Below are positions 1-64,000 of a DNA stretch of 64,000 nt, one piece after another (position 1 is the first letter of the stretch; the number at the start of each line of letters is the position of its first letter). This DNA comes from Eubacteriales bacterium mix99. GTDB taxonomy: Bacteria; Bacillota; Clostridia; Caldicoprobacterales; DTU083. The notes beneath the pieces are model-generated. The model saw nothing but the letters and a program-made list of their open reading frames with translations, was not told the DNA's origin and made no database searches. The stretch covers positions 2,326,500-2,390,499 of the forward strand of contig CP121690.1 of NCBI GenBank assembly GCA_038396605.1, in the 5' to 3' direction. The position numbers and the translations under genes were made by a program.

Positions 1-2
1 GG

Positions 3-179
3 GTTGCCATACCGGGCTCTGCTCCGGACCTCATGAAGCCACACAAAGGTTGCATTTTCGCTGACAGATGTCCTTACTGTGAGGACCGGTGCCTTACGGA
101 GGAGCCAGGACTTGAAGTGGCCGGAGAAGAGCATCTGGCTGCCTGCCACAGAATTTCCGGAAAGGAGGGGCAACCGTAA
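3..179 (+). CDS. Peptide-type ABC transporter ATP-binding protein (DppD/OppD-like), 3' end only
   Basis: Only the last 58 codons are in the window; the start lies off the left edge. The visible tail has the cysteine-rich signature of the C-terminal extension of oligopeptide/dipeptide ATPases: C-x5-C-x2-C-x4-C around ADRCPYC, then ACHR near the end. The stop TAA overlaps the ATG of the next ATPase by one base (TAATG), so the two are translationally coupled, as in Dpp/Opp operons where two different ATPases pair up at the membrane. The substrate cannot be read from this fragment; the nearby GH125 gene leaves an oligosaccharide possible. Confidence 0.85.
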   Translation, partial: VAIPGSAPDLMKPHKGCIFADRCPYCEDRCLTEEPGLEVAGEEHLAACHRISGKEGQP

Positions 180-1222
180 TGGAAAAGACAACTCCGATTG
201 TGAAGCTATCCCATGTAGAGGTCAACTTTAACAAAAAGACGGGGCTGTTCCGAAAAGCAGATTATGTGAATGCACTGCACGATATTAATTTGTCCATATA
301 TCCCGGAGAAGTAGTTGTTCTCGTGGGAGAGAGCGGAAGCGGAAAGACAACGATGGCAAATGTAATCGCCGGCATCGTACATCCAACCTCGGGAAAAGTG
401 TTTTTTAAGGGCACGGAAGTGCCGGAGATGAATCAGGAACAAAAGGAAGAATACCGGAACAACATTCAAATGGTGCAACAGGATTCCTATGCTTCCCTGA
501 ACCCGATGCGGAGGATGATTAAAATTCTTGGTGATCCGCTTGTGATCAAGAAGTATTCCGACAAGAAAAATGTGGAGGAAAAAGTCTCTCATTTTCTGAA
601 TACCGTGGAACTGACCCCTGCGGAAAACTTTCTGCAGAAATATCCGCATCAGCTTTCCGGAGGACAGAGACAGCGTATGTTGATCGCACGTGCAATCTCC
701 ATGAATCCGAAGCTGCTTCTTGCGGATGAACCGGTTTCCATGATTGACGTATCTCTTCGTGTATCCGTGCTGAATCTCCTTGCAAAGCTGAATCAGGAGG
801 ACAATATTGCCATCGCCTATATCACGCATGATCTGGCGACGGCACGTTATGTGGGGCAAAATGGAAGAATCGAGGTGATGTACATGGGAGAGATCGTCGA
901 ATCCGGACGCCTGCAGGAGGTTCTTTCGCATCCAAAACATCCTTATCTGCGTGCCCTTTTAAATGCTGTGCCGATACCGGATCCGAAGATTGCGAGACAG
1001 CCACGGGAGACCAGTATCAAGACGATGGAAGAAATCGAAGGTACTATTCCGTCTGGCTGTCGCTTTCATAACAGATGCCGGTACTGCAAAGAAATATGCA
1101 AAGAAAAGAAACCAGCTATGGAGCAGCATGGATCATCCATGGTGGCATGCCATCGCACAGCGGAACTTCCTCCATTTACACTGTATCAGAATGCAAGGGA
1201 GGATGCCAATCTTGAAAAATAA
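179..1222 (+). CDS. Peptide/oligosaccharide-type ABC transporter ATP-binding protein (DppF/OppF-like)
   Basis: This is a complete 347-residue ATPase that energises a family-5 type ABC importer at the cytoplasmic membrane. Visible motifs are Walker A GESGSGKT (about 50-57), the LSGGQ signature (159-163), Walker B LLLADEP (179-185) and the H-loop histidine in ITHDL (about 217). The C-terminal 60 residues carry the Cys-rich extension (RFHNRCRYC then ACHR) that marks the Dpp/Opp subgroup. It overlaps the preceding ATPase by one base and is followed by a small membrane protein gene. Peptide is the family default, but systems of this family also import oligosaccharides, and a mannosidase with its regulator lies 1.5 kb downstream. 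Confidence 0.9.
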   Translation: MEKTTPIVKLSHVEVNFNKKTGLFRKADYVNALHDINLSIYPGEVVVLVGESGSGKTTMANVIAGIVHPTSGKVFFKGTEVPEMNQEQKEEYRNNIQMVQQDSYASLNPMRRMIKILGDPLVIKKYSDKKNVEEKVSHFLNTVELTPAENFLQKYPHQLSGGQRQRMLIARAISMNPKLLLADEPVSMIDVSLRVSVLNLLAKLNQEDNIAIAYITHDLATARYVGQNGRIEVMYMGEIVESGRLQEVLSHPKHPYLRALLNAVPIPDPKIARQPRETSIKTMEEIEGTIPSGCRFHNRCRYCKEICKEKKPAMEQHGSSMVACHRTAELPPFTLYQNAREDANLEK

Positions 1223-1451
1223 AGAAAATAATCACAAAGGCCTGACAGAACAGGATGAGCTCGTGATCCGTCAGACAAAACCGTATCTGTCCGGTTCGAT
1301 TCTTTGTTGCGTACTTTCCATATGCTGCCTCATTATAACGGGAATACAGCCGAAAGAGCCAGGTTTCTGGCTATGCGTCGCTACGCTGCTGCTGAACTTC
1401 CTGTTTATAACAGGAGTTTATAGAAAGACCCGGAAAATAAGAAAGCCATAG
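1212..1451 (+). CDS. Small two-helix membrane protein, unknown function
   Basis: The product is 79 residues if translation begins at TTG 1212, which has AGGGAGG eight bases upstream; an in-frame ATG at 1203 sits directly on that SD site and is less likely. The sequence has a charged N-terminus, then two hydrophobic stretches (LSGSILCCVLSICCLIITGI and a second around FWLCVATLLLNFLFITG) and ends in basic residues, giving a hairpin membrane protein with both ends probably inside. It overlaps the end of the ATPase gene by 11 bases and so belongs to the same transcript. I do not recognise the family. Confidence 0.55.
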   Translation: MKNKENNHKGLTEQDELVIRQTKPYLSGSILCCVLSICCLIITGIQPKEPGFWLCVATLLLNFLFITGVYRKTRKIRKP

Positions 1452-1530
1452 CCATTCCACCCGCTTTGATCCCCCAAAATTTGGACGGTAAGGGATATTA
1501 CAAAACAAACAGTTTTCTTTCAAATTAATA

Positions 1531-1560
1531 TTGACATATCATTTCTATATGGTATATCAT
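1531..1560 (+). promoter_or_regulatory. Promoter of the GntR regulator / GH125 pair
   Basis: TTGACA at 1531-1536 is followed after 18 bases by TATCAT at 1555-1560. The motif ATATCAT occurs twice within the element (1536 and 1554), a possible operator for the regulator it precedes. A longer reading frame starting at TTG 1531 would begin inside this -35 box, so the gene is started at 1624. Confidence 0.5.
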
Positions 1561-1623
1561 ATTAAGGATAGGCAATGGCAGGACGAATGTCCTGGAACGT
1601 CCAATAGAAATGGGGTGCAGCTT

Positions 1624-2784
1624 ATGAGCGAAGCGAGTTTACCATTGTATCAGAAAATTTATAATGATCTTGTTGAAAAGATCACACAGGGGGATTATCA
1701 GGAGGGGGATCGGATTCCATCCGAAAAGGAACTGGCGGAGGAATACAATGTCAGTCGCATTACCAGCAAAAAGGCGCTGGAAATGATGGCGGAACGAAGG
1801 CTGATCACCCGGGCACCTGGAAAGGGATCCTTTGTAGGGAACCGGGAATCCTCCGAACCGACCCAAACGGACGAGAATCCGGATCTTTTGGATCCGTCCC
1901 AACGAAAGCCGATTTTATTTGGCCTCCTTATGCCCGATTTCAGTGAGTCGTTCGGGACGACCCTGATATCCGGTGCCGAACAGGAGGGCGCCCGGGAAAA
2001 TTGTTATCTCGTTGTCAAAAAGTCATATGGCAGGCAGGATGTTGAGGAAAAGGCCTTGAATGCCCTGTTGGAGCTGGGAGTGGCCGGCATTATCATTATG
2101 CCAGTTCACGGAGAACTGTACAGCCGAAAGATTCTGGAGCTGGCCCTGAACGGGTTTCCGATTGTATCGGTGGATCGGTGCATGAATGGAATTCCCATTT
2201 CCTTTGTCGGGACGAATAATAATGAAGCATCGGAAAAAGCTACGGACTTTTTGCTGGATCTGGGACATAATCATATTTCTGTTCTGTCCCCTCCCTATCA
2301 AAATACTTCCACGATATCGGACAGAGTGGAAGGTTTCATCAAGAGTCATGCACAGCATGGAATAGAAATTGATGATTCCATATGGCGGACCGACTTGATC
2401 AGTACCCTGCCAGGTAAGGATTCCGGCAAGAGCAGGCAGGAGGATATTTCAAAAATCGTGGAACTGCTGCGGGACAATCCCGAAATTACATGCCTGTATG
2501 CTTTGGAATACAATATTGCCCTTCTGGCCATGCGGGCTGCAAAGTCCATAGGAAAAAGAGTGCCGGAGGACTTGTCCATTGTATGTTTTGACAGCCCGGA
2601 CAGTCACTATCAATATGAGTGCGAGGGCGGTTACCGGTTTACCTTTGTCCGGCAAAGGGAAGCAGAAATGGGAGCAACCGCAGTTCGTCTGCTTCTTCGT
2701 CAGATACAGGAAAAAAAGGGGCCGGAAAAAATCCATCTGGATGCCGACCTGATAATGGGTCTTTCCACAAAAAAGCGTACCTGA
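1624..2784 (+). CDS. GntR-family regulator with LacI-type sugar-sensing domain
   Basis: The 386-residue product has an N-terminal winged helix of the GntR family (about 1-72, including IPSEKELAEEYNVSR and the wing GKGSFVG) joined to a periplasmic-binding-protein-like sensor domain (about 95-380) like that of AraR and LacI. Such proteins repress sugar genes until a sugar binds. The start ATG 1624 was chosen because it opens the winged-helix domain and lies downstream of a promoter that would otherwise be inside the gene. It is 30 bases upstream of the GH125 mannosidase, so a mannose-containing ligand is the simplest guess, but the ligand is not visible from sequence. Confidence 0.85.
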   Translation: MSEASLPLYQKIYNDLVEKITQGDYQEGDRIPSEKELAEEYNVSRITSKKALEMMAERRLITRAPGKGSFVGNRESSEPTQTDENPDLLDPSQRKPILFGLLMPDFSESFGTTLISGAEQEGARENCYLVVKKSYGRQDVEEKALNALLELGVAGIIIMPVHGELYSRKILELALNGFPIVSVDRCMNGIPISFVGTNNNEASEKATDFLLDLGHNHISVLSPPYQNTSTISDRVEGFIKSHAQHGIEIDDSIWRTDLISTLPGKDSGKSRQEDISKIVELLRDNPEITCLYALEYNIALLAMRAAKSIGKRVPEDLSIVCFDSPDSHYQYECEGGYRFTFVRQREAEMGATAVRLLLRQIQEKKGPEKIHLDADLIMGLSTKKRT

Positions 2785-2814
2785 AAAGCAACGATTTATA
2801 GGAGGAGCAAAACT

Positions 2815-4101
2815 ATGACATCAACGATTGAACAGCTGAAAGGGGAGATCGATCCGGGGAACATCGATCCGCCATTTCTCATGAATCTGTACCGCAATTG
2901 CTTTTACAGCACGTTGGAAACGACAACCGAGATGCTCCCGGACGGAACATCATTTGTATTTACCGGGGATATTCCGGCCATGTGGCTTCGGGACTCCTCT
3001 GCACAGGTACGGCACTATATCCCTTTTTCCGTGAAAAATGTTTTGCTGCGGCAAATCATCAAAGGGTTGATCAAAAGACAGATGCAGTACATCCGAACGG
3101 ATCCGTATGCCAATGCCTTTAACAGGGAACCGGACAATGCGGGACACAAACAGGACAGAACCCAACAGAATCCATGGGTATGGGAAAGAAAATACGAAGT
3201 GGATTCCTTATGTTATCCCATTCAGCTGTCTTATCTGTATTGGAAGGCAACCGGGGAAACATCGGTTTTCGATAATGGATTCCGGGAAGCGGTCCGCACC
3301 ATACTGGAGCTTTGGCAGCGGGAGCAGCATCATTTGGATGACTCCCCGTATTGCTTCGAAAGGGCAGGCGGTTCCCCTACGGATACTCTGCAAAACGGGG
3401 GCAGGGGAACACCTGTCCGCTATACCGGCATGACCTGGTCCGGTTTCCGGCCCAGTGATGATGCATGTACCTTCCACTATTTGATTCCTGCCAATATGTT
3501 TGCTGTCGTCGCTCTTCGATACATTGAGGAGATCGCACGGGATGTCTGGAAAGACGGGACTTTGGCCGGCTCCGCAAAAAAGCTTGGCAGGGAAATCAAT
3601 GATGGCATTCAGAACTATGGAATCTTCCCTCATCCGAAATACGGGCCGATCTATGCCTATGAGACGGATGGCATGGGGCACTATAATCTGATGGATGATG
3701 CCAATGTGCCCAGCCTTTTATCCATACCTTATCTGCAGTATCAGGCGGCGGAGGATCCCGTCTGCGCCCATACCCGCAGATTCCTGTTGAGCAGGGACAA
3801 TCCCTGGTTCTTTGAAGGCAGCTGTGCAAAAGGCATTGGCAGTCCCCATACGTCAGAGGACTATATCTGGCATATCGGACTGATCATGCAGGCGCTGACC
3901 TCCACAGACGAGGAGGAAATCAGGGAGCTGCTGAAAATGATAGCCGGAACCGATGCGGATACCGGCTACATGCATGAAAGCTTTCATAAGGATGACCCGG
4001 GTCAGTTTACCCGGCCGTGGTTTGCCTGGGCCAACAGCCTGTTTGCCGAACTGATTTACCGGATCATGAAGGATGGGAAGCAGTATTTATTTCATTGGTA
4101 A
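2815..4101 (+). CDS. Glycoside hydrolase family 125, exo-alpha-1,6-mannosidase
   Basis: The 428-residue protein matches family GH125 along its length: the N-terminal TGDIPAMWLRDSSAQ block (about 50-64), the WERKYEVDSLCYPIQL block (about 123-138) and the FRPSDDACTFHYLIPANMF block (about 211-229), whose aspartate is the expected general acid, then FARPW-like TRPWFAWANSLF near the end. Members remove non-reducing alpha-1,6-linked mannose from mannans or N-glycans. There is no signal peptide, so it acts inside the cell on imported oligosaccharide. An SD site (GGAGG) sits ahead of the ATG. It shares a transcript with the GntR regulator and may be fed by the upstream ABC importer. Confidence 0.9.
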   Translation: MTSTIEQLKGEIDPGNIDPPFLMNLYRNCFYSTLETTTEMLPDGTSFVFTGDIPAMWLRDSSAQVRHYIPFSVKNVLLRQIIKGLIKRQMQYIRTDPYANAFNREPDNAGHKQDRTQQNPWVWERKYEVDSLCYPIQLSYLYWKATGETSVFDNGFREAVRTILELWQREQHHLDDSPYCFERAGGSPTDTLQNGGRGTPVRYTGMTWSGFRPSDDACTFHYLIPANMFAVVALRYIEEIARDVWKDGTLAGSAKKLGREINDGIQNYGIFPHPKYGPIYAYETDGMGHYNLMDDANVPSLLSIPYLQYQAAEDPVCAHTRRFLLSRDNPWFFEGSCAKGIGSPHTSEDYIWHIGLIMQALTSTDEEEIRELLKMIAGTDADTGYMHESFHKDDPGQFTRPWFAWANSLFAELIYRIMKDGKQYLFHW

Positions 4102-4113
4102 GGGGGGAGGAAG

Positions 4114-4884
4114 TCAGCCGACAATGTGATATCCGGCGTCCACATGAATATTTTCTCCGGTAATTCCCCTTGCCATTTCACTGAGCAGAAACACTGCGGT
4201 ATCCCCGACTTCTTTTTGATTGGTTGTTCTGTGAAGGGGGGCTTTTTCCTCATAAATTCCAAGTACGGAATTGAAATCCTTCACTCCCTTGGCCGATACA
4301 GTTTTGATCGGGCCGGCAGAAATGGAATTGACCCGGATGTTCCCCGGCCCCAGGTCGTTGGCAAGATAACGGACGGAGGCCTGCAATGCAGCTTTTGCCA
4401 CGCCCATGACGTTATAGTTCCTTATGGCGCGTTCCCCTCCCAGATATGTCAGTGTGAGAATGCTGCCGCCTTCCGGCATAAGCGGCCGTGCCCCGCGGGC
4501 AACTGCTGTCAGGGAATAGGAGCTGATATTCTGAGCAAGCAGATAACCGTCCCGGGAGGTATTGTAATAGTGTCCCTCCAGCTCTTCGCTTTTTGCAAAC
4601 GCCATGCAGTGCACCAGCCCATGCAGGATTCCGAAATCGTTCTGTATGGATTGAAACAGCTGATCGATCTGATCGTCAACGGTCACGTCACAGGGATACA
4701 GTGCAATGCCAGGCATATCACGGGTCAGATGCTCAATGCCGCCTTTTGTTCTTTCATTCTGATAGGTAAGAATCAGATTTGCACCGGCTTCTGCACAGGA
4801 CTGCGCAATTCCCCATGCAATGCTCCATTTGTTGGCAACTCCCATAATCAATATATTCCGGCTCTTCAGCAATTCATTCATCAT
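4114..4884 (-). CDS. fabI: Enoyl-[acyl-carrier-protein] reductase (NADH), FabI
   Basis: FabI reduces trans-2-enoyl-ACP in the last step of each fatty-acid elongation cycle in the cytoplasm. The 256-residue product is a short-chain dehydrogenase of the FabI subgroup: cofactor loop GVANKWSIAWGIA (about 15-27), the catalytic Tyr-x6-Lys pair in YNVMGVAK (about 156-163) and the SAGPIKT substrate-loop motif (about 191-197). It is convergent with the GH125 gene (12-base gap) and divergent from tig. AAAGGA lies seven bases from the ATG at 4884; a second ATG follows immediately. No other fatty-acid genes are next to it. Confidence 0.93.
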   Translation of the reverse strand: MMNELLKSRNILIMGVANKWSIAWGIAQSCAEAGANLILTYQNERTKGGIEHLTRDMPGIALYPCDVTVDDQIDQLFQSIQNDFGILHGLVHCMAFAKSEELEGHYYNTSRDGYLLAQNISSYSLTAVARGARPLMPEGGSILTLTYLGGERAIRNYNVMGVAKAALQASVRYLANDLGPGNIRVNSISAGPIKTVSAKGVKDFNSVLGIYEEKAPLHRTTNQKEVGDTAVFLLSEMARGITGENIHVDAGYHIVG

Positions 4885-5136
4885 ATATCATCCTTTCTGA
4901 ACCAACTTTTCTTCTATCATACCGCACCATTGTGCAAAAATCCAGTAGAAAAGGAGCAGCAGGTGGTATTGCAATCAATTGTCAGTTATGTTAAGATACA
5001 ATTTAGGAAATTTAGTATCCGTTTTCCGATTTTTTTGCAATGGAAGTTAGAGGAATCCCTTTTTGGGTTAAGTGATATACTGAAAGGCAAGATATGAACC
5101 GGAGAATTGACGGATCATTTAAGGAGGACATTGTTG

Positions 5137-6534
5137 GTGAAGGTTACAAAAGAAATTCTGGAGAATAAGAAAGTGAAGCTTGAGATTCACATAGACCCCC
5201 AGACATTTGAGAAGGGCATGATGAAATCCTATCTGAAAAACCGGAAAAGCATTTCCGTTCCCGGCTTTCGGAAAGGGAAGGTTCCCAGAAAGGTTATTGA
5301 AAGGTATTATGGAGAAGCGGTTTTTTATGAAGACGCCATCAATGTCATCTTTCCGGAAGCCTATGATGATGCCGTAAAGGAAACCGGCATTGAGCCCGTT
5401 GCCATGCCGGAGATCGATATTGCGCAGATCGGCAGCGGCAAGGAATTGATCCTGACAGCGGAGGTTGTGGTCAAGCCGGAAGTGGAGCTTGGACAATATA
5501 AAGGAATCGAAGTGGAGGATGCCAATCATACGGTATCCGATGAAGAAGTGGAAGAAGCATTGAAAAAGGCATTGGATGACAATGCCCGATGGATCGATGT
5601 TATCGACCGGGGTGCAGAGAATGGAGACCGGGCAACGCTGGACTTTGACGGATCCGTGGACGGCAGGGAATTTCCTGGAGGCTCGGCGGAGAAACAGTCT
5701 CTGGATATCGGATCCGGGCAGTTCATTCCGGGATTTGAAGAACAGTTGATCGGAATGAAGCCGGAGGAAGAAAAGGATATTACTGTGACATTCCCGGAGG
5801 ATTATCAGGCTGAGGATCTGAAGGGGAAGGAAGCTGTTTTTCATGTGAAAATTCATGATATCAAGAAAAAAGAGCTGCCGGAGAGAAATGACGACTTTGC
5901 GAAGGATACCAGCGAGTTCAGTACCCTTGCGGAGTATCAGGAGGATCTCAGGAAAAAGCTGCAGAAAACTGCAGATGAAAATGCCAGAACCACCATGGAA
6001 AATCAGCTGATCCAGGAAATCGCAGATCATGCCAAAGTGGATATTCCGGAGAAAATGGTGGATAATGAGATCGACAATATGGTCCGGGACATGGAATATC
6101 GTATGCAGTACAGTGGTGTGAACCTGCAGCAGTATCTGGAAGCCACCCATACATCAGTTGAGGATTTTAGGGCACAATATAAGGAAACCGCATACAATAG
6201 AGTTAAGATACGATTGGTGATGGAGGCTGTTACCAGGGCGGAAGGCATCGTTGCGACAGACGGGGATCTGGAAAAGAAGTATGCAGAGTTGGCAGAGCAG
6301 TATAAAATGGACACAAAGGAAGTAAAAAAGAACTTCGGATCCAATGAGGAGTATCTCAAAGGCAGTGTTCTGTCTCAAAAGACGACGGACATGCTTATGA
6401 AGGAAGCCGTCGTGGTCAAGGGCAAAAAGAATCCGAAGGATGGAGCGGAAGAGGAAGATCACAGGAGTTCCCCGGAGGCTTCTGTGGAGGAAGATGCCAG
6501 CAATGCCGGCAAGGAATCCGCCGGCGGAAAATAA
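5137..6534 (+). CDS. tig: Trigger factor, ribosome-associated chaperone and prolyl isomerase
   Basis: Trigger factor binds the ribosome exit tunnel and shields nascent chains. The N-terminal domain has the ribosome-binding signature GFRKGKVPR, the middle FKBP-type isomerase domain runs through GDRATLDFDGSVDGREFPGG, and the long alpha-helical C-terminal domain follows. The last 30 residues form an acidic tail rich in E, D and K. AAGGAGG at 5121-5127 points to GTG 5137 (nine bases) or TTG 5134 (six bases) as the start, not the TTG at 5107. It heads the tig-clpP-clpX-lonB-lon-engB gene string seen in many Firmicutes; clpP follows after 14 bases. Confidence 0.95.
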   Translation: MKVTKEILENKKVKLEIHIDPQTFEKGMMKSYLKNRKSISVPGFRKGKVPRKVIERYYGEAVFYEDAINVIFPEAYDDAVKETGIEPVAMPEIDIAQIGSGKELILTAEVVVKPEVELGQYKGIEVEDANHTVSDEEVEEALKKALDDNARWIDVIDRGAENGDRATLDFDGSVDGREFPGGSAEKQSLDIGSGQFIPGFEEQLIGMKPEEEKDITVTFPEDYQAEDLKGKEAVFHVKIHDIKKKELPERNDDFAKDTSEFSTLAEYQEDLRKKLQKTADENARTTMENQLIQEIADHAKVDIPEKMVDNEIDNMVRDMEYRMQYSGVNLQQYLEATHTSVEDFRAQYKETAYNRVKIRLVMEAVTRAEGIVATDGDLEKKYAELAEQYKMDTKEVKKNFGSNEEYLKGSVLSQKTTDMLMKEAVVVKGKKNPKDGAEEEDHRSSPEASVEEDASNAGKESAGGK

Positions 6535-6548
6535 GGAGGAATTGAGTT

Positions 6549-7130
6549 ATGAGTCTTATACCGATGGTAGTGGAACAGACAAATCGCGGAGAGCGATCCT
6601 ATGATATTTACTCCCGTTTGCTTGAGGAAAGAATCATATTCCTGGGGGAGCAGGTTACGGATGTTTCAGCCAATTTGATCGTCGCACAGCTTCTTTATCT
6701 GGAGTCTGCCGATCCGGACAAGGACGTCCGGCTGTATATCAACAGCCCGGGGGGATCCGTTTCTGCCGGGTTGGCCATTTATGATACCATGCAGTACATT
6801 AAATGCGATGTATCCACCATTTGTATCGGGATGGCAGCATCCATGGGCGCATTTCTCCTTGCTGCCGGTACGAAAGGGAAACGGTTTGCCCTGCCCAACA
6901 GTGAAATATTGATTCATCAGCCAATGGGCGGAGCTCAGGGACAGGCGACGGATGTTAAGATTCATGCCGATCAGATTTTGAGAGTGAAGGAAAGATTAAA
7001 CCGCATTCTGTCCGAGCGCACCGGACAGCCTCTTGAAAAGATCGTTCAGGATACGGAGCGGGATCACTTTATGTCGTCTGAACAAGCTAAGGACTATGGC
7101 CTGATTGATGAGATCATGACGAGAGCATAG
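6549..7130 (+). CDS. clpP: ATP-dependent Clp protease proteolytic subunit ClpP
   Basis: ClpP forms the tetradecameric serine-protease chamber fed by ClpX or ClpA/C. The 193-residue product has the full catalytic triad: Ser98 in GMAASMG, His123 in [12 protein letters not shown] and Asp172 in TERDHFMS. Length and motifs are standard. AAGGAGG lies ahead of the ATG, and clpX begins 19 bases downstream, so both are made from one transcript with tig. Confidence 0.97.
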
Positions 7131-7148
7131 CGGATAAGAGGTGAAGAC

Positions 7149-8435
7149 ATGGCAAGATATGAAGACAAGAAGCAGCTGAAGTGTTCCTTTTGCGGCAAAA
7201 TGCAGGACCAGGTCCGTCGGTTGGTTGCCGGGCCCGGTGTATATATCTGCGATGAATGCATTGAATTATGTCAGGAAATTATTGAAGAGGAATTTGAGGA
7301 TGCCTCCGATCTGGAGTTCAAGGACATTCCAAAGCCGGATGAGATCAAGAAAATTCTCGACCAGTATGTGGTAGGTCAGGAGCATGCCAAAAAAACACTG
7401 GCAGTTGCGGTATATAACCATTACAAACGGATTAACAGTGATGTCCGGAATGACGATGTGGAGCTTCAGAAGAGCAATATTGTGATGCTTGGCCCCACGG
7501 GCTGCGGGAAAACGCTGCTCGCACAGACATTGGCCAGAATACTGAACGTTCCATTTGCTGTGGCGGATGCCACATCCCTGACCGAAGCCGGCTATGTCGG
7601 CGAAGATGTGGAAAACATTCTGCTCAAGCTGATACAGGCAGCGGATTATGATGTGGAACGGGCTGAAAAGGGCATCATCTATATTGATGAAATTGATAAG
7701 ATCGCCAGAAAATCGGAAAATCCGTCCATTACCAGAGATGTATCGGGAGAAGGGGTCCAGCAGGCATTGCTGAAGATCCTGGAGGGTACGGTTGCCAGTG
7801 TGCCTCCTCAGGGCGGCAGAAAGCATCCCCATCAGGAGTTCATTCAGATTGATACCACCAATATCCTGTTTCTCTGTGGCGGAGCATTTGACGGAATCGA
7901 TAAGATCATCCAGAATCGGATTGGTAAAAAGACCATGGGATTTGGTGCAGATATCCAAACCAATGCCAATCAGGATATTGGAGAGATTTTGAAGCACATT
8001 CTGCCGGAGGATTTGCTGAAATACGGTTTGATTCCGGAGTTTGTCGGCAGACTGCCCATTATTGCCACGCTTCAGTCGCTGGATGAAAAGGCTTTGATTA
8101 AGATACTGCAGGAACCTAAAAACGCTTTGGTGAAACAATATCAGAAGCTGTTTGAGATGGATGAGGTGACTCTGGAGTTTGAAGACGGTGCACTGAACGC
8201 CATTGCGAAAAAGGCCATTGAGCGAAAAACAGGCGCCAGAGGGTTGCGGGCTATTCTGGAAGATATCATGCTGAATGTCATGTATGATATCCCTTCCAGG
8301 GACGATATTGAGAAGTGTATCATTACCAGGGATACGATTCTGAACCAGCAGGATCCGATCCTGATCCTGTCCGAGGGGGAAAAGCCCCGGAAAGCCCTGA
8401 AAAAGCCAAAGGAAAAGAAAGAAACCGCATCATAA
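7149..8435 (+). CDS. clpX: ATP-dependent Clp protease ATP-binding subunit ClpX
   Basis: ClpX is the hexameric unfoldase that delivers tagged proteins to ClpP. The 428-residue product opens with the zinc-binding domain (Cys12, Cys15, Cys34, Cys37), followed by the AAA+ module with Walker A GPTGCGKT (115-122), Walker B IIYIDEID, the pore loop GYVGEDVE and the ClpP-contact IGF-type loop at [10 protein letters not shown]. The C-terminal small domain is complete. A strong terminator follows the stop codon, separating it from lonB. Confidence 0.97.
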
Positions 8436-8447
8436 CGCGAAAGCAGA

Positions 8448-8475
8448 GGGAGCAGACAGCTCCCCCTTTTTTTTT
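8448..8475 (+). terminator. Intrinsic terminator after clpX
   Basis: GGGAGC pairs with GCTCCC across a five-base loop (8448-8464) and is followed by CC and nine T residues. Confidence 0.85.
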
Positions 8476-8582
8476 GCAGATCGACCTGTGGAATGTTCCT
8501 CAGATGGATAAAATGCCTTCCGATCCCACATACTATTTTTAAAGTCTGTACACAAAAAGCATGGAAAGGAAGGATGATTTTG

Positions 8583-10280
8583 GTGAGCGAGATCCTTATC
8601 ATGATACAGTTCCTTTTTTCTATCATTACAGGACTGTATTTTTTGAATCTGTTGAAGGGACAGCAGGGAAACAAGTCTGCAGTGGAAAAGGAATCAAGAA
8701 AGGAAATGGAGAAGCTTCAGAGGATGCGGGAAATATCCCTGAGTGAACCACTCTCGGAAAAGACACGTCCCAAAACCTTTCAGGATATTATCGGTCAGGA
8801 AGAAGGAATCAAAGCATTGAAGGCAGCATTATGCGGTCCCAATCCCCAGCATATCATTATTTACGGGCCTCCCGGAGTGGGAAAGACCTGTGCTGCCAGG
8901 CTGGTGCTGGAAGAAGCAAAAAAGAATCCCCGGTCGCCTTTCCGGCAGAATGCGAAATTTGTTGAAATGGACGCAACATCGGTACGCTTTGATGAACGGA
9001 GCATAGCCGATCCATTGATTGGTTCGGTTCATGATCCCATCTATCAGGGAGCCGGGCCCCTTGGAATAGCCGGTATTCCCCAGCCCAAGCCGGGAGCGGT
9101 AACGAAGGCACACGGCGGCGTCCTTTTCCTGGATGAAATCGGAGAGCTTCATCCGATTCAAATGAATAAATTGCTGAAGGTTCTGGAGGATCGCAAGGTA
9201 TTTCTGGAAAGCGCCTACTATAACTCGCAGGACACCAATATTCCGCGTCATATCCATGAGATTTTCCAGAAAGGCCTGCCGGCTGATTTTCGTCTGATCG
9301 GGGCTACAACCCGGAATCCGGATGAAATTTCACCGGCGATTCGTTCCCGCTGTCTGGAGGTGTTTTTCCGGTCCCTGAGTCCGGAGGAAATTGGAACCAT
9401 CGCGGAAAATGCGGCGCAAAAAGGCGGATTCGGGATCGAAGGCAAAGCGGTGTCCGTATTAAGCGGATATGCCAGCAATGGCCGGGATGCGGTGAATATC
9501 GTTCAGCTGGCCGGCGGCATTGCCCTCACGGAAGACCGTACCAGAATCACCACAAAGGATGTGGAATGGGTGATCGACAGCGGAAACTATTCCCCCCGTC
9601 CGGAAAAGAAAATTACAGCCGACCCGCAAATAGGATGTGTCAACGGGCTGGCCATATACGGTCCCAATCTGGGTGCCGTGATGGACATTGAGGCAACGGC
9701 CATTCCTGTAGCCAAGGGAAAAGGCATCTTTACGGTAACCGGTATGATTGATGAAGAGGAAATCGGCGGGGAAGGCAAGAGAGTCCGCAGAAAGAGTACA
9801 GCCAGGGGCTCGGTGGATAATGTCATGACAGTTATCCGAAAGTATCTGAATATCGATACGAGGGATTATGACATTCATTTGAATTTCCCTGGTGGAACAC
9901 CGGTGGACGGGCCTTCTGCCGGGACTGCGATCCTGACTGCCATATATTCTGCCATCACCGGGAAGACCATTGACAATAAAATTGCCATGACCGGGGAGGT
10001 TTCCATTCGGGGAAATGTCAAACCGGTGGGCGGGGTGCCTGTCAAGATCAAGGCAGCTGCTCAGGCCGGTGCGGAAAGGGTACTGATTCCCCTGGAAAAC
10101 GATCAGGAACAGTTTGAGAATGAAAAGATTCAGGTTCTTCCGGTCAGCCGGGTGGAGGAAGTCATCCGGCTTTCTATGTATCCGTCCGGAGGAAAAGGTT
10201 CGCTGCCATCCGTTCAGACGGGAGCCGAATTGCTGACTGCTTCCGGATCAAGAAAGAAAGGCTTCGATTGCACATATTGA
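8583..10280 (+). CDS. lonB: LonB, membrane-anchored Lon-like protease
   Basis: The 565-residue product aligns from memory with Bacillus LonB, a protease made in the forespore under sigma-F. An N-terminal membrane helix (about 5-24) is followed by an AAA+ domain with Walker [10 protein letters not shown] and Walker B GGVLFLDEIGE, then a Lon-type protease domain with catalytic Ser in VDGPSAGTAI and Lys in GGVPVKIKAA. It lacks the large Lon N-terminal domain. GGAAAGGAAGG at 8563-8573 favours GTG 8583 (or TTG 8580) over the ATG at 8574, which abuts the SD. It lies between clpX and lon, the usual place in sporulating Firmicutes; I could not identify a sporulation promoter. Confidence 0.93.
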   Translation: MSEILIMIQFLFSIITGLYFLNLLKGQQGNKSAVEKESRKEMEKLQRMREISLSEPLSEKTRPKTFQDIIGQEEGIKALKAALCGPNPQHIIIYGPPGVGKTCAARLVLEEAKKNPRSPFRQNAKFVEMDATSVRFDERSIADPLIGSVHDPIYQGAGPLGIAGIPQPKPGAVTKAHGGVLFLDEIGELHPIQMNKLLKVLEDRKVFLESAYYNSQDTNIPRHIHEIFQKGLPADFRLIGATTRNPDEISPAIRSRCLEVFFRSLSPEEIGTIAENAAQKGGFGIEGKAVSVLSGYASNGRDAVNIVQLAGGIALTEDRTRITTKDVEWVIDSGNYSPRPEKKITADPQIGCVNGLAIYGPNLGAVMDIEATAIPVAKGKGIFTVTGMIDEEEIGGEGKRVRRKSTARGSVDNVMTVIRKYLNIDTRDYDIHLNFPGGTPVDGPSAGTAILTAIYSAITGKTIDNKIAMTGEVSIRGNVKPVGGVPVKIKAAAQAGAERVLIPLENDQEQFENEKIQVLPVSRVEEVIRLSMYPSGGKGSLPSVQTGAELLTASGSRKKGFDCTY

Positions 10281-10296
10281 CATAATTCGGTATAAT
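10268..10296 (+). promoter_or_regulatory. Promoter of lon
   Basis: TATAAT at 10291-10296 has a weak -35, TTGCAC, 17 bases upstream. The nearby TTGACA at 10277 is only eight bases from the -10 and cannot serve. Confidence 0.5.
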
Positions 10297-10340
10297 ATGA
10301 GGGAAACGCAGTACAGACAGATACAAGGAGTGATTACCGA

Positions 10341-12707
10341 ATGAGCAATGAGCCGGTCAAAAGGCTTCCTTTGCTGTCATTAAGGGGTTTAACGATCTTT
10401 CCGTATATGATGTTGCATTTTGATGTCGGGAGACCGAAATCCATTGCCGCGCTGGAAGCGGCAATGGTGAACAACCAGGAGATTTTTCTCGTTACGCAGA
10501 AGGATGCAAAGCTGGAGGAACCAAAATCGGAAGATGTTTTTCAAGTTGGGACCATATCAAAAATCAAGCAGCTGCTGAAGCTGCCTGGTGATACGGTCCG
10601 GGTGCTGATTGATGGCCTGGAGAGGGGGCGGATCCTGGAGTTTACAAAAGAGGATCCTTATTATGAAGTCGAAGTTGCCACTCCACCAAAATACGAATCC
10701 AAAGAAGTAGATCTGCAGCTGGAGGCATTGTCCCGCAAGGTTTTGTCTGTTTTTGAGGACTATGTCAAGTTGGGCAATAAGGTGTCTCCGGAAACCCTCC
10801 TGACCGTGGACAATCCGGGGGATCCGGTCCGGCTGGCGGACATCATTGCCGCCAACACCCTGGTAAAGACCCCGGATAAGCAAAAGATCCTGGAAGCATT
10901 TCATCCCGTAAAGAGGCTGGAGATCCTGTATGATATGCTGATACGGGAAATTGAGATTCTGAAGATTGAGAATCAGATTGACTCAAGGGTAAAAAAACAG
11001 GTCGACAAGGTGCAGAAAGAATATTATTTGCGGGAGCAAATGAAAGCAATTCAGAAGGAATTGGGAGAAAGTGAAGGACTATCCGGTGAAATTGAGGAAT
11101 ATGAGGGAAAAATAGAAAAGGCAGGCCTGCCCGGGGAAGCTCATGAAAAGGCCTCCAGGGAACTGAGCCGGCTGGCGAAAATGGGACCGGGGTCCGCAGA
11201 AGGTTCGGTCATCCGGACCTACCTGGACTGGATACTGGACCTTCCGTGGAATACCGAGACGGAAGACAATCTGGATCTTCGCAATGCAGCAAGGATATTG
11301 GATGAGGACCATTATGGGCTGGAAAATGTAAAGGAGCGCGTCGTGGAATACCTGGCTGTCCGACAGCTGACGAAAAGCATGAAAGGACCAATCCTTTGTT
11401 TTGTCGGGCCTCCCGGTGTCGGCAAGACATCCATCGCCAGGTCCATTGCCCGGGCCCTGAACCGGAAGTTCGTCCGGATGTCGGTGGGCGGGGTACGGGA
11501 CGAAGCGGAAATACGCGGACACCGGCGTACCTATGTGGGAGCCATTCCCGGCCGAATCCTCGCATCCATTAAACAGGCCGGATCCAGGAATCCGGTTTTC
11601 CTGCTGGATGAAATCGATAAGATGGGCAACGACTTTCGCGGGGATCCTGCTTCCGCCCTGCTGGAGGTATTGGACGGAGAGCAGAACAATACCTTCCGGG
11701 ACCATTATCTGGAGCTGCCTTTCGATTTGTCCGGGGCCATGTTCCTGACTACGGCAAATACGCTGGAAACTGTACCACGGCCCCTTCTGGACCGTATGGA
11801 GGTCATATCGGTCTCCGGTTACACCGAAGAGGAAAAGCGGAATATCGCATCCGGCTATCTCATCCCCAAACAGATGAAGGAGCATGGGATACCGAAAAAC
11901 GGCATCCGTATGTCGAACCAGACCATTCAGGACATCATTCGCTCCTATACCCGGGAATCCGGTGTGCGGGGTCTGGAACGGCAGATTGCAACGATCTGTC
12001 GGAAGACAGCACGGAAATTAGTGGAATCGAAAGGCGCAAGCGTCCGCATTTCCGAAAGCAATCTTCATAAATATCTTGGCGTTCCCAGGTTTCATTACGA
12101 CAAAGTCCCCAGTCAGAATGAAGCAGGAGTTGTAACCGGACTTGCCTGGACTTCCGTTGGCGGAGAAACCCTGTCCATTGAGGTTCTTCCCATGTCCGGC
12201 ACCGGGAGGCTTGTCCTGACCGGACAGCTTGGAGATGTTATGAAGGAATCGGCACAGGCCGGTTTCAGTTATATCCGTTCCCGGGCGAAGGAGTTTGGCC
12301 TGCGGGATGATTTTCATGAGAATACCGACATCCATATTCACATTCCGGAAGGGGCCATACCGAAAGACGGCCCGTCTGCAGGGATTACCATGACGACCGC
12401 GGTACTTTCCGCACTGACGGAAATACCGGTAAAAAGCGACGTTGCCATGACAGGGGAGATTACCTTAAGAGGCCGGATTCTCCCCATCGGCGGACTGAAA
12501 GAAAAATTACTGGCTGCCCATCGGGCAGGCATCCGGAAGGTTCTGATTCCCCGTGAAAATGAGGAAGACCTGGAGGACATCCCGGACAATGTAAAAAGAA
12601 AGGTGGAAATTGTTCCGGTGGATTCCATGGATGATGTGCTTGTCCATGCACTGACCAGAATGCCGGGACCTTCCGACGGTGCAGAAGATGAAAATAAAAA
12701 AGGCTGA
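10341..12707 (+). CDS. lon: ATP-dependent protease La (Lon)
   Basis: Lon degrades misfolded and regulatory proteins in the cytoplasm. The 788-residue product has the N-terminal substrate-binding domain (about 8-205, from [15 protein letters not shown]), a coiled linker, an AAA+ module with Walker [12 protein letters not shown] and Walker [11 protein letters not shown], and the C-terminal protease domain with catalytic Ser in [10 protein letters not shown] and Lys in [14 protein letters not shown]. Length is typical. It has its own promoter and AAGGAG-type SD, and its last codons overlap the start of engB. Confidence 0.96.
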
Positions 12708-13275
12708 ATTCATAACAAGCGCAATGAGCGCCGCACAGTATCCACGGGGAAGGGATCCCCATATTGCCATGATCGGAAAGTCCAATATCGGGAAATCCTC
12801 TTTGATCAATGCCATGACGAACCGGAACAAATTGGCCAGGACCAGCGGCCGTCCAGGTAAAACAAGATTGATTAATTTTTTTCGGATCAATGATTCTTTT
12901 TTTCTGGTGGACCTCCCGGGGTATGGCTTTGCAAAAGCAGCCAAATCGGAAAGGGAGAGATGGGGAGCCATGATGGAGGAATATCTGGCAAGGGATTCCC
13001 GGCTGAAAGGGATGATCTTCATCGTGGATATCCGCCATGATCCCACCGCAGAAGATATTCAGATGGCGGAATGGATCCGGTATTACCAGGTTCCGGTCCT
13101 GGTGGCCGTATCCAAGTCCGATAAACTGGGCAAAACCCGGAGAAAACCGGAGGCGGACCGGGTTATGGGCCAATTGGGATTTTCCCAGGATGTTCCGGCG
13201 GTTTTCTGTTCCGCTGTTTCCAGAGAGGGGATAAGGGATTTGCTGCATCAGCTGGATGCCTTCCTGATTTCCTGA
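12688..13275 (+). CDS. engB: Ribosome-biogenesis GTPase EngB (YsxC/YihA)
   Basis: EngB is an essential GTPase needed for 50S subunit maturation. The 195-residue product has G1 [10 protein letters not shown]2 [10 protein letters not shown]3 DLPGYGFA, G4 SKSDK and G5 SAVS in order. ATG 12688 was chosen because known homologues begin MKVTKSE-like, matching MKIKKAE here. The start lies inside the end of lon (20-base overlap), implying translational coupling, and ends the tig-to-engB string. Confidence 0.93.
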
Positions 13276-13282
13276 AAGCTGC

Positions 13283-13313
13283 AGCCGGATGTGCTAGGGA
13301 ATTTCATCCGGCT
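13283..13313. terminator. Hairpin between convergent genes (possible bidirectional terminator)
   Basis: AGCCGGATG pairs with CATCCGGCT across a 13-base loop. It spans the stop codon of the minus-strand gene. No T-run follows on either strand, so terminator function is uncertain. Confidence 0.35.
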
Positions 13314-14913
13314 CCTCTTCCGGATTGATCCGGATACTGATGTTTCCCAAACGGATCTCTTCGTCTTCCTTTTCTGCATTTTCATTTTCAGGCGCATCCG
13401 GAGCGGGCCGGTTGCCCTCCGGATTCCTGCCGGTATCCATTTCCGATTTCTGTTCTTCCGTGTCCTGTTTTTCCGTTTCCTTTCCCTCTGTATCCGGGCC
13501 TTTGTTCCCGCTTTCCGGATCGGTCGGAGATTTGGAAGCCTCTGCTGCAATGGAATCCTTTGAAGGAGTCTTTGGTCGGACAGGCAAGTCAGAGGAAGGA
13601 AATCTTCTGCTTTCCCTTCGGATCTGCTCCATATCAAACGACAGTCTTCGGACCTGCGCATTCACTTGGAAAAAGTTTTTGTCTTTTTGTCGGATATGAT
13701 CCTGCATCTCATATAGGCTGTGCTGGAAGGCATCCATTCTGGCATTGTTCTGGTCCAGTTTTTTCGATAGCTTTCGGACGTCCTGCTGTACGGAGGTATC
13801 CGGCGGGGCGGGAAAGGCCCTCGCTTCCGGATCCTGTTTCTTCCGGTGGCCGGCTTGCTGTGCCTTCTTTTTTCCGTCCGGCCTGTTTTCCCGGATACTG
13901 CTGTCCGGGTTTCCGGCAGACCATGTAAAGCCAGGATAGCCATCCCCCAGGTCCATCATCGTATGGGATGCACCGTCCATTGTTTTGGTAATGTGCAGAT
14001 AGGGAATGAGTTTCTGATCCGGGATTTCGCGGGTAGTCTCCCAGTGCTGGTCCGTCGGTTCCTTCCGGCTGCCCATGCCTTTCTTTCCCTGAATCCAAAA
14101 ACAATGAGGTCCTCTTTCGGAAAAAATGCACGGAACCTGGACGGGATTGGGGCCTTCCCATATACAGACATCCGGATCGGCAGAGCTCGGCGCCCTGGAA
14201 TTGGTATCAATTTTTTTGTAATTCAGACGGTATTTTGGATTGGCATCTTCGCACCATATCATATGCAGGAGCCCGTCGGTGTCCACTGTGCCGTTGAAAT
14301 TGCTGCATCTGTCCGGTTTCTGAAACAGAGTGACAGGTCTCGACCAGATCCGCTGCAGGTTGTCAAACCGGATGAGACAGCATTGCGTGTGGCCCCGGAG
14401 GATTTTGGTATAGATACACACTAGATTTCCACTCTTATCATTTGTGACCAGTTGAGGCGTGGCATTTTGATCGGTGAGGAAATGCAGGAGAACCTTGCTT
14501 TTCCATCTGCCATTTTCGGAATAGGAATGCACAAAGGATTCCTGTGCCCGTTTCAGCGAGTTTTCAATATAATAAAACAGATGGACATGAGAAGCGTTGG
14601 ACAGAACCGAAAGCCAGGAGATATCCTCGAATCTGGAGGAAACACGATATACCGTACGCTGGTACCACTGTCTCCCGTCCCATTCATAATAAATCAGCTG
14701 CTTTCCCAGGGTATAGGCGAGCAGACAGATTCGATCCTGATTGTCCATGGTAACACTGAAAAAGCGGACGGTTTTTCCGTCAATCGGGATCTTTTCCGAC
14801 CATTGGCCGTTTTCCCTGCAGGCATACTGTATTTTTTGTTGATCGGAAAGGGTGAAGAACCATTGCTTTTCCAGGGAATCTTCCACGAAATAGGGGAAAC
14901 TGGTTTTTCTCAT
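13294..14913 (-). CDS. Uncharacterised protein: propeller-like repeats, coiled coil, acidic tail
   Basis: I do not recognise this 539-residue protein. The first 330 residues contain repeating strands with Tyr/Trp/Gly patterns (for example YYEWDGRQWYQRTVY, HSYSENGRWKSKVLL, LIRFDNLQRIWSRPV), suggesting a beta-propeller of about five to seven blades. Residues about 340-390 are basic and Gln/Lys-rich, about 385-445 look like a coiled coil (VRKLSKKLDQNNARMD through MEQIRRES), and the last 90 are charged and low-complexity. No signal peptide or membrane helix is visible. ATG 14913 has AAGGAGG eight bases upstream. It diverges from the next gene, which has a sporulation-like promoter. Confidence 0.7.
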   Translation of the reverse strand: MRKTSFPYFVEDSLEKQWFFTLSDQQKIQYACRENGQWSEKIPIDGKTVRFFSVTMDNQDRICLLAYTLGKQLIYYEWDGRQWYQRTVYRVSSRFEDISWLSVLSNASHVHLFYYIENSLKRAQESFVHSYSENGRWKSKVLLHFLTDQNATPQLVTNDKSGNLVCIYTKILRGHTQCCLIRFDNLQRIWSRPVTLFQKPDRCSNFNGTVDTDGLLHMIWCEDANPKYRLNYKKIDTNSRAPSSADPDVCIWEGPNPVQVPCIFSERGPHCFWIQGKKGMGSRKEPTDQHWETTREIPDQKLIPYLHITKTMDGASHTMMDLGDGYPGFTWSAGNPDSSIRENRPDGKKKAQQAGHRKKQDPEARAFPAPPDTSVQQDVRKLSKKLDQNNARMDAFQHSLYEMQDHIRQKDKNFFQVNAQVRRLSFDMEQIRRESRRFPSSDLPVRPKTPSKDSIAAEASKSPTDPESGNKGPDTEGKETEKQDTEEQKSEMDTGRNPEGNRPAPDAPENENAEKEDEEIRLGNISIRINPEEEPDEIP

Positions 14914-15013
14914 GGTGATTTCCTCCTTATCCTCCATACTCCAAACGGTTTCAAAACAATACGTCTGATATAACTTATGAGAGGCCAGTATAAAATATCA
15001 CTTCAAAGCAGGC

Positions 15014-15036
15014 ACAATCAAATCGATATTCACATA
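15014..15036 (+). promoter_or_regulatory. Candidate sigma-K-type promoter
   Basis: AC at 15014-15015, exactly 17 bases, then CATATCATG from 15033. The sigma-K consensus is AC-N16/17-CATAnnnTA, so only the last base differs. No sigma-A type pair was seen nearby on this strand. Confidence 0.35.
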
Positions 15037-15095
15037 TCATGGCTAATGAGAGAAGGGAGTTCTCTCATATTCCATTAGGAAAAGGGGGTTTATTG

Positions 15096-15857
15096 ATGTC
15101 TTTTTATTCCTACAAGAATGAAGGAAATCCTCGTTGCCCGGGAAGGATCGGATTTGACGGATTGAAGAACATACTTGAGAAGGTCTGCGTTCAGGTGAAC
15201 AAAGTCTATGACTCCTGCTTGCAGCAGGAGACAATCAACGATGTGAGGATTGTCCTGAAGGAAGTCTGCAAGAGCCATAAGAATTTCATGCCTCCGTTGA
15301 CGTTTGTCAGTTGCCGGAGCACGTCGGTAAAGGGAAAACTGGTTGGAACCCGTATTGACAGGCTGCAGGACCGTCCCAACTTCGCCCGTGTCCGTACCAA
15401 AGTAGAGATACCGATTGAAGTGGTATTTGAAGACTGTGAAGGACGGCAGGGTACAGGTACGGCCGTTATCACCGTACCCAAGGACGTTGTTCTCTATGTG
15501 CCGGATGAGTCTGTGATTCCGTTCCAACTGGAGAGCATTGTAAATGCAATCTGTGTATCCGGACGGTTTATACCGGGTGATACCTTCCGATTTGATGTCG
15601 ATGTCTGTCTGACCATTATACTCAAGATCATTGCCAAGGTGGAGCTGCTGATTCCCGCATTTGGCTTCTGTGAAATTCCTCCCTGCGAAGAATTCTCGGA
15701 ATCCGTATGTGACGATATCTTCAATCTGCCTCTGTTCCCTCCTCAGCTGGAAGATGTCTGCGGAGACAGGAACGAACCCAGGAATGAACCCGGGTGCGAT
15801 CCCGGATGTGCACCCAAAAGAGGCCTCAGCATTCAGAAAGAGGATACCAAGGAATGA
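15096..15857 (+). CDS. Conserved clostridial-type protein with scattered cysteines, possibly spore-coat related
   Basis: The 253-residue product is not a family I can name with certainty. It has about 15 cysteines spread along its length, a Val/Ile-rich beta-strand core (VRTKVEIPIEVVFEDC, TAVITVPKDVVLYVP), a hydrophobic segment around ILKIIAKVELLIP and a C-terminal C-E-IPPCEEF / GCDPGCAPK tail. No signal peptide is seen. AAAAGGGGG lies seven bases ahead of ATG 15096; the in-frame ATG at 15039 has no SD. A sigma-K-like promoter upstream and the cysteine content suggest a spore outer-layer protein, but that is inference. Confidence 0.65.
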   Translation: MSFYSYKNEGNPRCPGRIGFDGLKNILEKVCVQVNKVYDSCLQQETINDVRIVLKEVCKSHKNFMPPLTFVSCRSTSVKGKLVGTRIDRLQDRPNFARVRTKVEIPIEVVFEDCEGRQGTGTAVITVPKDVVLYVPDESVIPFQLESIVNAICVSGRFIPGDTFRFDVDVCLTIILKIIAKVELLIPAFGFCEIPPCEEFSESVCDDIFNLPLFPPQLEDVCGDRNEPRNEPGCDPGCAPKRGLSIQKEDTKE

Positions 15858-15922
15858 AAGCAGGCTGAAATGGGAAACATGGCAGGAATTTCAGCAAATG
15901 AAAATTGAGGAATTCCGAAAAA

Positions 15923-15955
15923 GGGCATGCTATTTCGATAGCTGCTCTTTTTTTT
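15923..15955 (+). terminator. Intrinsic terminator with UUCG loop
   Basis: GGGCA-T-GCTAT pairs with ATAGC-TGCTC around a TTCG tetraloop and is followed by eight T residues. It isolates the van cluster from the upstream gene. Confidence 0.85.
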
Positions 15956-16026
15956 GTGGGCAGCGGGAAAGTCGGATGCACAGCCGGAGATGGCGCAGTC
16001 CGGACAGAAGGGAGAAAAGGAAGCGG

Positions 16027-16055
16027 TTGTCAGGATGCCGGTATCCGGATATAAT
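16027..16055 (+). promoter_or_regulatory. Promoter of vanR-vanS
   Basis: TTGTCA at 16027-16032, 17 bases, TATAAT at 16050-16055; about 95 bases upstream of the vanR start. Confidence 0.6.
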
Positions 16056-16151
16056 GGATGGGAGCCTTTGTCAGGGCAGGGCGGGATCAGGCCTGTCTCA
16101 GGCGGCAAAGGGGAAAAAGCAAAAATGGTAAATGGTAAGGAGCAGGGGACC

Positions 16152-16850
16152 GTGAAAGCAAATATACTGGTCGTGGATGATGAACAATCCATTGCGGATC
16201 TGATTGAAGTATATCTGAAGAACGAAGACTACAGGGTGTTCAAGTTCTATAACGGACAGGATGCCCTGAACTGTGTGGAAAAGGAATCCGTGGATCTGGC
16301 AATCCTGGATGTGATGCTTCCGGATGAAGACGGATTCTCCATCTGCCGGAAGATCCGGGAGAAGCATAACTTTCCGGTCATTATGCTGACGGCAAAAGAT
16401 GGGGAAATTGACAAAATCAATGGCCTGATGCTGGGCGCGGATGATTATATTACCAAGCCCTTTCAGCCTTTGGAACTGGTTGCCAGGGTAAAGGCACAAT
16501 TACGGCGGTTCCGGCAATATAACACATCCAAACCGGCCCGGGAGGACCACACCATCGTGTTTTCCGGTCTGGTGCTGGATCAGGACAAGCACATCTGTAT
16601 GCTGAACGAACGGATGCTTTCCCTGACTCCCATTGAGTTTTCTATTTTATGGGTACTGGCGTCCAACCGGGGGCGGGTGGTCAGTGCAGAGGAACTGTTC
16701 CGCAAGGTATGGAAGGACAGGTACTTCTCCAGCAGCAACAATACCGTCATGGTGCATATCCGGCATCTGCGTGGGAAAATGCATGACAGTGCAGAGCATC
16801 CGAAATACATCAAAACGGTATGGGGGGTGGGATATAAAATTGAGGAATAA
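16152..16850 (+). CDS. vanR: VanR-type response regulator (OmpR family)
   Basis: The 232-residue product has a receiver domain with acidic pair Asp9-Asp10, phospho-acceptor Asp53 in LAILDVMLPDEDG and Lys102 in ITKPFQP, followed by an OmpR-type winged helix (about 130-230, ending YIKTVWGVGYKIEE). It resembles the VanR branch that serves vanA/B/G clusters. AAGGAG nine bases upstream favours GTG 16152; an ATG at 16125 is the alternative. It is followed immediately by its kinase and then the vanG genes, so it should activate the array of repeats upstream of vanG when phosphorylated. Confidence 0.87.
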   Translation: MKANILVVDDEQSIADLIEVYLKNEDYRVFKFYNGQDALNCVEKESVDLAILDVMLPDEDGFSICRKIREKHNFPVIMLTAKDGEIDKINGLMLGADDYITKPFQPLELVARVKAQLRRFRQYNTSKPAREDHTIVFSGLVLDQDKHICMLNERMLSLTPIEFSILWVLASNRGRVVSAEELFRKVWKDRYFSSSNNTVMVHIRHLRGKMHDSAEHPKYIKTVWGVGYKIEE

Positions 16851-17946
16851 GCCCTTCCGATCAACATTCACCCGAAAAATGATTCTTCGGTGTGTCCGAA
16901 TGGGATTGCTCGCCTCGCTGGGGTATGTGCTTCTTATCGCTGCTGCATACTTTGTCCTTCACAGGATGATCGTCTGGCAGCCATCTCTGCTTTATGACTT
17001 TCTTGAGAGCCTGGAACCATTTGTTACGCTCCTGATTCCGGTGGGCTGGCTGATTCTGATTCTGGCTGTCATTTATCTGCAATGGAAACGAACCGTAGGG
17101 TACATTGAGCAGGTCGTGACGGCAAGTGCGGATCTGGTCCGGCCGGACAAGGAATTTGTCCGGCTGCCGGAAGAGCTCCGGGAGGTGGAGGACAGGATGA
17201 ACCAGATCAAGCGGACCGCATTGAAAAATGAACAGAAAGCAAGGGAGGCGGAGCGGCGCAAAAACGATCTGGTGGTCAACATTGCCCATGATATCCGGAC
17301 GCCGCTTTCTTCCGTCATCGGATATCTGAGTCTTCTGGATGAAGCGCCGGATATGCCGGAGAAGCAGCGTCGGAAGTACACCGGCATTACACTGGAAAAG
17401 GCATACCGCCTGGAACAGCTGATGAATGAGTTCTTTGAAATCACAAGGTTCAATGTCAGCTCCATTGTATTGAACATGGGGGAGATTCATCTGGCTTTTA
17501 TGCTGCAGCAAATGGCAGATGAATTCTATCCCATGCTGTCCCCGCAGAACAAAAAGGCGGTGGTGCAGGCACCCGGGGATCTTATTTTGTGGGGAGATGC
17601 CGACAAGCTGTCCCGGGTGTTCAACAATATTCTGAAAAACGCCATTGCTTACAGCTATGATGGGAGCACCATTGCCATTACCGCCATGGAACGGGAAGGA
17701 AAGGTGATCATTCAGTTTACCAATCAGGGGGATCCGATTCCGAAACAGAAACTTTCCACCATTTTTGAACGATTCTTCCGGCTGGATGCCGCCCGCTCCT
17801 CAAAAACGGGAGGAACAGGGCTGGGCCTGGCCATCGCCAAGGAAATTGTGATGGCTCACAAAGGCACCATTACTGCGGAAAGCAACGAGACCAAAACCAG
17901 ATTTACCGTTGTCCTGCCAAACCGCAGGGGAAAGCAAAGAGGCTGA
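16840..17946 (+). CDS. vanS: VanS-type sensor histidine kinase
   Basis: The 368-residue membrane kinase has two transmembrane helices (about 17-39 and 60-81) enclosing only about 20 external residues, a HAMP-like linker, the dimerisation/phosphoacceptor box NIAHDIRTPLSS with His150, the N box NNILKNAIAYS and the G box GTGLGLAIAKEIV. A tiny sensor loop like this is usual in VanS of vanG-type clusters. Translation probably starts at TTG 16840, overlapping the end of vanR by 11 bases with a GGGGGTGGG SD upstream. Confidence 0.85.
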   Translation: MRNKPFRSTFTRKMILRCVRMGLLASLGYVLLIAAAYFVLHRMIVWQPSLLYDFLESLEPFVTLLIPVGWLILILAVIYLQWKRTVGYIEQVVTASADLVRPDKEFVRLPEELREVEDRMNQIKRTALKNEQKAREAERRKNDLVVNIAHDIRTPLSSVIGYLSLLDEAPDMPEKQRRKYTGITLEKAYRLEQLMNEFFEITRFNVSSIVLNMGEIHLAFMLQQMADEFYPMLSPQNKKAVVQAPGDLILWGDADKLSRVFNNILKNAIAYSYDGSTIAITAMEREGKVIIQFTNQGDPIPKQKLSTIFERFFRLDAARSSKTGGTGLGLAIAKEIVMAHKGTITAESNETKTRFTVVLPNRRGKQRG

Positions 17947-17975
17947 AAGGGGAAAAATGACCTGGCTCTTTGTAG

Positions 17976-18017
17976 AATCCTAATCATTTCATAAGCTTTT
18001 CTTAAGGCTTTGACAAG
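17976..18017 (+). repeat. Phased direct repeats upstream of vanG (probable VanR operator)
   Basis: TTTCATAAG (17987), TTTCTTAAG (17998) and TTTGACAAG (18009) recur every 11 bases exactly; a degenerate fourth copy, AATCCTAAT, lies at 17976. OmpR-family regulators bind such helically phased direct repeats as tandem dimers. A plausible -10, TAGAAT, is at 18050-18055 with no good -35, as expected for an activated promoter. Confidence 0.6.
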
Positions 18018-18133
18018 TTAAAATTCCCATCCGGCCTGTCTGATTTCGATAGAATGAACTATGAAACCGGGCAGGCCATTTATTTTGCCCGCTTCGGGAT
18101 GAGGAAACAATTGATGCAAAAGGAGTCCTTTTT

Positions 18134-19180
18134 ATGAAGAAGACAGTAGCGATTTTATTTGGCGGAAATTCCACGGAATATGAAGTATCGTTGCAGTCCG
18201 CCGGTTCGGTCATTGAGAATCTGGATCCGGAGAAATATCATATCCTGCTGCTTGGCATTACCCGTCAGGGAAAGTGGCTGAAATACGATGGGGAAGTGGA
18301 ACCAATCCGGCAGGATACCTGGTGGCAGCACCCATCCTGTGTCCCGGTTATCTTTTTGCCGGGTTGGGGAAATCATGGAATATTGGTGCAGGAGGAAGGA
18401 AAATGCAAAAGAATCCAGGTCGATGTGGCGTTTCCTGTTCTGCATGGGAAAAACGGTGAGGATGGTACGGTGCAGGGTTTGCTGAAACTGATGGGGATCC
18501 CCTGTGCCGGATGCGGCATCCTCAGTTCTGCTCTTTGTATGGACAAGGACATGGCTCACCGGCTGGTTCGGCTGGCAGGGATCCGGACGCCGGATTCCGT
18601 TGTTCTGCATTCCCAGCTGCCGGATGCGGAGCTGCGGGAACAGACATCAGGGCTTTCTTATCCTGTTTTTGTAAAGCCGGTCAATTCCGGTTCCTCTTTC
18701 GGCATTTCCCGGGTTTCCGATGGGAAAGGGCTGTTGGATGCGGTGAAAGGAGCCTTTCAATACGACGGCAAAGTGATCATCGAAGAAGCCATTCCCGGTT
18801 TTGAGGTTGGCTGTGCCGTTTTGGATACGGATCCCCTTACCATAGGGGAAGTCGATGAAATTGAGCTGTCCCGGGGTTTTTTTGATTATACGGAAAAGTA
18901 TACACTGAAAACTTCAAAGATCCATATGCCTGCCAGAATCGATGCGGATATGGCGAAGCGGGTGAAACAGGCAGCGGCGGTTGTTTACCGGACTCTGGGC
19001 TGTTCCGGTTTTGCAAGAGTTGATTTTTTCCTGACTCCCCAAAATGAAATTGTATTCAATGAAGTAAACACGATTCCCGGTTTTACCACCCATAGCCGAT
19101 ATCCTAATATGCTGAAAGGAATTGGGATTCCATTCGGACAGATGATGGATGAGATGATTCGATTGGCGGTGGAGTCATGA
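18134..19180 (+). CDS. vanG: D-alanine--D-serine ligase, VanG type
   Basis: The 348-residue ligase makes a D-Ala-D-Ser dipeptide that replaces D-Ala-D-Ala in peptidoglycan precursors and lowers vancomycin affinity. It matches VanG closely: IFGGNSTEYEVSLQSA-like start (about 9-23), VAFPVLHGKNGEDGT, CMDKDMAHKLV-like CMDKDMAHRLV, and the omega-loop stretch VDEIELSRGFFDYTEKYTL. FFDYTEKY in that loop is typical of D-Ser ligases, whereas D-Lac ligases have a different loop. The C-terminal NEVNTIPGFTTHSRYP is intact. Downstream vanXY overlaps by four bases. Function as a resistance determinant in this host is not shown by sequence. Confidence 0.92.
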   Translation: MKKTVAILFGGNSTEYEVSLQSAGSVIENLDPEKYHILLLGITRQGKWLKYDGEVEPIRQDTWWQHPSCVPVIFLPGWGNHGILVQEEGKCKRIQVDVAFPVLHGKNGEDGTVQGLLKLMGIPCAGCGILSSALCMDKDMAHRLVRLAGIRTPDSVVLHSQLPDAELREQTSGLSYPVFVKPVNSGSSFGISRVSDGKGLLDAVKGAFQYDGKVIIEEAIPGFEVGCAVLDTDPLTIGEVDEIELSRGFFDYTEKYTLKTSKIHMPARIDADMAKRVKQAAAVVYRTLGCSGFARVDFFLTPQNEIVFNEVNTIPGFTTHSRYPNMLKGIGIPFGQMMDEMIRLAVES

Positions 19181-20010
19181 AAACATTTCAATTTGGTGAG
19201 AGTTATATTTCAAGTGGAAATCTGATACTGGTCAACCCGTCCCATCCCCTTCCGGACAAAAAGAAAATGGATCGTTTGACATTCCTGGATTCTTCCTTTT
19301 CCTGTCAGGGGCAATCCGCATCCGACGGGGAAGAGATCTGTGCAACGGCAGAATCCGACAGGGCCGGCTCTGTTGCCATGGAAAGCCAGGCGGCAGAAAT
19401 GCTTCTGGAGGTAATGATGCAATTGAATGCAGGGGATAGAATCCTTCCGGTCAGTGGCTATCGGACTTTACAGGAACAACAGATGATCTATGCAGATTCC
19501 CTGCGGGAAAACGGCGCAGAATATACCGGCAGATATGTTGCCATTCCGGGATGCAGCGAGCACCAGACAGGATTGGCCATCGATCTTGCTGAGAACCGGG
19601 AGGAAATCGACTTTATCTGCCCGGATTTTCCGGATGCCGGAATCTGCAGGCAATTCCGGCAGCTGTCCGCTTCATATGGCTTTATTGAGCGATATCCTGC
19701 CGGCAGGGAACAGATTACGCAGATCGCCTGCGAGCCATGGCATTTTCGCTATGTGGGATATCCTCATTCGGAGATCATAAAGGAAATGAATGATACATTG
19801 GAAGAGTATATCCAGTATCTGAAATGCTTTTGTCCGGATCATCCTTTGGGATTCCAGTGTGGCCGGTATGCATATGAGATTTTCTATGTTCCGGTCCCGC
19901 GGGATCCAGGGCAGCAAGCAGTTGTGGAGATTCCGGACCAGGTCTCCTGTCAGGCTTCCGGCAACAACGAGGACGGCGTTGTGGTAACCTTACGGAGGGA
20001 TGTATTATGA
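19177..20010 (+). CDS. vanXY: VanXY-type D,D-dipeptidase/D,D-carboxypeptidase
   Basis: This 277-residue zinc peptidase removes D-Ala-D-Ala dipeptide and terminal D-Ala so that only D-Ser precursors remain. The VanY/VanX zinc motifs are complete: SEHQTGLAID (His129, Asp136) and EPWHFRYVG (Glu186, His189), with SGYRTLQEQ upstream. There is no signal peptide or membrane helix, consistent with the cytoplasmic VanXY form and not with membrane-bound VanY. About 60 extra residues follow the catalytic domain; their role is unknown. It starts by ATGA overlap with vanG and itself overlaps vanT by four bases. Confidence 0.88.
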   Translation: MKTFQFGESYISSGNLILVNPSHPLPDKKKMDRLTFLDSSFSCQGQSASDGEEICATAESDRAGSVAMESQAAEMLLEVMMQLNAGDRILPVSGYRTLQEQQMIYADSLRENGAEYTGRYVAIPGCSEHQTGLAIDLAENREEIDFICPDFPDAGICRQFRQLSASYGFIERYPAGREQITQIACEPWHFRYVGYPHSEIIKEMNDTLEEYIQYLKCFCPDHPLGFQCGRYAYEIFYVPVPRDPGQQAVVEIPDQVSCQASGNNEDGVVVTLRRDVL

Positions 20011-22307
20011 CGGATACAGGAAACGAATGCGACATGGATTCCGGATACCGTGCGGAGGACAGAACGAATCCGGGCAAAGTGGAGTATGCCGGCATTGACT
20101 GGTTCCGGCTGATTGCCGCTTTTCTCGTTGTTTCCATTCACACTTCGCCTCTGGCGGACTGGAATCAAACTGCTGATTTTGTTTTCACGCGGATCCTGGC
20201 CCGTGTGGCAGTTCCCTTTTTTCTTATGACTTCCGGATTTTTTCTGTATGTGAAAGAAGGAGACGGGGCACTGCCTTTCGGCAGATTGGCTGCATTCCAG
20301 AAAAAAACCGCTGTTTTATATGCAATGGCGATTTTGCTTTATCTGCCGCTTACTATCTATAACGGGACCGTACAGGAGTGGAAAGTTCTGCCGAATCTTC
20401 TGAAGGACGTTTTTTTTGACGGTACTTTTTATCATTTGTGGTACCTCCCTGCGGCAATCCTCGGTGCCAGCATTGTCTGGCTGCTGCTGAAAAAGGGGAA
20501 TGCCGGTCAGGCAAGCTTCGTTTGTCTGCTCCTGTATCTCATCGGATTGTTTGGAGACAGCTATTATGGCATATCCGAAAAGATCCCATTTTTGAAAGCG
20601 GTTTATCAGTATGTATTCCGGTTCTCCGATTATACGCGCAACGGCTTATTCTATACCCCCATTTTCTTTTTGATGGGTGCGCTGTATGCAAGGCAGGCAA
20701 ACAGGAAGGAAGGAACACAGCGGTTCCGGCAGGTTTCAGGGAAGAAGTGCATTGCCGGGCTTGCACTGTCCTTTTCCCTGATGCTCGTGGAAGGATTGCT
20801 GCTGTATCGTTTTCATCTTCAGCAGCATGATAGTATGTACTTTTTCCTTTTGCCCACCATGTTTTTCCTGTTTCCATGTCTGCTTCTTTTCAACAAGGGA
20901 AAGGATTACCGGTCCCTGCGGGATCTATCCATGATCATTTACCTGATTCATCCTGCGGTTCTTGTTGGCATCCGCGGTTTTGCGAAGGCGGTGGGCCTTG
21001 AGAGCCTGCTGATTGAAAACAGCTTTCTTCATTTCCTGACCGTCGCTCTGGGCTCTTTTATCGTCGCTGCCCTGCTGGTCCGTATCGGAAATCGCCGACG
21101 CGCATCCGCAGATGCCGGTCCCATACACGGAAATCCGGATCGGTTTCCGCAGACAGACGGGCATTTACGTTCTTCCGACAGGGGACGCCGGGACCGGGCG
21201 TGGATGGAGATCTGCCTGTCCAGCCTTCGCCAAAATGTGGAAGCCTTTCGGAAAATCCTTCCTGACGGCTGCCGGATCATGGCCGTCGTAAAGGCAAACG
21301 CCTATGGGCATGGAGCTGAGCAGGTATCTGCTTATCTGAACCGCATCGGCGTGAATACGTTTGCAGTTGCCACCATTGATGAAGGAATCAGCCTTCGCAG
21401 GCAGGGGGTGAACGGAGAGATTCTCATCCTTGGCTATACCCCTGCGGAAAGAGCCTCTGAGTTGTTTCGTTACCGGCTGTCCCAGACTGTGGCGGATGCG
21501 GAGCATGCAATGGAACTGGACCGCTTTGGCAAGCCGCTGCCGGTACATATCAAAGTGAATACCGGTATGAACCGTCTGGGGGAGAGCTTTCGGCATGAAG
21601 AGGAAATCGCCTCTGTCTTTGACTGTAAAAACCTCATCATTGAAGGCATTTTTACTCACCTTTGTGTAGCCGACAGCCGCAGGGAATCCGATATCGATTT
21701 TACCAACCTGCAGATCCGCTGCTTTTATCAGCTTCTGTACCAATTGAAGTCAAAAGGGATTCCTCTCCCCAGGACACATGTGCAGAGCAGCTATGGGGTG
21801 TTGAATTATCCGTCGCTTTCCTGTGACTATGCCCGAATCGGCATCGCACTTTATGGTGTCTTGAGCACGCCGGATCCCCGGACAAAATGTTCCATGGACT
21901 TAAAGCCGGTTTTGGCCCTCAGGTCCAGGGTAACTCTGGTAAGGACCATTGGCCCGGGAGAAGGGGTCAGTTATGGCAGGGAATTTATTGCACAGAAAAA
22001 AACGACGGTTGCCGTAATCTCTGTCGGTTATGCGGATGGTTATCCGCGGGCTCTTTCCGATGGGAAAGGGCAGGTACTGATTCATGGGCAGCGTGCATCG
22101 ATCCTCGGCCGCATTTGCATGGATCAGCTTATGGCGGATGTGACGGGAATCCCGGGTGTGAAAAGGGGAGATGTGGTCACACTGATCGGAAGGGATGGCA
22201 TGGAAGAGATTACAGCGGAAGAAGTGGCGGAAAATGCCGGAACGATCACCAACGAATTGCTCAGCCGGCTGGGAGATCGTCCGGAACGGATTATCCTTGA
22301 TTCATAA
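20007..22307 (+). CDS. vanT: VanT membrane-bound serine/alanine racemase (acyltransferase-3 domain fused to racemase)
   Basis: The 766-residue protein supplies D-serine for the VanG ligase. Residues about 27-350 form a multi-helix membrane domain of the acyltransferase-3 type (IDWFRLIAAFLVVSIHTSP, then RVAVPFFLMTSGFFL), thought to take up or present L-Ser. Residues about 395-766 are an alanine-racemase fold with the PLP lysine in VVKANAYGHG (about 428) and the catalytic tyrosine region ISVGYADGYPRAL. This two-domain architecture is specific to VanT of vanC/E/G-type clusters. It ends the operon; a hairpin terminator follows directly. Confidence 0.92.
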   Translation: MTDTGNECDMDSGYRAEDRTNPGKVEYAGIDWFRLIAAFLVVSIHTSPLADWNQTADFVFTRILARVAVPFFLMTSGFFLYVKEGDGALPFGRLAAFQKKTAVLYAMAILLYLPLTIYNGTVQEWKVLPNLLKDVFFDGTFYHLWYLPAAILGASIVWLLLKKGNAGQASFVCLLLYLIGLFGDSYYGISEKIPFLKAVYQYVFRFSDYTRNGLFYTPIFFLMGALYARQANRKEGTQRFRQVSGKKCIAGLALSFSLMLVEGLLLYRFHLQQHDSMYFFLLPTMFFLFPCLLLFNKGKDYRSLRDLSMIIYLIHPAVLVGIRGFAKAVGLESLLIENSFLHFLTVALGSFIVAALLVRIGNRRRASADAGPIHGNPDRFPQTDGHLRSSDRGRRDRAWMEICLSSLRQNVEAFRKILPDGCRIMAVVKANAYGHGAEQVSAYLNRIGVNTFAVATIDEGISLRRQGVNGEILILGYTPAERASELFRYRLSQTVADAEHAMELDRFGKPLPVHIKVNTGMNRLGESFRHEEEIASVFDCKNLIIEGIFTHLCVADSRRESDIDFTNLQIRCFYQLLYQLKSKGIPLPRTHVQSSYGVLNYPSLSCDYARIGIALYGVLSTPDPRTKCSMDLKPVLALRSRVTLVRTIGPGEGVSYGREFIAQKKTTVAVISVGYADGYPRALSDGKGQVLIHGQRASILGRICMDQLMADVTGIPGVKRGDVVTLIGRDGMEEITAEEVAENAGTITNELLSRLGDRPERIILDS

Positions 22308-22335
22308 AAGGGCATCTCAGAAAAGAGATGCCCTT
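22308..22335. terminator. Bidirectional terminator between vanT and feoB
   Basis: AAGGGCATCTC pairs perfectly with GAGATGCCCTT around AGAAAA. A T-rich run follows on the minus strand, so it suits feoB best, but it also ends vanT. Confidence 0.75.
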
Positions 22336-22394
22336 AAGGTGTATTGCCGTTTGGAAAACAGCCGGATATCCGGAAGAACCAGACTCCGCTGTCA

Positions 22395-24773
22395 TCAAAC
22401 CATTATGAAAAAGATGCCGATTCCCCGTACGATCAAGGCACATAACCATGCGATGACACATTGGCCGATCACAATTGCAGCTGCCCATTTCCCGCCCAGT
22501 TCCCTCTTGATGGAGGCAACAGCTGCGACACAAGGCGTGTACAGCAGACAAAACACAAGCAGTGCAGCCGCAGATACCGGGGAAAGCACGGACAGGAGGA
22601 CTTCCTTGCTTCCAAACAATACCGTAAGAGTGGATACCACACTTTCCTTTGCCATAAAACCGGCAATCAGCGATGTCACAATGCGCCATTCCCCGAATCC
22701 CAGCGGGCGGAAAATGGGGGACAGGAGACCTGCCAGTGCAGCCAGAATGCTGTCCTTTGAGTTCGTAACGACATTCAGCCGAAAGTCGAATGTCTGCAGA
22801 AGCCACACCACGATGGTCGCAACAAAAATAACGGTAAATGCCCTCTCCAGAAAATCCTTTGCCTTGTCCCAGAGAAGACGTACCACATTTTTGGCACCCG
22901 GCATGCGATAATTTGGCAATTCCATTACAAAAGGCACGGCCTCTCCCTGAAACACTGTATTTTTGGTCAGCAGGGCAACAAGGACGGCAACCAGAATTCC
23001 GAGGAAATACAGGCCGGTCATGACAAGACCGCTATGCTTCGGAAAAAAAGTGTTCGTAAAGAATCCGTAAATTGGAAGCTTTGCCGTACAGCTCATGAAA
23101 GGAGTCAGCAGAATGGTCATTTTGCGATCCCGCTCGGAAGGAAGGGTGCGGCTGGCCATGACCCCCGGAACCGTACATCCGAATCCAATCAGCATTGGCA
23201 CAATGCTTCTGCCGGAAAGCCCGATTTTTCGAAGCAATTTGTCCATAACGAAGGCAACCCGAGCCATATAGCCGCTGTCTTCCAGAATGGACAGGAAGAA
23301 AAATAAGGTGACGATAATGGGAATGAAGCTCAGGACACTGCCAACTCCGTTGAAAATTCCGTTAACGATGAGAGATTGCAGGACATTGTTGATATGACCG
23401 GCTGTCAGAGCCGAGTCCACTACTCCGGAGAGCCAGTCAATGCCGGATTCCAGAATGTTTTGCAGAAATGCGCCGATTACATTGAACGTGAGCCAGAATA
23501 TCAGCCCCATAATTCCGACAAAGGCAGGGATTGCGGTATACTTGCCGGTAAGAAAGCGATCGATCTTCCGGCTTCTTTTATGCTCCCTGCTTTCTTTCGG
23601 CTTTACCACTGTTTTGTCACACAATGCCTGAATGAAGGAGAATCGCATATCTGCGATTGCTGCCGCATGGTCCAGCCCACTTTCCTTTTCCATCTGAAGG
23701 ATAATATGATCCAGGGTCTCTTTCTCATTTTGTGTCAGATTCAGGGCTTTGCGAACCGTGGCATCTCCCTCAACCAGTTTGGTTGCGGCAAATCGCAGCG
23801 GGATTCCGGCGGCTTCCGCGTGATCCTCTATCAGATGCATAATGCTGTGCAATGCCCTGTGAACCGCTCCGCCATTTTTGTTTTTGTCACAAAAATCAAT
23901 TCTGCCAGGTTGCTCCTGATATTTTGCAATATGAATTGCATGTTTTATCAGCTCATCGACGCCTTCATCCTTGGATGCAGATATGGGAACAACGGGAATG
24001 CCAAGGGTTTCCTCCATCTCATTGATATCGATGGTGCCGCCGTTGCCCCGTACTTCATCCATCATGTTCAAGGCCAGCACAATTGGTACATTCAGCTCCA
24101 TCAGCTGGAGGGTAAGATACAGATTGCGTTCAATATTGGTGGCATCCACAATGTTTATGATTCCGGTTGGTTTCTGATCGATAATGAATTGTCTGGATAT
24201 CATTTCTTCATTGCTGTATGGTGATAGGGAATAGATTCCCGGCAGATCAGTTACGAGGGTTCCCGGATGGTCTTTGATGGGTCCGTCTTTCTGATCAACG
24301 GTAACGCCGGGGAAATTGCCGACGTGTTGGTTGGCTCCGGTTAACTGGTTGAACAGGGTGGTTTTCCCTGAATTCTGATTTCCTGCCAGGGCAAAGGTGA
24401 GTTTTGTACCCTTTGGCAATGGCTTTTCCTTTGCTTTTACGTGATATTTCCCGCTTTCCCCCAGTCCGGGGTGTACGATACGGTTTCGCTCCAGTGTTGT
24501 TTCATGCTTTACCGCCCAATGCGTTTTCTGTTCCGGAGTTTTTTCCGTTATCCCTATTTTCTGGGCATCGGAAAGACGCAGGGTAAGTTCATAGCCATGA
24601 ATCAATAATTCCATTGGATCGCCCATTGGTGCAAATTTCATAAGCGTCACTTCTGCACCCGGTATGATTCCCATATCCAGGAAATGCTGCCTGAGTGCAC
24701 CTTTCGCGCCTACCGAGGTGATCACTGCTGTTTTTCCGAGCTCCAGATCCCTTAATGTCATAGATCTTTTCAA
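22395..24773 (-). CDS. feoB: Ferrous iron transporter, FeoA-FeoB fusion
   Basis: The 792-residue protein imports Fe(II) across the cytoplasmic membrane. Residues 1-75 are a FeoA (SH3-like) domain normally encoded separately. After a 50-residue linker comes the GTPase domain with G1 AGNQNSGKTT, G3 TDLPGIYSLSPYS and G4 ALNMMDEV, then a long membrane domain with two Gate motifs (for example GCTVPGVMASRTL). TTG 24773 or ATG 24761 could start translation; AAAGGA precedes the first closely. An iron-box-like palindrome and promoter lie upstream. Alternative metals such as Mn cannot be excluded. Confidence 0.93.
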   Translation of the reverse strand: MKRSMTLRDLELGKTAVITSVGAKGALRQHFLDMGIIPGAEVTLMKFAPMGDPMELLIHGYELTLRLSDAQKIGITEKTPEQKTHWAVKHETTLERNRIVHPGLGESGKYHVKAKEKPLPKGTKLTFALAGNQNSGKTTLFNQLTGANQHVGNFPGVTVDQKDGPIKDHPGTLVTDLPGIYSLSPYSNEEMISRQFIIDQKPTGIINIVDATNIERNLYLTLQLMELNVPIVLALNMMDEVRGNGGTIDINEMEETLGIPVVPISASKDEGVDELIKHAIHIAKYQEQPGRIDFCDKNKNGGAVHRALHSIMHLIEDHAEAAGIPLRFAATKLVEGDATVRKALNLTQNEKETLDHIILQMEKESGLDHAAAIADMRFSFIQALCDKTVVKPKESREHKRSRKIDRFLTGKYTAIPAFVGIMGLIFWLTFNVIGAFLQNILESGIDWLSGVVDSALTAGHINNVLQSLIVNGIFNGVGSVLSFIPIIVTLFFFLSILEDSGYMARVAFVMDKLLRKIGLSGRSIVPMLIGFGCTVPGVMASRTLPSERDRKMTILLTPFMSCTAKLPIYGFFTNTFFPKHSGLVMTGLYFLGILVAVLVALLTKNTVFQGEAVPFVMELPNYRMPGAKNVVRLLWDKAKDFLERAFTVIFVATIVVWLLQTFDFRLNVVTNSKDSILAALAGLLSPIFRPLGFGEWRIVTSLIAGFMAKESVVSTLTVLFGSKEVLLSVLSPVSAAALLVFCLLYTPCVAAVASIKRELGGKWAAAIVIGQCVIAWLCALIVRGIGIFFIMV

Positions 24774-24848
24774 GTCCTTTCTCTCAGGCTTCTGTCAATA
24801 TCCTCTTCCTTTTCTCTGCAAGACCCCATATAAGCAAATCTCACATAA

Positions 24849-24864
24849 GTTAGTAATCACTAAC
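24849..24864 (-). promoter_or_regulatory. Iron-box-like palindrome upstream of feoB
   Basis: GTTAGT-AATC-ACTAAC is a 6+4+6 inverted repeat just downstream of the feoB -10. Half-sites of the TTAG/CTAA type are typical of DtxR/IdeR-family iron regulators; Fur boxes look different. Confidence 0.5.
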
Positions 24865-24873
24865 AATATAATT

Positions 24874-24902
24874 ATGCTACGTCTTCCACAGACATTTGTC
24901 AA
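24874..24902 (-). promoter_or_regulatory. Promoter of feoB
   Basis: On the minus strand TTGACA (24902-24897), 17 bases, TAGCAT (24879-24874). The palindrome at 24849-24864 covers the expected start point. Confidence 0.5.
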
Positions 24903-25112
24903 GTATTTTGAGGGCGGCGCGGATTTCCTGTGCCTGTATTTGTAAGAAAGGATAAAGGTTTATGGAAGCAGCTTCTTTTAAAACAAAGCTCAGTATGATT
25001 TGCTGCTGGTATCGTAAATTTCTCCCAGGGCGGTACCATTCGCAGGCGTTTGACCCAGATAACACATCCTGGTCCAAAGAATACAAGGGCAGAAACGGAC
25101 GTTCTGATACAA
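24903..25112. other. Intergenic stretch without a supported gene
   Basis: Between the feoB promoter and the tRNA-Leu terminator I see no convincing gene. A 70-codon frame from ATG 24962 has an AAAGG upstream but no recognisable protein and runs into the tRNA, so it was not called. Confidence 0.5.
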
Positions 25113-25146
25113 GCAAGAAAAGGAGTAGCTTTACTAAAGCTACTCC
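25113..25146 (-). terminator. Terminator of tRNA-Leu(CAA)
   Basis: GGAGTAGCTTT pairs perfectly with AAAGCTACTCC over a three-base loop; on the minus strand TTTTCTT follows. Confidence 0.8.
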
Positions 25147-25152
25147 TCAATA

Positions 25153-25239
25153 TGGTGCCGAAGGCGGGACTTGAACCCGCATGGTATTGCTACCACTGGA
25201 TTTTGAGTCCAGCGCGTCTGCCAATTCCACCACTTCGGC
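25153..25239 (-). tRNA. tRNA-Leu (anticodon CAA)
   Basis: On the minus strand the acceptor GCCGAAG pairs with CTTCGGC, followed by A and an encoded CCA. The anticodon stem CTGGA/TCCAG encloses CTCAAAA, giving CAA at positions 34-36. The long variable arm expected of a leucine tRNA is present, and the T-arm has GGTTCAAGTCC. Confidence 0.95.
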
Positions 25240-25345
25240 GCATCTGTGTAATGATAACATGAAATATGATAACATAATCCATATCGGAATGCAATCTGTT
25301 TTTTTGTTTTCTGTGCGGAAGCCTGTTGGGAAGTTGGGAATGGCA

Positions 25346-25374
25346 TTGAATTCTTCATAAAAATATGTTAAAGT
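25346..25374 (+). promoter_or_regulatory. Possible promoter of polA
   Basis: TTGAAT, 17 bases, TAAAGT, about 70 bases upstream of the polA start. Confidence 0.4.
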
Positions 25375-25443
25375 CAAAGTAAGGGATAGAAGGAAAGGAC
25401 AGCAGAAGGTGTTGGAACAGAAGCAATGGACAGAGGGGACAGA

Positions 25444-28038
25444 ATGAATAAGGTATTGATGATCATAGACGGCAACAGCTTATTGCATCGGGCATTTTAC
25501 GCGCTTCCGGTTCTGACCAACAAGAAGGGCGTTTTTACCAATGCGGTATATGGATTTTTAAATATGCTGTTGAAATTGATAAGCGACTATAAGCCGGATA
25601 GCCTGGCTGTGGCATTTGATAAAAAGGCACCTACCTTCCGGCACAGGGAATACAAGGCCTATAAGGGCACCAGGCAGAAAGCACCGGAGGAGCTGGTGCC
25701 TCAGTTTGAGCTGGCCCGGGAAGCCATGAGGCAGATGGATATTCCCATTTATGAGCTGGACGGCTATGAAGCGGACGACATACTGGGGACCCTTTCCAGT
25801 TCCTGCAGCAGTCCGGATCGGGATGTTCTGTTGGTTACCGGGGATAAGGACGCCCTTCAGCTGGTATCCGCCAACACCAATGTCTTGCTTACCAAAAAAG
25901 GCATCACTGTGCTACATCGATACGATGAGAAGGAAATGAAGAAGGAATATGGTCTGACGCCGCTTCAGTTCATTGATATGAAAGGGCTGATGGGGGACAA
26001 ATCGGATAATATTCCGGGAGTGCCCGGTATCGGGCCCAAGACGGCGACCAGACTGCTTCAGCAATACGGCACTTTGGAAAATGTTCTGGATCATACCGAT
26101 GAGATGAAGGGAAAGCTGAAGGAAAACCTGACCATATACCGGCAGCACGCCCTGCTCAGCAAGGATCTGGCCACAATCCGGCTGGATGTGCCCATTGACT
26201 GTTCTGTGATGGATCAGCCCCTTGCGATACCAAATTCTCCGGAACTGAAGGATTTTTTGCAGGAACTGGGGTTCAACAGTATCATTGAAAAACTGGGCTT
26301 GACAGAAGTGGAGACTGCTGCGCAGGAAGAAGCAGTGGAGGAAACCAATACGTATTCGGACATCTGTCACGCGGAGGAATTTCGCGCCTTTCTTCCGGAG
26401 TTGATGAAGCAAAAGCTGGTTGCGGTTACTTTGGACGGGGAAATGCAGGTTTCCTGGGAGCCCGGTCATAATTACCGGCTGCATTGGAAAGAGGATATGC
26501 CGGACAGCGATCTGGATTGTCTGGATTATGAGGAAACACTGCAGGAGCTGAAACCCTTTTTTGAAAAGGCGGAGATCCGCAAGGTGACGCATGATGCCAA
26601 GAAATTGATGTTGGAGCTTACCGGGTACGGTATTGCAATCCATGGGCTGGAATTTGACACGTTCATCGGTGCCTATCTTCTGGAGCCGACACGAAACAAA
26701 TATGTGCCGGAACAGCTTCTCTATGATTATCTGAACCGGGACACGGCTTCTGCCGATGCTTCGGATCTACTGGATCTGACGAAGGTTTTAAAAAAGCATC
26801 TGGAAGAGAAAGATATGACGGAATTGTATCTGCAGATTGAGCAGCCGCTGATTCGTGTTCTGGCCCATATGGAGCGGATTGGCTTTAAAGTGGATAAAAC
26901 GGTTCTGCAGCAGCTCGATGTGGAGTTTACTGCGGAAGTGTCCCGGCTGACGGAGGAGATTACGGAACTGGCAGGAGAAAACTTTAATATCAACTCCACG
27001 AAGCAGCTTGGTGAAATCCTGTTTGAAAAGCTGCATCTCCCGGTTCAGAAGAAGACAAAGACGGGATATTCCACCGACATTGAAGTCCTCGGGCATCTGC
27101 AGGGCAGCCACCCCATTATTGGAAAGATTATGGAGTATCGTCAGGTCATGAAGCTGAAGTCTACCTATATCGACGGACTGCTTACGGTCATTTGCCCGGA
27201 AGACGGGCGGATCCATTCCAGCTTCAACCAGACTGTTACGGCGACCGGCCGGATCAGCAGCACGGAGCCCAATTTGCAGAACATTCCCGTTCGTGAAAAA
27301 ATGGGAAGAAGGATCCGAAAGGTATTTGTGGCAAGCGATGAAGAGCATCTTCTGGTGGATGCGGATTATTCCCAGATTGAGTTGCGGGTTCTTGCACACA
27401 TTTCCGGGGATCCCACCTTTATGAATGCCTTTATCCGGAATGAGGACATTCATCGCCGGACGGCCGCTGAGATTTTTGGCGTTTCCATGGAGCAGGTTAC
27501 CGATGAACAGCGCAGCAGTGCCAAGGCAGTTAATTTTGGCATTGTATACGGGATCAGCGATTATGGCCTGTCCAGAAATCTTGGCATCAGCCGCGCAAGA
27601 GCGAAAAAATATATTGACAGTTATCTGGACCGCTATCCGAAAGTACAGGAATATATGGCCCGGGTCGTGGAGGAAGGCAAGCAAAATGGTTATGTTACCA
27701 CTTTACTGAATCGAAGAAGGGATCTTCCTGAGTTGAAATCCAGAAATTACAATATACGAAACTTTGGCAGGAGAGTTGCCCTGAATACTCCCATTCAGGG
27801 CACCGCAGCGGATATTATCAAGAAAGCCATGATACAGGTTCACGGAGAGTTGGAGCGGAGGGGACTGTGCTCCCGGCTGATCCTGCAGGTACATGATGAA
27901 CTGATCATCGATACGTATCAACCGGAGCTGGAAGAAGTCATGGCGCTGGTGAAGGATCAAATGGAACATGCCGTCCCTCTTTCGGTCCCCCTCGTAGTGG
28001 ATATCAATACCGGGAGAAGCTGGTACGACGCAAAGTAA
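25444..28038 (+). CDS. polA: DNA polymerase I
   Basis: PolA fills gaps in repair and Okazaki-fragment processing. The 864-residue product has an N-terminal 5' nuclease domain (IDGNSLLHRAFYALP, GYEADDILGTL, GDKDALQLV), a middle 3'-5' exonuclease-like domain, and a C-terminal polymerase with motif A DADYSQIELRVLAH, motif B RSSAKAVNFGIVYG and motif C QVHDELI. The first proofreading motif reads VAVTLDGEM, not the FDTET type, so the exonuclease is probably inactive, as in Bacillus PolI. ATG 25444 with AGAGGGG ahead is preferred over the ATG at 25426. coaE follows after 12 bases. Confidence 0.96.
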   Translation: MNKVLMIIDGNSLLHRAFYALPVLTNKKGVFTNAVYGFLNMLLKLISDYKPDSLAVAFDKKAPTFRHREYKAYKGTRQKAPEELVPQFELAREAMRQMDIPIYELDGYEADDILGTLSSSCSSPDRDVLLVTGDKDALQLVSANTNVLLTKKGITVLHRYDEKEMKKEYGLTPLQFIDMKGLMGDKSDNIPGVPGIGPKTATRLLQQYGTLENVLDHTDEMKGKLKENLTIYRQHALLSKDLATIRLDVPIDCSVMDQPLAIPNSPELKDFLQELGFNSIIEKLGLTEVETAAQEEAVEETNTYSDICHAEEFRAFLPELMKQKLVAVTLDGEMQVSWEPGHNYRLHWKEDMPDSDLDCLDYEETLQELKPFFEKAEIRKVTHDAKKLMLELTGYGIAIHGLEFDTFIGAYLLEPTRNKYVPEQLLYDYLNRDTASADASDLLDLTKVLKKHLEEKDMTELYLQIEQPLIRVLAHMERIGFKVDKTVLQQLDVEFTAEVSRLTEEITELAGENFNINSTKQLGEILFEKLHLPVQKKTKTGYSTDIEVLGHLQGSHPIIGKIMEYRQVMKLKSTYIDGLLTVICPEDGRIHSSFNQTVTATGRISSTEPNLQNIPVREKMGRRIRKVFVASDEEHLLVDADYSQIELRVLAHISGDPTFMNAFIRNEDIHRRTAAEIFGVSMEQVTDEQRSSAKAVNFGIVYGISDYGLSRNLGISRARAKKYIDSYLDRYPKVQEYMARVVEEGKQNGYVTTLLNRRRDLPELKSRNYNIRNFGRRVALNTPIQGTAADIIKKAMIQVHGELERRGLCSRLILQVHDELIIDTYQPELEEVMALVKDQMEHAVPLSVPLVVDINTGRSWYDAK

Positions 28039-28050
28039 GGCTGGTGTTTC

Positions 28051-28695
28051 ATGAAAAGAATCGGTCTGACGGGTGGCATTGCAACTGGAAAATCCACTGT
28101 TTCCGGGATACTCAGGGAACTGGGGGTCCCGGTGATTGACGCGGATGAAGTGGATCGGCGTTTGTCTGAAAAAGGGAACAAGGTTTGGAAGGCGGTTTAT
28201 GACCATTTTGGAAGCAGATATTTTCTTCCGGATGGAAAGATGGACCGAAAACGATTGGGAGAAATGGTTTTTTCAGATCGTAAGGCCAGGCAGTCCCTCA
28301 ACCAAATCACCCATCCCATCATCCAAAAGGAGATGGAGGGCATGCTTCGGCAAATGGAAGAAGACTGGAACCCGCCCATTGCCGTACTGGATGTTCCCTT
28401 GTTGATTGAAGTGGGATGGAATCGTTTCGTGGATGAGGTTTGGGTGGTTGCCATACCGGAGGAGCTGCAGATCCGGAGGCTGATGCAGCGAAACGGCATG
28501 GCAGAAGAGCAGGCGATGCAACGGATAAAGAGCCAGATGAGCCTGAAGGAGAAATGCAGGTTGGCCGACAGGGTGATTGATAATTCCCGGACCGTACAAT
28601 ACACCAGAGAGCAGATCATTCGGATATGGAAGGAATATAAGGCTTTGGAGGATCAGGAATGCGGACACCGAAAAGGAGCAGGACAGCCGTTATAA
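28051..28695 (+). CDS. coaE: Dephospho-CoA kinase
   Basis: CoaE phosphorylates dephospho-CoA to complete coenzyme A synthesis. The 214-residue product has the P-loop GLTGGIATGKST (about 5-16), the DADEV motif, and the lid region IRRLMQRNGM. It follows polA closely, a common pairing in Firmicutes, and overlaps the next gene by 37 bases. Confidence 0.93.
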   Translation: MKRIGLTGGIATGKSTVSGILRELGVPVIDADEVDRRLSEKGNKVWKAVYDHFGSRYFLPDGKMDRKRLGEMVFSDRKARQSLNQITHPIIQKEMEGMLRQMEEDWNPPIAVLDVPLLIEVGWNRFVDEVWVVAIPEELQIRRLMQRNGMAEEQAMQRIKSQMSLKEKCRLADRVIDNSRTVQYTREQIIRIWKEYKALEDQECGHRKGAGQPL

Positions 28696-29273
28696 GTAAG
28701 ATACTTTTCTTTTTGGCGGTTGTTCTGATGATATATTTCCTGTTTGGCAGGGTATGGATCAAACATATGAGATATCCTCTGAAATTTGAGGAGGAGATTA
28801 AGACCTATTCCGAAAAGTATTCGGTGGATCCCTATATGGTGGCGTCCATTATCTGGGCAGAAAGCAGGTTTCTCCCGGATGCTGTTTCCGGAAAGGATGC
28901 CAGGGGATTGATGCAGCTTCTGCCAGGTACCGCGGTGTGGGCAGCAGGGAAAATGGGCCTGTCGGAGTTTGAGGAAGCCATGCTCCTGGATCCGGAGATG
29001 AACATCCGGATTGGCTGTTGGTATCTGAAATTTTTGTCTTCGCAGTTTCCTGACAACGAGGAGCTGGTCCTCGCAGCATATAACGGAGGAATTGGAAATG
29101 TGCAGGAATGGCTGAAGGATAAAACCTACAGCGGAGATGGATGTCGGCTGGATCACATTCCTTTTCAGGAGACGCGGGATTATGTCCTGAAAGTAAAGAA
29201 TGCCTGTAAAATCTATCGGGAAACATATCCCTCGTTGGGCTCATCGTCCAATCGGAAAGGATCCAATCAATGA
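28659..29273 (+). CDS. Membrane-anchored lytic transglycosylase (Slt type)
   Basis: The 204-residue protein has one N-terminal membrane helix (about 11-31) and an external SLT domain that cleaves peptidoglycan glycan strands. The catalytic glutamate is in IIWAESRF (about 68), followed by GLMQLLPGTA and the AAYNGGIGNVQ motif. It begins inside coaE and overlaps the next lipoprotein gene by four bases, so all three are likely co-translated. In polA-coaE contexts such enzymes are common in Clostridia, but the purpose of the link is unknown. Confidence 0.88.
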   Translation: MRTPKRSRTAVISKILFFLAVVLMIYFLFGRVWIKHMRYPLKFEEEIKTYSEKYSVDPYMVASIIWAESRFLPDAVSGKDARGLMQLLPGTAVWAAGKMGLSEFEEAMLLDPEMNIRIGCWYLKFLSSQFPDNEELVLAAYNGGIGNVQEWLKDKTYSGDGCRLDHIPFQETRDYVLKVKNACKIYRETYPSLGSSSNRKGSNQ

Positions 29274-30943
29274 AAAGAGTATTGTCCTGTCTTTTGATAT
29301 TGCTTTTTCTTTTTCTCACGCCGGGCTGTGACACGGGCGGTGGAGCCCCCTCTGCTTCCCCGGATGCAAGCGCAAAGCCGAAGGAAACAGCGACTCCCAC
29401 TCCGTCTCCCCAAATGGGCGGGGAGTTGAAGGTTCCGCTGATGGCACCGGATTCCTTTAATCCTTTGCTGACACAGTCCAGGGATATTCTGAACTTTCTG
29501 AACCTTATTTTTGAGCACCCCCTTGTACTGGACGAAAAGTCCAGGCCGGCCCCTTCCCTGGTGGAAAAATGGGAAGTTTCCGAGGATGGAAGGACCTGGA
29601 CCTTTCATGTCCGAAAGGATGTAAAATGGCAGAATGGACAGGCAATGACCGGGGAAGACATTCTTTTCACCTTTCAGGCACTTCAAAGCGGGAAGCTTGG
29701 TTCCTTATATGAAAAGGATCTGGCAGGCAATGTCAATATTGTGGAAGCCGGTCTGCGCAACAATGATCCCTATACCTTTTTTGTCCGCCTGGCCGAACCA
29801 TCCAGTGAGGTTCTGGACATTATGACTTTTCCGGTCCTTTCAAAAAATGTGTATCAATCCCCGGAACTCATGCAGAAGGAAAAGGGAAATTTCTCCATGA
29901 CTCCGATTGGGACAGGACCTTATCAGGTGGATCTCAGCCAGCCGTACAATGGGACCTCCATGAAGCTGGTTCGCAATGAGGACTGGTGGAATGGCAAACC
30001 TTACATTGATTCGATTCTCGCAAGAGTCTGTCAGACGAACGAGGAAGCAAGAGCCGCCCTCGGAAAAGGGGAAATTGATCTTGTGGACACCATGGCCGTT
30101 TATGCCAATAACTATTCGGATCTCGATAAAATCACCGGATATAAGTATCTGACCGAAAACTATGAATTCCTGGCGTTGAATTGCAATAACCCGCTGTTCG
30201 CGGACAAGAATGTCCGAAAGGCAATTGCCTATGCCATTGACCGGACGGATATCATATCCAGGGTGTATCTGAACAATGCAGAAACGGTTGACGTGCCCAT
30301 GCCATCCAATTCCTGGCTCTATGACAGTGCATACCGGATCTATGATTATGATGAGAAACGCGCGGCCAAATTGCTGAAGGAAGCCGGATGGACGGATTCC
30401 GACGGAGACGGCGTACTGGATAAAATAGTGGAGGGAGAGAAACAGGATCTGGCTTTTACGATTCTTACCAACAGTGATAACGATTTCCGAAGGGATGTGG
30501 CAGAGCTGATCAGCAAGCATCTGTCCCTGGTCGGGTTCCGGGTACAGACGGAAGCGGTGAGCTGGGAGCAGCTTCAGAGCGAGAATATGCAAAAGCATAA
30601 ATTCGATGCCATATTGACCGGTTATTATCTGGATTATGTTCCGGACCTGCGTTTTGCTTTTCACTCCTCGCAGATTGGAAAAGGAAAGAACAACTTCTAC
30701 CGCTATCAGAATCCGGAGCTTGACAGCCTTTTGGATACGGCAGCAACAGCATATAAGGAAAAGGATAAGAAGAAAGCCTATCAAAAGATACAGGAACATC
30801 TGGTGGGGGAGCTTCCGGTGATCAGTCTGTATTTTCGTACCGGGTCCCTGTTGGTCAATAACCGGGTTCATGGTGTGGACAAAGTCCGGGAATTGAATCT
30901 GTACAATAATATCAAAGACTGGTATCTTGTGAACGAAAAATAA
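29270..30943 (+). CDS. Extracellular solute-binding lipoprotein, family 5 (peptide type)
   Basis: The 557-residue lipoprotein has a signal peptide ending in the lipobox LTPGC (Cys about 20), a Ser/Pro/Thr-rich linker and then an SBP-bac-5 fold (LNLIFEHPLVLDEKSRPAPSLVEKWEVSEDGRTWTFHVRKDVKWQNG). Such proteins capture peptides, nickel or oligosaccharides for an ABC importer. No permease or ATPase is adjacent; the ATPases at the left edge are 28 kb away. The ATGA overlap with the transglycosylase suggests a role linked to cell-wall turnover, for example recovery of muropeptides, but this is inference. Confidence 0.88.
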   Translation: MKRVLSCLLILLFLFLTPGCDTGGGAPSASPDASAKPKETATPTPSPQMGGELKVPLMAPDSFNPLLTQSRDILNFLNLIFEHPLVLDEKSRPAPSLVEKWEVSEDGRTWTFHVRKDVKWQNGQAMTGEDILFTFQALQSGKLGSLYEKDLAGNVNIVEAGLRNNDPYTFFVRLAEPSSEVLDIMTFPVLSKNVYQSPELMQKEKGNFSMTPIGTGPYQVDLSQPYNGTSMKLVRNEDWWNGKPYIDSILARVCQTNEEARAALGKGEIDLVDTMAVYANNYSDLDKITGYKYLTENYEFLALNCNNPLFADKNVRKAIAYAIDRTDIISRVYLNNAETVDVPMPSNSWLYDSAYRIYDYDEKRAAKLLKEAGWTDSDGDGVLDKIVEGEKQDLAFTILTNSDNDFRRDVAELISKHLSLVGFRVQTEAVSWEQLQSENMQKHKFDAILTGYYLDYVPDLRFAFHSSQIGKGKNNFYRYQNPELDSLLDTAATAYKEKDKKKAYQKIQEHLVGELPVISLYFRTGSLLVNNRVHGVDKVRELNLYNNIKDWYLVNEK

Positions 30944-30999
30944 AGAGAATTTGTTTGGACACACAGGATGCCGGGCCGGGGAAAGAATGGATTTTTTTC

Positions 31000-31027
31000 T
31001 TGACAATCCGCCGGACTATGCTATAAT
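31000..31027 (+). promoter_or_regulatory. Promoter of tRNA-Leu(GAG)
   Basis: TTGACA at 31000-31005, 16 bases, TATAAT at 31022-31027: both hexamers perfect. Confidence 0.8.
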
Positions 31028-31036
31028 GTTTGTTGT

Positions 31037-31059
31037 GGCTTTTCAGAGAATGAAAAGCC
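31037..31059 (+). repeat. Hairpin in the tRNA leader
   Basis: GGCTTTTCA pairs perfectly with TGAAAAGCC over GAGAA, between the promoter and the tRNA 5' end. No T-run follows, so it is not an intrinsic terminator; it may be a processing element of the pre-tRNA. Confidence 0.55.
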
Positions 31060-31079
31060 CATCGTATTGTTTATCATAT

Positions 31080-31163
31080 GCGAGAGTGCTGGAATAGGCA
31101 GACAGGCACGTTTGAGGGGCGTGTGTCCATGACGTACGGGTTCAAGTCCCGTCTCTCGCACCA
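31080..31163 (+). tRNA. tRNA-Leu (anticodon GAG)
   Basis: Acceptor GCGAGAG pairs with CTCTCGC, followed by A and encoded CCA. The anticodon stem CACGT/GCGTG encloses TTGAGGG, giving GAG. A long variable arm and GGTTCAAGTCC T-arm complete a leucine tRNA. The accessory island begins about 250 bases downstream. Confidence 0.95.
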
Positions 31164-31172
31164 AACCAATAT

Positions 31173-31222
31173 AATCCGAACCTTTTTCCGATAGGAGATG
31201 GGTTCGGATTTGTTGTTTTCTT
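31173..31222 (+). terminator. Terminator of tRNA-Leu(GAG)
   Basis: AATCCGAACC pairs with GGTTCGGATT over an 18-base loop and is followed by TGTTGTTTTCTT. Confidence 0.7.
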
Positions 31223-31378
31223 CGAGTATTCGTTTTTCCCAAACGGGGTGAAACAAAGGCTGGAGTCGAAACCGAGAGGGCCGAGGAAGAAACGCAAAAA
31301 CACGATTTCCTAGCGGCTGAGGATGGGAATATCAGGTGCCATGGATTAGAACACAATACAAAACAGGAGGATATGACC

Positions 31379-31420
31379 ATGAAAAACGCGCTTTCCTGTC
31401 TTTTAAAAATTAAAAGATAA
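31379..31420 (+). CDS. 13-codon orphan reading frame, probably a severed gene start
   Basis: ATG 31379 has a perfect AGGAGG eight bases upstream, yet the frame (MKNALSCLLKIKR) stops after 13 codons. The sequence looks like the cytosolic start of a membrane protein, not a finished product. The base composition changes just after it. I read it as the head of a host gene cut off at the edge of the accessory island; a leader peptide is the alternative. The 150 bases before it hold no other gene that I can see. Confidence 0.35.
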   Translation: MKNALSCLLKIKR

Positions 31421-31434
31421 TTTAGCGGTCATAA

Positions 31435-31493
31435 TTGACACGCCGGGTTGACTGTGGTAGACTTAATTTATACGGTCGACTAAGGTAGACTAA
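31435..31493 (+). promoter_or_regulatory. Promoter and triple operator of the blaI-like gene
   Basis: TTGACA (31435-31440), 17 bases, TAGACT (31458-31463). The 10-mer GGTAGACTTA/GGTCGACTAA/GGTAGACTAA occurs at 31456, 31474 and 31484, covering the -10 and start point, as expected for autorepression. Confidence 0.55.
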
Positions 31494-31512
31494 AGCCAAG
31501 GAGAATTAATAA

Positions 31513-31875
31513 ATGGAAACACCCAAAATATTTGAAACGGAATACCGTTTTTGCTGCATCATATGGGAGCATGAGCCGATAAACAGCGGTGAACTCGTTC
31601 AATTAGCGGCCAGAGAACTCGGATGGAAAAAATCCACGACCTATACAATTATCAAACGGCTTTGCGAGCGCGGCGTTCTGAAAAGCGAGGATGCTATAAT
31701 CACTTCCCTGTACTCTAAGGAAGAAATACAGCGTCAGGAAAGCCGGGAGTTTCTCGATAAAACCTTTAATGGTTCTCTGCCGGCGTTCCTGGCCGCGTTT
31801 GCGGACGGTAAATCCTTATCGGTACAGGATGTTGCCGAGATTCGGAAGATGATCGACAACTATGAGGTCAAATAA
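31513..31875 (+). CDS. BlaI/MecI/CopY-family repressor
   Basis: The 120-residue product is a winged-helix repressor of the BlaI family: RFCCIIWEHEPINSGELVQ, then the recognition region WKKSTTYTIIKRLCERGVL, with a dimerising C-terminal tail. BlaI proteins repress antibiotic-response genes until cleaved after a signal from a BlaR1 partner, which here is the next gene. AAGGAG lies nine bases ahead of the ATG. Three GGTAGACTAA-type repeats lie over its promoter. No beta-lactamase gene is present beside it, so the regulated target may be the pair itself. Confidence 0.9.
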   Translation: METPKIFETEYRFCCIIWEHEPINSGELVQLAARELGWKKSTTYTIIKRLCERGVLKSEDAIITSLYSKEEIQRQESREFLDKTFNGSLPAFLAAFADGKSLSVQDVAEIRKMIDNYEVK

Positions 31876-31876
31876 T

Positions 31877-34252
31877 ATGCGACTGGAAGAATTGTTTGTT
31901 AATCTTCTCAACATGAGCATCACGGCAGGCTATGTGGTAGTCGCGGTCATCCTCCTGCGGCTGCTGCTTAGGAAAGCGCCCAGATGGATTTCCTGCGCCC
32001 TTTGGGCGCTGGTTGGACTGCGGCTTATACTGCCGTTTTCGTTTGAAAGCGTCATGAGCCTGATCCCAAGTTCTACTACCGTCACGCCAGATATCCTGTA
32101 TTCAGGGGAACCGGCCATCAGCAGCGGCATTCCCACTGTAAACAGCGTCGTCAATCCGACGATTGCGGGATCTTTGACTCCGGCAGTGACGGATAGTGCC
32201 AATCCCATGCAGATCGTCATGACAATTGCAGGAATTGTATGGCTCGCCGGAATGCTTGTGATGATGCTCTACAGCGCCATTACCTATGTCAGACTGCGCC
32301 GAAAGGTCGATTCCGCTATTCTTTTCAAAGATAATATTTATGAGAGCGACGCGATATCGTTCCCATTTGTCCTGGGTATCATAAAGCCACGGATCTACCT
32401 GCCCTTTGCCGTCGGCGAAGAGGACAGAAACTATGTCGTTTCTCATGAACAGGCCCACATCCGAAGGAAAGATCACTGGATAAAGCCTTTCGGTTTTCTG
32501 CTCTTGACGGTTTATTGGTTCAATCCACTGATGTGGGTGGCTTACGTCCTGCTGTGCCGGGATATCGAGGTTGCCTGTGACGAAACCGTCATAAAAGATA
32601 TTGGCGTCAATGAAAAGAAAGCTTATTCCCTCGCGCTGCTGGGCTGTGCAGTCAAGCGCCGAAACATTGCGATGTGTCCGTTGGCGTTTGGTGAAGTAGG
32701 CATCAAAGAAAGAGTGAAAAATGTGCTAAATTATAAGAAACCAGCTTTCTGGATCATTATAGTAGCGGTCATAGCTTGCATAGTCGCCGGGATATGCCTG
32801 CTGTCCAATCCAAAAGAGAAGGCTAACACATCCTATGAGCACCCCAATGCGGAGCAGCTTTTTGAGTACCGTACCGCTTATGTTGGAGATAATTCAGCTG
32901 TCGGAAATATAATCAGCCTTCTGGAGTTTCCGACCGACGTCAAGTATGACCATATTGAACTGAAAACAAGCGCTGAGCCTTACGGCGTCGATGTATATTT
33001 CAGCGTAACGCCCGAAGTCAAGGCCGCCTATAACACATCGGAACCGGATCATATCGACGTTTTCCAAGAGAATGCCTGCATTATGTTTTCTCTGATTGGA
33101 AACGCAGACAAGGTCACGTTCCGCCTGGACGATGGTACTGGAAATCCCGCTGACATGCAATTTACCCGCGATTGGGTGGAAAGCATTGTCGGCGCGGATT
33201 TGTGGTCGGAAAGCGACTCCGCAGAAAAGCTGGACAGTCTGATTACGCAAATCAATGAACATGTAAAAAGCGCCTATGCTTCCGCTGCGGAGGATATATC
33301 CACGGGCCCATTTGTGGAGTATGTGAAAGACACAAACACGGGCCCTTTTGACGTTTACACGAAAGAGAACGGAACCTATATTATGAGCCTGCCCATGTCG
33401 TTATTTAATGATTTTCCAGCAAATCACTGGGAACCGGGTTGGATGAATGCCGATGTCTACTGCGGCTCGATTGATAATTTCACATGGGCGGTGGTTTGTA
33501 CCGGGCCCTCAGCCGGAACTGGAAACGAAAATGTCTGCACCTCGTCGGACGGCGGAAAGACCTGGTGGGTCGGAGACCGCTCCGCAATGTACTCCGGAAC
33601 GGTGACCGGCGCCGGTTTTGCCTCTTCCAAAGTCGGCTTTATGAGTTACCGCTACTTTGTTGACCACGGGCCAGAAATCAGCCGCACGCTTGACGGCGGA
33701 AAAACATGGAGCCGTATGACGGTGGATATCCCTGATTATCTGAAGGAATACAGGATGACGCCCCTCGTTCCCACGTTCACCGGAAACTCTGGCATCTACC
33801 CGATTGAGCTCTATGACAACGACGGCAATACCTCCACGGCCTATCTCGCAACGGAAGACGGCGGGATGACTTGGCAATGGAAAGGCAGCGCTCTGGACGA
33901 AGCCGTCAGATCGGCCTTTCTAAAGGATAACCAGACGGGTTATCTCAGCGGAGAGTGTGCCGGAGAAGGTCACATTCTTCTCGGACAGAAAGAAAAATCA
34001 GGAATTATAACAGTCTATGTCCTTACCATGTACGGTGAATACGGCTTTGAGGACGGGAATTTCGTGAAAGTTTCGGGTAGTGGTATTATTCCCGCCGTAT
34101 TCACGTTTACGTATTCAGACGGCGGCCTTGTTTGTACGAAAATCGAATATCCGGAAGATGGCCAAGATATGGGGACTCCATCAGAAAATTGTTCCCGTCC
34201 GAATACAGGAGTAGGGCTTTATCTCCTTCGGACGGCGACAAGCAGAATTTAA
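31877..34252 (+). CDS. BlaR1-like M56 metallopeptidase with large external region, frameshifted near the end
   Basis: The reading frame encodes 791 residues. The first 300 hold four membrane helices and the M56 zinc site HEQAH (about 194-198) with the downstream ACDE motif, as in BlaR1/MecR1. A fourth helix near 295-312 leads outside to domains unlike a penicillin-binding sensor, including repeats of the Asp-box type (SSDGGKTWW, TLDGGKTW, TEDGGMTWQW). The frame leaves the conserved path near 34165-34175: the continuation lies in the -1 frame to 34608, consistent with one lost base. ATG 31877 is used, GAGG nine bases upstream. It forms a pair with the blaI-like gene. Confidence 0.8.
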   Translation: MRLEELFVNLLNMSITAGYVVVAVILLRLLLRKAPRWISCALWALVGLRLILPFSFESVMSLIPSSTTVTPDILYSGEPAISSGIPTVNSVVNPTIAGSLTPAVTDSANPMQIVMTIAGIVWLAGMLVMMLYSAITYVRLRRKVDSAILFKDNIYESDAISFPFVLGIIKPRIYLPFAVGEEDRNYVVSHEQAHIRRKDHWIKPFGFLLLTVYWFNPLMWVAYVLLCRDIEVACDETVIKDIGVNEKKAYSLALLGCAVKRRNIAMCPLAFGEVGIKERVKNVLNYKKPAFWIIIVAVIACIVAGICLLSNPKEKANTSYEHPNAEQLFEYRTAYVGDNSAVGNIISLLEFPTDVKYDHIELKTSAEPYGVDVYFSVTPEVKAAYNTSEPDHIDVFQENACIMFSLIGNADKVTFRLDDGTGNPADMQFTRDWVESIVGADLWSESDSAEKLDSLITQINEHVKSAYASAAEDISTGPFVEYVKDTNTGPFDVYTKENGTYIMSLPMSLFNDFPANHWEPGWMNADVYCGSIDNFTWAVVCTGPSAGTGNENVCTSSDGGKTWWVGDRSAMYSGTVTGAGFASSKVGFMSYRYFVDHGPEISRTLDGGKTWSRMTVDIPDYLKEYRMTPLVPTFTGNSGIYPIELYDNDGNTSTAYLATEDGGMTWQWKGSALDEAVRSAFLKDNQTGYLSGECAGEGHILLGQKEKSGIITVYVLTMYGEYGFEDGNFVKVSGSGIIPAVFTFTYSDGGLVCTKIEYPEDGQDMGTPSENCSRPNTGVGLYLLRTATSRI

Positions 34253-34608
34253 AGTCCCAGGAACGCTCGTATGCGGCAAGCTATATGAAGAAAATCGGCA
34301 GAGATGCGGTGATAGGTGATTACGGTGACTTTGAACATACGTTGCTTACCGATGTCGGCGTTTCCGTTGATGTGTCGAATAGTATCAACGACAAGTTATT
34401 TGCCAATTATCCCATGTGGATTGGCAACCGTGAGGCATTGGAGAATGGGGTGCGCTATGTATATGAAAAGACTTATAACAAGGCGGCTCACGAAATTGTT
34501 TTTACGATATACGAATATGATGCAAACAAAATCGTTGAACGCACCCGGCTGGATTCCATTACAGGCAAAATAACCGAAACGACAAATTACCCAGACAAAC
34601 AGGAATAG
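34170..34608 (+). pseudogene. Out-of-frame C-terminal domain of the BlaR1-like gene
   Basis: From TAT at about 34170 the -1 frame reads YGDSIRKLFPSEYRSRALS and goes on for about 145 codons with normal protein composition (ERSYAASYMKKIGRDAVIGD, ANYPMWIGNREALENG) to TAG 34606. It has no SD or start of its own. It fits as the lost end of the upstream gene, cut off by a single-base deletion, perhaps in the GGGG run at 34172-34175. Sequencing error is an alternative. Confidence 0.65.
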
Positions 34609-34800
34609 TCGTCTGGATAAAAGTTGCCAGGAATCAGAATGTGATCGAGTCATTGATGAACTGACCCGGCAACTCGCAAACCTCTCCGTTCAGTGGAACA
34701 AAGGCCAACTTAAAAAATATTTATAAATAAATCAATATCTTATGTCTATTGCGGGTTGAACAATATCCGATTATTTGCCATACTACTGTGTAGCTTTAAT
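34609..34800 (+). other. Spacer with a possible short gene remnant
   Basis: One frame ending at TAA near 34727 reads DRVIDELTRQLANLSVQWNK, which is protein-like but lacks a start and is not recognised. Nothing else is supported here. Confidence 0.25.
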
Positions 34801-34813
34801 TGGAGGTCTTGAT

Positions 34814-35155
34814 ATGGAAATTGTGAGCCAAAGACTACGTGCGCTACGTGAAAGCGTGGGGCTTTCTCAGAATAAACTTGCCGGTATGATCGGAGTTCGC
34901 CAGTCCAGCATTAACCGTTATGAAAACGGACAGTCGGTTCCCTCCATTCAAACTTTTCGCTGGTATGCGGATTACTTTGATGTGTCAATGGATTACATCT
35001 TTGGACGGACGGACAAGCCGCAAGGCAAGCTTTATAATTACGAACCGCAACTCATACGCGATAAGGCCGAAAATAATCAGGAACTGCGACAGTTCGTTTT
35101 GGAGAGGCATGGTCACGAGAAAAAAGCTGTGTCGAATTTGCAAGCGACTGCCTGA
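34814..35155 (+). CDS. XRE-family regulator whose C-terminus reads into a foreign remnant
   Basis: The N-terminal 65 residues are a clear Cro/C1-type helix-turn-helix (QRLRALRESVGLSQNKLAGM, then RQSSINRYENGQSVPS), followed by the FDVSMDYIFGRTDKP segment common in Firmicutes XRE proteins. ATG 34814 has GGAGG nine bases upstream. From about 35097 the DNA belongs, in another frame, to an acetyltransferase tail, so the last 19 residues (from about LERHGHEKKA) are probably accidental. The protein may still fold because the DNA-binding domain is intact. It opens the mosaic acetyltransferase region. Confidence 0.8.
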   Translation: MEIVSQRLRALRESVGLSQNKLAGMIGVRQSSINRYENGQSVPSIQTFRWYADYFDVSMDYIFGRTDKPQGKLYNYEPQLIRDKAENNQELRQFVLERHGHEKKAVSNLQATA

Positions 35156-35241
35156 TTGGCAACACGGAGAGCCTCGCTTTTCATTTGAAGATCGGGTTTG
35201 AAGAAGCAGGGCGAACCATTCACTTTGTAAAAAGGCTATAG
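35101..35241 (+). pseudogene. C-terminal remnant of an AAC(6')-like acetyltransferase
   Basis: In the frame starting GGA 35101 the 46 codons before TAG 35239 include EFASDCLIGNTESLAFHLK and GFEEAGRTIHFVKRL. The pattern EFASD-x4-NT-x-S-x3-H-x3-GFEE-x2-R-x3-F-x-K is the end of AAC(6')-type aminoglycoside acetyltransferases of the GNAT family. The first two thirds are missing and there is no start. The XRE frame overlaps it in a different phase, so a deletion has joined the two genes. Confidence 0.65.
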
Positions 35242-35255
35242 GAAGGATACTCAAA

Positions 35256-36098
35256 ATGACAAACGCTGATATATTGCGCATTGCGATGGAACAGCATGCG
35301 ATAGATGCAAACTGTTCGCCCAATGATTTTACAAAAACGGAAAATGTCGTTGTTATCTCTAAGCCAAATGAAAAAGCACGAAGATACTTGAACTTGCCGT
35401 TTTTCTGTGACCTTATTACATACGGTTCAAATATCGTCGCTTCCGTTGACGAGCGAGTTTATGACTTTGTGAAGCTATATATAGATACGAAGTATCCACA
35501 TGGCTGCTTTGAGATGCCACAGATACACCATCTGACAAACGAATTTGTCAAATACGGTTTTTTACCGTATTACCAAGCAGAATACTGGTTGCCGGATGTT
35601 GACGTGGTAAAAGCACTTTCGTGCAAATATGAAATGCGGCTATTAGAACGACATGATTTTGCCGATTTGTATCTGCCGGAGTGGAGCAACGCACTGTCCT
35701 CAACGCGGCCGCATTTAGATATGCTTGGCGTCGGCGCGTATGATGGCGATAGATTAATCGGTCTTTCCGGCTGCTCCGCTGATTGTGAAACCATGTGGCA
35801 AATTGGAATTGATGTTTTGCCGGAGTATCGCCGGCAGGGTGTTGCCGCAGCTTTGACTTCCCAATTGGCAGTTGAAGTGTTTAAAAGAGAAAAGGTTCCG
35901 TTTTACTGCTGTGCGTGGTCAAATCTCGGCTCCGTGCGAAACGCTATCAAAAGCGGATTTCGTCCGGCATGGGTAGAGCATACAGCCATTGAAAAAGAAA
36001 AGGCATTAGAATGGAATGCGAATAAGCATTTTTCTAAATTGATAACGAATAACACCGATTTTTGGTCTGCCATAGATAAACTTGTATCTGAATCCTAA
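35256..36098 (+). CDS. GNAT-family N-acetyltransferase (two-part, 280 residues)
   Basis: This gene appears intact. The C-terminal half has the acetyl-CoA motif VLPEYRRQGVAAALTSQLA (about 190-208) and the NLGSVRNAIKSGFRPAW segment typical of GNAT enzymes; the N-terminal half (about 1-120) is a less conserved domain. Substrate is unknown. GGAAGGA lies eight bases ahead of the ATG. Its stop TAA is directly followed, in the same frame, by the pyrophosphatase-like remnant, so the 3' flank is a join. Confidence 0.8.
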   Translation: MTNADILRIAMEQHAIDANCSPNDFTKTENVVVISKPNEKARRYLNLPFFCDLITYGSNIVASVDERVYDFVKLYIDTKYPHGCFEMPQIHHLTNEFVKYGFLPYYQAEYWLPDVDVVKALSCKYEMRLLERHDFADLYLPEWSNALSSTRPHLDMLGVGAYDGDRLIGLSGCSADCETMWQIGIDVLPEYRRQGVAAALTSQLAVEVFKREKVPFYCCAWSNLGSVRNAIKSGFRPAWVEHTAIEKEKALEWNANKHFSKLITNNTDFWSAIDKLVSES

Positions 36099-36394
36099 AT
36101 CATCATCGACCGCCCAAAAGGCAGTCATCAACCGAAATATCCGACATTGATATATCCTGTCGACTACGGCTATCTCGAAAACACCTCCTCGATGGACGGC
36201 GGCGGGATTGACGTTTGGAAAAGCACTGATGGCAATGCAGTTGATGCTATCATCTGCACTGTGGGTTTGATGAAAAGGGACAGCGAATTAAAATCCTCAT
36301 CGGGTGTAGTGAGGAAGAAAAGCAGCTTGTTTTGGAAGTCCATAACAACAGCGAACACATGAAGGGCATTCTGATACGGAGGAGTGTAGAATGA
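36099..36394 (+). pseudogene. Headless, frameshifted pyrophosphatase-like remnant
   Basis: Starting at ATC 36099, directly after the GNAT stop, the frame reads IIIDRPKGSHQPKYPTLIYP then VDYGYLENTSSMDGGGIDVW, matching the small inorganic-pyrophosphatase-like family (DRP-GS-HP, YPVDYGY). At about 36288 the family pattern moves to the next frame (IKILIGCSEEEKQLVLEVHN) and runs to TGA 36392. Restoring one A in GCGAATTAAAA would mend it. The start codon is missing, so the piece is dead. Confidence 0.6.
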
Positions 36395-36783
36395 GAATTG
36401 CAATGGTCGAACTGCCGGATGAAATAACGGCAATCACGCTAGAAATAATGCACGCGCTTCCCGCTTGGTTCAGTCCCCCCGGGGACATAGACCGCAAAGC
36501 CATTATACATAGAGACTACCCTTTCTTTGCGGCATACAACGGAGACGAGCCTGTTGGATTCATAGCGTTGAAAATACACAATCCTTACACAGCAGAAGTT
36601 TTCAATATGGGTATTTTGGAAGCATATCATCGGCAGGGTGTTGGAAGCAAATTGATGCAAGTCGTCGAACGGTACTGCAAGGATAACGGCTATCTGTATT
36701 TGACGGTGAAAACACTTGATGAGTACGTTAGGCGAGGGAGAATTGGATTTGCAAAAATATCTTCATTTAGCGGAAAACCATAA
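36391..36783 (+). CDS. GNAT-family acetyltransferase, truncated and fused to foreign sequence
   Basis: The first 108 residues are a normal small GNAT domain (ITLEIMHALPAWFSPPGDID, YNGDEPVGFIALKIHN, acetyl-CoA motif ILEAYHRQGVGSKLM, then YLYLTVKTLD). From about 36720 the expected C-terminal strands are absent and the frame reads EYVRRGRIGFAKISSFSGKP, which is another gene's tail in the wrong frame. GGAGGAG lies seven bases ahead of the ATG. The catalytic core lacks its last strands, so activity is doubtful. Confidence 0.65.
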   Translation: MRIAMVELPDEITAITLEIMHALPAWFSPPGDIDRKAIIHRDYPFFAAYNGDEPVGFIALKIHNPYTAEVFNMGILEAYHRQGVGSKLMQVVERYCKDNGYLYLTVKTLDEYVRRGRIGFAKISSFSGKP

Positions 36784-36865
36784 TTGCCGCATCGTCTTGG
36801 AGGTAAAGACCATCGAAGGATTGCGGCGCTCAGTGGAGTGGCTGAAAGAGAGGAGTTTGAAATGA
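36719..36865 (+). pseudogene. C-terminal remnant of a sugar-phosphate isomerase/epimerase-like gene
   Basis: The frame containing ATG 36719 reads LGEGELDLQKYLHLAENHNC then RIVLEVKTIEGLRRSVEWLKER and stops at TGA 36863. The GEG-x-LDL and LEVKT patterns are typical of the end of xylose-isomerase-like TIM barrels. The rest of the barrel is missing. It overlaps the truncated GNAT gene out of frame, and the next gene starts at its stop (ATGA). Confidence 0.5.
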
Positions 36866-37227
36866 TAGCATATCATGGAAGCGTAATGCAGGGGATTTCG
36901 GTTCTAAAACCGTTTGCAAATCCCATTTCAAGTTTAGACTATGCTGCAGTTTATTTAACTACATACAAACCTCTTGCCTCAATATATATTTGGGACAAGC
37001 CATACAAATGGATGAATTATGGCTTTTCCGAAGAGGGAGTGCCGATATATACAGAATCAAAAATTCTGATTTATATCAGCTCGGCAGTAAAATTGCCAAA
37101 GAAGCATTTGATTCCTATTTCGGGCAGGAACTTCTCGGCGACAGCCACACAGCAGGGTGCTACATCCGGTTGTGGCAGTATTGCGAAGAAGTGGGAGCAA
37201 CAGATATGTTTGACCTTGCGAAGCTGA
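36862..37227 (+). pseudogene. DUF3990-like N-terminus joined out of frame to another gene
   Basis: ATG 36862 with GAGAGGAG six bases upstream opens a good frame for about 62 codons (MIAYHGSVMQGISVLKPF, YAAVYLTTYKPLASIYIW, KWMNYGFSEEGVPIYTES), resembling DUF3990-type proteins of Clostridia, which are about 150 residues. After 37050 the frame loses protein character and ends at 37227, while a different coding tail runs in the +2 frame. This is a broken gene head. Confidence 0.55.
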
Positions 37228-37262
37228 AAGAACGCTTGCGGGAGCAGGTTCTGAGTTCCTGA
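37049..37262 (+). pseudogene. Unidentified gene tail at the right end of the island
   Basis: From about 37049 the frame reads KNSDLYQLGSKIAKEAFDSY, FGQELLGDSHTAGCYIRLWQ and YCEEVGATDMFDLAKLKERL, ending at TGA 37260. The composition is that of a real protein C-terminus, but I do not recognise it and it has no start. It continues out of frame from the DUF3990-like head. Confidence 0.5.
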
Positions 37263-37327
37263 ATAAAATGAGTCGGCACGGGCAAGATAATGGCACTCAA
37301 AAATGACGGACCGAACAGGTGATTTTT

Positions 37328-37690
37328 TTGAAAAAGAGATTCTATCAGCTGAAAATTATTTTGATGGGCATCCTGACCGGGTTATGCAATGGTCTGTTTG
37401 GTGCCGGCGGGGGAATGATTGTTGTACCATCCATGGTGCATTTCCTGGATGTGGATGAACATGATGCCCATGCGACGGCCATAGCTGTGATCCTGCCTCT
37501 GGCTGTCATCAGCGCCTTCATCTATTTCCGGAACGGATATCTGGATTTTGGGAAAGCACTGCCGGTTGCCGCCGGAGGAATTCTGGGTGGATTTACGGGC
37601 GCATATCTCCTTCACCGTGTATCCTCCTATTGGCTGCAAAAGATATTCGCGCTGTTTATGATTGTAGCCGCCGTAAGGATGATTTTCTGA
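37328..37690 (+). CDS. Half-size TauE/SafE-family membrane protein (first of pair)
   Basis: The 120-residue product equals one half of a TauE/SafE anion exporter: four helices with the repeat motif GLCNGLFGAGGGMIVVPSMV (about 18-37). Full-size family members contain two such halves. The SD AGGTGA favours TTG 37328 over GTG 37319. The stop overlaps the likely start of the second half (CTGA). The pair probably forms one transporter; the substrate (sulfite, sulfonate or another organic anion) is unknown. This gene marks the return to host-like sequence. Confidence 0.8.
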   Translation: MKKRFYQLKIILMGILTGLCNGLFGAGGGMIVVPSMVHFLDVDEHDAHATAIAVILPLAVISAFIYFRNGYLDFGKALPVAAGGILGGFTGAYLLHRVSSYWLQKIFALFMIVAAVRMIF

Positions 37691-38046
37691 AGCTGCTTTT
37701 GTTTGCAATCGGATTGGTGTCCGGCGTAGTCAGCGGAATGGGGATTGGAGGAGGAACCGTTCTGATTCCGGCGATGATATTTCTGGCAGGCGTGTCCCAG
37801 CACAGTGCTCAGGGGATTAACCTTACTGTCTTTATCCCCACGGCATTGGTTGCGATTTGTGTACACAGCAAGAACAAACATATACGATTCCGACTGGCTC
37901 TCCCTCTGATGCTGGCAGGGGCGTTCGGTGCCGTTCTGGGTTCCATTCTGGCTTCTTCCATGCCTTCTCGGCTTCTTGGAAAATTGTTCGGGGGATTTTT
38001 GCTGGGAATGGGCTTATACGAACTATTCCGAAAAAAGAAGAGTTAA
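37687..38046 (+). CDS. Half-size TauE/SafE-family membrane protein (second of pair)
   Basis: About 119 residues, with the second-half repeat motif GVVSGMGIGGGTVLIPAMIF and three further helices. The start is uncertain: AAGGAT sits six bases ahead of CTG 37687, which overlaps the preceding stop as CTGA; TTG 37699 is the nearest standard start. Such adjacent half-genes are known in Clostridia, so this is read as a natural pair and not as a frameshift of a full-length gene. Confidence 0.75.
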   Translation: MKLLLFAIGLVSGVVSGMGIGGGTVLIPAMIFLAGVSQHSAQGINLTVFIPTALVAICVHSKNKHIRFRLALPLMLAGAFGAVLGSILASSMPSRLLGKLFGGFLLGMGLYELFRKKKS

Positions 38047-38061
38047 ATTGTTAAGTTGTTA

Positions 38062-38090
38062 TTACCATTTCATGTTTTTTATGATATAAT
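38062..38090 (+). promoter_or_regulatory. Promoter of the rnf operon
   Basis: TTACCA, 17 bases, TATAAT (38085-38090), about 155 bases before the rnfC start. Confidence 0.5.
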
Positions 38091-38116
38091 GAATACAGAT
38101 CATTGGATATGTTTCA

Positions 38117-38191
38117 ATAACCTGAAGAGGCCTTGGCTTCTGAGGGTTATTTTCGTATTACAGGGATGTCATTTTTTTAACAAGGCATCCC
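38117..38191 (+). promoter_or_regulatory. Structured leader of the rnf operon
   Basis: ATAACC-T-GAAG pairs with CTTC-TGA-GGTTAT (38117-38150), followed by TTTT; then GGGATG (38163) pairs with CATCCC (to 38191), followed by further G/C-rich complementary stretches up to the SD. The leader could hold an attenuator or riboswitch; I cannot match it to a known class. Confidence 0.4.
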
Positions 38192-38244
38192 GGGTATCCC
38201 GGCAAGGGGATAAGAGACCGAGTCTGAGGAGAGAGGTGTTCTGT

Positions 38245-39633
38245 TTGGGGAACAAAATACTGCCGTTTGCTGGGGGAATCCATCCGCCGCACAGCAAGCA
38301 CAGCACGGAGGGAAAGAAAGTTGAGGTCTGCAAAGCCCCCGATATTGTAAGGATTCCTCTGAAGCAGCATGTTGGTGCACCCTGCGATCCATTGGTAAAG
38401 CCGGGTGACAGGGTGAAATGGGGGCAGAAAATCGGCCAGCCGCAGGGCTATGTCAGTGCTGCCGTTCATTCCAGCGTTTCCGGAACGGTTCAGTCCATCG
38501 AAGAAGCGGAGCAGCCGGACGGCAGCCGTGTGGAAACGGTTGTGATTCAAAATGATGGGAAGGATATACCGGACCATTCCATCAAGCCAGGTACATTGGA
38601 GAGCCTGAGCGCAGAAGAATTGAGAAGTATTGTTATGGAGGCCGGCATTGTAGGAATGGGCGGGGCTGCATTTCCCACTCATGTCAAGCTGTCTCCGCCT
38701 CCTGAGAGGAAGATCGACACCGTCATTTTAAACGGGTCGGAGAGCGAGCCTTTTCTGACCTGTGATAACCGGCTTATGCTGGAGCATCCGGAGGATATCC
38801 TTTATGGATGTAAGGTTATTATGAAGATCCTTGGGGTATCCAGCGCTTTTATTGCCATTGAGGACATTATGCCGGAAGCCATCCGGATCCTGTCATCCAA
38901 GGCGGAAGGAGAAAAGGGCATACAGGTCATCGGCCCTGGGGCGAAATACCCCCAGGGTGCGGAAAAGCAGCTGATCTATGCAATCACCGGACGTCAGGTT
39001 CCTTCCGGTGGCCTGCCGATGGATGTTGGTACCGTGGTCCACAACGTGGGTACAGCAGCTGCCATTGCCCATGCGGTACGGACAGGAGAGCCGCTTACCC
39101 AAAGGATTGTAACGGTATCCGGAGGGGCGGTTCGGGAGCCAAAGAATCTGCTGGTTCGCATCGGCACTTCCTTCCGGGATGTCATCGATTGCTGTGGAGG
39201 ATGGAAGGAAAAGCCCGTAAAGGTTCTTTCCGGAGGCCCTTTGATGGGGGTCGCTCAGCATACGCTGGATGTTCCTGTGACCAAGGGGACTTCCGGGATT
39301 CTGTTGTTTACGGAAAAGGAAGCCGCCATGCCGGAGGTGTCCAACTGCATCCGATGCGGGAGGTGTGCATCGGTTTGCCCGATCCGTCTGATGCCCCTTT
39401 TGATCAGTGCAAATTCGCTGAAAGGCAATTATGAAGAGGCGGAAAAGCTTCATGCCCTGGATTGCATCGAATGCGGAAGCTGCTCCTTTATTTGTCCGGC
39501 GACAAGACCGCTTCTGCAATCCATTCTGGTGGCAAAGAAGGAAATTCTGGCCGGCCGGAAAAAACGCGATGCATCGGTTTCCGATGATTTGTCCGAAGGG
39601 CGGACGGACAGGAATAAAAGCAACAGGGCATAA
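38245..39633 (+). CDS. rnfC: Rnf complex subunit RnfC
   Basis: RnfC is the peripheral NADH-binding subunit of the ferredoxin:NAD+ oxidoreductase. The 462-residue product has an N-terminal barrel-sandwich domain (GGIHPPHSKHSTEGKKVEV), the flavin/NADH-binding region (GIVGMGGAAFPTHVKLSPPP, ILNGSESEPFLTCDNRL) and two 4Fe-4S sites (CIRCGRCASVCPIR, CIECGSCSFICPATRP). TTG 38245 has GAGAGGTG six bases upstream; the frame is open further left but runs over the leader. It is the first gene of rnfCDGEAB. Confidence 0.94.
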   Translation: MGNKILPFAGGIHPPHSKHSTEGKKVEVCKAPDIVRIPLKQHVGAPCDPLVKPGDRVKWGQKIGQPQGYVSAAVHSSVSGTVQSIEEAEQPDGSRVETVVIQNDGKDIPDHSIKPGTLESLSAEELRSIVMEAGIVGMGGAAFPTHVKLSPPPERKIDTVILNGSESEPFLTCDNRLMLEHPEDILYGCKVIMKILGVSSAFIAIEDIMPEAIRILSSKAEGEKGIQVIGPGAKYPQGAEKQLIYAITGRQVPSGGLPMDVGTVVHNVGTAAAIAHAVRTGEPLTQRIVTVSGGAVREPKNLLVRIGTSFRDVIDCCGGWKEKPVKVLSGGPLMGVAQHTLDVPVTKGTSGILLFTEKEAAMPEVSNCIRCGRCASVCPIRLMPLLISANSLKGNYEEAEKLHALDCIECGSCSFICPATRPLLQSILVAKKEILAGRKKRDASVSDDLSEGRTDRNKSNRA

Positions 39634-39720
39634 AAAGCCGGGTAGAGAAAATCAGCAGTAAGAAGTAAAAAAAGATTAACGAAGAACAAGAAGCATGGAT
39701 AAAAGAAAGGAGGTTTGGAT

Positions 39721-40674
39721 ATGGATTATTTTACGGTTTCTCCCGCTCCCCATATCCGAACGCAGGAATCCACTTCCAGAATTATGCTGGATGTTGTCAT
39801 TGCATTGATCCCTGCCGGGATTGCTTCCATATATTTTAACGGGATTGGAGTGCTTTGGACCATACTGATCAGCGTAGCCACTGCTGTGCTGACAGAATAT
39901 CTTATTCAGAAATTTATGAAAAAGCCAATCACCATCAGCGATTTCAGCGCGGTGGTCACCGGGGTGCTGATGGCCTATAACCTTCCGCCCGGTGCACCCT
40001 GGTGGTTGGCGGCTATCGGCTCCTTTCTTGCGATTGCGCTGGTCAAACAGTTGTTTGGTGGACTGGGACATAACTTCATGAATCCGGCGCTGGCTGCCCG
40101 CGCGATTCTGCTTGCTGCATGGCCGGTACGAATGACGACATGGGTACTGCCGGATGCCGTTACGTCTGCTACCAGTTCCGCCACACCCCTGGCAATGATG
40201 GAAGGGACGTGGGCTTCTGCATCAGAGCTTCCCGGCTTTCTGGACGTATTTCTCGGGAATATCGGAGGGTCCATCGGTGAAACATCCTCTGTTGCTCTGT
40301 TGATCGGAGCGGTGTATCTTCTTGTGCGGAAGGTCATCAGCTGGCGGATTCCTGTAACGTATATCACCACGACATTTATTCTGACCGCTTTGCTGGGAGG
40401 GCATGGCCTGTACGGCGCATTTTATCAGGTTTTTCTCGGAGGCCTGATACTGGGAGCCTTTTATATGGCGACGGATTATTCCAGCTCTCCGATCACCCCA
40501 AAAGGTCAGATCATTATGGGAGTTGGCTGCGGTATCCTGACTGCCGTCATCCGGATTTACGGAGGTTATCCGGAAGGAGTCAGCTATTCCATTCTGTTGA
40601 TGAATGTTGTTACGCCATTGATTGATAAATATACCATGCCAAAAATATTCGGGGAGGGAAAAGCTCATGTCTGA
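39721..40674 (+). CDS. rnfD: Rnf complex subunit RnfD
   Basis: RnfD is an integral membrane subunit carrying covalent FMN. The 317-residue protein has about nine to ten helices. The expected flavin-attachment region is present as TSATSSATPLAMMEG (about 147-161), in which the usual SGAT is SSAT. AAAGGAGG lies seven bases ahead of ATG 39721. rnfG starts eight bases before its stop. Confidence 0.93.
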   Translation: MDYFTVSPAPHIRTQESTSRIMLDVVIALIPAGIASIYFNGIGVLWTILISVATAVLTEYLIQKFMKKPITISDFSAVVTGVLMAYNLPPGAPWWLAAIGSFLAIALVKQLFGGLGHNFMNPALAARAILLAAWPVRMTTWVLPDAVTSATSSATPLAMMEGTWASASELPGFLDVFLGNIGGSIGETSSVALLIGAVYLLVRKVISWRIPVTYITTTFILTALLGGHGLYGAFYQVFLGGLILGAFYMATDYSSSPITPKGQIIMGVGCGILTAVIRIYGGYPEGVSYSILLMNVVTPLIDKYTMPKIFGEGKAHV

Positions 40675-41215
40675 GACGGTTCGGATTGGATTTAAACTTT
40701 TCTTGATTACCGCAATTGCAACACTTGCCCTGGCATGGACGCATATGATTACCGGCGAGCCGATCCGGGCGCAGGTGGAAAAAACGGCAACAGAGTCCAG
40801 ACAGGCCGTATTGCCGGAAGCCGGGGAATTTCAGCCGATGAAGGTATCATCCGGTAAATATCCGTCTATATTGGAAGCTTACAAGGGCCTGGACGGAAGC
40901 AGGACCGTGGGCTATACGTTCAAGCTGACCGGGAAGGGCTATGGCGGAGAACTGGAAATCATTGCAGGAATCCGTACGGACGGCAAACTGGAAGGGATCC
41001 GTATCCTTCAGAATTCCGAAACTCCCGGACTGGGAGCAGAGTCCCAGAAGCCGGAGTTCTATGAACAATTCAGTGGGAAGTCTGCTTCCAAGCCATTGGA
41101 GGATGAGGACATTTCTGCAATCACAGGGGCTACGGTAACAACCAATGCCATTACCAATACGGTGAACACTGCCATTAAATATTTCGATAAGGAACTGGGA
41201 GGTGGGAAACCGTGA
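40667..41215 (+). CDS. rnfG: Rnf complex subunit RnfG
   Basis: RnfG has one N-terminal membrane helix (about 8-27) and an external FMN-binding domain. The flavinylation motif is DISAITGATVTTNAI (about 145-159), where the threonine of TGATVT carries FMN. The 182-residue length is normal. GGGGAGGG precedes ATG 40667. It overlaps rnfE by four bases (GTGA). Confidence 0.93.
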   Translation: MSETVRIGFKLFLITAIATLALAWTHMITGEPIRAQVEKTATESRQAVLPEAGEFQPMKVSSGKYPSILEAYKGLDGSRTVGYTFKLTGKGYGGELEIIAGIRTDGKLEGIRILQNSETPGLGAESQKPEFYEQFSGKSASKPLEDEDISAITGATVTTNAITNTVNTAIKYFDKELGGGKP

Positions 41216-41826
41216 AAATCAAAGATATTCTGTATAACGGGGTGATAAAGGAAAATCCGACCTTTCGACTTGTGCTGGGGATGTGTCCGACCCTTGCCCT
41301 GACAACTTCTGCGATCAACGGCGTCGGAATGGGTCTGGCGGTTGTATTTGTCCTGGCATTTTCCAACCTGTTTATTTCCCTGCTCCGAAACTTTATTTCC
41401 GATAAGATACGTATTCCGGCATTTGTTGTCATCATAGCAGCATTCGTTACCATTGTTGAAATGCTGATGCATGCCTTTGTACCGGAAATATATGATGCAA
41501 TGGGGCTGTATCTTCCATTGATCGTCGTCAATTGCATTATTCTTGCCCGGGCAGAAGCTTTTGCCTTCAAGAACCCGCCGCTCCAGTCCTTTGCGGATGG
41601 AATCGGCATGGGCCTTGGCTTTACCCTCTCGCTGACCCTTCTGGGATGTATCCGGGAGCTGATCGGTGCGGGGTCCATATTTGGGATCCCATTGCTGCCG
41701 GCAGCGTATGAGCCGGCTATTATCATGATTCTGCCGCCCGGCGCGTTTTTTACACTGGGACTTTTGCTTGGCCTCTTCAATAAAGTAAGCGAAAGAAAAA
41801 AGAAGAAACAGCCGGTAACCGAATAA
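41212..41826 (+). CDS. rnfE: Rnf complex subunit RnfE
   Basis: RnfE is a six-helix integral subunit paired with RnfA across the membrane; together they coordinate an iron-sulfur centre. The 204-residue product has the family pattern NPTFRLVLGMCPTLALTTSA (about 15-34) with the conserved Cys, and a second conserved Cys in VVNCIILARAEAFA. It starts with GTG overlapping rnfG. Confidence 0.93.
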   Translation: MKIKDILYNGVIKENPTFRLVLGMCPTLALTTSAINGVGMGLAVVFVLAFSNLFISLLRNFISDKIRIPAFVVIIAAFVTIVEMLMHAFVPEIYDAMGLYLPLIVVNCIILARAEAFAFKNPPLQSFADGIGMGLGFTLSLTLLGCIRELIGAGSIFGIPLLPAAYEPAIIMILPPGAFFTLGLLLGLFNKVSERKKKKQPVTE

Positions 41827-41844
41827 AGAAAGGGGGGTTTGACT

Positions 41845-42432
41845 GTGGAATATGCAAGCCAAATATTTGTGATTCTATTAAGTTCCATTCTGGTAAATAA
41901 CTTTACTATGTCAAAGTTCCTGGGCATCTGCCCATTTCTTGGCGTGTCCAAAAGAGTGCCAACTGCAGTGGGAATGGGCATGGCGGTGACGTTTGTCATT
42001 GCGCTGTCCTCCCTGTTCACCTATCTGGTGCATTATTTTATTCTGGTACCTCTTCATATGGAGTATATGCAGACCCTTGCCTTTATTTTGGTTATTGCGG
42101 CATTGGTGCAGTTCGTGGAAATGGTGCTGAGAAAGTCCAGTCCGTCCCTGTATCAGGCGCTGGGCGTTTATCTTCCCCTGATTACCACAAACTGCGCGGT
42201 ATTGGGTGTGGCCATCATGAACATTGAGGAACACTATGACCTGTTTCAGTCCCTGGTGAATGGGATCGGCGGAGCTCTGGGATTTACCCTGTCCATTGTT
42301 CTTTTTGCGGGAATCCGGGAGAGACTGGAGTTGTCGGATATTCCAAAGCCGTTTCGCGGCTTTCCGATTGCCATGATCACCGCTGGCCTGATGTCCGTGG
42401 CTTTTCTGGGATTTCAGGGACTAATAAGATAA
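41845..42432 (+). CDS. rnfA: Rnf complex subunit RnfA
   Basis: RnfA is the inverted-topology homologue of RnfE. The 195-residue, six-helix protein has NNFTMSKFLGICPFLGVSKR (about 19-38) and TTNCAVLGVAIMN with the paired conserved cysteines. AAAGGGGGG eight bases upstream favours GTG 41845 over TTG 41839. Confidence 0.93.
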   Translation: MEYASQIFVILLSSILVNNFTMSKFLGICPFLGVSKRVPTAVGMGMAVTFVIALSSLFTYLVHYFILVPLHMEYMQTLAFILVIAALVQFVEMVLRKSSPSLYQALGVYLPLITTNCAVLGVAIMNIEEHYDLFQSLVNGIGGALGFTLSIVLFAGIRERLELSDIPKPFRGFPIAMITAGLMSVAFLGFQGLIR

Positions 42433-42445
42433 GGAGGAATTTTTG

Positions 42446-43255
42446 ATGTGGGAACAATTATTGCTCCCGGTACTGAGTCTGGGTGCCCTGAGTTTTGTTT
42501 TCGGAGCGGGACTGGACCTGGCCTCCAAAAAATTTTCCGTGCCGCAGGATGAAAATGTGGACCGGATTCGTGAGGTACTGCCCGGAGCAAACTGCAGAGG
42601 ATGCGGACAGGCAGGCTGTGACGCTTTTGCGGAGGCAGTGGCGGCCGGAAAGGCACCGGTAAACGGCTGCCCGGTAGGCGGCGCATCCGTTGCGGAAAAA
42701 GTTGCAGCAATTATGGGTGTGAAGGCGGAGACAGCAGAGCAGAAGATCGCCCGGGTTTTATGCCAGGGCGACTGCGATCAGACATCCCGCCAATTTGAAT
42801 ACAAAGGGATTGAGGACTGTATAGCGGCAAGTATGACAGCTGACGGACAAAGAGGCTGCAAATATGGATGCCTGGGGTTCGGTACCTGTCAGCGGGTTTG
42901 TCCCTTTGATGCCATTCATGTGAATGAAAAGGGGCTTGCAGTGGTTGACCGGGATCAATGTACCGCCTGCGGGAAATGTGTCGCTGCATGTCCCAGGAAT
43001 ATCATAGAGCTGATCCCTGCCTCCAGCGCCGTGCAGGTGGCGTGCCATTCCAGGGACAGCGGCAGGGAGGTTCGGGCAAACTGCAAAGTCGGTTGCATAG
43101 GATGCCGGATCTGTGAAAAGGTCTGTCCTTCGGATGCCATCGTTTTTGAGAATAATCTGGCAAAAATTGATTATCGGAAATGCACCGAGTGCATGAAGTG
43201 TGCGGAGAAATGCCCGACCGGGGCAATCGCTGTCACACCTGTACTGGTTCATTGA
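42446..43255 (+). CDS. rnfB: Rnf complex subunit RnfB, polyferredoxin
   Basis: RnfB is the entry point for electrons from reduced ferredoxin. The 269-residue product has an N-terminal membrane helix, the C-x2-C-x4-C region NCRGCGQAGCDAFAE with a further Cys in NGCPVGG, and then two pairs of 4Fe-4S motifs (CKYGCLGFGTCQRVCP, CTACGKCVAACP, CKVGCIGCRICEKVCP, CTECMKCAEKCP). AAGGAGG lies seven bases ahead of ATG 42446. It ends the rnf operon, with a terminator about 60 bases on. Confidence 0.94.
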   Translation: MWEQLLLPVLSLGALSFVFGAGLDLASKKFSVPQDENVDRIREVLPGANCRGCGQAGCDAFAEAVAAGKAPVNGCPVGGASVAEKVAAIMGVKAETAEQKIARVLCQGDCDQTSRQFEYKGIEDCIAASMTADGQRGCKYGCLGFGTCQRVCPFDAIHVNEKGLAVVDRDQCTACGKCVAACPRNIIELIPASSAVQVACHSRDSGREVRANCKVGCIGCRICEKVCPSDAIVFENNLAKIDYRKCTECMKCAEKCPTGAIAVTPVLVH

Positions 43256-43317
43256 TCCCTGTCCGGATCGAAACTGCAGTACAGGGTTCTTGCAGTATAT
43301 TCAACAGCAGGTAAGGG

Positions 43318-43346
43318 AAGCCCGCATTTCACGGGCTTTTATCTTT
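43318..43346 (+). terminator. Terminator of the rnf operon
   Basis: AAGCCCG pairs with CGGGCTT over a seven-base loop and is followed by TTATCTTTT. Confidence 0.75.
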
Positions 43347-43363
43347 TATGGGGGAGCGGAGTT

Positions 43364-44716
43364 ATGCCACTGCACATCACAGAAAAGCATATCCCGGAGA
43401 TTTCCGGAAAGGAATCCTGCGGGGAATCCTCCGGATATTTTTATAAATCGGATTCTGCCAGTACTTTACCCTGTCTGCGGAAGGACTGGAAGGGTAAATT
43501 TCAGATGATTTATTTGGATCCGCCATTTTTTACAAAGCAGGATTTTTCGTTTGATCAGAGGATAGGAAGGGAAGGGTGGAACGGCAACAGAAAATATCTA
43601 ATTTCTCTTCCTGCTTATTCCGATCAATGGGAAAACCGGGAAAGCTTTCTTGAGATGCTGCGGCAGGTTTTGATCTGTAGTCAGGAACTGCTGAAACCGG
43701 AAGGATCCATTTTCTTGCATCTGGATTACCGATTCAGTTCCTATGCCAGGATTTTGATGGATGAGATCTTCGGAGAGAAAAATATGCTGAATGAGATTAT
43801 ATGGGCGTATCACAGCGGCGGCCGTGCCAGAAAACATTTCAGCCGAAAGCACGATACCATTCTGTTTTATCGAAAATCCGACCGGCATTATTTTGACAGG
43901 GAAGCAGTGGGCAGGCCAAGGGGAACGGAAAAGCGAAACAATATGAAACGGCAAACCGATGAGGACGGCCGTGTCTTCTGGTCGGTTCACAGCAACGGCA
44001 AAAAGTACTGCTATTATGAAGATTCCCTGGTATATCCCAGTGATGTATGGGATGATATCTCCCATTTGCAGCAAAAGGATCCGGAACGAACCGGATATGC
44101 GACCCAAAAACCGGAAGCCTTACTGGAAAGGATGATCCGATCCACCACCCGGCCCGGGGATTGGGTAGGGGATTTTTTTGCCGGCTCCGGCACCACTCTG
44201 GCAGTTGCTCAAAAAAGCGGAAGAAGATGGGTCGGTATGGACAGCAGTGGTTTTTCCCTGATTGTCACCCGGAAAAGACTGCTGCAGGCAGCGCAGCAAT
44301 CCGGAGGGGGATGCATTTCCATAAGCGATCCGGGGTTGAAACCTGTGGAGCAGGGAGAAAGCGGTTTGGAGCTGAAAGTGTCCCGTCAGGAAGGCAAAGG
44401 AATTTCATTGCAGCTGATGAATTATCCGTGCAGACGATTTGCCGAAATATTGGATTTTATGGATTATATTGATTACTGGTCGGCAGGAAGGTTCCGGGAC
44501 GGGACATTTGTTTCCGGGCAATGTGCCTTCCGAACCTCAAAAAATCCGGATCTGGCGTCGACATTGATTCTTCCGGAAGCCGGGGAGGAGAGGGGAACGG
44601 ACTTGGAGAGCGGAAGGATTGCGGTTCACATCATTGATATTTATGGGAAGCAGTCTTTGATTTTATTGCGGGAGACCCTACCGGAAAGTTTTGCAGAGAA
44701 CCGGTTTTTGCGATAG
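43364..44716 (+). CDS. Orphan DNA methyltransferase, beta class (N6-adenine or N4-cytosine)
   Basis: The 450-residue product has catalytic motif IV YLDPPFF (about 50-56) before the S-adenosylmethionine motif I DFFAGSGTT (about 269-277), the beta-class order seen in type III Mod and many type II enzymes. Between them lies a variable, probably target-recognising region (about 90-260). The C-terminal 110 residues are not recognised. No restriction endonuclease or Res gene is adjacent: rnfB lies upstream and mtnP downstream. A GGAG-type SD precedes the ATG. Target sequence and role (epigenetic or remnant of a restriction system) are open. Confidence 0.85.
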   Translation: MPLHITEKHIPEISGKESCGESSGYFYKSDSASTLPCLRKDWKGKFQMIYLDPPFFTKQDFSFDQRIGREGWNGNRKYLISLPAYSDQWENRESFLEMLRQVLICSQELLKPEGSIFLHLDYRFSSYARILMDEIFGEKNMLNEIIWAYHSGGRARKHFSRKHDTILFYRKSDRHYFDREAVGRPRGTEKRNNMKRQTDEDGRVFWSVHSNGKKYCYYEDSLVYPSDVWDDISHLQQKDPERTGYATQKPEALLERMIRSTTRPGDWVGDFFAGSGTTLAVAQKSGRRWVGMDSSGFSLIVTRKRLLQAAQQSGGGCISISDPGLKPVEQGESGLELKVSRQEGKGISLQLMNYPCRRFAEILDFMDYIDYWSAGRFRDGTFVSGQCAFRTSKNPDLASTLILPEAGEERGTDLESGRIAVHIIDIYGKQSLILLRETLPESFAENRFLR

Positions 44717-44719
44717 AAT
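44691..44719 (+). promoter_or_regulatory. Promoter of mtnP-mtnA
   Basis: TTGCAG, 17 bases, TAGAAT (44714-44719), overlapping the end of the methyltransferase gene. Confidence 0.5.
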
Positions 44720-44780
44720 GAAGTATATTGTAAAAAGCGGCGCAGCCGCTCGGCTTGGACATACAAAAGGAGAGTGGAAA

Positions 44781-45569
44781 ATGAATCAGAAAGCAGATGT
44801 GGGAGTGATCGGAGGATCCGGCCTTTATTCCTTACTGGATCACGCAGAGGAAGTTCTGGTTCCGACGCCCTATGGCGCACCCAGTGACAGGATTGCCCTG
44901 GGTCAGGTGGGAAACAAAACCGTTGCCTTTTTACCCAGACATGGGAAGGATCATCAATATCCGCCCCACAAGGTTAATTACCGCGCAAATCTTTATGCCA
45001 TGAAGGAACTTGGTATCCGGAAGGTAATCGCCACAACGGCGGCAGGAAGCCTTCAGCCGGATGTCAGGCCGGGAGATTTTGTTGTATGTGATCAGTTCGT
45101 TGATCGGACCTCTGGGCGGCAGGATACTTTTTTTGAAGGACCGGAGGTCGTTCATACCAGTATGGCCTATCCCTATTGTCCGCGGCTGAGAAAGCTAGCC
45201 GTTGAGATTGCAGAAAGCAAGGGACTTACCATACATAAAACGGGAACGGTCGTGGTCATTCAGGGGCCCAGATTCTCCACAAAGGCGGAAAGCCGCTGGT
45301 TCAGCAGCATGGGCTGGGAGGTTGTCAGCATGACACAGTATCCGGAGGCAGGACTGGCCAGGGAGCTGGGGCTTTGCTATGCGAACATTTCCCTGATTAC
45401 GGATTATGATGCCGGCCTGGAGGGAAGGGACGACATCGAACCGGTAACAAACGACGAAGTGCTGCGGGTCTTTGAAGAAAACACGTACAAGGTAAAGGAT
45501 CTGATCCTGACCATGATTACCCGGCTGGATACGGAGTTTCGCTGCACATGTGGAGGGAATGACCAGTGA
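44781..45569 (+). CDS. mtnP: S-methyl-5'-thioadenosine phosphorylase
   Basis: This phosphorylase splits methylthioadenosine into adenine and methylthioribose-1-phosphate in methionine salvage. The 262-residue product has GVIGGSGLYSLL (about 9-20), PRHGKDHQYPPHKVNYRANL (about 53-72), VVIQGPRFSTKAES and the MTQYPEAGLARELGLCYANI block. ATG 44781 has AAAGGAGAG six bases upstream. The product feeds MtnA, whose gene overlaps by four bases. Broader purine nucleoside specificity is possible. Confidence 0.92.
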   Translation: MNQKADVGVIGGSGLYSLLDHAEEVLVPTPYGAPSDRIALGQVGNKTVAFLPRHGKDHQYPPHKVNYRANLYAMKELGIRKVIATTAAGSLQPDVRPGDFVVCDQFVDRTSGRQDTFFEGPEVVHTSMAYPYCPRLRKLAVEIAESKGLTIHKTGTVVVIQGPRFSTKAESRWFSSMGWEVVSMTQYPEAGLARELGLCYANISLITDYDAGLEGRDDIEPVTNDEVLRVFEENTYKVKDLILTMITRLDTEFRCTCGGNDQ

Positions 45570-46615
45570 AGACATTGGAATGGAAGGGAGACCGTCTGGA
45601 TTTACTGGATCAGACCCGATTGCCTCTTCATACGGGGATCATTGCGTGTACCACCTGTCAGGAAGTGGCGGAAGCGATAAAAGGAATGAAAGTCCGGGGT
45701 GCCCCTGCCATCGGTGTAACTGCTGCATACGGTATGGTACTGGCAGCCGGAGCAGCAAGCATGGAGAAGGAACAATTCTTTCAGGATCTGTACCGGTCGG
45801 CAGAGGAATTGAAAAGTACGCGGCCCACCGCGGTAAACCTGTCCTGGGCCGTAGACCGCATGGTAAAACTGGCGGAAGATCATCGGGAGGAATCCGTTGC
45901 GGGCCTCCAGAGGATTCTGGAACAGGGAGCAGATCGTATGGCGGAGGAGGATGTCCGGGTCAATCGGAAAATCGGCGAAAATGGACAGGCTCTTCTTTCT
46001 GACGGAGACGTGGTGTTGACGCACTGCAATGCCGGCGCACTGGCTACCGTGGATTACGGGACGGCTTTGGGGGTGATCCGCGCAGCCTGTGAACACGGGA
46101 AAGGGGTATCGGTCTATGCAGATGAGACAAGGCCGTATCTGCAGGGCGCGAGATTAACCGCCTGGGAGCTGATGCAATCCCATATTCCGGTTACTTTGAT
46201 TACCGATAATATGGCGGGCTATTTTATGAAAAAGGGAATAATCGACTGCGTTATCGTAGGCGCGGACCGGATTGCTTCAAATGGTGATACCGCCAATAAG
46301 ATAGGTACTTACAGTGTCGGGGTTCTGGCAAAGGAAAACAGCATTCCGTTTTACGTGGCAGCGCCGATTTCCACCATTGATTTCTCCATTGCGTCCGGCG
46401 ACGAAATCACAATAGAGGAGAGGGAGGAACGGGAGGTAACCATGATTGGCGAAACCAGAATTGCTCCTGAGGGGGTAAAAGTTGCGAATCCGGCATTTGA
46501 TGTCACTCCTGCTTCTTATATCACTGCTGTTTTTACCGAAAAAGAAGTGATTTTTCCGCCATTTTTGGAGAACCTGAAAAAGTTGAAGCGTTCTGTCTTT
46601 TTTGAAAATAGATAA
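45566..46615 (+). CDS. mtnA: S-methyl-5-thioribose-1-phosphate isomerase
   Basis: MtnA converts methylthioribose-1-phosphate to methylthioribulose-1-phosphate. The 349-residue product has KVRGAPAIGVTAAYG (about 45-59), the catalytic Cys in LTHCNAGALATVDYGTALG and the Asp in VGADRIASNGDTANKIGTY. It starts with GTG in a GTGA overlap with mtnP. No later salvage genes (mtnB, mtnW, aldolase) are in the window. Confidence 0.93.
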   Translation: MKTLEWKGDRLDLLDQTRLPLHTGIIACTTCQEVAEAIKGMKVRGAPAIGVTAAYGMVLAAGAASMEKEQFFQDLYRSAEELKSTRPTAVNLSWAVDRMVKLAEDHREESVAGLQRILEQGADRMAEEDVRVNRKIGENGQALLSDGDVVLTHCNAGALATVDYGTALGVIRAACEHGKGVSVYADETRPYLQGARLTAWELMQSHIPVTLITDNMAGYFMKKGIIDCVIVGADRIASNGDTANKIGTYSVGVLAKENSIPFYVAAPISTIDFSIASGDEITIEEREEREVTMIGETRIAPEGVKVANPAFDVTPASYITAVFTEKEVIFPPFLENLKKLKRSVFFENR

Positions 46616-46643
46616 TTTCATGGAAATATGGGATAAAGCGTTA

Positions 46644-46672
46644 GTTTATCAATGAATTACATTTCATAAAAT
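46644..46672 (+). promoter_or_regulatory. Candidate sporulation promoter of the yhcN-like gene
   Basis: CATAAAAT at 46665-46672 matches seven of eight bases of the sigma-E -10 (CATACAAT), 14 bases after a weaker -35 GTTTATC. Sigma-G recognition is also possible. Confidence 0.3.
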
Positions 46673-46711
46673 AGATGATGAGTGTCAAAATAGTGACAAG
46701 GAGGCGATGGA

Positions 46712-47284
46712 ATGAAAACAAAGTATTACCTGTTCTCTATTTTGGCAATCATGATCACTATGATGCTGGTCGTATCCTGCGCTCCGGCAAGGCGACCCGG
46801 TACCACAAGGGCACCCGGTAGTACGCCGGGTACCCGCCAGACAAGGGTAGCTCCCAGGACTGCGCCGAATCGGCCGATTGTTTCCGCTACGCCGGGTCCT
46901 GTTACGCCGAATCCTGCCACACCGAATGCTACACCCCGGGACAACAATGCAGGGGATACGCAAAGCCGTGCCAGGGAAATAGCGGATGCAGCAGCAAGAC
47001 AAAGGGATGTGAAGTCTGCAACCTGCGTCCTGACCGGCAATACAGCTATGATCGGGGTTCAGTTCAACGAACAGTTCAAGGGTAAGATGACGGATGCCAT
47101 TAAAACAGAAGTCGAAAAAAAGGCAAAAGAGGCAGACGACAGAATTACCAGAGTCGTGGTAACTGCGGATCCCGATATGGTCAGCCGGATACAGGATATT
47201 TTCAAGGATATCGGAAACGGGAAACCCATATCCGGATTTACGGAAGAACTGAATGAAATGGTGAACCGTATCGCGCCAAAATAA
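46712..47284 (+). CDS. YhcN/YlaJ-family sporulation lipoprotein
   Basis: The 190-residue lipoprotein has a signal peptide with lipobox LVVSC (Cys about 23), a Pro/Thr/Arg-rich low-complexity linker with repeats of the TPG and TPN type (about 27-75), and a YhcN/YlaJ domain (about 85-175: AREIADAAARQRDVKSATCV, AMIGVQFNEQFKGKMTDAIK). Family members sit in the forespore inner membrane and influence germination. AAGGAGG precedes the ATG, and a strong hairpin terminator follows. Confidence 0.85.
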   Translation: MKTKYYLFSILAIMITMMLVVSCAPARRPGTTRAPGSTPGTRQTRVAPRTAPNRPIVSATPGPVTPNPATPNATPRDNNAGDTQSRAREIADAAARQRDVKSATCVLTGNTAMIGVQFNEQFKGKMTDAIKTEVEKKAKEADDRITRVVVTADPDMVSRIQDIFKDIGNGKPISGFTEELNEMVNRIAPK

Positions 47285-47302
47285 CGAATAAATGCGCACA
47301 GC

Positions 47303-47340
47303 AAAGCGGAGGGAGCTCTTCTCTCCGCTTTGTTATATAT
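47303..47340 (+). terminator. Terminator after the yhcN-like gene
   Basis: AAAGCGGAG pairs with CTCCGCTTT over an 11-base loop; TGTTATATATTT follows. Confidence 0.7.
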
Positions 47341-47387
47341 TTCAGTCCCTTGTCATGGCTTTTCTTTCCCATTTTCCGATTGGATGC

Positions 47388-47416
47388 TTGACTATGGGTT
47401 TTCAAATTAATATAAT
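47388..47416 (+). promoter_or_regulatory. Promoter of lgt
   Basis: TTGACT, exactly 17 bases, TATAAT (47411-47416), 22 bases before the ATG. Confidence 0.75.
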
Positions 47417-47438
47417 TGGAAGGTAAAGGAGTGATATT

Positions 47439-48368
47439 ATGAATCCGGTAGCCTTTTCCATTTTTGGACAACCAATTTATTGGTATGGTATCCTGATTTC
47501 TGCAGGAGTATTAATCGGCATTTTTCTTGCGATGCATCACGCGAAAATTTTTGGCATGGACCAGGACTCCATTGTGGATATGGCCCTTCTGGCGATCCCC
47601 ATGGCAATTATCGGGGCAAGACTGTATTATGTCATATTTGAGTGGGACCAGTACAAGGGCCATCCTTTGGATATCTTCAATATTCGAAAGGGTGGATTGG
47701 CGATATACGGCGGTGTGCTGGGAGGAGTTTTAGGTGGCTATCTGTTTTCAAGATGGAAAAAAATAGATTTTTGGAACCTGACTGACATCTGCGCACCCAG
47801 CATCATACTGGGGCAGGCCATCGGGCGATGGGGAAATTACATTAATCAGGAAGCTTACGGCGTTGTGGTGAACAATCCGCAATGGCAGTGGTTTCCGGCA
47901 GCTGTTTTCATTCAGGCCGATCAGCAATGGCATATGGCAACCTTTTTTTATGAATCATTCTGGAATCTTATTGTATTTTTCATTTTGATGGGATACCGAA
48001 GGCACAGGAAAAGAACCGGGGAGGTTTTTCTCCTTTATCTGATTCTGTATTCGCTGGGGCGCATATTTATCGAAGGCCTCCGAACAGACAGTCTTTATCT
48101 GGACAATGTTCGTATTTCCCAATTATTGGGTATTTTGCTGGTTGTATTGGGAATTGTCTTATTTGTCTATCGCAGGAAGCACCCTCCTGTCGCAAATGTT
48201 TCAATGGAGAATGCGGACCGGACCGGAGATAGTACTTTGTCATCGCAGGATGCGGCAGAGATTCCCGAAAGTTCCACGCAGGAGAAAGCGGAAAAGGCAG
48301 AATCTGATTCAGATGATACGGCGGCGAACCAGGAGGAATCCGGCGGGTTCCATCCCGGAGAATCGTGA
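47439..48368 (+). CDS. lgt: Prolipoprotein diacylglyceryl transferase
   Basis: Lgt attaches diacylglycerol to the lipobox cysteine of prelipoproteins such as the two found in this window. The 309-residue, seven-helix membrane protein has IYWYGILISAGVL at the start, GARLYYVIFEW, and the Lgt signature GRWGNYINQEAYG (about 128-140), then LYLILYSLGRIFIEGLRTDS. The last 50 residues form an acidic Ser/Glu-rich cytoplasmic tail not needed in other Lgt proteins. A terminator follows the stop. Confidence 0.95.
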   Translation: MNPVAFSIFGQPIYWYGILISAGVLIGIFLAMHHAKIFGMDQDSIVDMALLAIPMAIIGARLYYVIFEWDQYKGHPLDIFNIRKGGLAIYGGVLGGVLGGYLFSRWKKIDFWNLTDICAPSIILGQAIGRWGNYINQEAYGVVVNNPQWQWFPAAVFIQADQQWHMATFFYESFWNLIVFFILMGYRRHRKRTGEVFLLYLILYSLGRIFIEGLRTDSLYLDNVRISQLLGILLVVLGIVLFVYRRKHPPVANVSMENADRTGDSTLSSQDAAEIPESSTQEKAEKAESDSDDTAANQEESGGFHPGES

Positions 48369-48388
48369 AGGCAAAAAACATTCAGGAA

Positions 48389-48427
48389 AAAAGCAGTGTT
48401 GGCGTGTTGACATCACTGCTTTTTTTT
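48389..48427 (+). terminator. Terminator of lgt
   Basis: AAAAGCAGTG pairs with CACTGCTTTT over a 15-base loop and runs into more T residues. Confidence 0.8.
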
Positions 48428-48516
48428 ATGGAAGAGCATGAAAACACGAAGATTGGAAATGATAATATCGAGTCTTGAAAACAAGAAAAAATCCGTTTAG
48501 GAAAGGAGTTGTATAA

Positions 48517-48903
48517 ATGGCAGAAAACATGGACGAGGCAAAAAGAGACGAAGAAGGAAAAGGAAAGGGAAGAGGCTGGCTGGGCGCAATTATACACTTT
48601 ATCGTTGCGGCAATCGTACTTATGATTACAGCGTGGCTCACCCCGGGTTTCTCCAATATGGGATTTGGAACTGCTTTGGTGGCTGCACTTGTGATTGCTG
48701 TACTGGATTGGGGGATTCAGCGCCTGTTCAAAATTGATGCTTCTCCCTTCGGCAGAGGAATTGTAGGATTTATTGTATCTGCTGTTATTATTTACCTGAC
48801 ACAATTCTTGGTCCCCAATATGAGTGTTACGGTATGGGGAGCCATCATCGCATCCCTGATCATTGGGATTATTGACGCGATTATACCGGCAAATGTAGTA
48901 TAG
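48517..48903 (+). CDS. Small membrane protein, YvlD / phage-holin-like family
   Basis: The 128-residue product has a charged N-terminus (about 1-20) and four helices, with the family pattern TAWLTPGFSNMGFGTALVAA (about 42-61) and VLDWGIQRLF. Databases often call this family phage holin, but bacterial members like YvlD are chromosomal, and no prophage genes surround it. AGGAAAGGAG precedes the ATG. Function unknown; YvlD relatives are linked to envelope stress. Confidence 0.75.
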   Translation: MAENMDEAKRDEEGKGKGRGWLGAIIHFIVAAIVLMITAWLTPGFSNMGFGTALVAALVIAVLDWGIQRLFKIDASPFGRGIVGFIVSAVIIYLTQFLVPNMSVTVWGAIIASLIIGIIDAIIPANVV

Positions 48904-48933
48904 CAAAATGGTACAAGGTTGGTACGAGGTTTC

Positions 48934-48974
48934 ACGGAGGGCAAGTCCTGGATTTATCTGCCCTCCGTTTTTTT
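48934..48974 (+). terminator. Terminator after the yvlD-like gene
   Basis: ACGGAGGGCA pairs with TGCCCTCCGT over a 15-base loop, then seven T residues. Confidence 0.85.
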
Positions 48975-49088
48975 GTTGCCTGTTTTATGGATCAACATGG
49001 ATTTTCAAATATTTTTGGCTAAGAAACCAAAGCCACAAGGATCAAGTTGTTGAAATTGTTTAAATATTCAAAAATGTTATCGGAACGG

Positions 49089-49124
49089 TTGAACAATCGT
49101 TTTGATTCCTATACAATAGGAATC
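49089..49124 (+). promoter_or_regulatory. Promoter with palindromic operator
   Basis: TTGAAC (49089-49094), 17 bases, TACAAT (49112-49117). A perfect inverted repeat GATTCCTAT-ACA-ATAGGAATC (49104-49124) covers the -10, a strong operator candidate. Confidence 0.55.
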
Positions 49125-49245
49125 AGAAGCCATACTCTTTCACAGTAGGGTCCAGCGGGTCCACACAGAACAGACGTGTCAGCGTCTTGTTTTTAATTGA
49201 TTCCTTGTTTTTTTATTCTGTTTATATGGAAAAGGAGGAGATGAA
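49125..49245 (+). other. Leader of about 120 bases with a small hairpin
   Basis: AGACG pairs with CGTCT around TGTCAG and is followed by TGTTTTT, a weak attenuator-like structure, between the promoter and the TTG start. No gene is seen in the leader. Confidence 0.35.
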
Positions 49246-49563
49246 TTGAGCAAGAAAATATCAAAAATCAAAAGAATCCAATCTGCAAAAAGAAATATCA
49301 GTCCCTTGATGGGACATTATATAATTCCTACGGAACATGCCGTAAAGCGATATCGGGAACGAATCCGGATGATGAACGAAGACAGGGCGCAAACTGCCAT
49401 TGTGGAAAGTGTAAAGCACAGCCGGATGATTGCCCTGACAAAGTTTGGGGACAGGGAAATCCGGGAAAACAGAGGCGCGGTTTTTGTTTGTGAGCTTCAT
49501 GGGAATGATATGTATGTGATCACCGTATTGATCAGCCAGGTGGATTTGAGATTTGTCGTATGA
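49246..49563 (+). CDS. Small basic protein, unknown function
   Basis: The 105-residue product begins at TTG 49246 with AAGGAGG upstream. The first 25 residues are strongly basic (KKISKIKRIQSAKRNISP); the rest has a pattern HAVKRYRERI, then GAVFVCELHGNDMYVITVLI, reminiscent of small DUF4258-like or RelE-like folds but not close enough to assign. The stop codon lies at the boundary of a 14-bp tandem duplication. It has its own promoter with a palindromic operator, so it is regulated separately. Confidence 0.6.
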   Translation: MSKKISKIKRIQSAKRNISPLMGHYIIPTEHAVKRYRERIRMMNEDRAQTAIVESVKHSRMIALTKFGDREIRENRGAVFVCELHGNDMYVITVLISQVDLRFVV

Positions 49564-49574
49564 GATTTGTCGTA
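49547..49574 (+). repeat. 14-bp tandem duplication across a stop codon
   Basis: TGAGATTTGTCGTA occurs twice head to tail (49547-49560, 49561-49574). The TGA of the second copy is the stop of the small basic protein; the first copy is read through in another phase. Confidence 0.85.
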
Positions 49575-49607
49575 TGGGAAACCACCGGTGATTTCAGGCT
49601 GTTCCGG

Positions 49608-49627
49608 GACAGCAGGTTCCTGCTGTC
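49608..49627 (+). terminator. Hairpin upstream of the nicotinate phosphoribosyltransferase promoter
   Basis: GACAGCAG pairs perfectly with CTGCTGTC over GTTC. There is no T-run directly after it, so termination is only likely. Confidence 0.4.
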
Positions 49628-49648
49628 GGCTTTGACTTTGGTTCCGGC

Positions 49649-49677
49649 TTGTTTTTTTTATATGGTTGTTGTATAAT
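49649..49677 (+). promoter_or_regulatory. Promoter of the nicotinate phosphoribosyltransferase gene
   Basis: TTGTTT, 17 bases, TATAAT (49672-49677). The -10 overlaps an ATG at 49676 that would otherwise look like a start codon. Confidence 0.6.
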
Positions 49678-49708
49678 GACTGGAAAATACCAATGGGGAG
49701 CGAAGCAA

Positions 49709-51139
49709 TTGAGAAACCTGACTATGATGACGGATTTGTATCAGCTTACTATGATGTATGGATACTATAAGAACAACATTCACCGTAAGCCGGCAGTGTT
49801 TGATATGTTTTTCCGCAAGCTCAGTGAATACAGTGCTTATGCTGTGGCAGCAGGTTTGGAACAGGTTATTGATTACATAGAAAACCTGCATTTCGAGGAA
49901 GAGGATCTTCAATATCTGGACAGTCTGAATTTGTTTGACCGCGATTTTCTGGACCAGCTCCGGAAGCTGCATTTTACCGGCGATATTTATTCCGTTCCGG
50001 AAGGAACGGTGGTGTTTCCCAATGAGCCGATTTTGCGGGTAAAAGCACCGCTTTTTGAAGCGCAGCTGATTGAGACGGCTCTTCTGAATATTATAAATCA
50101 TCAGACTTTGATTGCAACCAAGGCCAGCAGGGTGGTATATGCAGCACAGGGTGGCAGCATTATGGAATTTGGGCTGCGGAGGGCTCAGGGTCCGGATGCG
50201 GGGATTTATGGCGCAAGGGCAGCCATTATCGGAGGATGTTCCGCTACTTCCAATGTCCTGACCGGACAATTATTCAGTATTCCGGTGAAGGGAACCCACA
50301 GTCACAGCTGGGTCATGAGTTTTCCGGATGAGCTGACGGCATTCCGTGCCTATGCGGATGCCTTCCCGGATGCCTGTCTGCTTTTGGTGGATACCTATGA
50401 TACCCTGAAAAGCGGAATACCCAATGCCATTACGGTGTTTCGGGAACTGCGGGAAAAAGGACATGAGCCTGTGGGCATCCGGCTGGACTCCGGAGATCTG
50501 GCATACTTGACCAAAAAGGCCAGGGCAATGCTGGATGAGGCAGGGTTTCCGGATACGGAAATCACGGTTTCCAATGATCTGGATGAATATCTGATTTGGG
50601 ATTTACGCTCTCAGGGTGCGAGGATCGACAGCTATGGAGTTGGCACTTCCCTGATCACCAGCCGGGATTGTCCTGCCCTGGGCGGAGTGTACAAGATGTC
50701 TGCCGAAGAGGTGGACGGCAGGATGCTGCCAAAAATAAAAATTTCTGAAAATCCGGAGAAGATTACCAATCCGGGTTATAAAAAGGTTGTACGTATCTAT
50801 AACGGGAGAAAAAAGTCCGTTGCAGACCTGATCATGCTGGAGGAGGAAGAGATCGACACCGGCAAGCCCCTGACCATCTTTGATCCTGTGGATACCTGGA
50901 AGAAGATGACACTCCGGAACTACAGCGTCCGGGAATTGCTGGTTCCTGTATTTAAAAATGGACAGTGCGTATACAAATGTCCGGATCTTCCGGATATTCA
51001 GGCTTATGCAAAAAGAGAACTGGATACGCTTTGGGAAGAATATAAGCGGCTTACGAACCCGCACGTATTCAAGGTGGATCTTTCACAGAAGCTATATGAT
51101 TTAAAGCAGAAATTGTTAAGGCAATATTCCGCTGATTAA
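49709..51139 (+). CDS. pncB: Nicotinate phosphoribosyltransferase
   Basis: This enzyme makes nicotinate mononucleotide from nicotinate for NAD salvage. The 476-residue product has the N-terminal TDLYQLTMMYGY block, EFGLRRAQGPDAG, GTHSHSWVMSFPDEL with the catalytic-region His, VDTYDTLKSGIPNAI and IRLDSGDLAYL. TTG 49709 is chosen: GGGGAG lies eight bases upstream, homologues begin MRNLTMLTDLYQ-like, and the upstream ATG lies in the -10 box. A strong terminator follows. Confidence 0.93.
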   Translation: MRNLTMMTDLYQLTMMYGYYKNNIHRKPAVFDMFFRKLSEYSAYAVAAGLEQVIDYIENLHFEEEDLQYLDSLNLFDRDFLDQLRKLHFTGDIYSVPEGTVVFPNEPILRVKAPLFEAQLIETALLNIINHQTLIATKASRVVYAAQGGSIMEFGLRRAQGPDAGIYGARAAIIGGCSATSNVLTGQLFSIPVKGTHSHSWVMSFPDELTAFRAYADAFPDACLLLVDTYDTLKSGIPNAITVFRELREKGHEPVGIRLDSGDLAYLTKKARAMLDEAGFPDTEITVSNDLDEYLIWDLRSQGARIDSYGVGTSLITSRDCPALGGVYKMSAEEVDGRMLPKIKISENPEKITNPGYKKVVRIYNGRKKSVADLIMLEEEEIDTGKPLTIFDPVDTWKKMTLRNYSVRELLVPVFKNGQCVYKCPDLPDIQAYAKRELDTLWEEYKRLTNPHVFKVDLSQKLYDLKQKLLRQYSAD

Positions 51140-51167
51140 GCTGATTAAAAAGAAGGAATAGAAGAAA

Positions 51168-51212
51168 CGTTCGTTTGCTGCCGGGCAGACGGGCGCTTTT
51201 TCTTATCTTTTT
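51168..51212 (+). terminator. Terminator of pncB
   Basis: CGTTCGTTTGC pairs (with G-U pairs) with GCAGACGGGCG over TGCCGG, followed by CTTTTTCTTATCTTTTTTT. Confidence 0.75.
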
Positions 51213-51283
51213 TTATTTCTCCCATTGAAGGAGGGAATATCGTTTTGCAGACCGCTGACATAGGATACTATGACCACAATTAT

Positions 51284-51309
51284 GGAAATTTAATTTACCT
51301 TAAATTTCC
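51284..51309. promoter_or_regulatory. Perfect inverted repeat upstream of the patatin gene
   Basis: GGAAATTTAA-TTTACC-TTAAATTTCC: ten-base arms, six-base spacer, ending 23 bases before the ATG. An operator is more likely than a terminator because the arms are A/T rich and no T-run follows. Confidence 0.5.
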
Positions 51310-51332
51310 TATTTATAAAAGGGGTTGATCCT

Positions 51333-52193
51333 ATGAGGTTTGGTCTGGCACTTTCCGGCGGAGGCATCCGGGGAGTGACTCATATCGGTGTTTTGAAGGC
51401 TTTGTCGGAAAACAGCCTGCATCCATCCTGGATTTCCGGGGCAAGTGCGGGAAGTATGGCGGCGGCATTATACGCATGCGGCTACAGTGGTGAGGACATT
51501 GAGTCCATCGTACTCCGCCATATGAACAGCAATCTGTTTGATGTGGATTATCCTGGCATCACCGGAGGAATCCTGAAATGGGTTTTTACGAAGGATACCG
51601 ACTGGGATGGCGTGGTAAAGGGAAAAAAGCTGGAGCAATTGATGAAGGAACTGACCCATGGCAGAACGATGCGGGAGGCACAAATTCCACTTGCGATTCC
51701 GGCGGTGAATATCAATACCGGTGTTACGGTTATGTTTGTAAGCAATAAAAGAAGGCTGAAGGATACGGAATATATAATTTACAGGGAGGATGTCCCGATT
51801 TATGAGGCAGTCCGTGCAAGCATTGCCCTGCCGGTTGTATTCCGGCCCAAAATGGTCCAGGGTATGCGGTTGGTGGACGGAGGAGTAACGGAAAATCTTC
51901 CTGTTCAGGTTCTTCGTCGAATGGGTGCACGAAAAGTGATCGGAGTCAATCTTGGCTACAGTGGACAAAGACGGGGTGAGGTGAACAACCTTCTGGAAAT
52001 CGGAAGTCAGTCCATTGATATCATGTCCTATTATATTACCAGCCTGAAGACGAAGAAAACCGATTACATCATCAATCCGCATATCTATGACGTGGGAATG
52101 ACCGATGCCCATCGGATTCCCGAAATGATTCAAAGGGGATATGATGTTACAATCGAAAGCATAAATACGATAAAAAAAGTGGTAAATAGTTGA
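51333..52193 (+). CDS. Patatin-like phospholipase
   Basis: The 286-residue product is a patatin-fold lipid acyl hydrolase. The oxyanion loop GGGIRG (about 9-14), nucleophile elbow GASAG (about 36-40) and catalytic Asp in VDGGVTENLP (about 186-195) are complete, forming the Ser-Asp dyad. No signal peptide or helix is seen, so it acts at the inner face of the membrane. AAAAGGGG lies ahead of the ATG. The substrate lipid is unknown. Confidence 0.9.
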   Translation: MRFGLALSGGGIRGVTHIGVLKALSENSLHPSWISGASAGSMAAALYACGYSGEDIESIVLRHMNSNLFDVDYPGITGGILKWVFTKDTDWDGVVKGKKLEQLMKELTHGRTMREAQIPLAIPAVNINTGVTVMFVSNKRRLKDTEYIIYREDVPIYEAVRASIALPVVFRPKMVQGMRLVDGGVTENLPVQVLRRMGARKVIGVNLGYSGQRRGEVNNLLEIGSQSIDIMSYYITSLKTKKTDYIINPHIYDVGMTDAHRIPEMIQRGYDVTIESINTIKKVVNS

Positions 52194-52262
52194 ATTCGAC
52201 TCCGTTGTTCTACAAAAAATACGGAGTAGCTGTGGTAAAATATTGCAGGAGGAGGGGTACGA

Positions 52263-52769
52263 ATGAAGAAGCAGTTTTCAAATGGCGTTTTCGGTTACGA
52301 CAAGAAACAGGTAAATCGTTGTCTGGAAGAATTGACGCGGGATTATGAGGAAGAGCTCAGCAAGAAAAAGGATCGTCTTATGGAGCTGCTGGAGGAAAAC
52401 CATCAGCTGAAGCAAAAAGTGAAAGAGCAAAATGGGCAAATTGCCACCTTTACAGAGAAGGAAAAGTATATTTCCTCTACATTGATTGAAGCCGAGCAAC
52501 GCTCTCAGGCTATCATTGAGGAAGGCCGCATGAAATCCATGGCGGAAATGGCTGAGATAAATGATGAAAAGCGAAAGTGGCGGGAGAAGTTCCGGGAAGT
52601 GCGCGGGGATTTGATTGAACTGGAAAAGGACTTAACGGATATGATGCAAAGATTTCATGATGAGATTAATTATTATACGGCGAAGGAGGTCAGTGAATCC
52701 ATTCTGGCAGTGGAAGGAACGGCAGAAGAGGAAAAGGAGAATGAGGAAAGAAAAAAAGTGATTGCGTAA
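52263..52769 (+). CDS. DivIVA-like coiled-coil protein
   Basis: The 168-residue product begins with the short DivIVA lipid-binding motif (FSNGVFGYDKKQVNRCLEEL, about 5-24) and is coiled coil from about 25 to 135, then ends in a Glu/Lys-rich tail. DivIVA-type proteins mark curved membrane at poles and septa; this short form resembles accessory members (GpsB/SepIVA-like in size). GGAGGAGG precedes the ATG. The stop codon forms the loop of the downstream terminator. Confidence 0.75.
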   Translation: MKKQFSNGVFGYDKKQVNRCLEELTRDYEEELSKKKDRLMELLEENHQLKQKVKEQNGQIATFTEKEKYISSTLIEAEQRSQAIIEEGRMKSMAEMAEINDEKRKWREKFREVRGDLIELEKDLTDMMQRFHDEINYYTAKEVSESILAVEGTAEEEKENEERKKVIA

Positions 52770-52781
52770 CGCAATCACTTT
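52755..52781. terminator. Bidirectional terminator, loop formed by the stop codon
   Basis: AAAGTGATTGCG pairs perfectly with CGCAATCACTTT; the three-base loop TAA is the DivIVA-like stop codon. T-runs follow on both strands, so it serves groEL as well. Confidence 0.85.
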
Positions 52782-52818
52782 TTTTGTGCATCCTCTTCCG
52801 AAGACGGGTTTGGATTCA

Positions 52819-54793
<1,975 letters not shown>

Positions 54794-54820
54794 TTAGCAC
54801 TCGTTTAAGCTGAGTGCTAA
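54794..54820. promoter_or_regulatory. CIRCE operator (HrcA binding site)
   Basis: TTAGCACTC-N9-GAGTGCTAA is a perfect match to the CIRCE inverted repeat, so groESL is under the heat-labile repressor HrcA. Confidence 0.97.
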
Positions 54821-54831
54821 TCACAATTATT

Positions 54832-54860
54832 AGTGTATATAAAAGCGAAAAAGATGGCAA
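54832..54860 (-). promoter_or_regulatory. Promoter of groESL
   Basis: On the minus strand TTGCCA (54860-54855), 17 bases, TACACT (54837-54832), directly upstream of CIRCE. Confidence 0.5.
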
Positions 54861-54962
54861 ATACTATAAAAAGGCAATATGCCCAGTTATCATGGACTAC
54901 GCCTTGCTTTAAGAATATATCTCCACTTTTCTTCATATATCTCGGTAATTCTATTACATGCT

Positions 54963-55727
54963 TCATTCCATGAACTTTCCGGTCAACTTCTGTAGAATTC
55001 TGGGCAATGCATCCCTGGAATTTCCCCAGGATTTGTCCTGATTGCGGTAATCAAACTTCCGGGTAAACCATTGCAGTTCCTGTTCCAGCCGGTCCATGTT
55101 CCGGGATTGGACCGGCAGCAGGTCCTTTAGAAAATCTCCCTGCTGTTTGCTGCTCAGATATTCTGTTGCCATATCCAGCACCAGCGGAAGATGAGAAAAA
55201 CAAAAGCCTTTCGAGTCGCTCATGGTTTTTCGGAACTCCGGATCCTGCTCCCACAGATGAAGGATGGTGTAGACGTATTGATTCAGCGCATCGTGGATCC
55301 GGTCACAGATAATGCATTGATCCCGGTGCTGTTTCATCCAATCGGAGAATGCGTGAATGGCAGCTTCCTGTGCAGATCGTTTACCGGAAGCCTTTTTCAG
55401 AAAAGGTATGGAAGCCTTGCCCGGATTCCGCAGTACCTGATCCAGATGGTCTGTCCTTTCTTTCATTTCCCTGTTGGTTTCCAATACATGGGTATGGGTC
55501 ATCAAAGCCAGTCCCAGTCTGTTTTGTGCATTGTAGAGAAGCCCGTTGTGCCGGGGGCAAAATCCCTTTTTGTTGACTTCAGTCCGGACATCCGGTTCCA
55601 TAACGGATCCTCCCAGAAAAGAAGAAATATTGAATTTTTCCGATTGCTCCTCCAGTATGCAGAGGGGACATTCTCCGTTGGCCCGGTATGCATCCCAGAC
55701 AGGAATGGTATCCAGATGGTATTTCAT
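54963..55727 (-). CDS. Cys/His-motif protein of the DUF6062 type, unknown function
   Basis: The 254-residue soluble product has repeated metal-site-like motifs: CPLC (about 18-21), FCPRH, CIIC (about 140-143) and FCFSH. Pairing of C-x2-C with C-x2-H twice suggests two zinc or iron-sulfur sites in a duplicated helical fold. I recall such proteins in Clostridia as DUF6062, but the name needs a profile search. ATG 55727 (MKYHLDTIPVWDAY) has GGAGG about 11 bases upstream. It diverges from the SPOR gene and lies upstream of groESL with no operon link. Confidence 0.65.
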   Translation of the reverse strand: MKYHLDTIPVWDAYRANGECPLCILEEQSEKFNISSFLGGSVMEPDVRTEVNKKGFCPRHNGLLYNAQNRLGLALMTHTHVLETNREMKERTDHLDQVLRNPGKASIPFLKKASGKRSAQEAAIHAFSDWMKQHRDQCIICDRIHDALNQYVYTILHLWEQDPEFRKTMSDSKGFCFSHLPLVLDMATEYLSSKQQGDFLKDLLPVQSRNMDRLEQELQWFTRKFDYRNQDKSWGNSRDALPRILQKLTGKFME

Positions 55728-55749
55728 TTCTGACCCTGCCTCCCTGTTG

Positions 55750-55778
55750 TTAGATTGGATTTCAACCCATGTTATCAT
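55750..55778 (+). promoter_or_regulatory. Possible promoter of the SPOR-domain gene
   Basis: TTAGAT, 17 bases, TATCAT (55773-55778), about 85 bases before the start. Confidence 0.35.
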
Positions 55779-55863
55779 ATTCTGCCGGATTTCACCATAG
55801 ATATAAATAAGTAAAATGGGACAAATCCTACAAGGGTGCAGAGGAGGACGGAGGAGGATGAAT

Positions 55864-56766
55864 ATGAGATACTCAAGGCTGAAAAAGAGAAGAAGGAAAA
55901 AAAGATATGCAAAATTGTTTCTGACAGCATTGCTGATACTGGGGATCCTCTATGTCGTTTCCGCCGGAAAGCTGGGCAAGTTTGTCAGCCGGCTGGTTTC
56001 GCCCATTATCAATCAGAAAGATAATTCCGGCGGAACGGATGAGGTATCCAAAGCGGAACCGATTCTGACGGTACCGGAGGATAAGGCGGATTCCAAAGAC
56101 GGGAAGAAAAAGGATACCAGTAAAGTAACGGAAACCATAAAGGCAAATTCCCTGTCCATGTTTACCATTCAGATGAGCGCCTTTACAGACGAAAAAAATG
56201 CCAATGAATTTGCAAAACAGCTGCAATCGGAAGGCGGGGCAGGATATGTGCTGAAGGATGAATTTTTCCGGGTGCTGGCAGTTGGCTTTCAGAAAGAGGA
56301 AGATGCAAAAAAAGTCAAGGAACAATTGAAAGCGGATGGAATGGAATCTCATATCTATCCAGTTTCCTCTTCGGGAGCGGACATGAAAATCACTGCGACG
56401 AAAACAAATATCAGTGCCATCCGGTCCGCATATGAAATGTGGGAAGAAAAATATCTGGCTCTGGAAAAGGTCATCCGTGATCTGGATTCCGATGCCATTC
56501 CTGCAGCAGATGCCTACGGGCAAATGGAAAAGATCAAAAAGGAGGTGACCGAAAAAGAGGATGAGCTGAAAGCCATGAATGCCAGGCAGGACAACAACGC
56601 CGTTCTTTCCGGTCTGGTCAGCCTGTATGAAAGCGGCAGCAAGTCCTTTGATGGAATCCTGGCTGAAAAGTCGTCGGATAAGGTGACGGTTTCGTCCAAA
56701 ATAAAGTATACGCATATTGAAATGATAATGCGGTATAAGGAATATATGACGCAGATAGCCAAATAG
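55864..56766 (+). CDS. SPOR-domain membrane protein
   Basis: The 300-residue product has a very basic N-terminus (RLKKRRRKKRYAK), one membrane helix (about 16-35), a charged linker and an external SPOR domain (about 100-175: FTIQMSAFTDEKNANEFAKQ through ADGMESHIYPV), which binds denuded glycan strands at division or engulfment septa. A helical region (about 185-300) follows. GGAGGAGG ends six bases before ATG 55864; the ATG at 55858 abuts the SD. Role in spore or vegetative wall remodelling is inferred. Confidence 0.8.
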   Translation: MRYSRLKKRRRKKRYAKLFLTALLILGILYVVSAGKLGKFVSRLVSPIINQKDNSGGTDEVSKAEPILTVPEDKADSKDGKKKDTSKVTETIKANSLSMFTIQMSAFTDEKNANEFAKQLQSEGGAGYVLKDEFFRVLAVGFQKEEDAKKVKEQLKADGMESHIYPVSSSGADMKITATKTNISAIRSAYEMWEEKYLALEKVIRDLDSDAIPAADAYGQMEKIKKEVTEKEDELKAMNARQDNNAVLSGLVSLYESGSKSFDGILAEKSSDKVTVSSKIKYTHIEMIMRYKEYMTQIAK

Positions 56767-56923
56767 ATGCAAGGGGATTGGGAATCGGCAGTTTTGAAGA
56801 GGAAGGCGTTCTTACTTATCTCATATTGTTGAGATATTCACAAAGATTCCCCATCTCTTCTTTTCAATTCAAGACTAATTTGAAAGGATTTTTTTATTTC
56901 CTGTCGGTCTTTTATACAACAGA

Positions 56924-56951
56924 TCGACATATTATTTTTATACTATATAAC
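56924..56951 (+). promoter_or_regulatory. Promoter candidate of the hydrogenase operon
   Basis: TCGACA, 16 bases, TATAAC (56946-56951); one mismatch in each hexamer. Confidence 0.4.
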
Positions 56952-56984
56952 AGGAAACCCTTTTCTCGCTTTTTTTGTGCTGAA

Positions 56985-57002
56985 TCGTTAAAAATATGAC
57001 AA
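56985..57002 (+). promoter_or_regulatory. Rex-like operator
   Basis: TCGTTAA-AAAT-ATGACAA has the 7+4+7 layout of the Rex site TTGTTAA-N4-TTAACAA, matching 11 of 14 arm bases. Rex senses NADH/NAD+, fitting an NADH-linked hydrogenase. Confidence 0.4.
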
Positions 57003-57088
57003 AAGCGGTAGAATGTATCGCGGTTTTATGAGATAATGTTATGGTTGTATACGGATTCCTAAAAATGCAACAGGGGAGGGAGTTTTAA

Positions 57089-57577
57089 ATGGCAGCTTCC
57101 ATACTTCAGGAAGAGAAAGAAAAGGCTTCAGAGCTGCAGCATGTCATCGATGAGTATAAAGGGGAAGAGGGGCCTCTGATGCCCATTTTGCACCGGGCTC
57201 AGGAGATTTTTGGGTATCTGCCGCTTGAAGTTCAGGAATATATAGCAGAAGCTTTGCATATTCCGGTCAGTGATATATACGGAGTGGCTACGTTCTATTC
57301 TCAATTCACACTGAAGCCAAAGGGAACCTATTCTGTCGGTGTCTGTCTTGGGACCGCCTGCTATGTAAAAGGTTCTCAGAAGATACTGGATGAAGTGATT
57401 CAGGAATTGGGCATCCAGCCCGGAGATACGACAGGAGATAACCGGTTTACCCTTACCGCTACCCGGTGCCTCGGAGCATGCGGCCTGGCGCCGGTCATGA
57501 CAATCAACGATGAGGTATATGGACGCTTGACTCCATCGGATGTCAAAGGCATTCTTGACAGGTACCGAAGCAAATAG
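57089..57577 (+). CDS. hydC: NADH-linked hydrogenase subunit HydC (NuoE-like, [2Fe-2S])
   Basis: The 162-residue product is a thioredoxin-fold [2Fe-2S] protein of the NuoE family: helical start LMPILHRAQEIFGYLPLEVQ, then the cluster cysteines in VCLGTACYVKGS and ATRCLGACGLAP (C-x4-C ... C-x3-C). In trimeric hydrogenases HydC shuttles electrons between HydA and HydB. GGGAGGGAG precedes the ATG. It begins the operon hydC - GHKL - ferredoxin - hydB - hydA; the next gene starts one base after its stop. Confidence 0.92.
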   Translation: MAASILQEEKEKASELQHVIDEYKGEEGPLMPILHRAQEIFGYLPLEVQEYIAEALHIPVSDIYGVATFYSQFTLKPKGTYSVGVCLGTACYVKGSQKILDEVIQELGIQPGDTTGDNRFTLTATRCLGACGLAPVMTINDEVYGRLTPSDVKGILDRYRSK

Positions 57578-57578
57578 C

Positions 57579-58133
57579 ATGGAGGATGTTTCGCTTCATG
57601 TTCTGGACATTGTGCAAAATTCCATTGCCGCAGAGGCGTCCCGGATTGTGATTTTCATTCAGGATCGCCCGGAGCAGGATCGGTTGGAGATCCGGATCTG
57701 CGACAATGGAAAGGGCATGGATCCGGATCAGGTAAAAAGCGTTTCGGATCCGTTCTATACTACGCGCACAACCCGACGGGTCGGGCTCGGCATTCCGTTG
57801 CTCCAGGCATCGGCGGAGGCCACGGGAGGATACTTGAAGATTCGTTCTGAAAAAGGAACCGGCACAGTTGTACAGGCTGTCTTTCACAGCAAACATATTG
57901 ATTGTCCTCCAATGGGCAGGATGGAGGATACCATGGCGGTGCTGATCTGTTGCAATCCGGACGTACAGTTTCATTACAGTCATATTTTTTCTGACAGGAA
58001 GTTTGTATTGCATAGCGGTGAAATTCAGCAAAAATTAGGAGAAATAAGCATTGCATATCCGGATGTCATTATGTGGATCAAAGATTATATTCACAGTGGT
58101 CTCGAAGAAATCTACGGAGGTGTTGGAGGATGA
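57579..58133 (+). CDS. GHKL-type ATP-binding protein embedded in the hydrogenase operon
   Basis: The 184-residue product has a complete histidine-kinase-like ATPase core: N box DIVQNSIAAEASRI (about 11-24), G1 DNGKGMDPDQV and G2 RVGLGIPLLQASAEATGG, followed by KGTGTVVQAVF. There is no phosphoacceptor domain, sensor or membrane helix, so it is not a standard kinase; anti-sigma-factor-type serine kinases are one comparison. About 70 residues after the ATPase core are not recognised. It starts one base after hydC and overlaps the ferredoxin gene by four bases. Confidence 0.85.
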   Translation: MEDVSLHVLDIVQNSIAAEASRIVIFIQDRPEQDRLEIRICDNGKGMDPDQVKSVSDPFYTTRTTRRVGLGIPLLQASAEATGGYLKIRSEKGTGTVVQAVFHSKHIDCPPMGRMEDTMAVLICCNPDVQFHYSHIFSDRKFVLHSGEIQQKLGEISIAYPDVIMWIKDYIHSGLEEIYGGVGG

Positions 58134-58495
58134 AGTCACTGGAAGAATTGGAGGAAGTCCGGCAGAAGGCACTGGATTCCGTAAAGCTGCGAAAAAGCAG
58201 GGCGGGTACCCGAATTGTGGTGGGTATGGCGACCTGCGGTATTGCAGCTGGTGCCAGACCGGTATTGCTGTCTTTCCTGGACGAAATAAAGAAGAGAAAC
58301 CTGGGGGACGTGATCGTTTCCCAGACCGGATGTATGGGCACATGTCGTCTGGAGCCCATGGTGGAGGTTTATCGCCCCGGAGAGGAAAAAGTCACTTACG
58401 TGAAAATGACTGCGGATAAGGTAAAAAGGGTTGTAACAGAGCATATTGCAAACGGCCATCCCGTCATAGAATATACGATTGGTTCCGCAGAGTAA
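58130..58495 (+). CDS. Small NuoE-like [2Fe-2S] ferredoxin
   Basis: The 121-residue product has the thioredoxin-like ferredoxin fold with cysteines in MATCGIAAGA and SQTGCMGTCRLEP, the second pair C-x3-C as in NuoE-type domains. The N-terminal helix region (SLEELEEVRQKALDSV) is family-typical. It is distinct from HydC, so the operon encodes three such domains counting the one at the start of HydB. It could be an extra electron carrier or a partner of the preceding ATPase. ATG 58130 overlaps that gene by four bases. Confidence 0.85.
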   Translation: MKSLEELEEVRQKALDSVKLRKSRAGTRIVVGMATCGIAAGARPVLLSFLDEIKKRNLGDVIVSQTGCMGTCRLEPMVEVYRPGEEKVTYVKMTADKVKRVVTEHIANGHPVIEYTIGSAE

Positions 58496-58520
58496 ATCAA
58501 TACAGGAGGGGGATTTCAAC

Positions 58521-60317
58521 ATGGAATTTTATCGTTCCCATGTTCTGGTTTGTGGGGGAACAGGGTGCCATTCTTCCGGCTCTGCGGATGTGATGAGCAC
58601 ATTTCGGACAGAGCTTGAAAAAAACAAACTGGAAAAAGAGGTTAAGCTGGTTCAGACCGGCTGCTTTGGATTATGTGCAGTAGGTCCGGTGGTGATTGTG
58701 TATCCGGAGGGTGCCTTTTACAGCAAAGTAAAAAAGGAAGACGTTCCGAGGATTGTAAGCGAGCATTTGTTGAAGGGCAGAATGGTTACCGATCTTCTGT
58801 ATCATGACAGGGTCCATGAAGACAATGCGGTCAAGTCCCTGGATCAGGTGGAGTTCTATAAAAAGCAAAAGCGCATGGCATTGCGGAACTGCGGTTTGAT
58901 TGATCCGGAGAACATCAAAGAATATATAGCCTTTGACGGATATCAGGCCCTTGCCAAGGTTTTGACGAAAATGACGCCGGACGAAACCATTCAGGTCATC
59001 AAGGCATCCGGATTAAGGGGAAGGGGCGGCGCAGGTTTTCCCACTGGCCTGAAATGGGAGTTTACCGCCAGGGCCAAAAGCGACCGGAAGTATGTCTGCT
59101 GCAATGCCGATGAAGGGGATCCCGGCGCATTCATGGACCGCAGTTTACTGGAGGGGGATCCTCACAGCGTATTGGAAGCCATGGCCATTGCCGGTTATGC
59201 GGTGGGGGCAGGTCAGGGCTATATTTATGTCCGGGCGGAGTATCCCATTGCGGTAAAACGGCTGGGCATTGCAATTGAACAGGCAAGAAAAGAAGACCTG
59301 TTGGGAAAGAACATTTTTGATACCGGGTTTGACTTTGATATTGAATTGAGATTGGGCGCCGGTGCTTTTGTCTGCGGGGAGGAAACCGCATTGATGGCGT
59401 CCATTGAGGGAAAACGGGGAGAGCCGAGGCCCAGGCCGCCTTTTCCGGCAAACAGGGGTGTGTTTGGCAAGCCAACGCTTTTAAATAACGTGGAAACGTA
59501 TGCCAATATCCCGCAGATTATTTTAAAAGGTGCAGATTGGTTTTCTTCCATCGGTACGGAAAAAAGTAAAGGTACCAAAGTCTTTGCACTGGGCGGCAAA
59601 ATCAACAATACAGGTTTGGTGGAAGTGCCCATGGGCACAACGCTGCGGGAAATTGTCGATGATATCGGAGGAGGCATTCCCAACGGCAGGAAATTCAAGG
59701 CTGCCCAGACCGGCGGCCCATCCGGCGGATGTATTTCTGCGGAGCATCTGGATACGCCCATCGACTATGATTCCCTGAAAAAGATCGGCTCCATGATGGG
59801 CTCCGGCGGATTGATCGTGATGGATGAGGACAACTGCATGGTTGATATTGCCCGCTTTTATCTGGACTTTACCGTGGAGGAATCCTGCGGGAAATGTCCC
59901 CCCTGCCGGATTGGCACCAGACGAATGCTGGAAATCCTGAATCGGATTACCAGTGGAAAAGGGCAGGAGGGCGACATTGAAAGGCTGGAGGAACTGGGCA
60001 GAAGCATTCAGACCTCCGCTCTCTGTGGCCTGGGACAAACCGCTCCCAATCCGGTTTTGAGCACCATTCGTTATTTCCGTGATGAATATGAGGCGCATAT
60101 TCGGGAGAAGAGGTGTCCGGCAGGCGTCTGCAAGGCATTGCTGCAGATTACCATCCAGGCGGATACCTGCAAAGGCTGCGGCCTTTGTGCCAGGGCGTGT
60201 CCTGTCGGTGCGATTTCCGGGGAACGCAGGAGTGCTCATACCATTGATCAGACGAAATGCATCAAATGTGGTACCTGTCTGGAAAAATGCCCTTTCCAGG
60301 CAATCGTAAAGGGCTAG
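58521..60317 (+). CDS. hydB: NADH-linked hydrogenase subunit HydB (NuoF-like, FMN)
   Basis: HydB is the flavin subunit that exchanges electrons with NAD(H). The 598-residue product has an N-terminal [2Fe-2S] domain (GGTGCHSSG, QTGCFGLCAVGP), the NADH/FMN domain (GLRGRGGAGFPTGLKWEF, ADEGDPGAFMDRSLLEGDPH, GAGAFVCGEETALMASIEG), the NuoF 4Fe-4S site SCGKCPPCRIG, and a C-terminal pair of 4Fe-4S motifs (CKGCGLCARACP, CIKCGTCLEKCP). This five-part layout is that of bifurcating hydrogenases. AGGAGGGGG precedes ATG 58521. Confidence 0.95.
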   Translation: MEFYRSHVLVCGGTGCHSSGSADVMSTFRTELEKNKLEKEVKLVQTGCFGLCAVGPVVIVYPEGAFYSKVKKEDVPRIVSEHLLKGRMVTDLLYHDRVHEDNAVKSLDQVEFYKKQKRMALRNCGLIDPENIKEYIAFDGYQALAKVLTKMTPDETIQVIKASGLRGRGGAGFPTGLKWEFTARAKSDRKYVCCNADEGDPGAFMDRSLLEGDPHSVLEAMAIAGYAVGAGQGYIYVRAEYPIAVKRLGIAIEQARKEDLLGKNIFDTGFDFDIELRLGAGAFVCGEETALMASIEGKRGEPRPRPPFPANRGVFGKPTLLNNVETYANIPQIILKGADWFSSIGTEKSKGTKVFALGGKINNTGLVEVPMGTTLREIVDDIGGGIPNGRKFKAAQTGGPSGGCISAEHLDTPIDYDSLKKIGSMMGSGGLIVMDEDNCMVDIARFYLDFTVEESCGKCPPCRIGTRRMLEILNRITSGKGQEGDIERLEELGRSIQTSALCGLGQTAPNPVLSTIRYFRDEYEAHIREKRCPAGVCKALLQITIQADTCKGCGLCARACPVGAISGERRSAHTIDQTKCIKCGTCLEKCPFQAIVKG

Positions 60318-60340
60318 AGTTGGGAAAGGGAGTGACAACG

Positions 60341-62080
60341 ATGGAAATGGTAAAGGTAACCATAGACGGTATTAAAGTGGAAGTGCCACAGGGAAGTACG
60401 GTTCTGGAGGCAGCAAGGGCTGCCGGCATTCACATACCGACATTATGCTATCTGAAGGGAGTCAATGAAATCGGGGCCTGCCGGATGTGTCTGGTAGAGG
60501 TAAAGGGGGCCAGATCCTTGCAGGCGTCCTGTGTTTATTCGGTTGCGGACGGTATGGAGATTCGGACAAATTCCCTGGCAGTCCGGGATGCCAGAAGAAC
60601 AAATCTTGAGTTGATTTTGTCCGATCATGACCGCAGCTGCCTTACTTGCGTGCGAGGTGGAAATTGTGAGCTGCAGGCTCTTTCCAGGCAGCTGGGAGTA
60701 GACGACATCCGTTTCAGGGGGGAGCGGGTCCATTTTGCAGTTGATGATGCCTCTCCTGCGATAGTACGGGATTCCAACAAGTGCATTCTGTGCCGACGCT
60801 GCATTTCCACCTGCAGAAATGTTCAGGGGATCGGTGCCATTGGAATGGCGGAGAGAGGCTTTCATTCCGTTGTCGAACCGATATTTGGCAAAAGCCTGTC
60901 CGAGGTAAACTGCATTTATTGCGGGCAATGTATTGAGGCTTGCCCGACAGGCGCATTGCGAGAGAGAAATGACACCGGCAGGGTATGGGATGCCATCGAA
61001 AATCCTGATCTTCATGTTGTGGTTCAGACGGCTCCTGCGGTACGGGTCGCATTGGGAGAGGAATTCGGTATGCCCGTGGGAACCCGTGTTAGCGGAAAGA
61101 TGGTTGCAGCATTGCGACGACTCGGCTTTGACCGTGTCTTTGATACGGACTTCGGGGCGGATCTTACTGTCATGGAGGAGGGAACTGAGCTGCTGAACCG
61201 CCTGAAACATGCCGGGAAACTGCCTATGATCACCTCCTGCAGCCCGGGCTGGGTTAAATATTGCGAACACAATTATCCGGAATTCCTGGACAATCTGTCT
61301 ACCTGCAAATCTCCCCACGAGATGCTGGGTGCCGTGATCAAATCCTATTATGCCGAAAAAGAGGGGATCGATCCTTCCAGGATTTTTGTGGTATCCGTTA
61401 TGCCCTGTACCTCAAAGAAGTTTGAGGCGGTCCGGCCGGAACTGAAAGCGACGGGATATCCGGATGTGGATGTGGTATTGACTACGCGGGAGCTGGCAGG
61501 AATGATCAAACAGGCCGGGATAGAGTTTACCGGGTTACCGGATGAGTCTTTTGATCCGATACTGGGAGACTCCACCGGTGCCGGCGTTATCTTCGGAACC
61601 ACCGGCGGTGTAATGGAAGCGGCCCTGCGTACCTTGTCCGAGGTCGTAACCGGAAGGCCCCTGGAAGAGCCGGAATTTCAGGAAGTCCGGGGCCTGGACG
61701 GTGTGAAGGAGATGGAAGTTTCTCTGGGGGGTCAGACGATCCGTGCAGCCGTTGCTCATGGTACCGCCAATGCCAGGAGACTCCTGGATCAAATAAAATC
61801 CGGGGAAAAGGAATACCACTTTGTTGAAATTATGGGATGCCCGGGAGGATGCGTGAACGGAGGCGGTCAGCCTATTGTGCATGCACAGCGTCGCATGGAT
61901 GAGAATGTTGCGGGGATACGCGCTTCTGCCCTTTATGAGGAGGACAGGAATCTTCCCATTCGAAAATCCCATGAAAATCCGTCCATCCGGAGAATTTACA
62001 GGGAGTATCTGAGTGAGCCAAACAGCCCGAAAGCTCACGAGCTTCTGCACACACATTATACCGTACGAAGCAGATACTGA
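60341..62080 (+). CDS. hydA: [FeFe]-hydrogenase catalytic subunit HydA
   Basis: HydA makes or uses H2. The 579-residue product has an N-terminal [2Fe-2S] domain (LCYLKGVNEIGACRMCLVEV), a His/Cys 4Fe-4S site (HDRSCLTCVRGGNCELQ), two 4Fe-4S motifs (CILCRRCISTCRN, CIYCGQCIEACPTGA) and the H-cluster domain with L1 TSCSPGWVKY, L2 MPCTSKKFE and L3 EIMGCPGGCVNGGGQP, all complete. With HydB and HydC it forms the NADH- and ferredoxin-linked type (group A3). ATG 60341 is preceded by AAAGGGAG. A terminator follows about 85 bases on. Confidence 0.96.
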   Translation: MEMVKVTIDGIKVEVPQGSTVLEAARAAGIHIPTLCYLKGVNEIGACRMCLVEVKGARSLQASCVYSVADGMEIRTNSLAVRDARRTNLELILSDHDRSCLTCVRGGNCELQALSRQLGVDDIRFRGERVHFAVDDASPAIVRDSNKCILCRRCISTCRNVQGIGAIGMAERGFHSVVEPIFGKSLSEVNCIYCGQCIEACPTGALRERNDTGRVWDAIENPDLHVVVQTAPAVRVALGEEFGMPVGTRVSGKMVAALRRLGFDRVFDTDFGADLTVMEEGTELLNRLKHAGKLPMITSCSPGWVKYCEHNYPEFLDNLSTCKSPHEMLGAVIKSYYAEKEGIDPSRIFVVSVMPCTSKKFEAVRPELKATGYPDVDVVLTTRELAGMIKQAGIEFTGLPDESFDPILGDSTGAGVIFGTTGGVMEAALRTLSEVVTGRPLEEPEFQEVRGLDGVKEMEVSLGGQTIRAAVAHGTANARRLLDQIKSGEKEYHFVEIMGCPGGCVNGGGQPIVHAQRRMDENVAGIRASALYEEDRNLPIRKSHENPSIRRIYREYLSEPNSPKAHELLHTHYTVRSRY

Positions 62081-62163
62081 TGAAACGTGTCCACCCGAGC
62101 CATGAAGCCTGTTCCAGATTGCCAGGTGCAGGAACCAGGACAGACAAACAGGATGGAAACAAA

Positions 62164-62190
62164 CCAGTCGCGAGCCGGCTGGCTTTTTTT
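62164..62190 (+). terminator. Terminator of the hydrogenase operon
   Basis: CCAGTC pairs with GGCTGG over a seven-base loop, then C and seven T residues. Confidence 0.75.
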
Positions 62191-62202
62191 ATTGCCGGTA
62201 CT

Positions 62203-62230
62203 TTGGAAAAACGGGATTTTCGTGTATAAT
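62203..62230 (+). promoter_or_regulatory. Promoter of the queG-like gene
   Basis: TTGGAA, 16 bases, TATAAT (62225-62230), 45 bases before the TTG start. Confidence 0.5.
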
Positions 62231-62274
62231 CATTCTGATAAGGTTCTGCAGTAATCTCCGGGGAGGGAAAGAAA

Positions 62275-63429
62275 TTGGATCAGACAGACAGAAAGGAAAT
62301 CATCCGGAAGAGGGCGGAGGAACTGGGACTGGATCCCATTGCGTTTTTGCCGGTCCGGTCTTTCCCGCTTTGGAAAAAGGGAATTCAGATACGCAAATTT
62401 TTTGATCCGGACACAGCCGGTTACTGGGAGAAAAGAGGACTTACCCAGGACGCCCGGACGGTACTGCCGGATGCGGGGACGATTATTGCGGCTGCCTGTC
62501 CCTATGCTGTGTATCAATATCCTTTTTCCCCGGGCAAAGGGTATTACAGCGCACACTATGCCGCCTATCCGAAAGCAAGAGAAGCCATGAAGGACCTGGG
62601 AGCCGTTCTTCAGAAAGACGGATATCAGGTAAAAGTCGATCCTCCTCTGCCGATGAAGGAAATTGCCTATCGCGGAGGTCTTGGAAAATATGGCAGAAAC
62701 GGACTGATCCACAATCATCAGTCCGGGTCTCTTATGACCCTGCATGTCCTTCTTACGGATGCAGTCCTTCCTGCCGATAATATTGACCCGGGGGAGCTGT
62801 GTGATTGCGGGGATTGCCGGCTGTGCATCCGGGCCTGCCCCATGAATGCCATAGCGGAAAACGGTGTAGTGCAGATCCGGCGCTGTCTGCGCTCCTACAT
62901 GATGTCTCCGGGAATCGTGCCTGTCGGGGTACGGGAAAAGCTCGGGGACCGCATGCTGGGCTGCGAGGATTGTCAGATTGCCTGTCCCAGGAACCGGGAA
63001 GGGTACCGTAATGCTGTGGAAGCAGAATCCGGGCAGGAAATCTTTCCAATCCGAAAGCTGCTTTCCGATTATGCTGCCGGTCTGAAGAAATATATGGTGC
63101 CGGTTGCGGATACCATAGGGAAAAATTATGCCAGGCCACGTAGAATTCTGTCCATGGCCGTAATTGCCGCAGGAAATTCCGGGGATCTGTCTTATCTTCC
63201 CTTGCTGGCTCATACACTTCGCCATCCTCATCCCCCCATCCGTGCCCACAGCGCGTGGGCTATCGGAAAACTGGGCGGAGTGCCGGCTGAAGGTATCCTG
63301 AAGGCTGCCGGGGAGGAGGAAAACAACCCGGAAGTACAGGAGGAGATTCGTCTGGCGGAAGATCGGATCCGGCAGGCTTTTCTTTCCAAAAGCGGTTCCC
63401 GGATGATTTTACACCGGGATAATCCGTGA
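62275..63429 (+). CDS. queG: Epoxyqueuosine reductase-like double 4Fe-4S protein (QueG family)
   Basis: QueG reduces epoxyqueuosine to queuosine in tRNA using cobalamin. The 384-residue product has the DUF1730-type N-terminal domain (PDAGTIIAAACPYAV, then KEIAYRGGLGKYGRNGLIHN), two 4Fe-4S motifs (CGDCRLCIRACPMNAI and CEDCQIACPRNR) and a C-terminal HEAT-like repeat region (about 290-360: LPLLAHTLRHPHPPIRAHSAWAIGKLGG). TTG 62275 has GGGGAGGG upstream. No other queuosine genes are nearby, so the name rests on the fold and motifs. Confidence 0.82.
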   Translation: MDQTDRKEIIRKRAEELGLDPIAFLPVRSFPLWKKGIQIRKFFDPDTAGYWEKRGLTQDARTVLPDAGTIIAAACPYAVYQYPFSPGKGYYSAHYAAYPKAREAMKDLGAVLQKDGYQVKVDPPLPMKEIAYRGGLGKYGRNGLIHNHQSGSLMTLHVLLTDAVLPADNIDPGELCDCGDCRLCIRACPMNAIAENGVVQIRRCLRSYMMSPGIVPVGVREKLGDRMLGCEDCQIACPRNREGYRNAVEAESGQEIFPIRKLLSDYAAGLKKYMVPVADTIGKNYARPRRILSMAVIAAGNSGDLSYLPLLAHTLRHPHPPIRAHSAWAIGKLGGVPAEGILKAAGEEENNPEVQEEIRLAEDRIRQAFLSKSGSRMILHRDNP

Positions 63430-63435
63430 TATAAT
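63408..63435 (+). promoter_or_regulatory. Promoter of the gyrB/parE-type gene
   Basis: TTTACA, 16 bases, TATAAT (63430-63435), overlapping the end of the queG-like gene. Confidence 0.55.
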
Positions 63436-63491
63436 GGGAAAAGAGCATACAACAGGAACGTTTGTTCTTTATGGGGAGGACGAAAGGAACT

Positions 63492-64000
63492 ATGACCAAA
63501 AGCTACGGAGCAAATGATATACAGGTATTGGAGGGATTGGATGCAGTCAGGCTGCGGCCTGGAATGTATATTGGCACAACCGGTGCCAGGGGCCTTCACC
63601 ATCTATTATGGGAGATTGTCGATAACGCCGTGGATGAAGCAGCGAACGGCTTTGCAACCACCGTGGAGGTGATATTGCACGACGATTGCAGCGTTACAGT
63701 CCGGGATGACGGCAGGGGGATCCCCATCGGGATGCATGACACCTTGAAAATACCAGGTGTCCAGGTGGTATTTACGCAACTTCATGCCGGAGGCAAGTTC
63801 AATACAAATAATTACAATTATTCCGGAGGGCTCCACGGTGTGGGAGCTTCTGTAGTCAATGCACTTTCCAGATGGCTGGAAGTGGAAGTGGCCATTGATG
63901 GACAATTATATCGGCAGAAATATGAAAGTTATGAGGAAAACGGTAAGATGCAGGTGGGCAAACCGGTTACGCATCTGGAACATGTGGGGGAAACGGAAAA
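63492..64000 (+). CDS. Type IIA topoisomerase subunit B (ParE/GyrB), 5' part only
   Basis: The gene starts at ATG 63492 with AAAGGAA upstream and is open to the window edge (169 codons seen). The GHKL ATPase motifs are clear: [17 protein letters not shown] (about 12-28), [10 protein letters not shown] with the Mg-binding Asn (about 42-51), [11 protein letters not shown] and [16 protein letters not shown] (about 110-125). ATP binding here drives strand passage by the GyrA/ParC partner. The wording of the first 60 residues leans to ParE, but GyrB cannot be excluded without the rest. Confidence 0.9.

What the first reader, a model, noticed from the sequence alone, without database searches (positions are those of the whole stretch)
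31379..37262. Mosaic, decaying accessory island beside tRNA-Leu(GAG)
Within 6 kb nearly every gene is broken: a frameshifted BlaR1-like gene, four places where the coding part of one gene runs straight into a piece of another in a different frame, and a headless frameshifted piece. All pieces point the same way and several are acetyltransferases. This fits an acquired resistance-type island worn down by repeated internal deletions. An assembly artefact must also be considered.
Basis: partly seen in the sequence, partly recalled or inferred. Interest (0 to 1): 0.7.

Follow-up and report, generated by a model that had tools for sequence, protein, structure and literature searches.

The report
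Decaying accessory gene island beside tRNA-Leu
A 6-kb stretch of acquired same-direction genes (sensor, regulator and acetyltransferase genes) beside a leucine tRNA is being worn down by internal deletions and point lesions, and the intact parents of nearly every broken piece can be found in related gut bacteria; it is an ordinary process caught unusually clearly.

Summary
Between tRNA-Leu(GAG) and a TauE/SafE permease gene pair the window carries about 6.1 kb that is absent or replaced by other cargo in relatives. Parents were identified for nearly all pieces. Truncating joins are at ~35100 (XRE regulator | AAC(6') tail), ~36725 (GNAT | TIM-barrel tail), ~37058 (189-aa protein | inner part of a 305-aa protein) and 37250/37251 (that piece | core flank). 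The BlaR1-like gene is one gene with one frameshift. BlaI and the GNAT domain are intact. Natural gene spacings survive between the joins, so the best reading is deletion within a co-directional array. A related genome shows the same process with the parent preserved: a 1.0-kb deletion joins the same GNAT gene to the last codons of a HAD gene that follows it intact elsewhere. Assembly error is unlikely but reads were not available. Ordinary island decay, well documented; lineage-specific domain fusions are a mild extra.

The parts
31080..31163 (+). tRNA-Leu(GAG), left border of the island
   Evidence: ARAGORN; same tRNA followed by the same permease genes in relatives
31164..31224 (+). tRNA-downstream terminator-like hairpin; 61 bases also found in gut phage/host records
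   Evidence: inverted repeat 31173-31210; 87-90% matches in phage records
31513..31875 (+). BlaI-type repressor, intact (120 aa)
   Evidence: Pfam Penicillinase_R 3.8e-21, 10-115 of protein; full-length homologues
31862..34608 (+). BlaR1-like M56 peptidase with DUF4825 and C-terminal domains; one gene, one frameshift at ~34162-34168
   Evidence: Pfam M56 2.2e-51, DUF4825 2.8e-25; proteins L183-L187 align on both sides of the frameshift
34802..35098 (+). 5' three quarters of an XRE regulator (residues 1-98 of ~127)
   Evidence: nearly all homologues end their match here
35098..35107 (.). join 1: XRE gene | AAC(6')-like gene, out of frame
35107..35241 (+). last ~45 codons of an AAC(6')-like acetyltransferase
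   Evidence: NCBIfam AAC_6p_group_E 2.8e-17, profile 90-140 of 140; L056 has the intact gene directly before the same GNAT gene
35256..36389 (+). GNAT + pyrophosphatase-like two-domain gene (E-F); GNAT half intact, TAA at 36096-36098, frameshift near 36280-36290
   Evidence: intact single frames in L098, L099, L102, L103; DNA match over the whole unit
36391..36723 (+). 5' part of a second GNAT gene (G; residues 1-110 of ~157)
36721..36728 (.). join 2: GNAT gene | TIM-barrel gene, out of frame
36728..36865 (+). last ~45 codons of a xylose-isomerase-like TIM-barrel gene (H)
   Evidence: 59% to the C-terminus of L103:11520-12308, which is Pfam AP_endonuc_2
36862..37059 (+). first ~65 codons of a 189-aa protein of unknown family (I); its ATG overlaps the previous stop
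   Evidence: L094; matches in G232, G100, G042 stop at the same point
37056..37062 (.). join 3: 189-aa protein gene | 305-aa protein gene, out of frame
37059..37250 (+). inner piece of a 305-aa protein (J), both ends missing
   Evidence: 66% and 63% to L088 and L091
37250..37251 (.). join 4: island | core flank
   Evidence: homology to the same-genus genome G001 (91%) starts at 37251; homology of the 305-aa protein stops at about 37250
37319..38046 (+). TauE/SafE-type permease gene pair, right border (core)
   Evidence: Pfam TauE on the G001 copy; conserved in relatives

Best explanation
This is an acquired, co-directional array of accessory enzyme and regulator genes placed in a turnover hotspot between tRNA-Leu(GAG) and a permease gene pair, now decaying. 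Unselected deletions with ends inside genes joined the front of one gene to the back of another at three internal places and cut the last gene at the core border. Three further point lesions (a frameshift in the BlaR1-like gene; a stop codon and a frameshift in the pyrophosphatase-like half of a two-domain GNAT gene) broke others. BlaI and the GNAT half may still work. Shown: the parents, the joins, the lesions, the absence from relatives and a parallel deletion with its parent. Inferred: that deletion, rather than insertion of fragments, made these particular joins, and that short repeats guided them.
For: Relatives lack the island or hold other cargo at the site. Parents of the pieces align up to the joins and no homologue crosses any of them. 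Natural neighbours survive inside blocks: AAC(6')-like gene before the same GNAT in L056, 1-base spacing F-G, ATG/TGA overlap H-I. The island's broken state stands out against intact flanks. Codon fit is lower than core for 11 of 12 pieces, though most individual tests are weak. dN/dS of the GNAT half is ~0.05 where it could be estimated and that of the broken half 0.07-0.17 against intact homologues, similar to intact pairs, so the breaks look recent (dS near saturation). Parallel: L122 matches L098 on both sides of a 1001-bp deletion that joins the same GNAT gene to the last ~27 codons of the HAD gene that follows it intact in L098.
Against: No sequenced relative found here holds the uninterrupted ancestral version of this exact array, so sizes and order of the deletions are unknown. 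Parents of the cut genes are 50-66% identical proteins, too distant to read short repeats at the joins. No integrase or attachment repeats were found, so the means of arrival is unknown.
Confidence: 0.85

Rival explanations
1. Assembly or sequencing artefact: the joins and frameshifts are not in the genome.
For: Reads were not available; the genome's sequencing method is unknown, and long-read-only assemblies carry indel errors.
Against: The genome is one 3.13-Mb contig, and no piece has a second copy in it that could cause a wrong join. The rest of the window is ORF-dense. The right edge coincides with the point where a same-genus genome becomes homologous. The same kind of join occurs independently in L122.
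Confidence: 0.07
2. Capture of short foreign DNA fragments joined end to end (for instance after uptake of degraded DNA), rather than deletion inside an array.
For: Each piece is from a different gene and no parental array is known for the whole set.
Against: All blocks have one orientation (five or six blocks, 1/16 to 1/32 by chance), natural gene spacings survive between joins, and the TIM-barrel parent lies downstream of the same GNAT gene in one array in L103.
Confidence: 0.06
3. A cassette array moved by a site-specific system (integron-like), with the joins as recombination points.
For: Co-directional accessory enzyme genes, several acetyltransferases.
Against: Joins lie inside coding sequence at unrelated places; F-G and H-I are separated by 1 base or overlap, leaving no room for recombination sites; no recombinase was recognised in the island.
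Confidence: 0.02

Closest known systems
tRNA-adjacent genomic islands / accessory hotspots
   Same: Cargo between conserved genes next to a tRNA gene, variable between relatives; such sites concentrate recently acquired genes (PMC3415099)
   Different: No integrase, no duplicated tRNA end, most cargo broken
Clustered decay of recently acquired genes, as described in Rickettsia (PMC2374718)
   Different: Decay here is seen at one locus of an otherwise intact window, and pieces are fused at sharp joins
BlaI/BlaR1 (MecI/MecR1) repressor-sensor pairs
   Same: BlaI-type repressor followed by an M56 membrane peptidase
   Different: The C-terminal part is not a penicillin-binding domain; score far below the curated BlaR1 cut-off
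AAC(6') aminoglycoside acetyltransferases
   Same: The 35107-35241 tail matches the last ~50 positions of AAC(6') models
   Different: Only the tail remains, so no activity is expected

Membership tests
tRNA-associated genomic island | located at a tRNA gene, absent from relatives at the same site | tested here: met
tRNA-associated genomic island | integrase gene | tested here: not met
   no integrase among the Pfam/NCBIfam assignments of the island pieces
tRNA-associated genomic island | repeat of the tRNA 3' end at the far border | tested here: not met
   no such repeat in 30900-37800
tRNA-associated genomic island | atypical composition | tested here: inconclusive
   GC near flanks; codon fit lower than core for 11 of 12 pieces, few individually strong
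BlaR1 beta-lactam sensor | M56 peptidase domain after a BlaI gene | tested here: met
BlaR1 beta-lactam sensor | match above the curated BlaR1 model cut-off | tested here: not met
   92.8 bits against a cut-off of 400
integron cassette array | integrase and recombination sites at gene borders | tested here: not met
   no spacing between genes F-G and H-I, joins inside genes, no recombinase; attC was not searched with a dedicated model
pseudogenes (truncation, frameshift, nonsense) | disrupted frame relative to intact homologues | tested here: met

The most novel reading that the evidence does not exclude
Co-directional accessory-enzyme arrays in these gut Oscillospiraceae and relatives act as a source of new multidomain enzymes: deletions between neighbouring genes, guided by short repeats, usually leave wrecks like this one but sometimes fuse genes in frame. 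The same pyrophosphatase-like domain is fused to two different GNATs (this gene; L069), the same GNAT is fused to another GNAT in L125, and GNAT-NUDIX, nucleotidyltransferase-APH and GNAT-HIT fusions occur in sister arrays. The two halves of the gene also appear to have different histories (weak support for one half). No control set was tested.
Probability: 0.2. Interest if true: 0.5.

Novelty: new member of a known kind. Interest (0 to 1): 0.3.

Why it matters
It is a clean, parent-by-parent dissection of how an acquired gene array is erased, with a before/after deletion in a sister genome. It also corrects an annotation trap: a two-domain gene with a stop codon reads as a gene plus a headless fragment. 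The recurrence of in-frame fusions in the same kind of array hints that the erasing process may occasionally make new enzymes, which could be tested by a survey.

Tried and rejected
AlphaFold of the intact two-domain homologue (4-row alignment) gave mean pLDDT 42.5, unusable, so no fold search was run. DNA searches of plasmids and phages gave only short partial matches to the island. A search for composite ORFs was confounded by broken copies of the GNAT gene itself and only confirmed that most of its homologues are ~255-270 aa without the second domain. An automated search for deletion pairs gave 16 rows; only the L122/L098 pair was examined and shown to join gene interiors, the others were not checked one by one. 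The stretch 34609-34801, between the BlaR1-like gene and the XRE piece, gave no convincing homologue. Own-genome paralogues as a source of the pieces: none by DNA. Solved structures for the 305-aa protein and the pyrophosphatase-like domain: none by sequence. Literature searches for this exact pattern returned nothing specific.

Full report
Setting. The window lies in a genome held as one contig of 3,132,933 bases. The island runs from the end of tRNA-Leu(GAG) (31163) to 37250. To the left is a gene for a substrate-binding lipoprotein-like protein (29270-30943), to the right a TauE/SafE-type permease gene pair and an RnfC-like gene (the RnfC-like and lipoprotein names are from the sequences and my own knowledge, not tested). 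In family relatives G002, G003, G004, G010 and G011 the same tRNA is followed by the same permease after 150-400 bases; in G005 a symporter-like gene sits between them; in the same-genus genome G001 more than 8 kb of unrelated cargo (ABC transporters, DUF1048 and PadR genes, an FMN oxidoreductase) ends where window homology begins, at 37251. The site is therefore a turnover hotspot. No integrase and no repeat of the tRNA end at the far border were found, so how cargo arrives is unknown.

Piece by piece. (A) 31513-31875 is an intact BlaI-type repressor. (B) 31862-34608 is a BlaR1-like M56 peptidase with DUF4825 and further C-terminal domains. Proteins such as L183-L187 align to 33887-34168 in one frame and on from 34168 in another, so it is a single gene with one frameshift. 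Its BlaR1 score is far below the curated cut-off. (D) 34802-35098 is residues 1-98 of an XRE regulator of about 127 aa. (D2) 35107-35241 is the last ~45 codons of an AAC(6')-like gene. In L056 an intact AAC(6')-like gene stands directly before the same GNAT gene as here, with a similar short spacer. (E-F) 35256-36389 is one gene. In L098, L099, L102 and L103 it is a single frame of 377-392 aa: a PF12746-type GNAT followed by a short domain resembling inorganic pyrophosphatase (the resemblance is weak, E about 0.001). DNA identity runs across both halves in L099, L102 and L103. In the window a TAA stands at 36096-36098 in the frame shared by both halves, and a frameshift follows near 36280-36290. 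(G) 36391-36723 is residues 1-110 of a ~157-aa GNAT. (H) 36728-36865 is the C-terminus of a xylose-isomerase-like TIM-barrel protein, whose intact relative lies in the same array as the E-F gene in L103. (I) 36862-37059 is the start of a 189-aa protein of unknown family. Its start codon overlaps the stop of H, so H and I look like natural neighbours. (J) 37059-37250 is an inner piece of a 305-aa protein of unknown family.

What made it. Four sharp joins exist: D|D2, G|H, I|J and J|core. No homologue found crosses any of them, and the three internal ones all change frame. Natural spacing survives between them, and all blocks point the same way. Deletion inside a longer co-directional array explains all of this with the fewest assumptions. 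The process is seen directly elsewhere: L122 (a termite-gut Oscillospiraceae MAG by its isolate name, an inference; the same sequence is in L040 from genome G110) matches L098 at 82% over 573 bases and then at 85% over 79 bases, skipping 1001 bases. This joins the same GNAT gene to the last ~27 codons of a HAD-family gene that stands intact behind it in L098. The window's gene and the L098 HAD gene share a similar short stretch at that place (GCCAT-A/T-GA), which suggests but does not prove repeat-guided deletion. A further GNAT gene in L122 (2859-3151) is also cut down, and the E copy there lacks its front at the edge next to an oppositely directed gene.

Timing and selection. The GNAT half shows dN/dS near 0.05 in the comparisons where dS could be estimated (L098, L102). 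The broken half is not clearly raised (0.07 against L099, 0.11 against L102, 0.17 against L103, compared with 0.06-0.18 among intact pairs). Synonymous distances are near saturation, so this says only that the breaks are recent relative to the divergence. Codon fit to the core is lower for 11 of 12 pieces; only the M56 piece falls below all sampled core segments.

Is it an artefact? ORFs of 150 aa or more cover 94% and 85% of the flanks and 59% of the island, so general sequencing error is not the cause. The pieces have no second copies in the genome that could mislead an assembler. The right edge coincides with an independent genome's homology edge. Reads were not available, so a residual doubt of about 7% is kept.

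Wider note. In most of the 80 named-genome loci the E gene is a free-standing ~255-270-aa GNAT. The pyrophosphatase-like domain is attached to it in a few genomes, to the G-type GNAT in L069, and stands alone elsewhere. In L125 the E gene is fused to another GNAT. Sister arrays hold GNAT-NUDIX, nucleotidyltransferase-APH and GNAT-HIT fusions. Trees of the two halves place L098 differently (second half: L098 with L103 and L079, 97% support; first half: window next to L098, weak support). That deletions in such arrays occasionally create new enzymes is a fair hypothesis but was not tested against a control.

Verdict. It is a decaying accessory island, a known kind of object, here dissected to its parents. 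Interest is modest.

Noticed in passing
31164-31224: The tRNA-downstream hairpin region (61 bases) matches Faecalibacterium phage FP_Toutatis (87%) and several human-gut phage records (up to 90%), two of which also include the tRNA 3' end; it may be part of a phage attachment site or simply a shared terminator.
   Followed up: partly
31425-31512: Upstream of the BlaI gene there are repeated GTAGACTWA-like words overlapping promoter-like hexamers, possibly a BlaI operator.
   Followed up: no
31379-31420: A Shine-Dalgarno-like sequence followed by a 13-codon ORF that stops at once; possibly the start of another lost gene.
   Followed up: no
L022:1-8100: The same-genus genome G001 carries a different cargo of more than 8 kb at the same site (two ABC transporter sets, DUF1048 pair with PadR, FMN oxidoreductase), ending at the same border.
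   Followed up: partly
L103:8001-15056: A Clostridiales MAG has a long co-directional array: GNAT-pyrophosphatase-like gene, AadA-like nucleotidyltransferase, LD-carboxypeptidase-like gene, TIM barrel, an Rpn-like protein, a (p)ppGpp-synthetase-like gene and a GNAT fusion.
   Followed up: partly
37319-38046: The TauE/SafE permease is encoded as two adjacent half-size genes in this genus.
   Followed up: no
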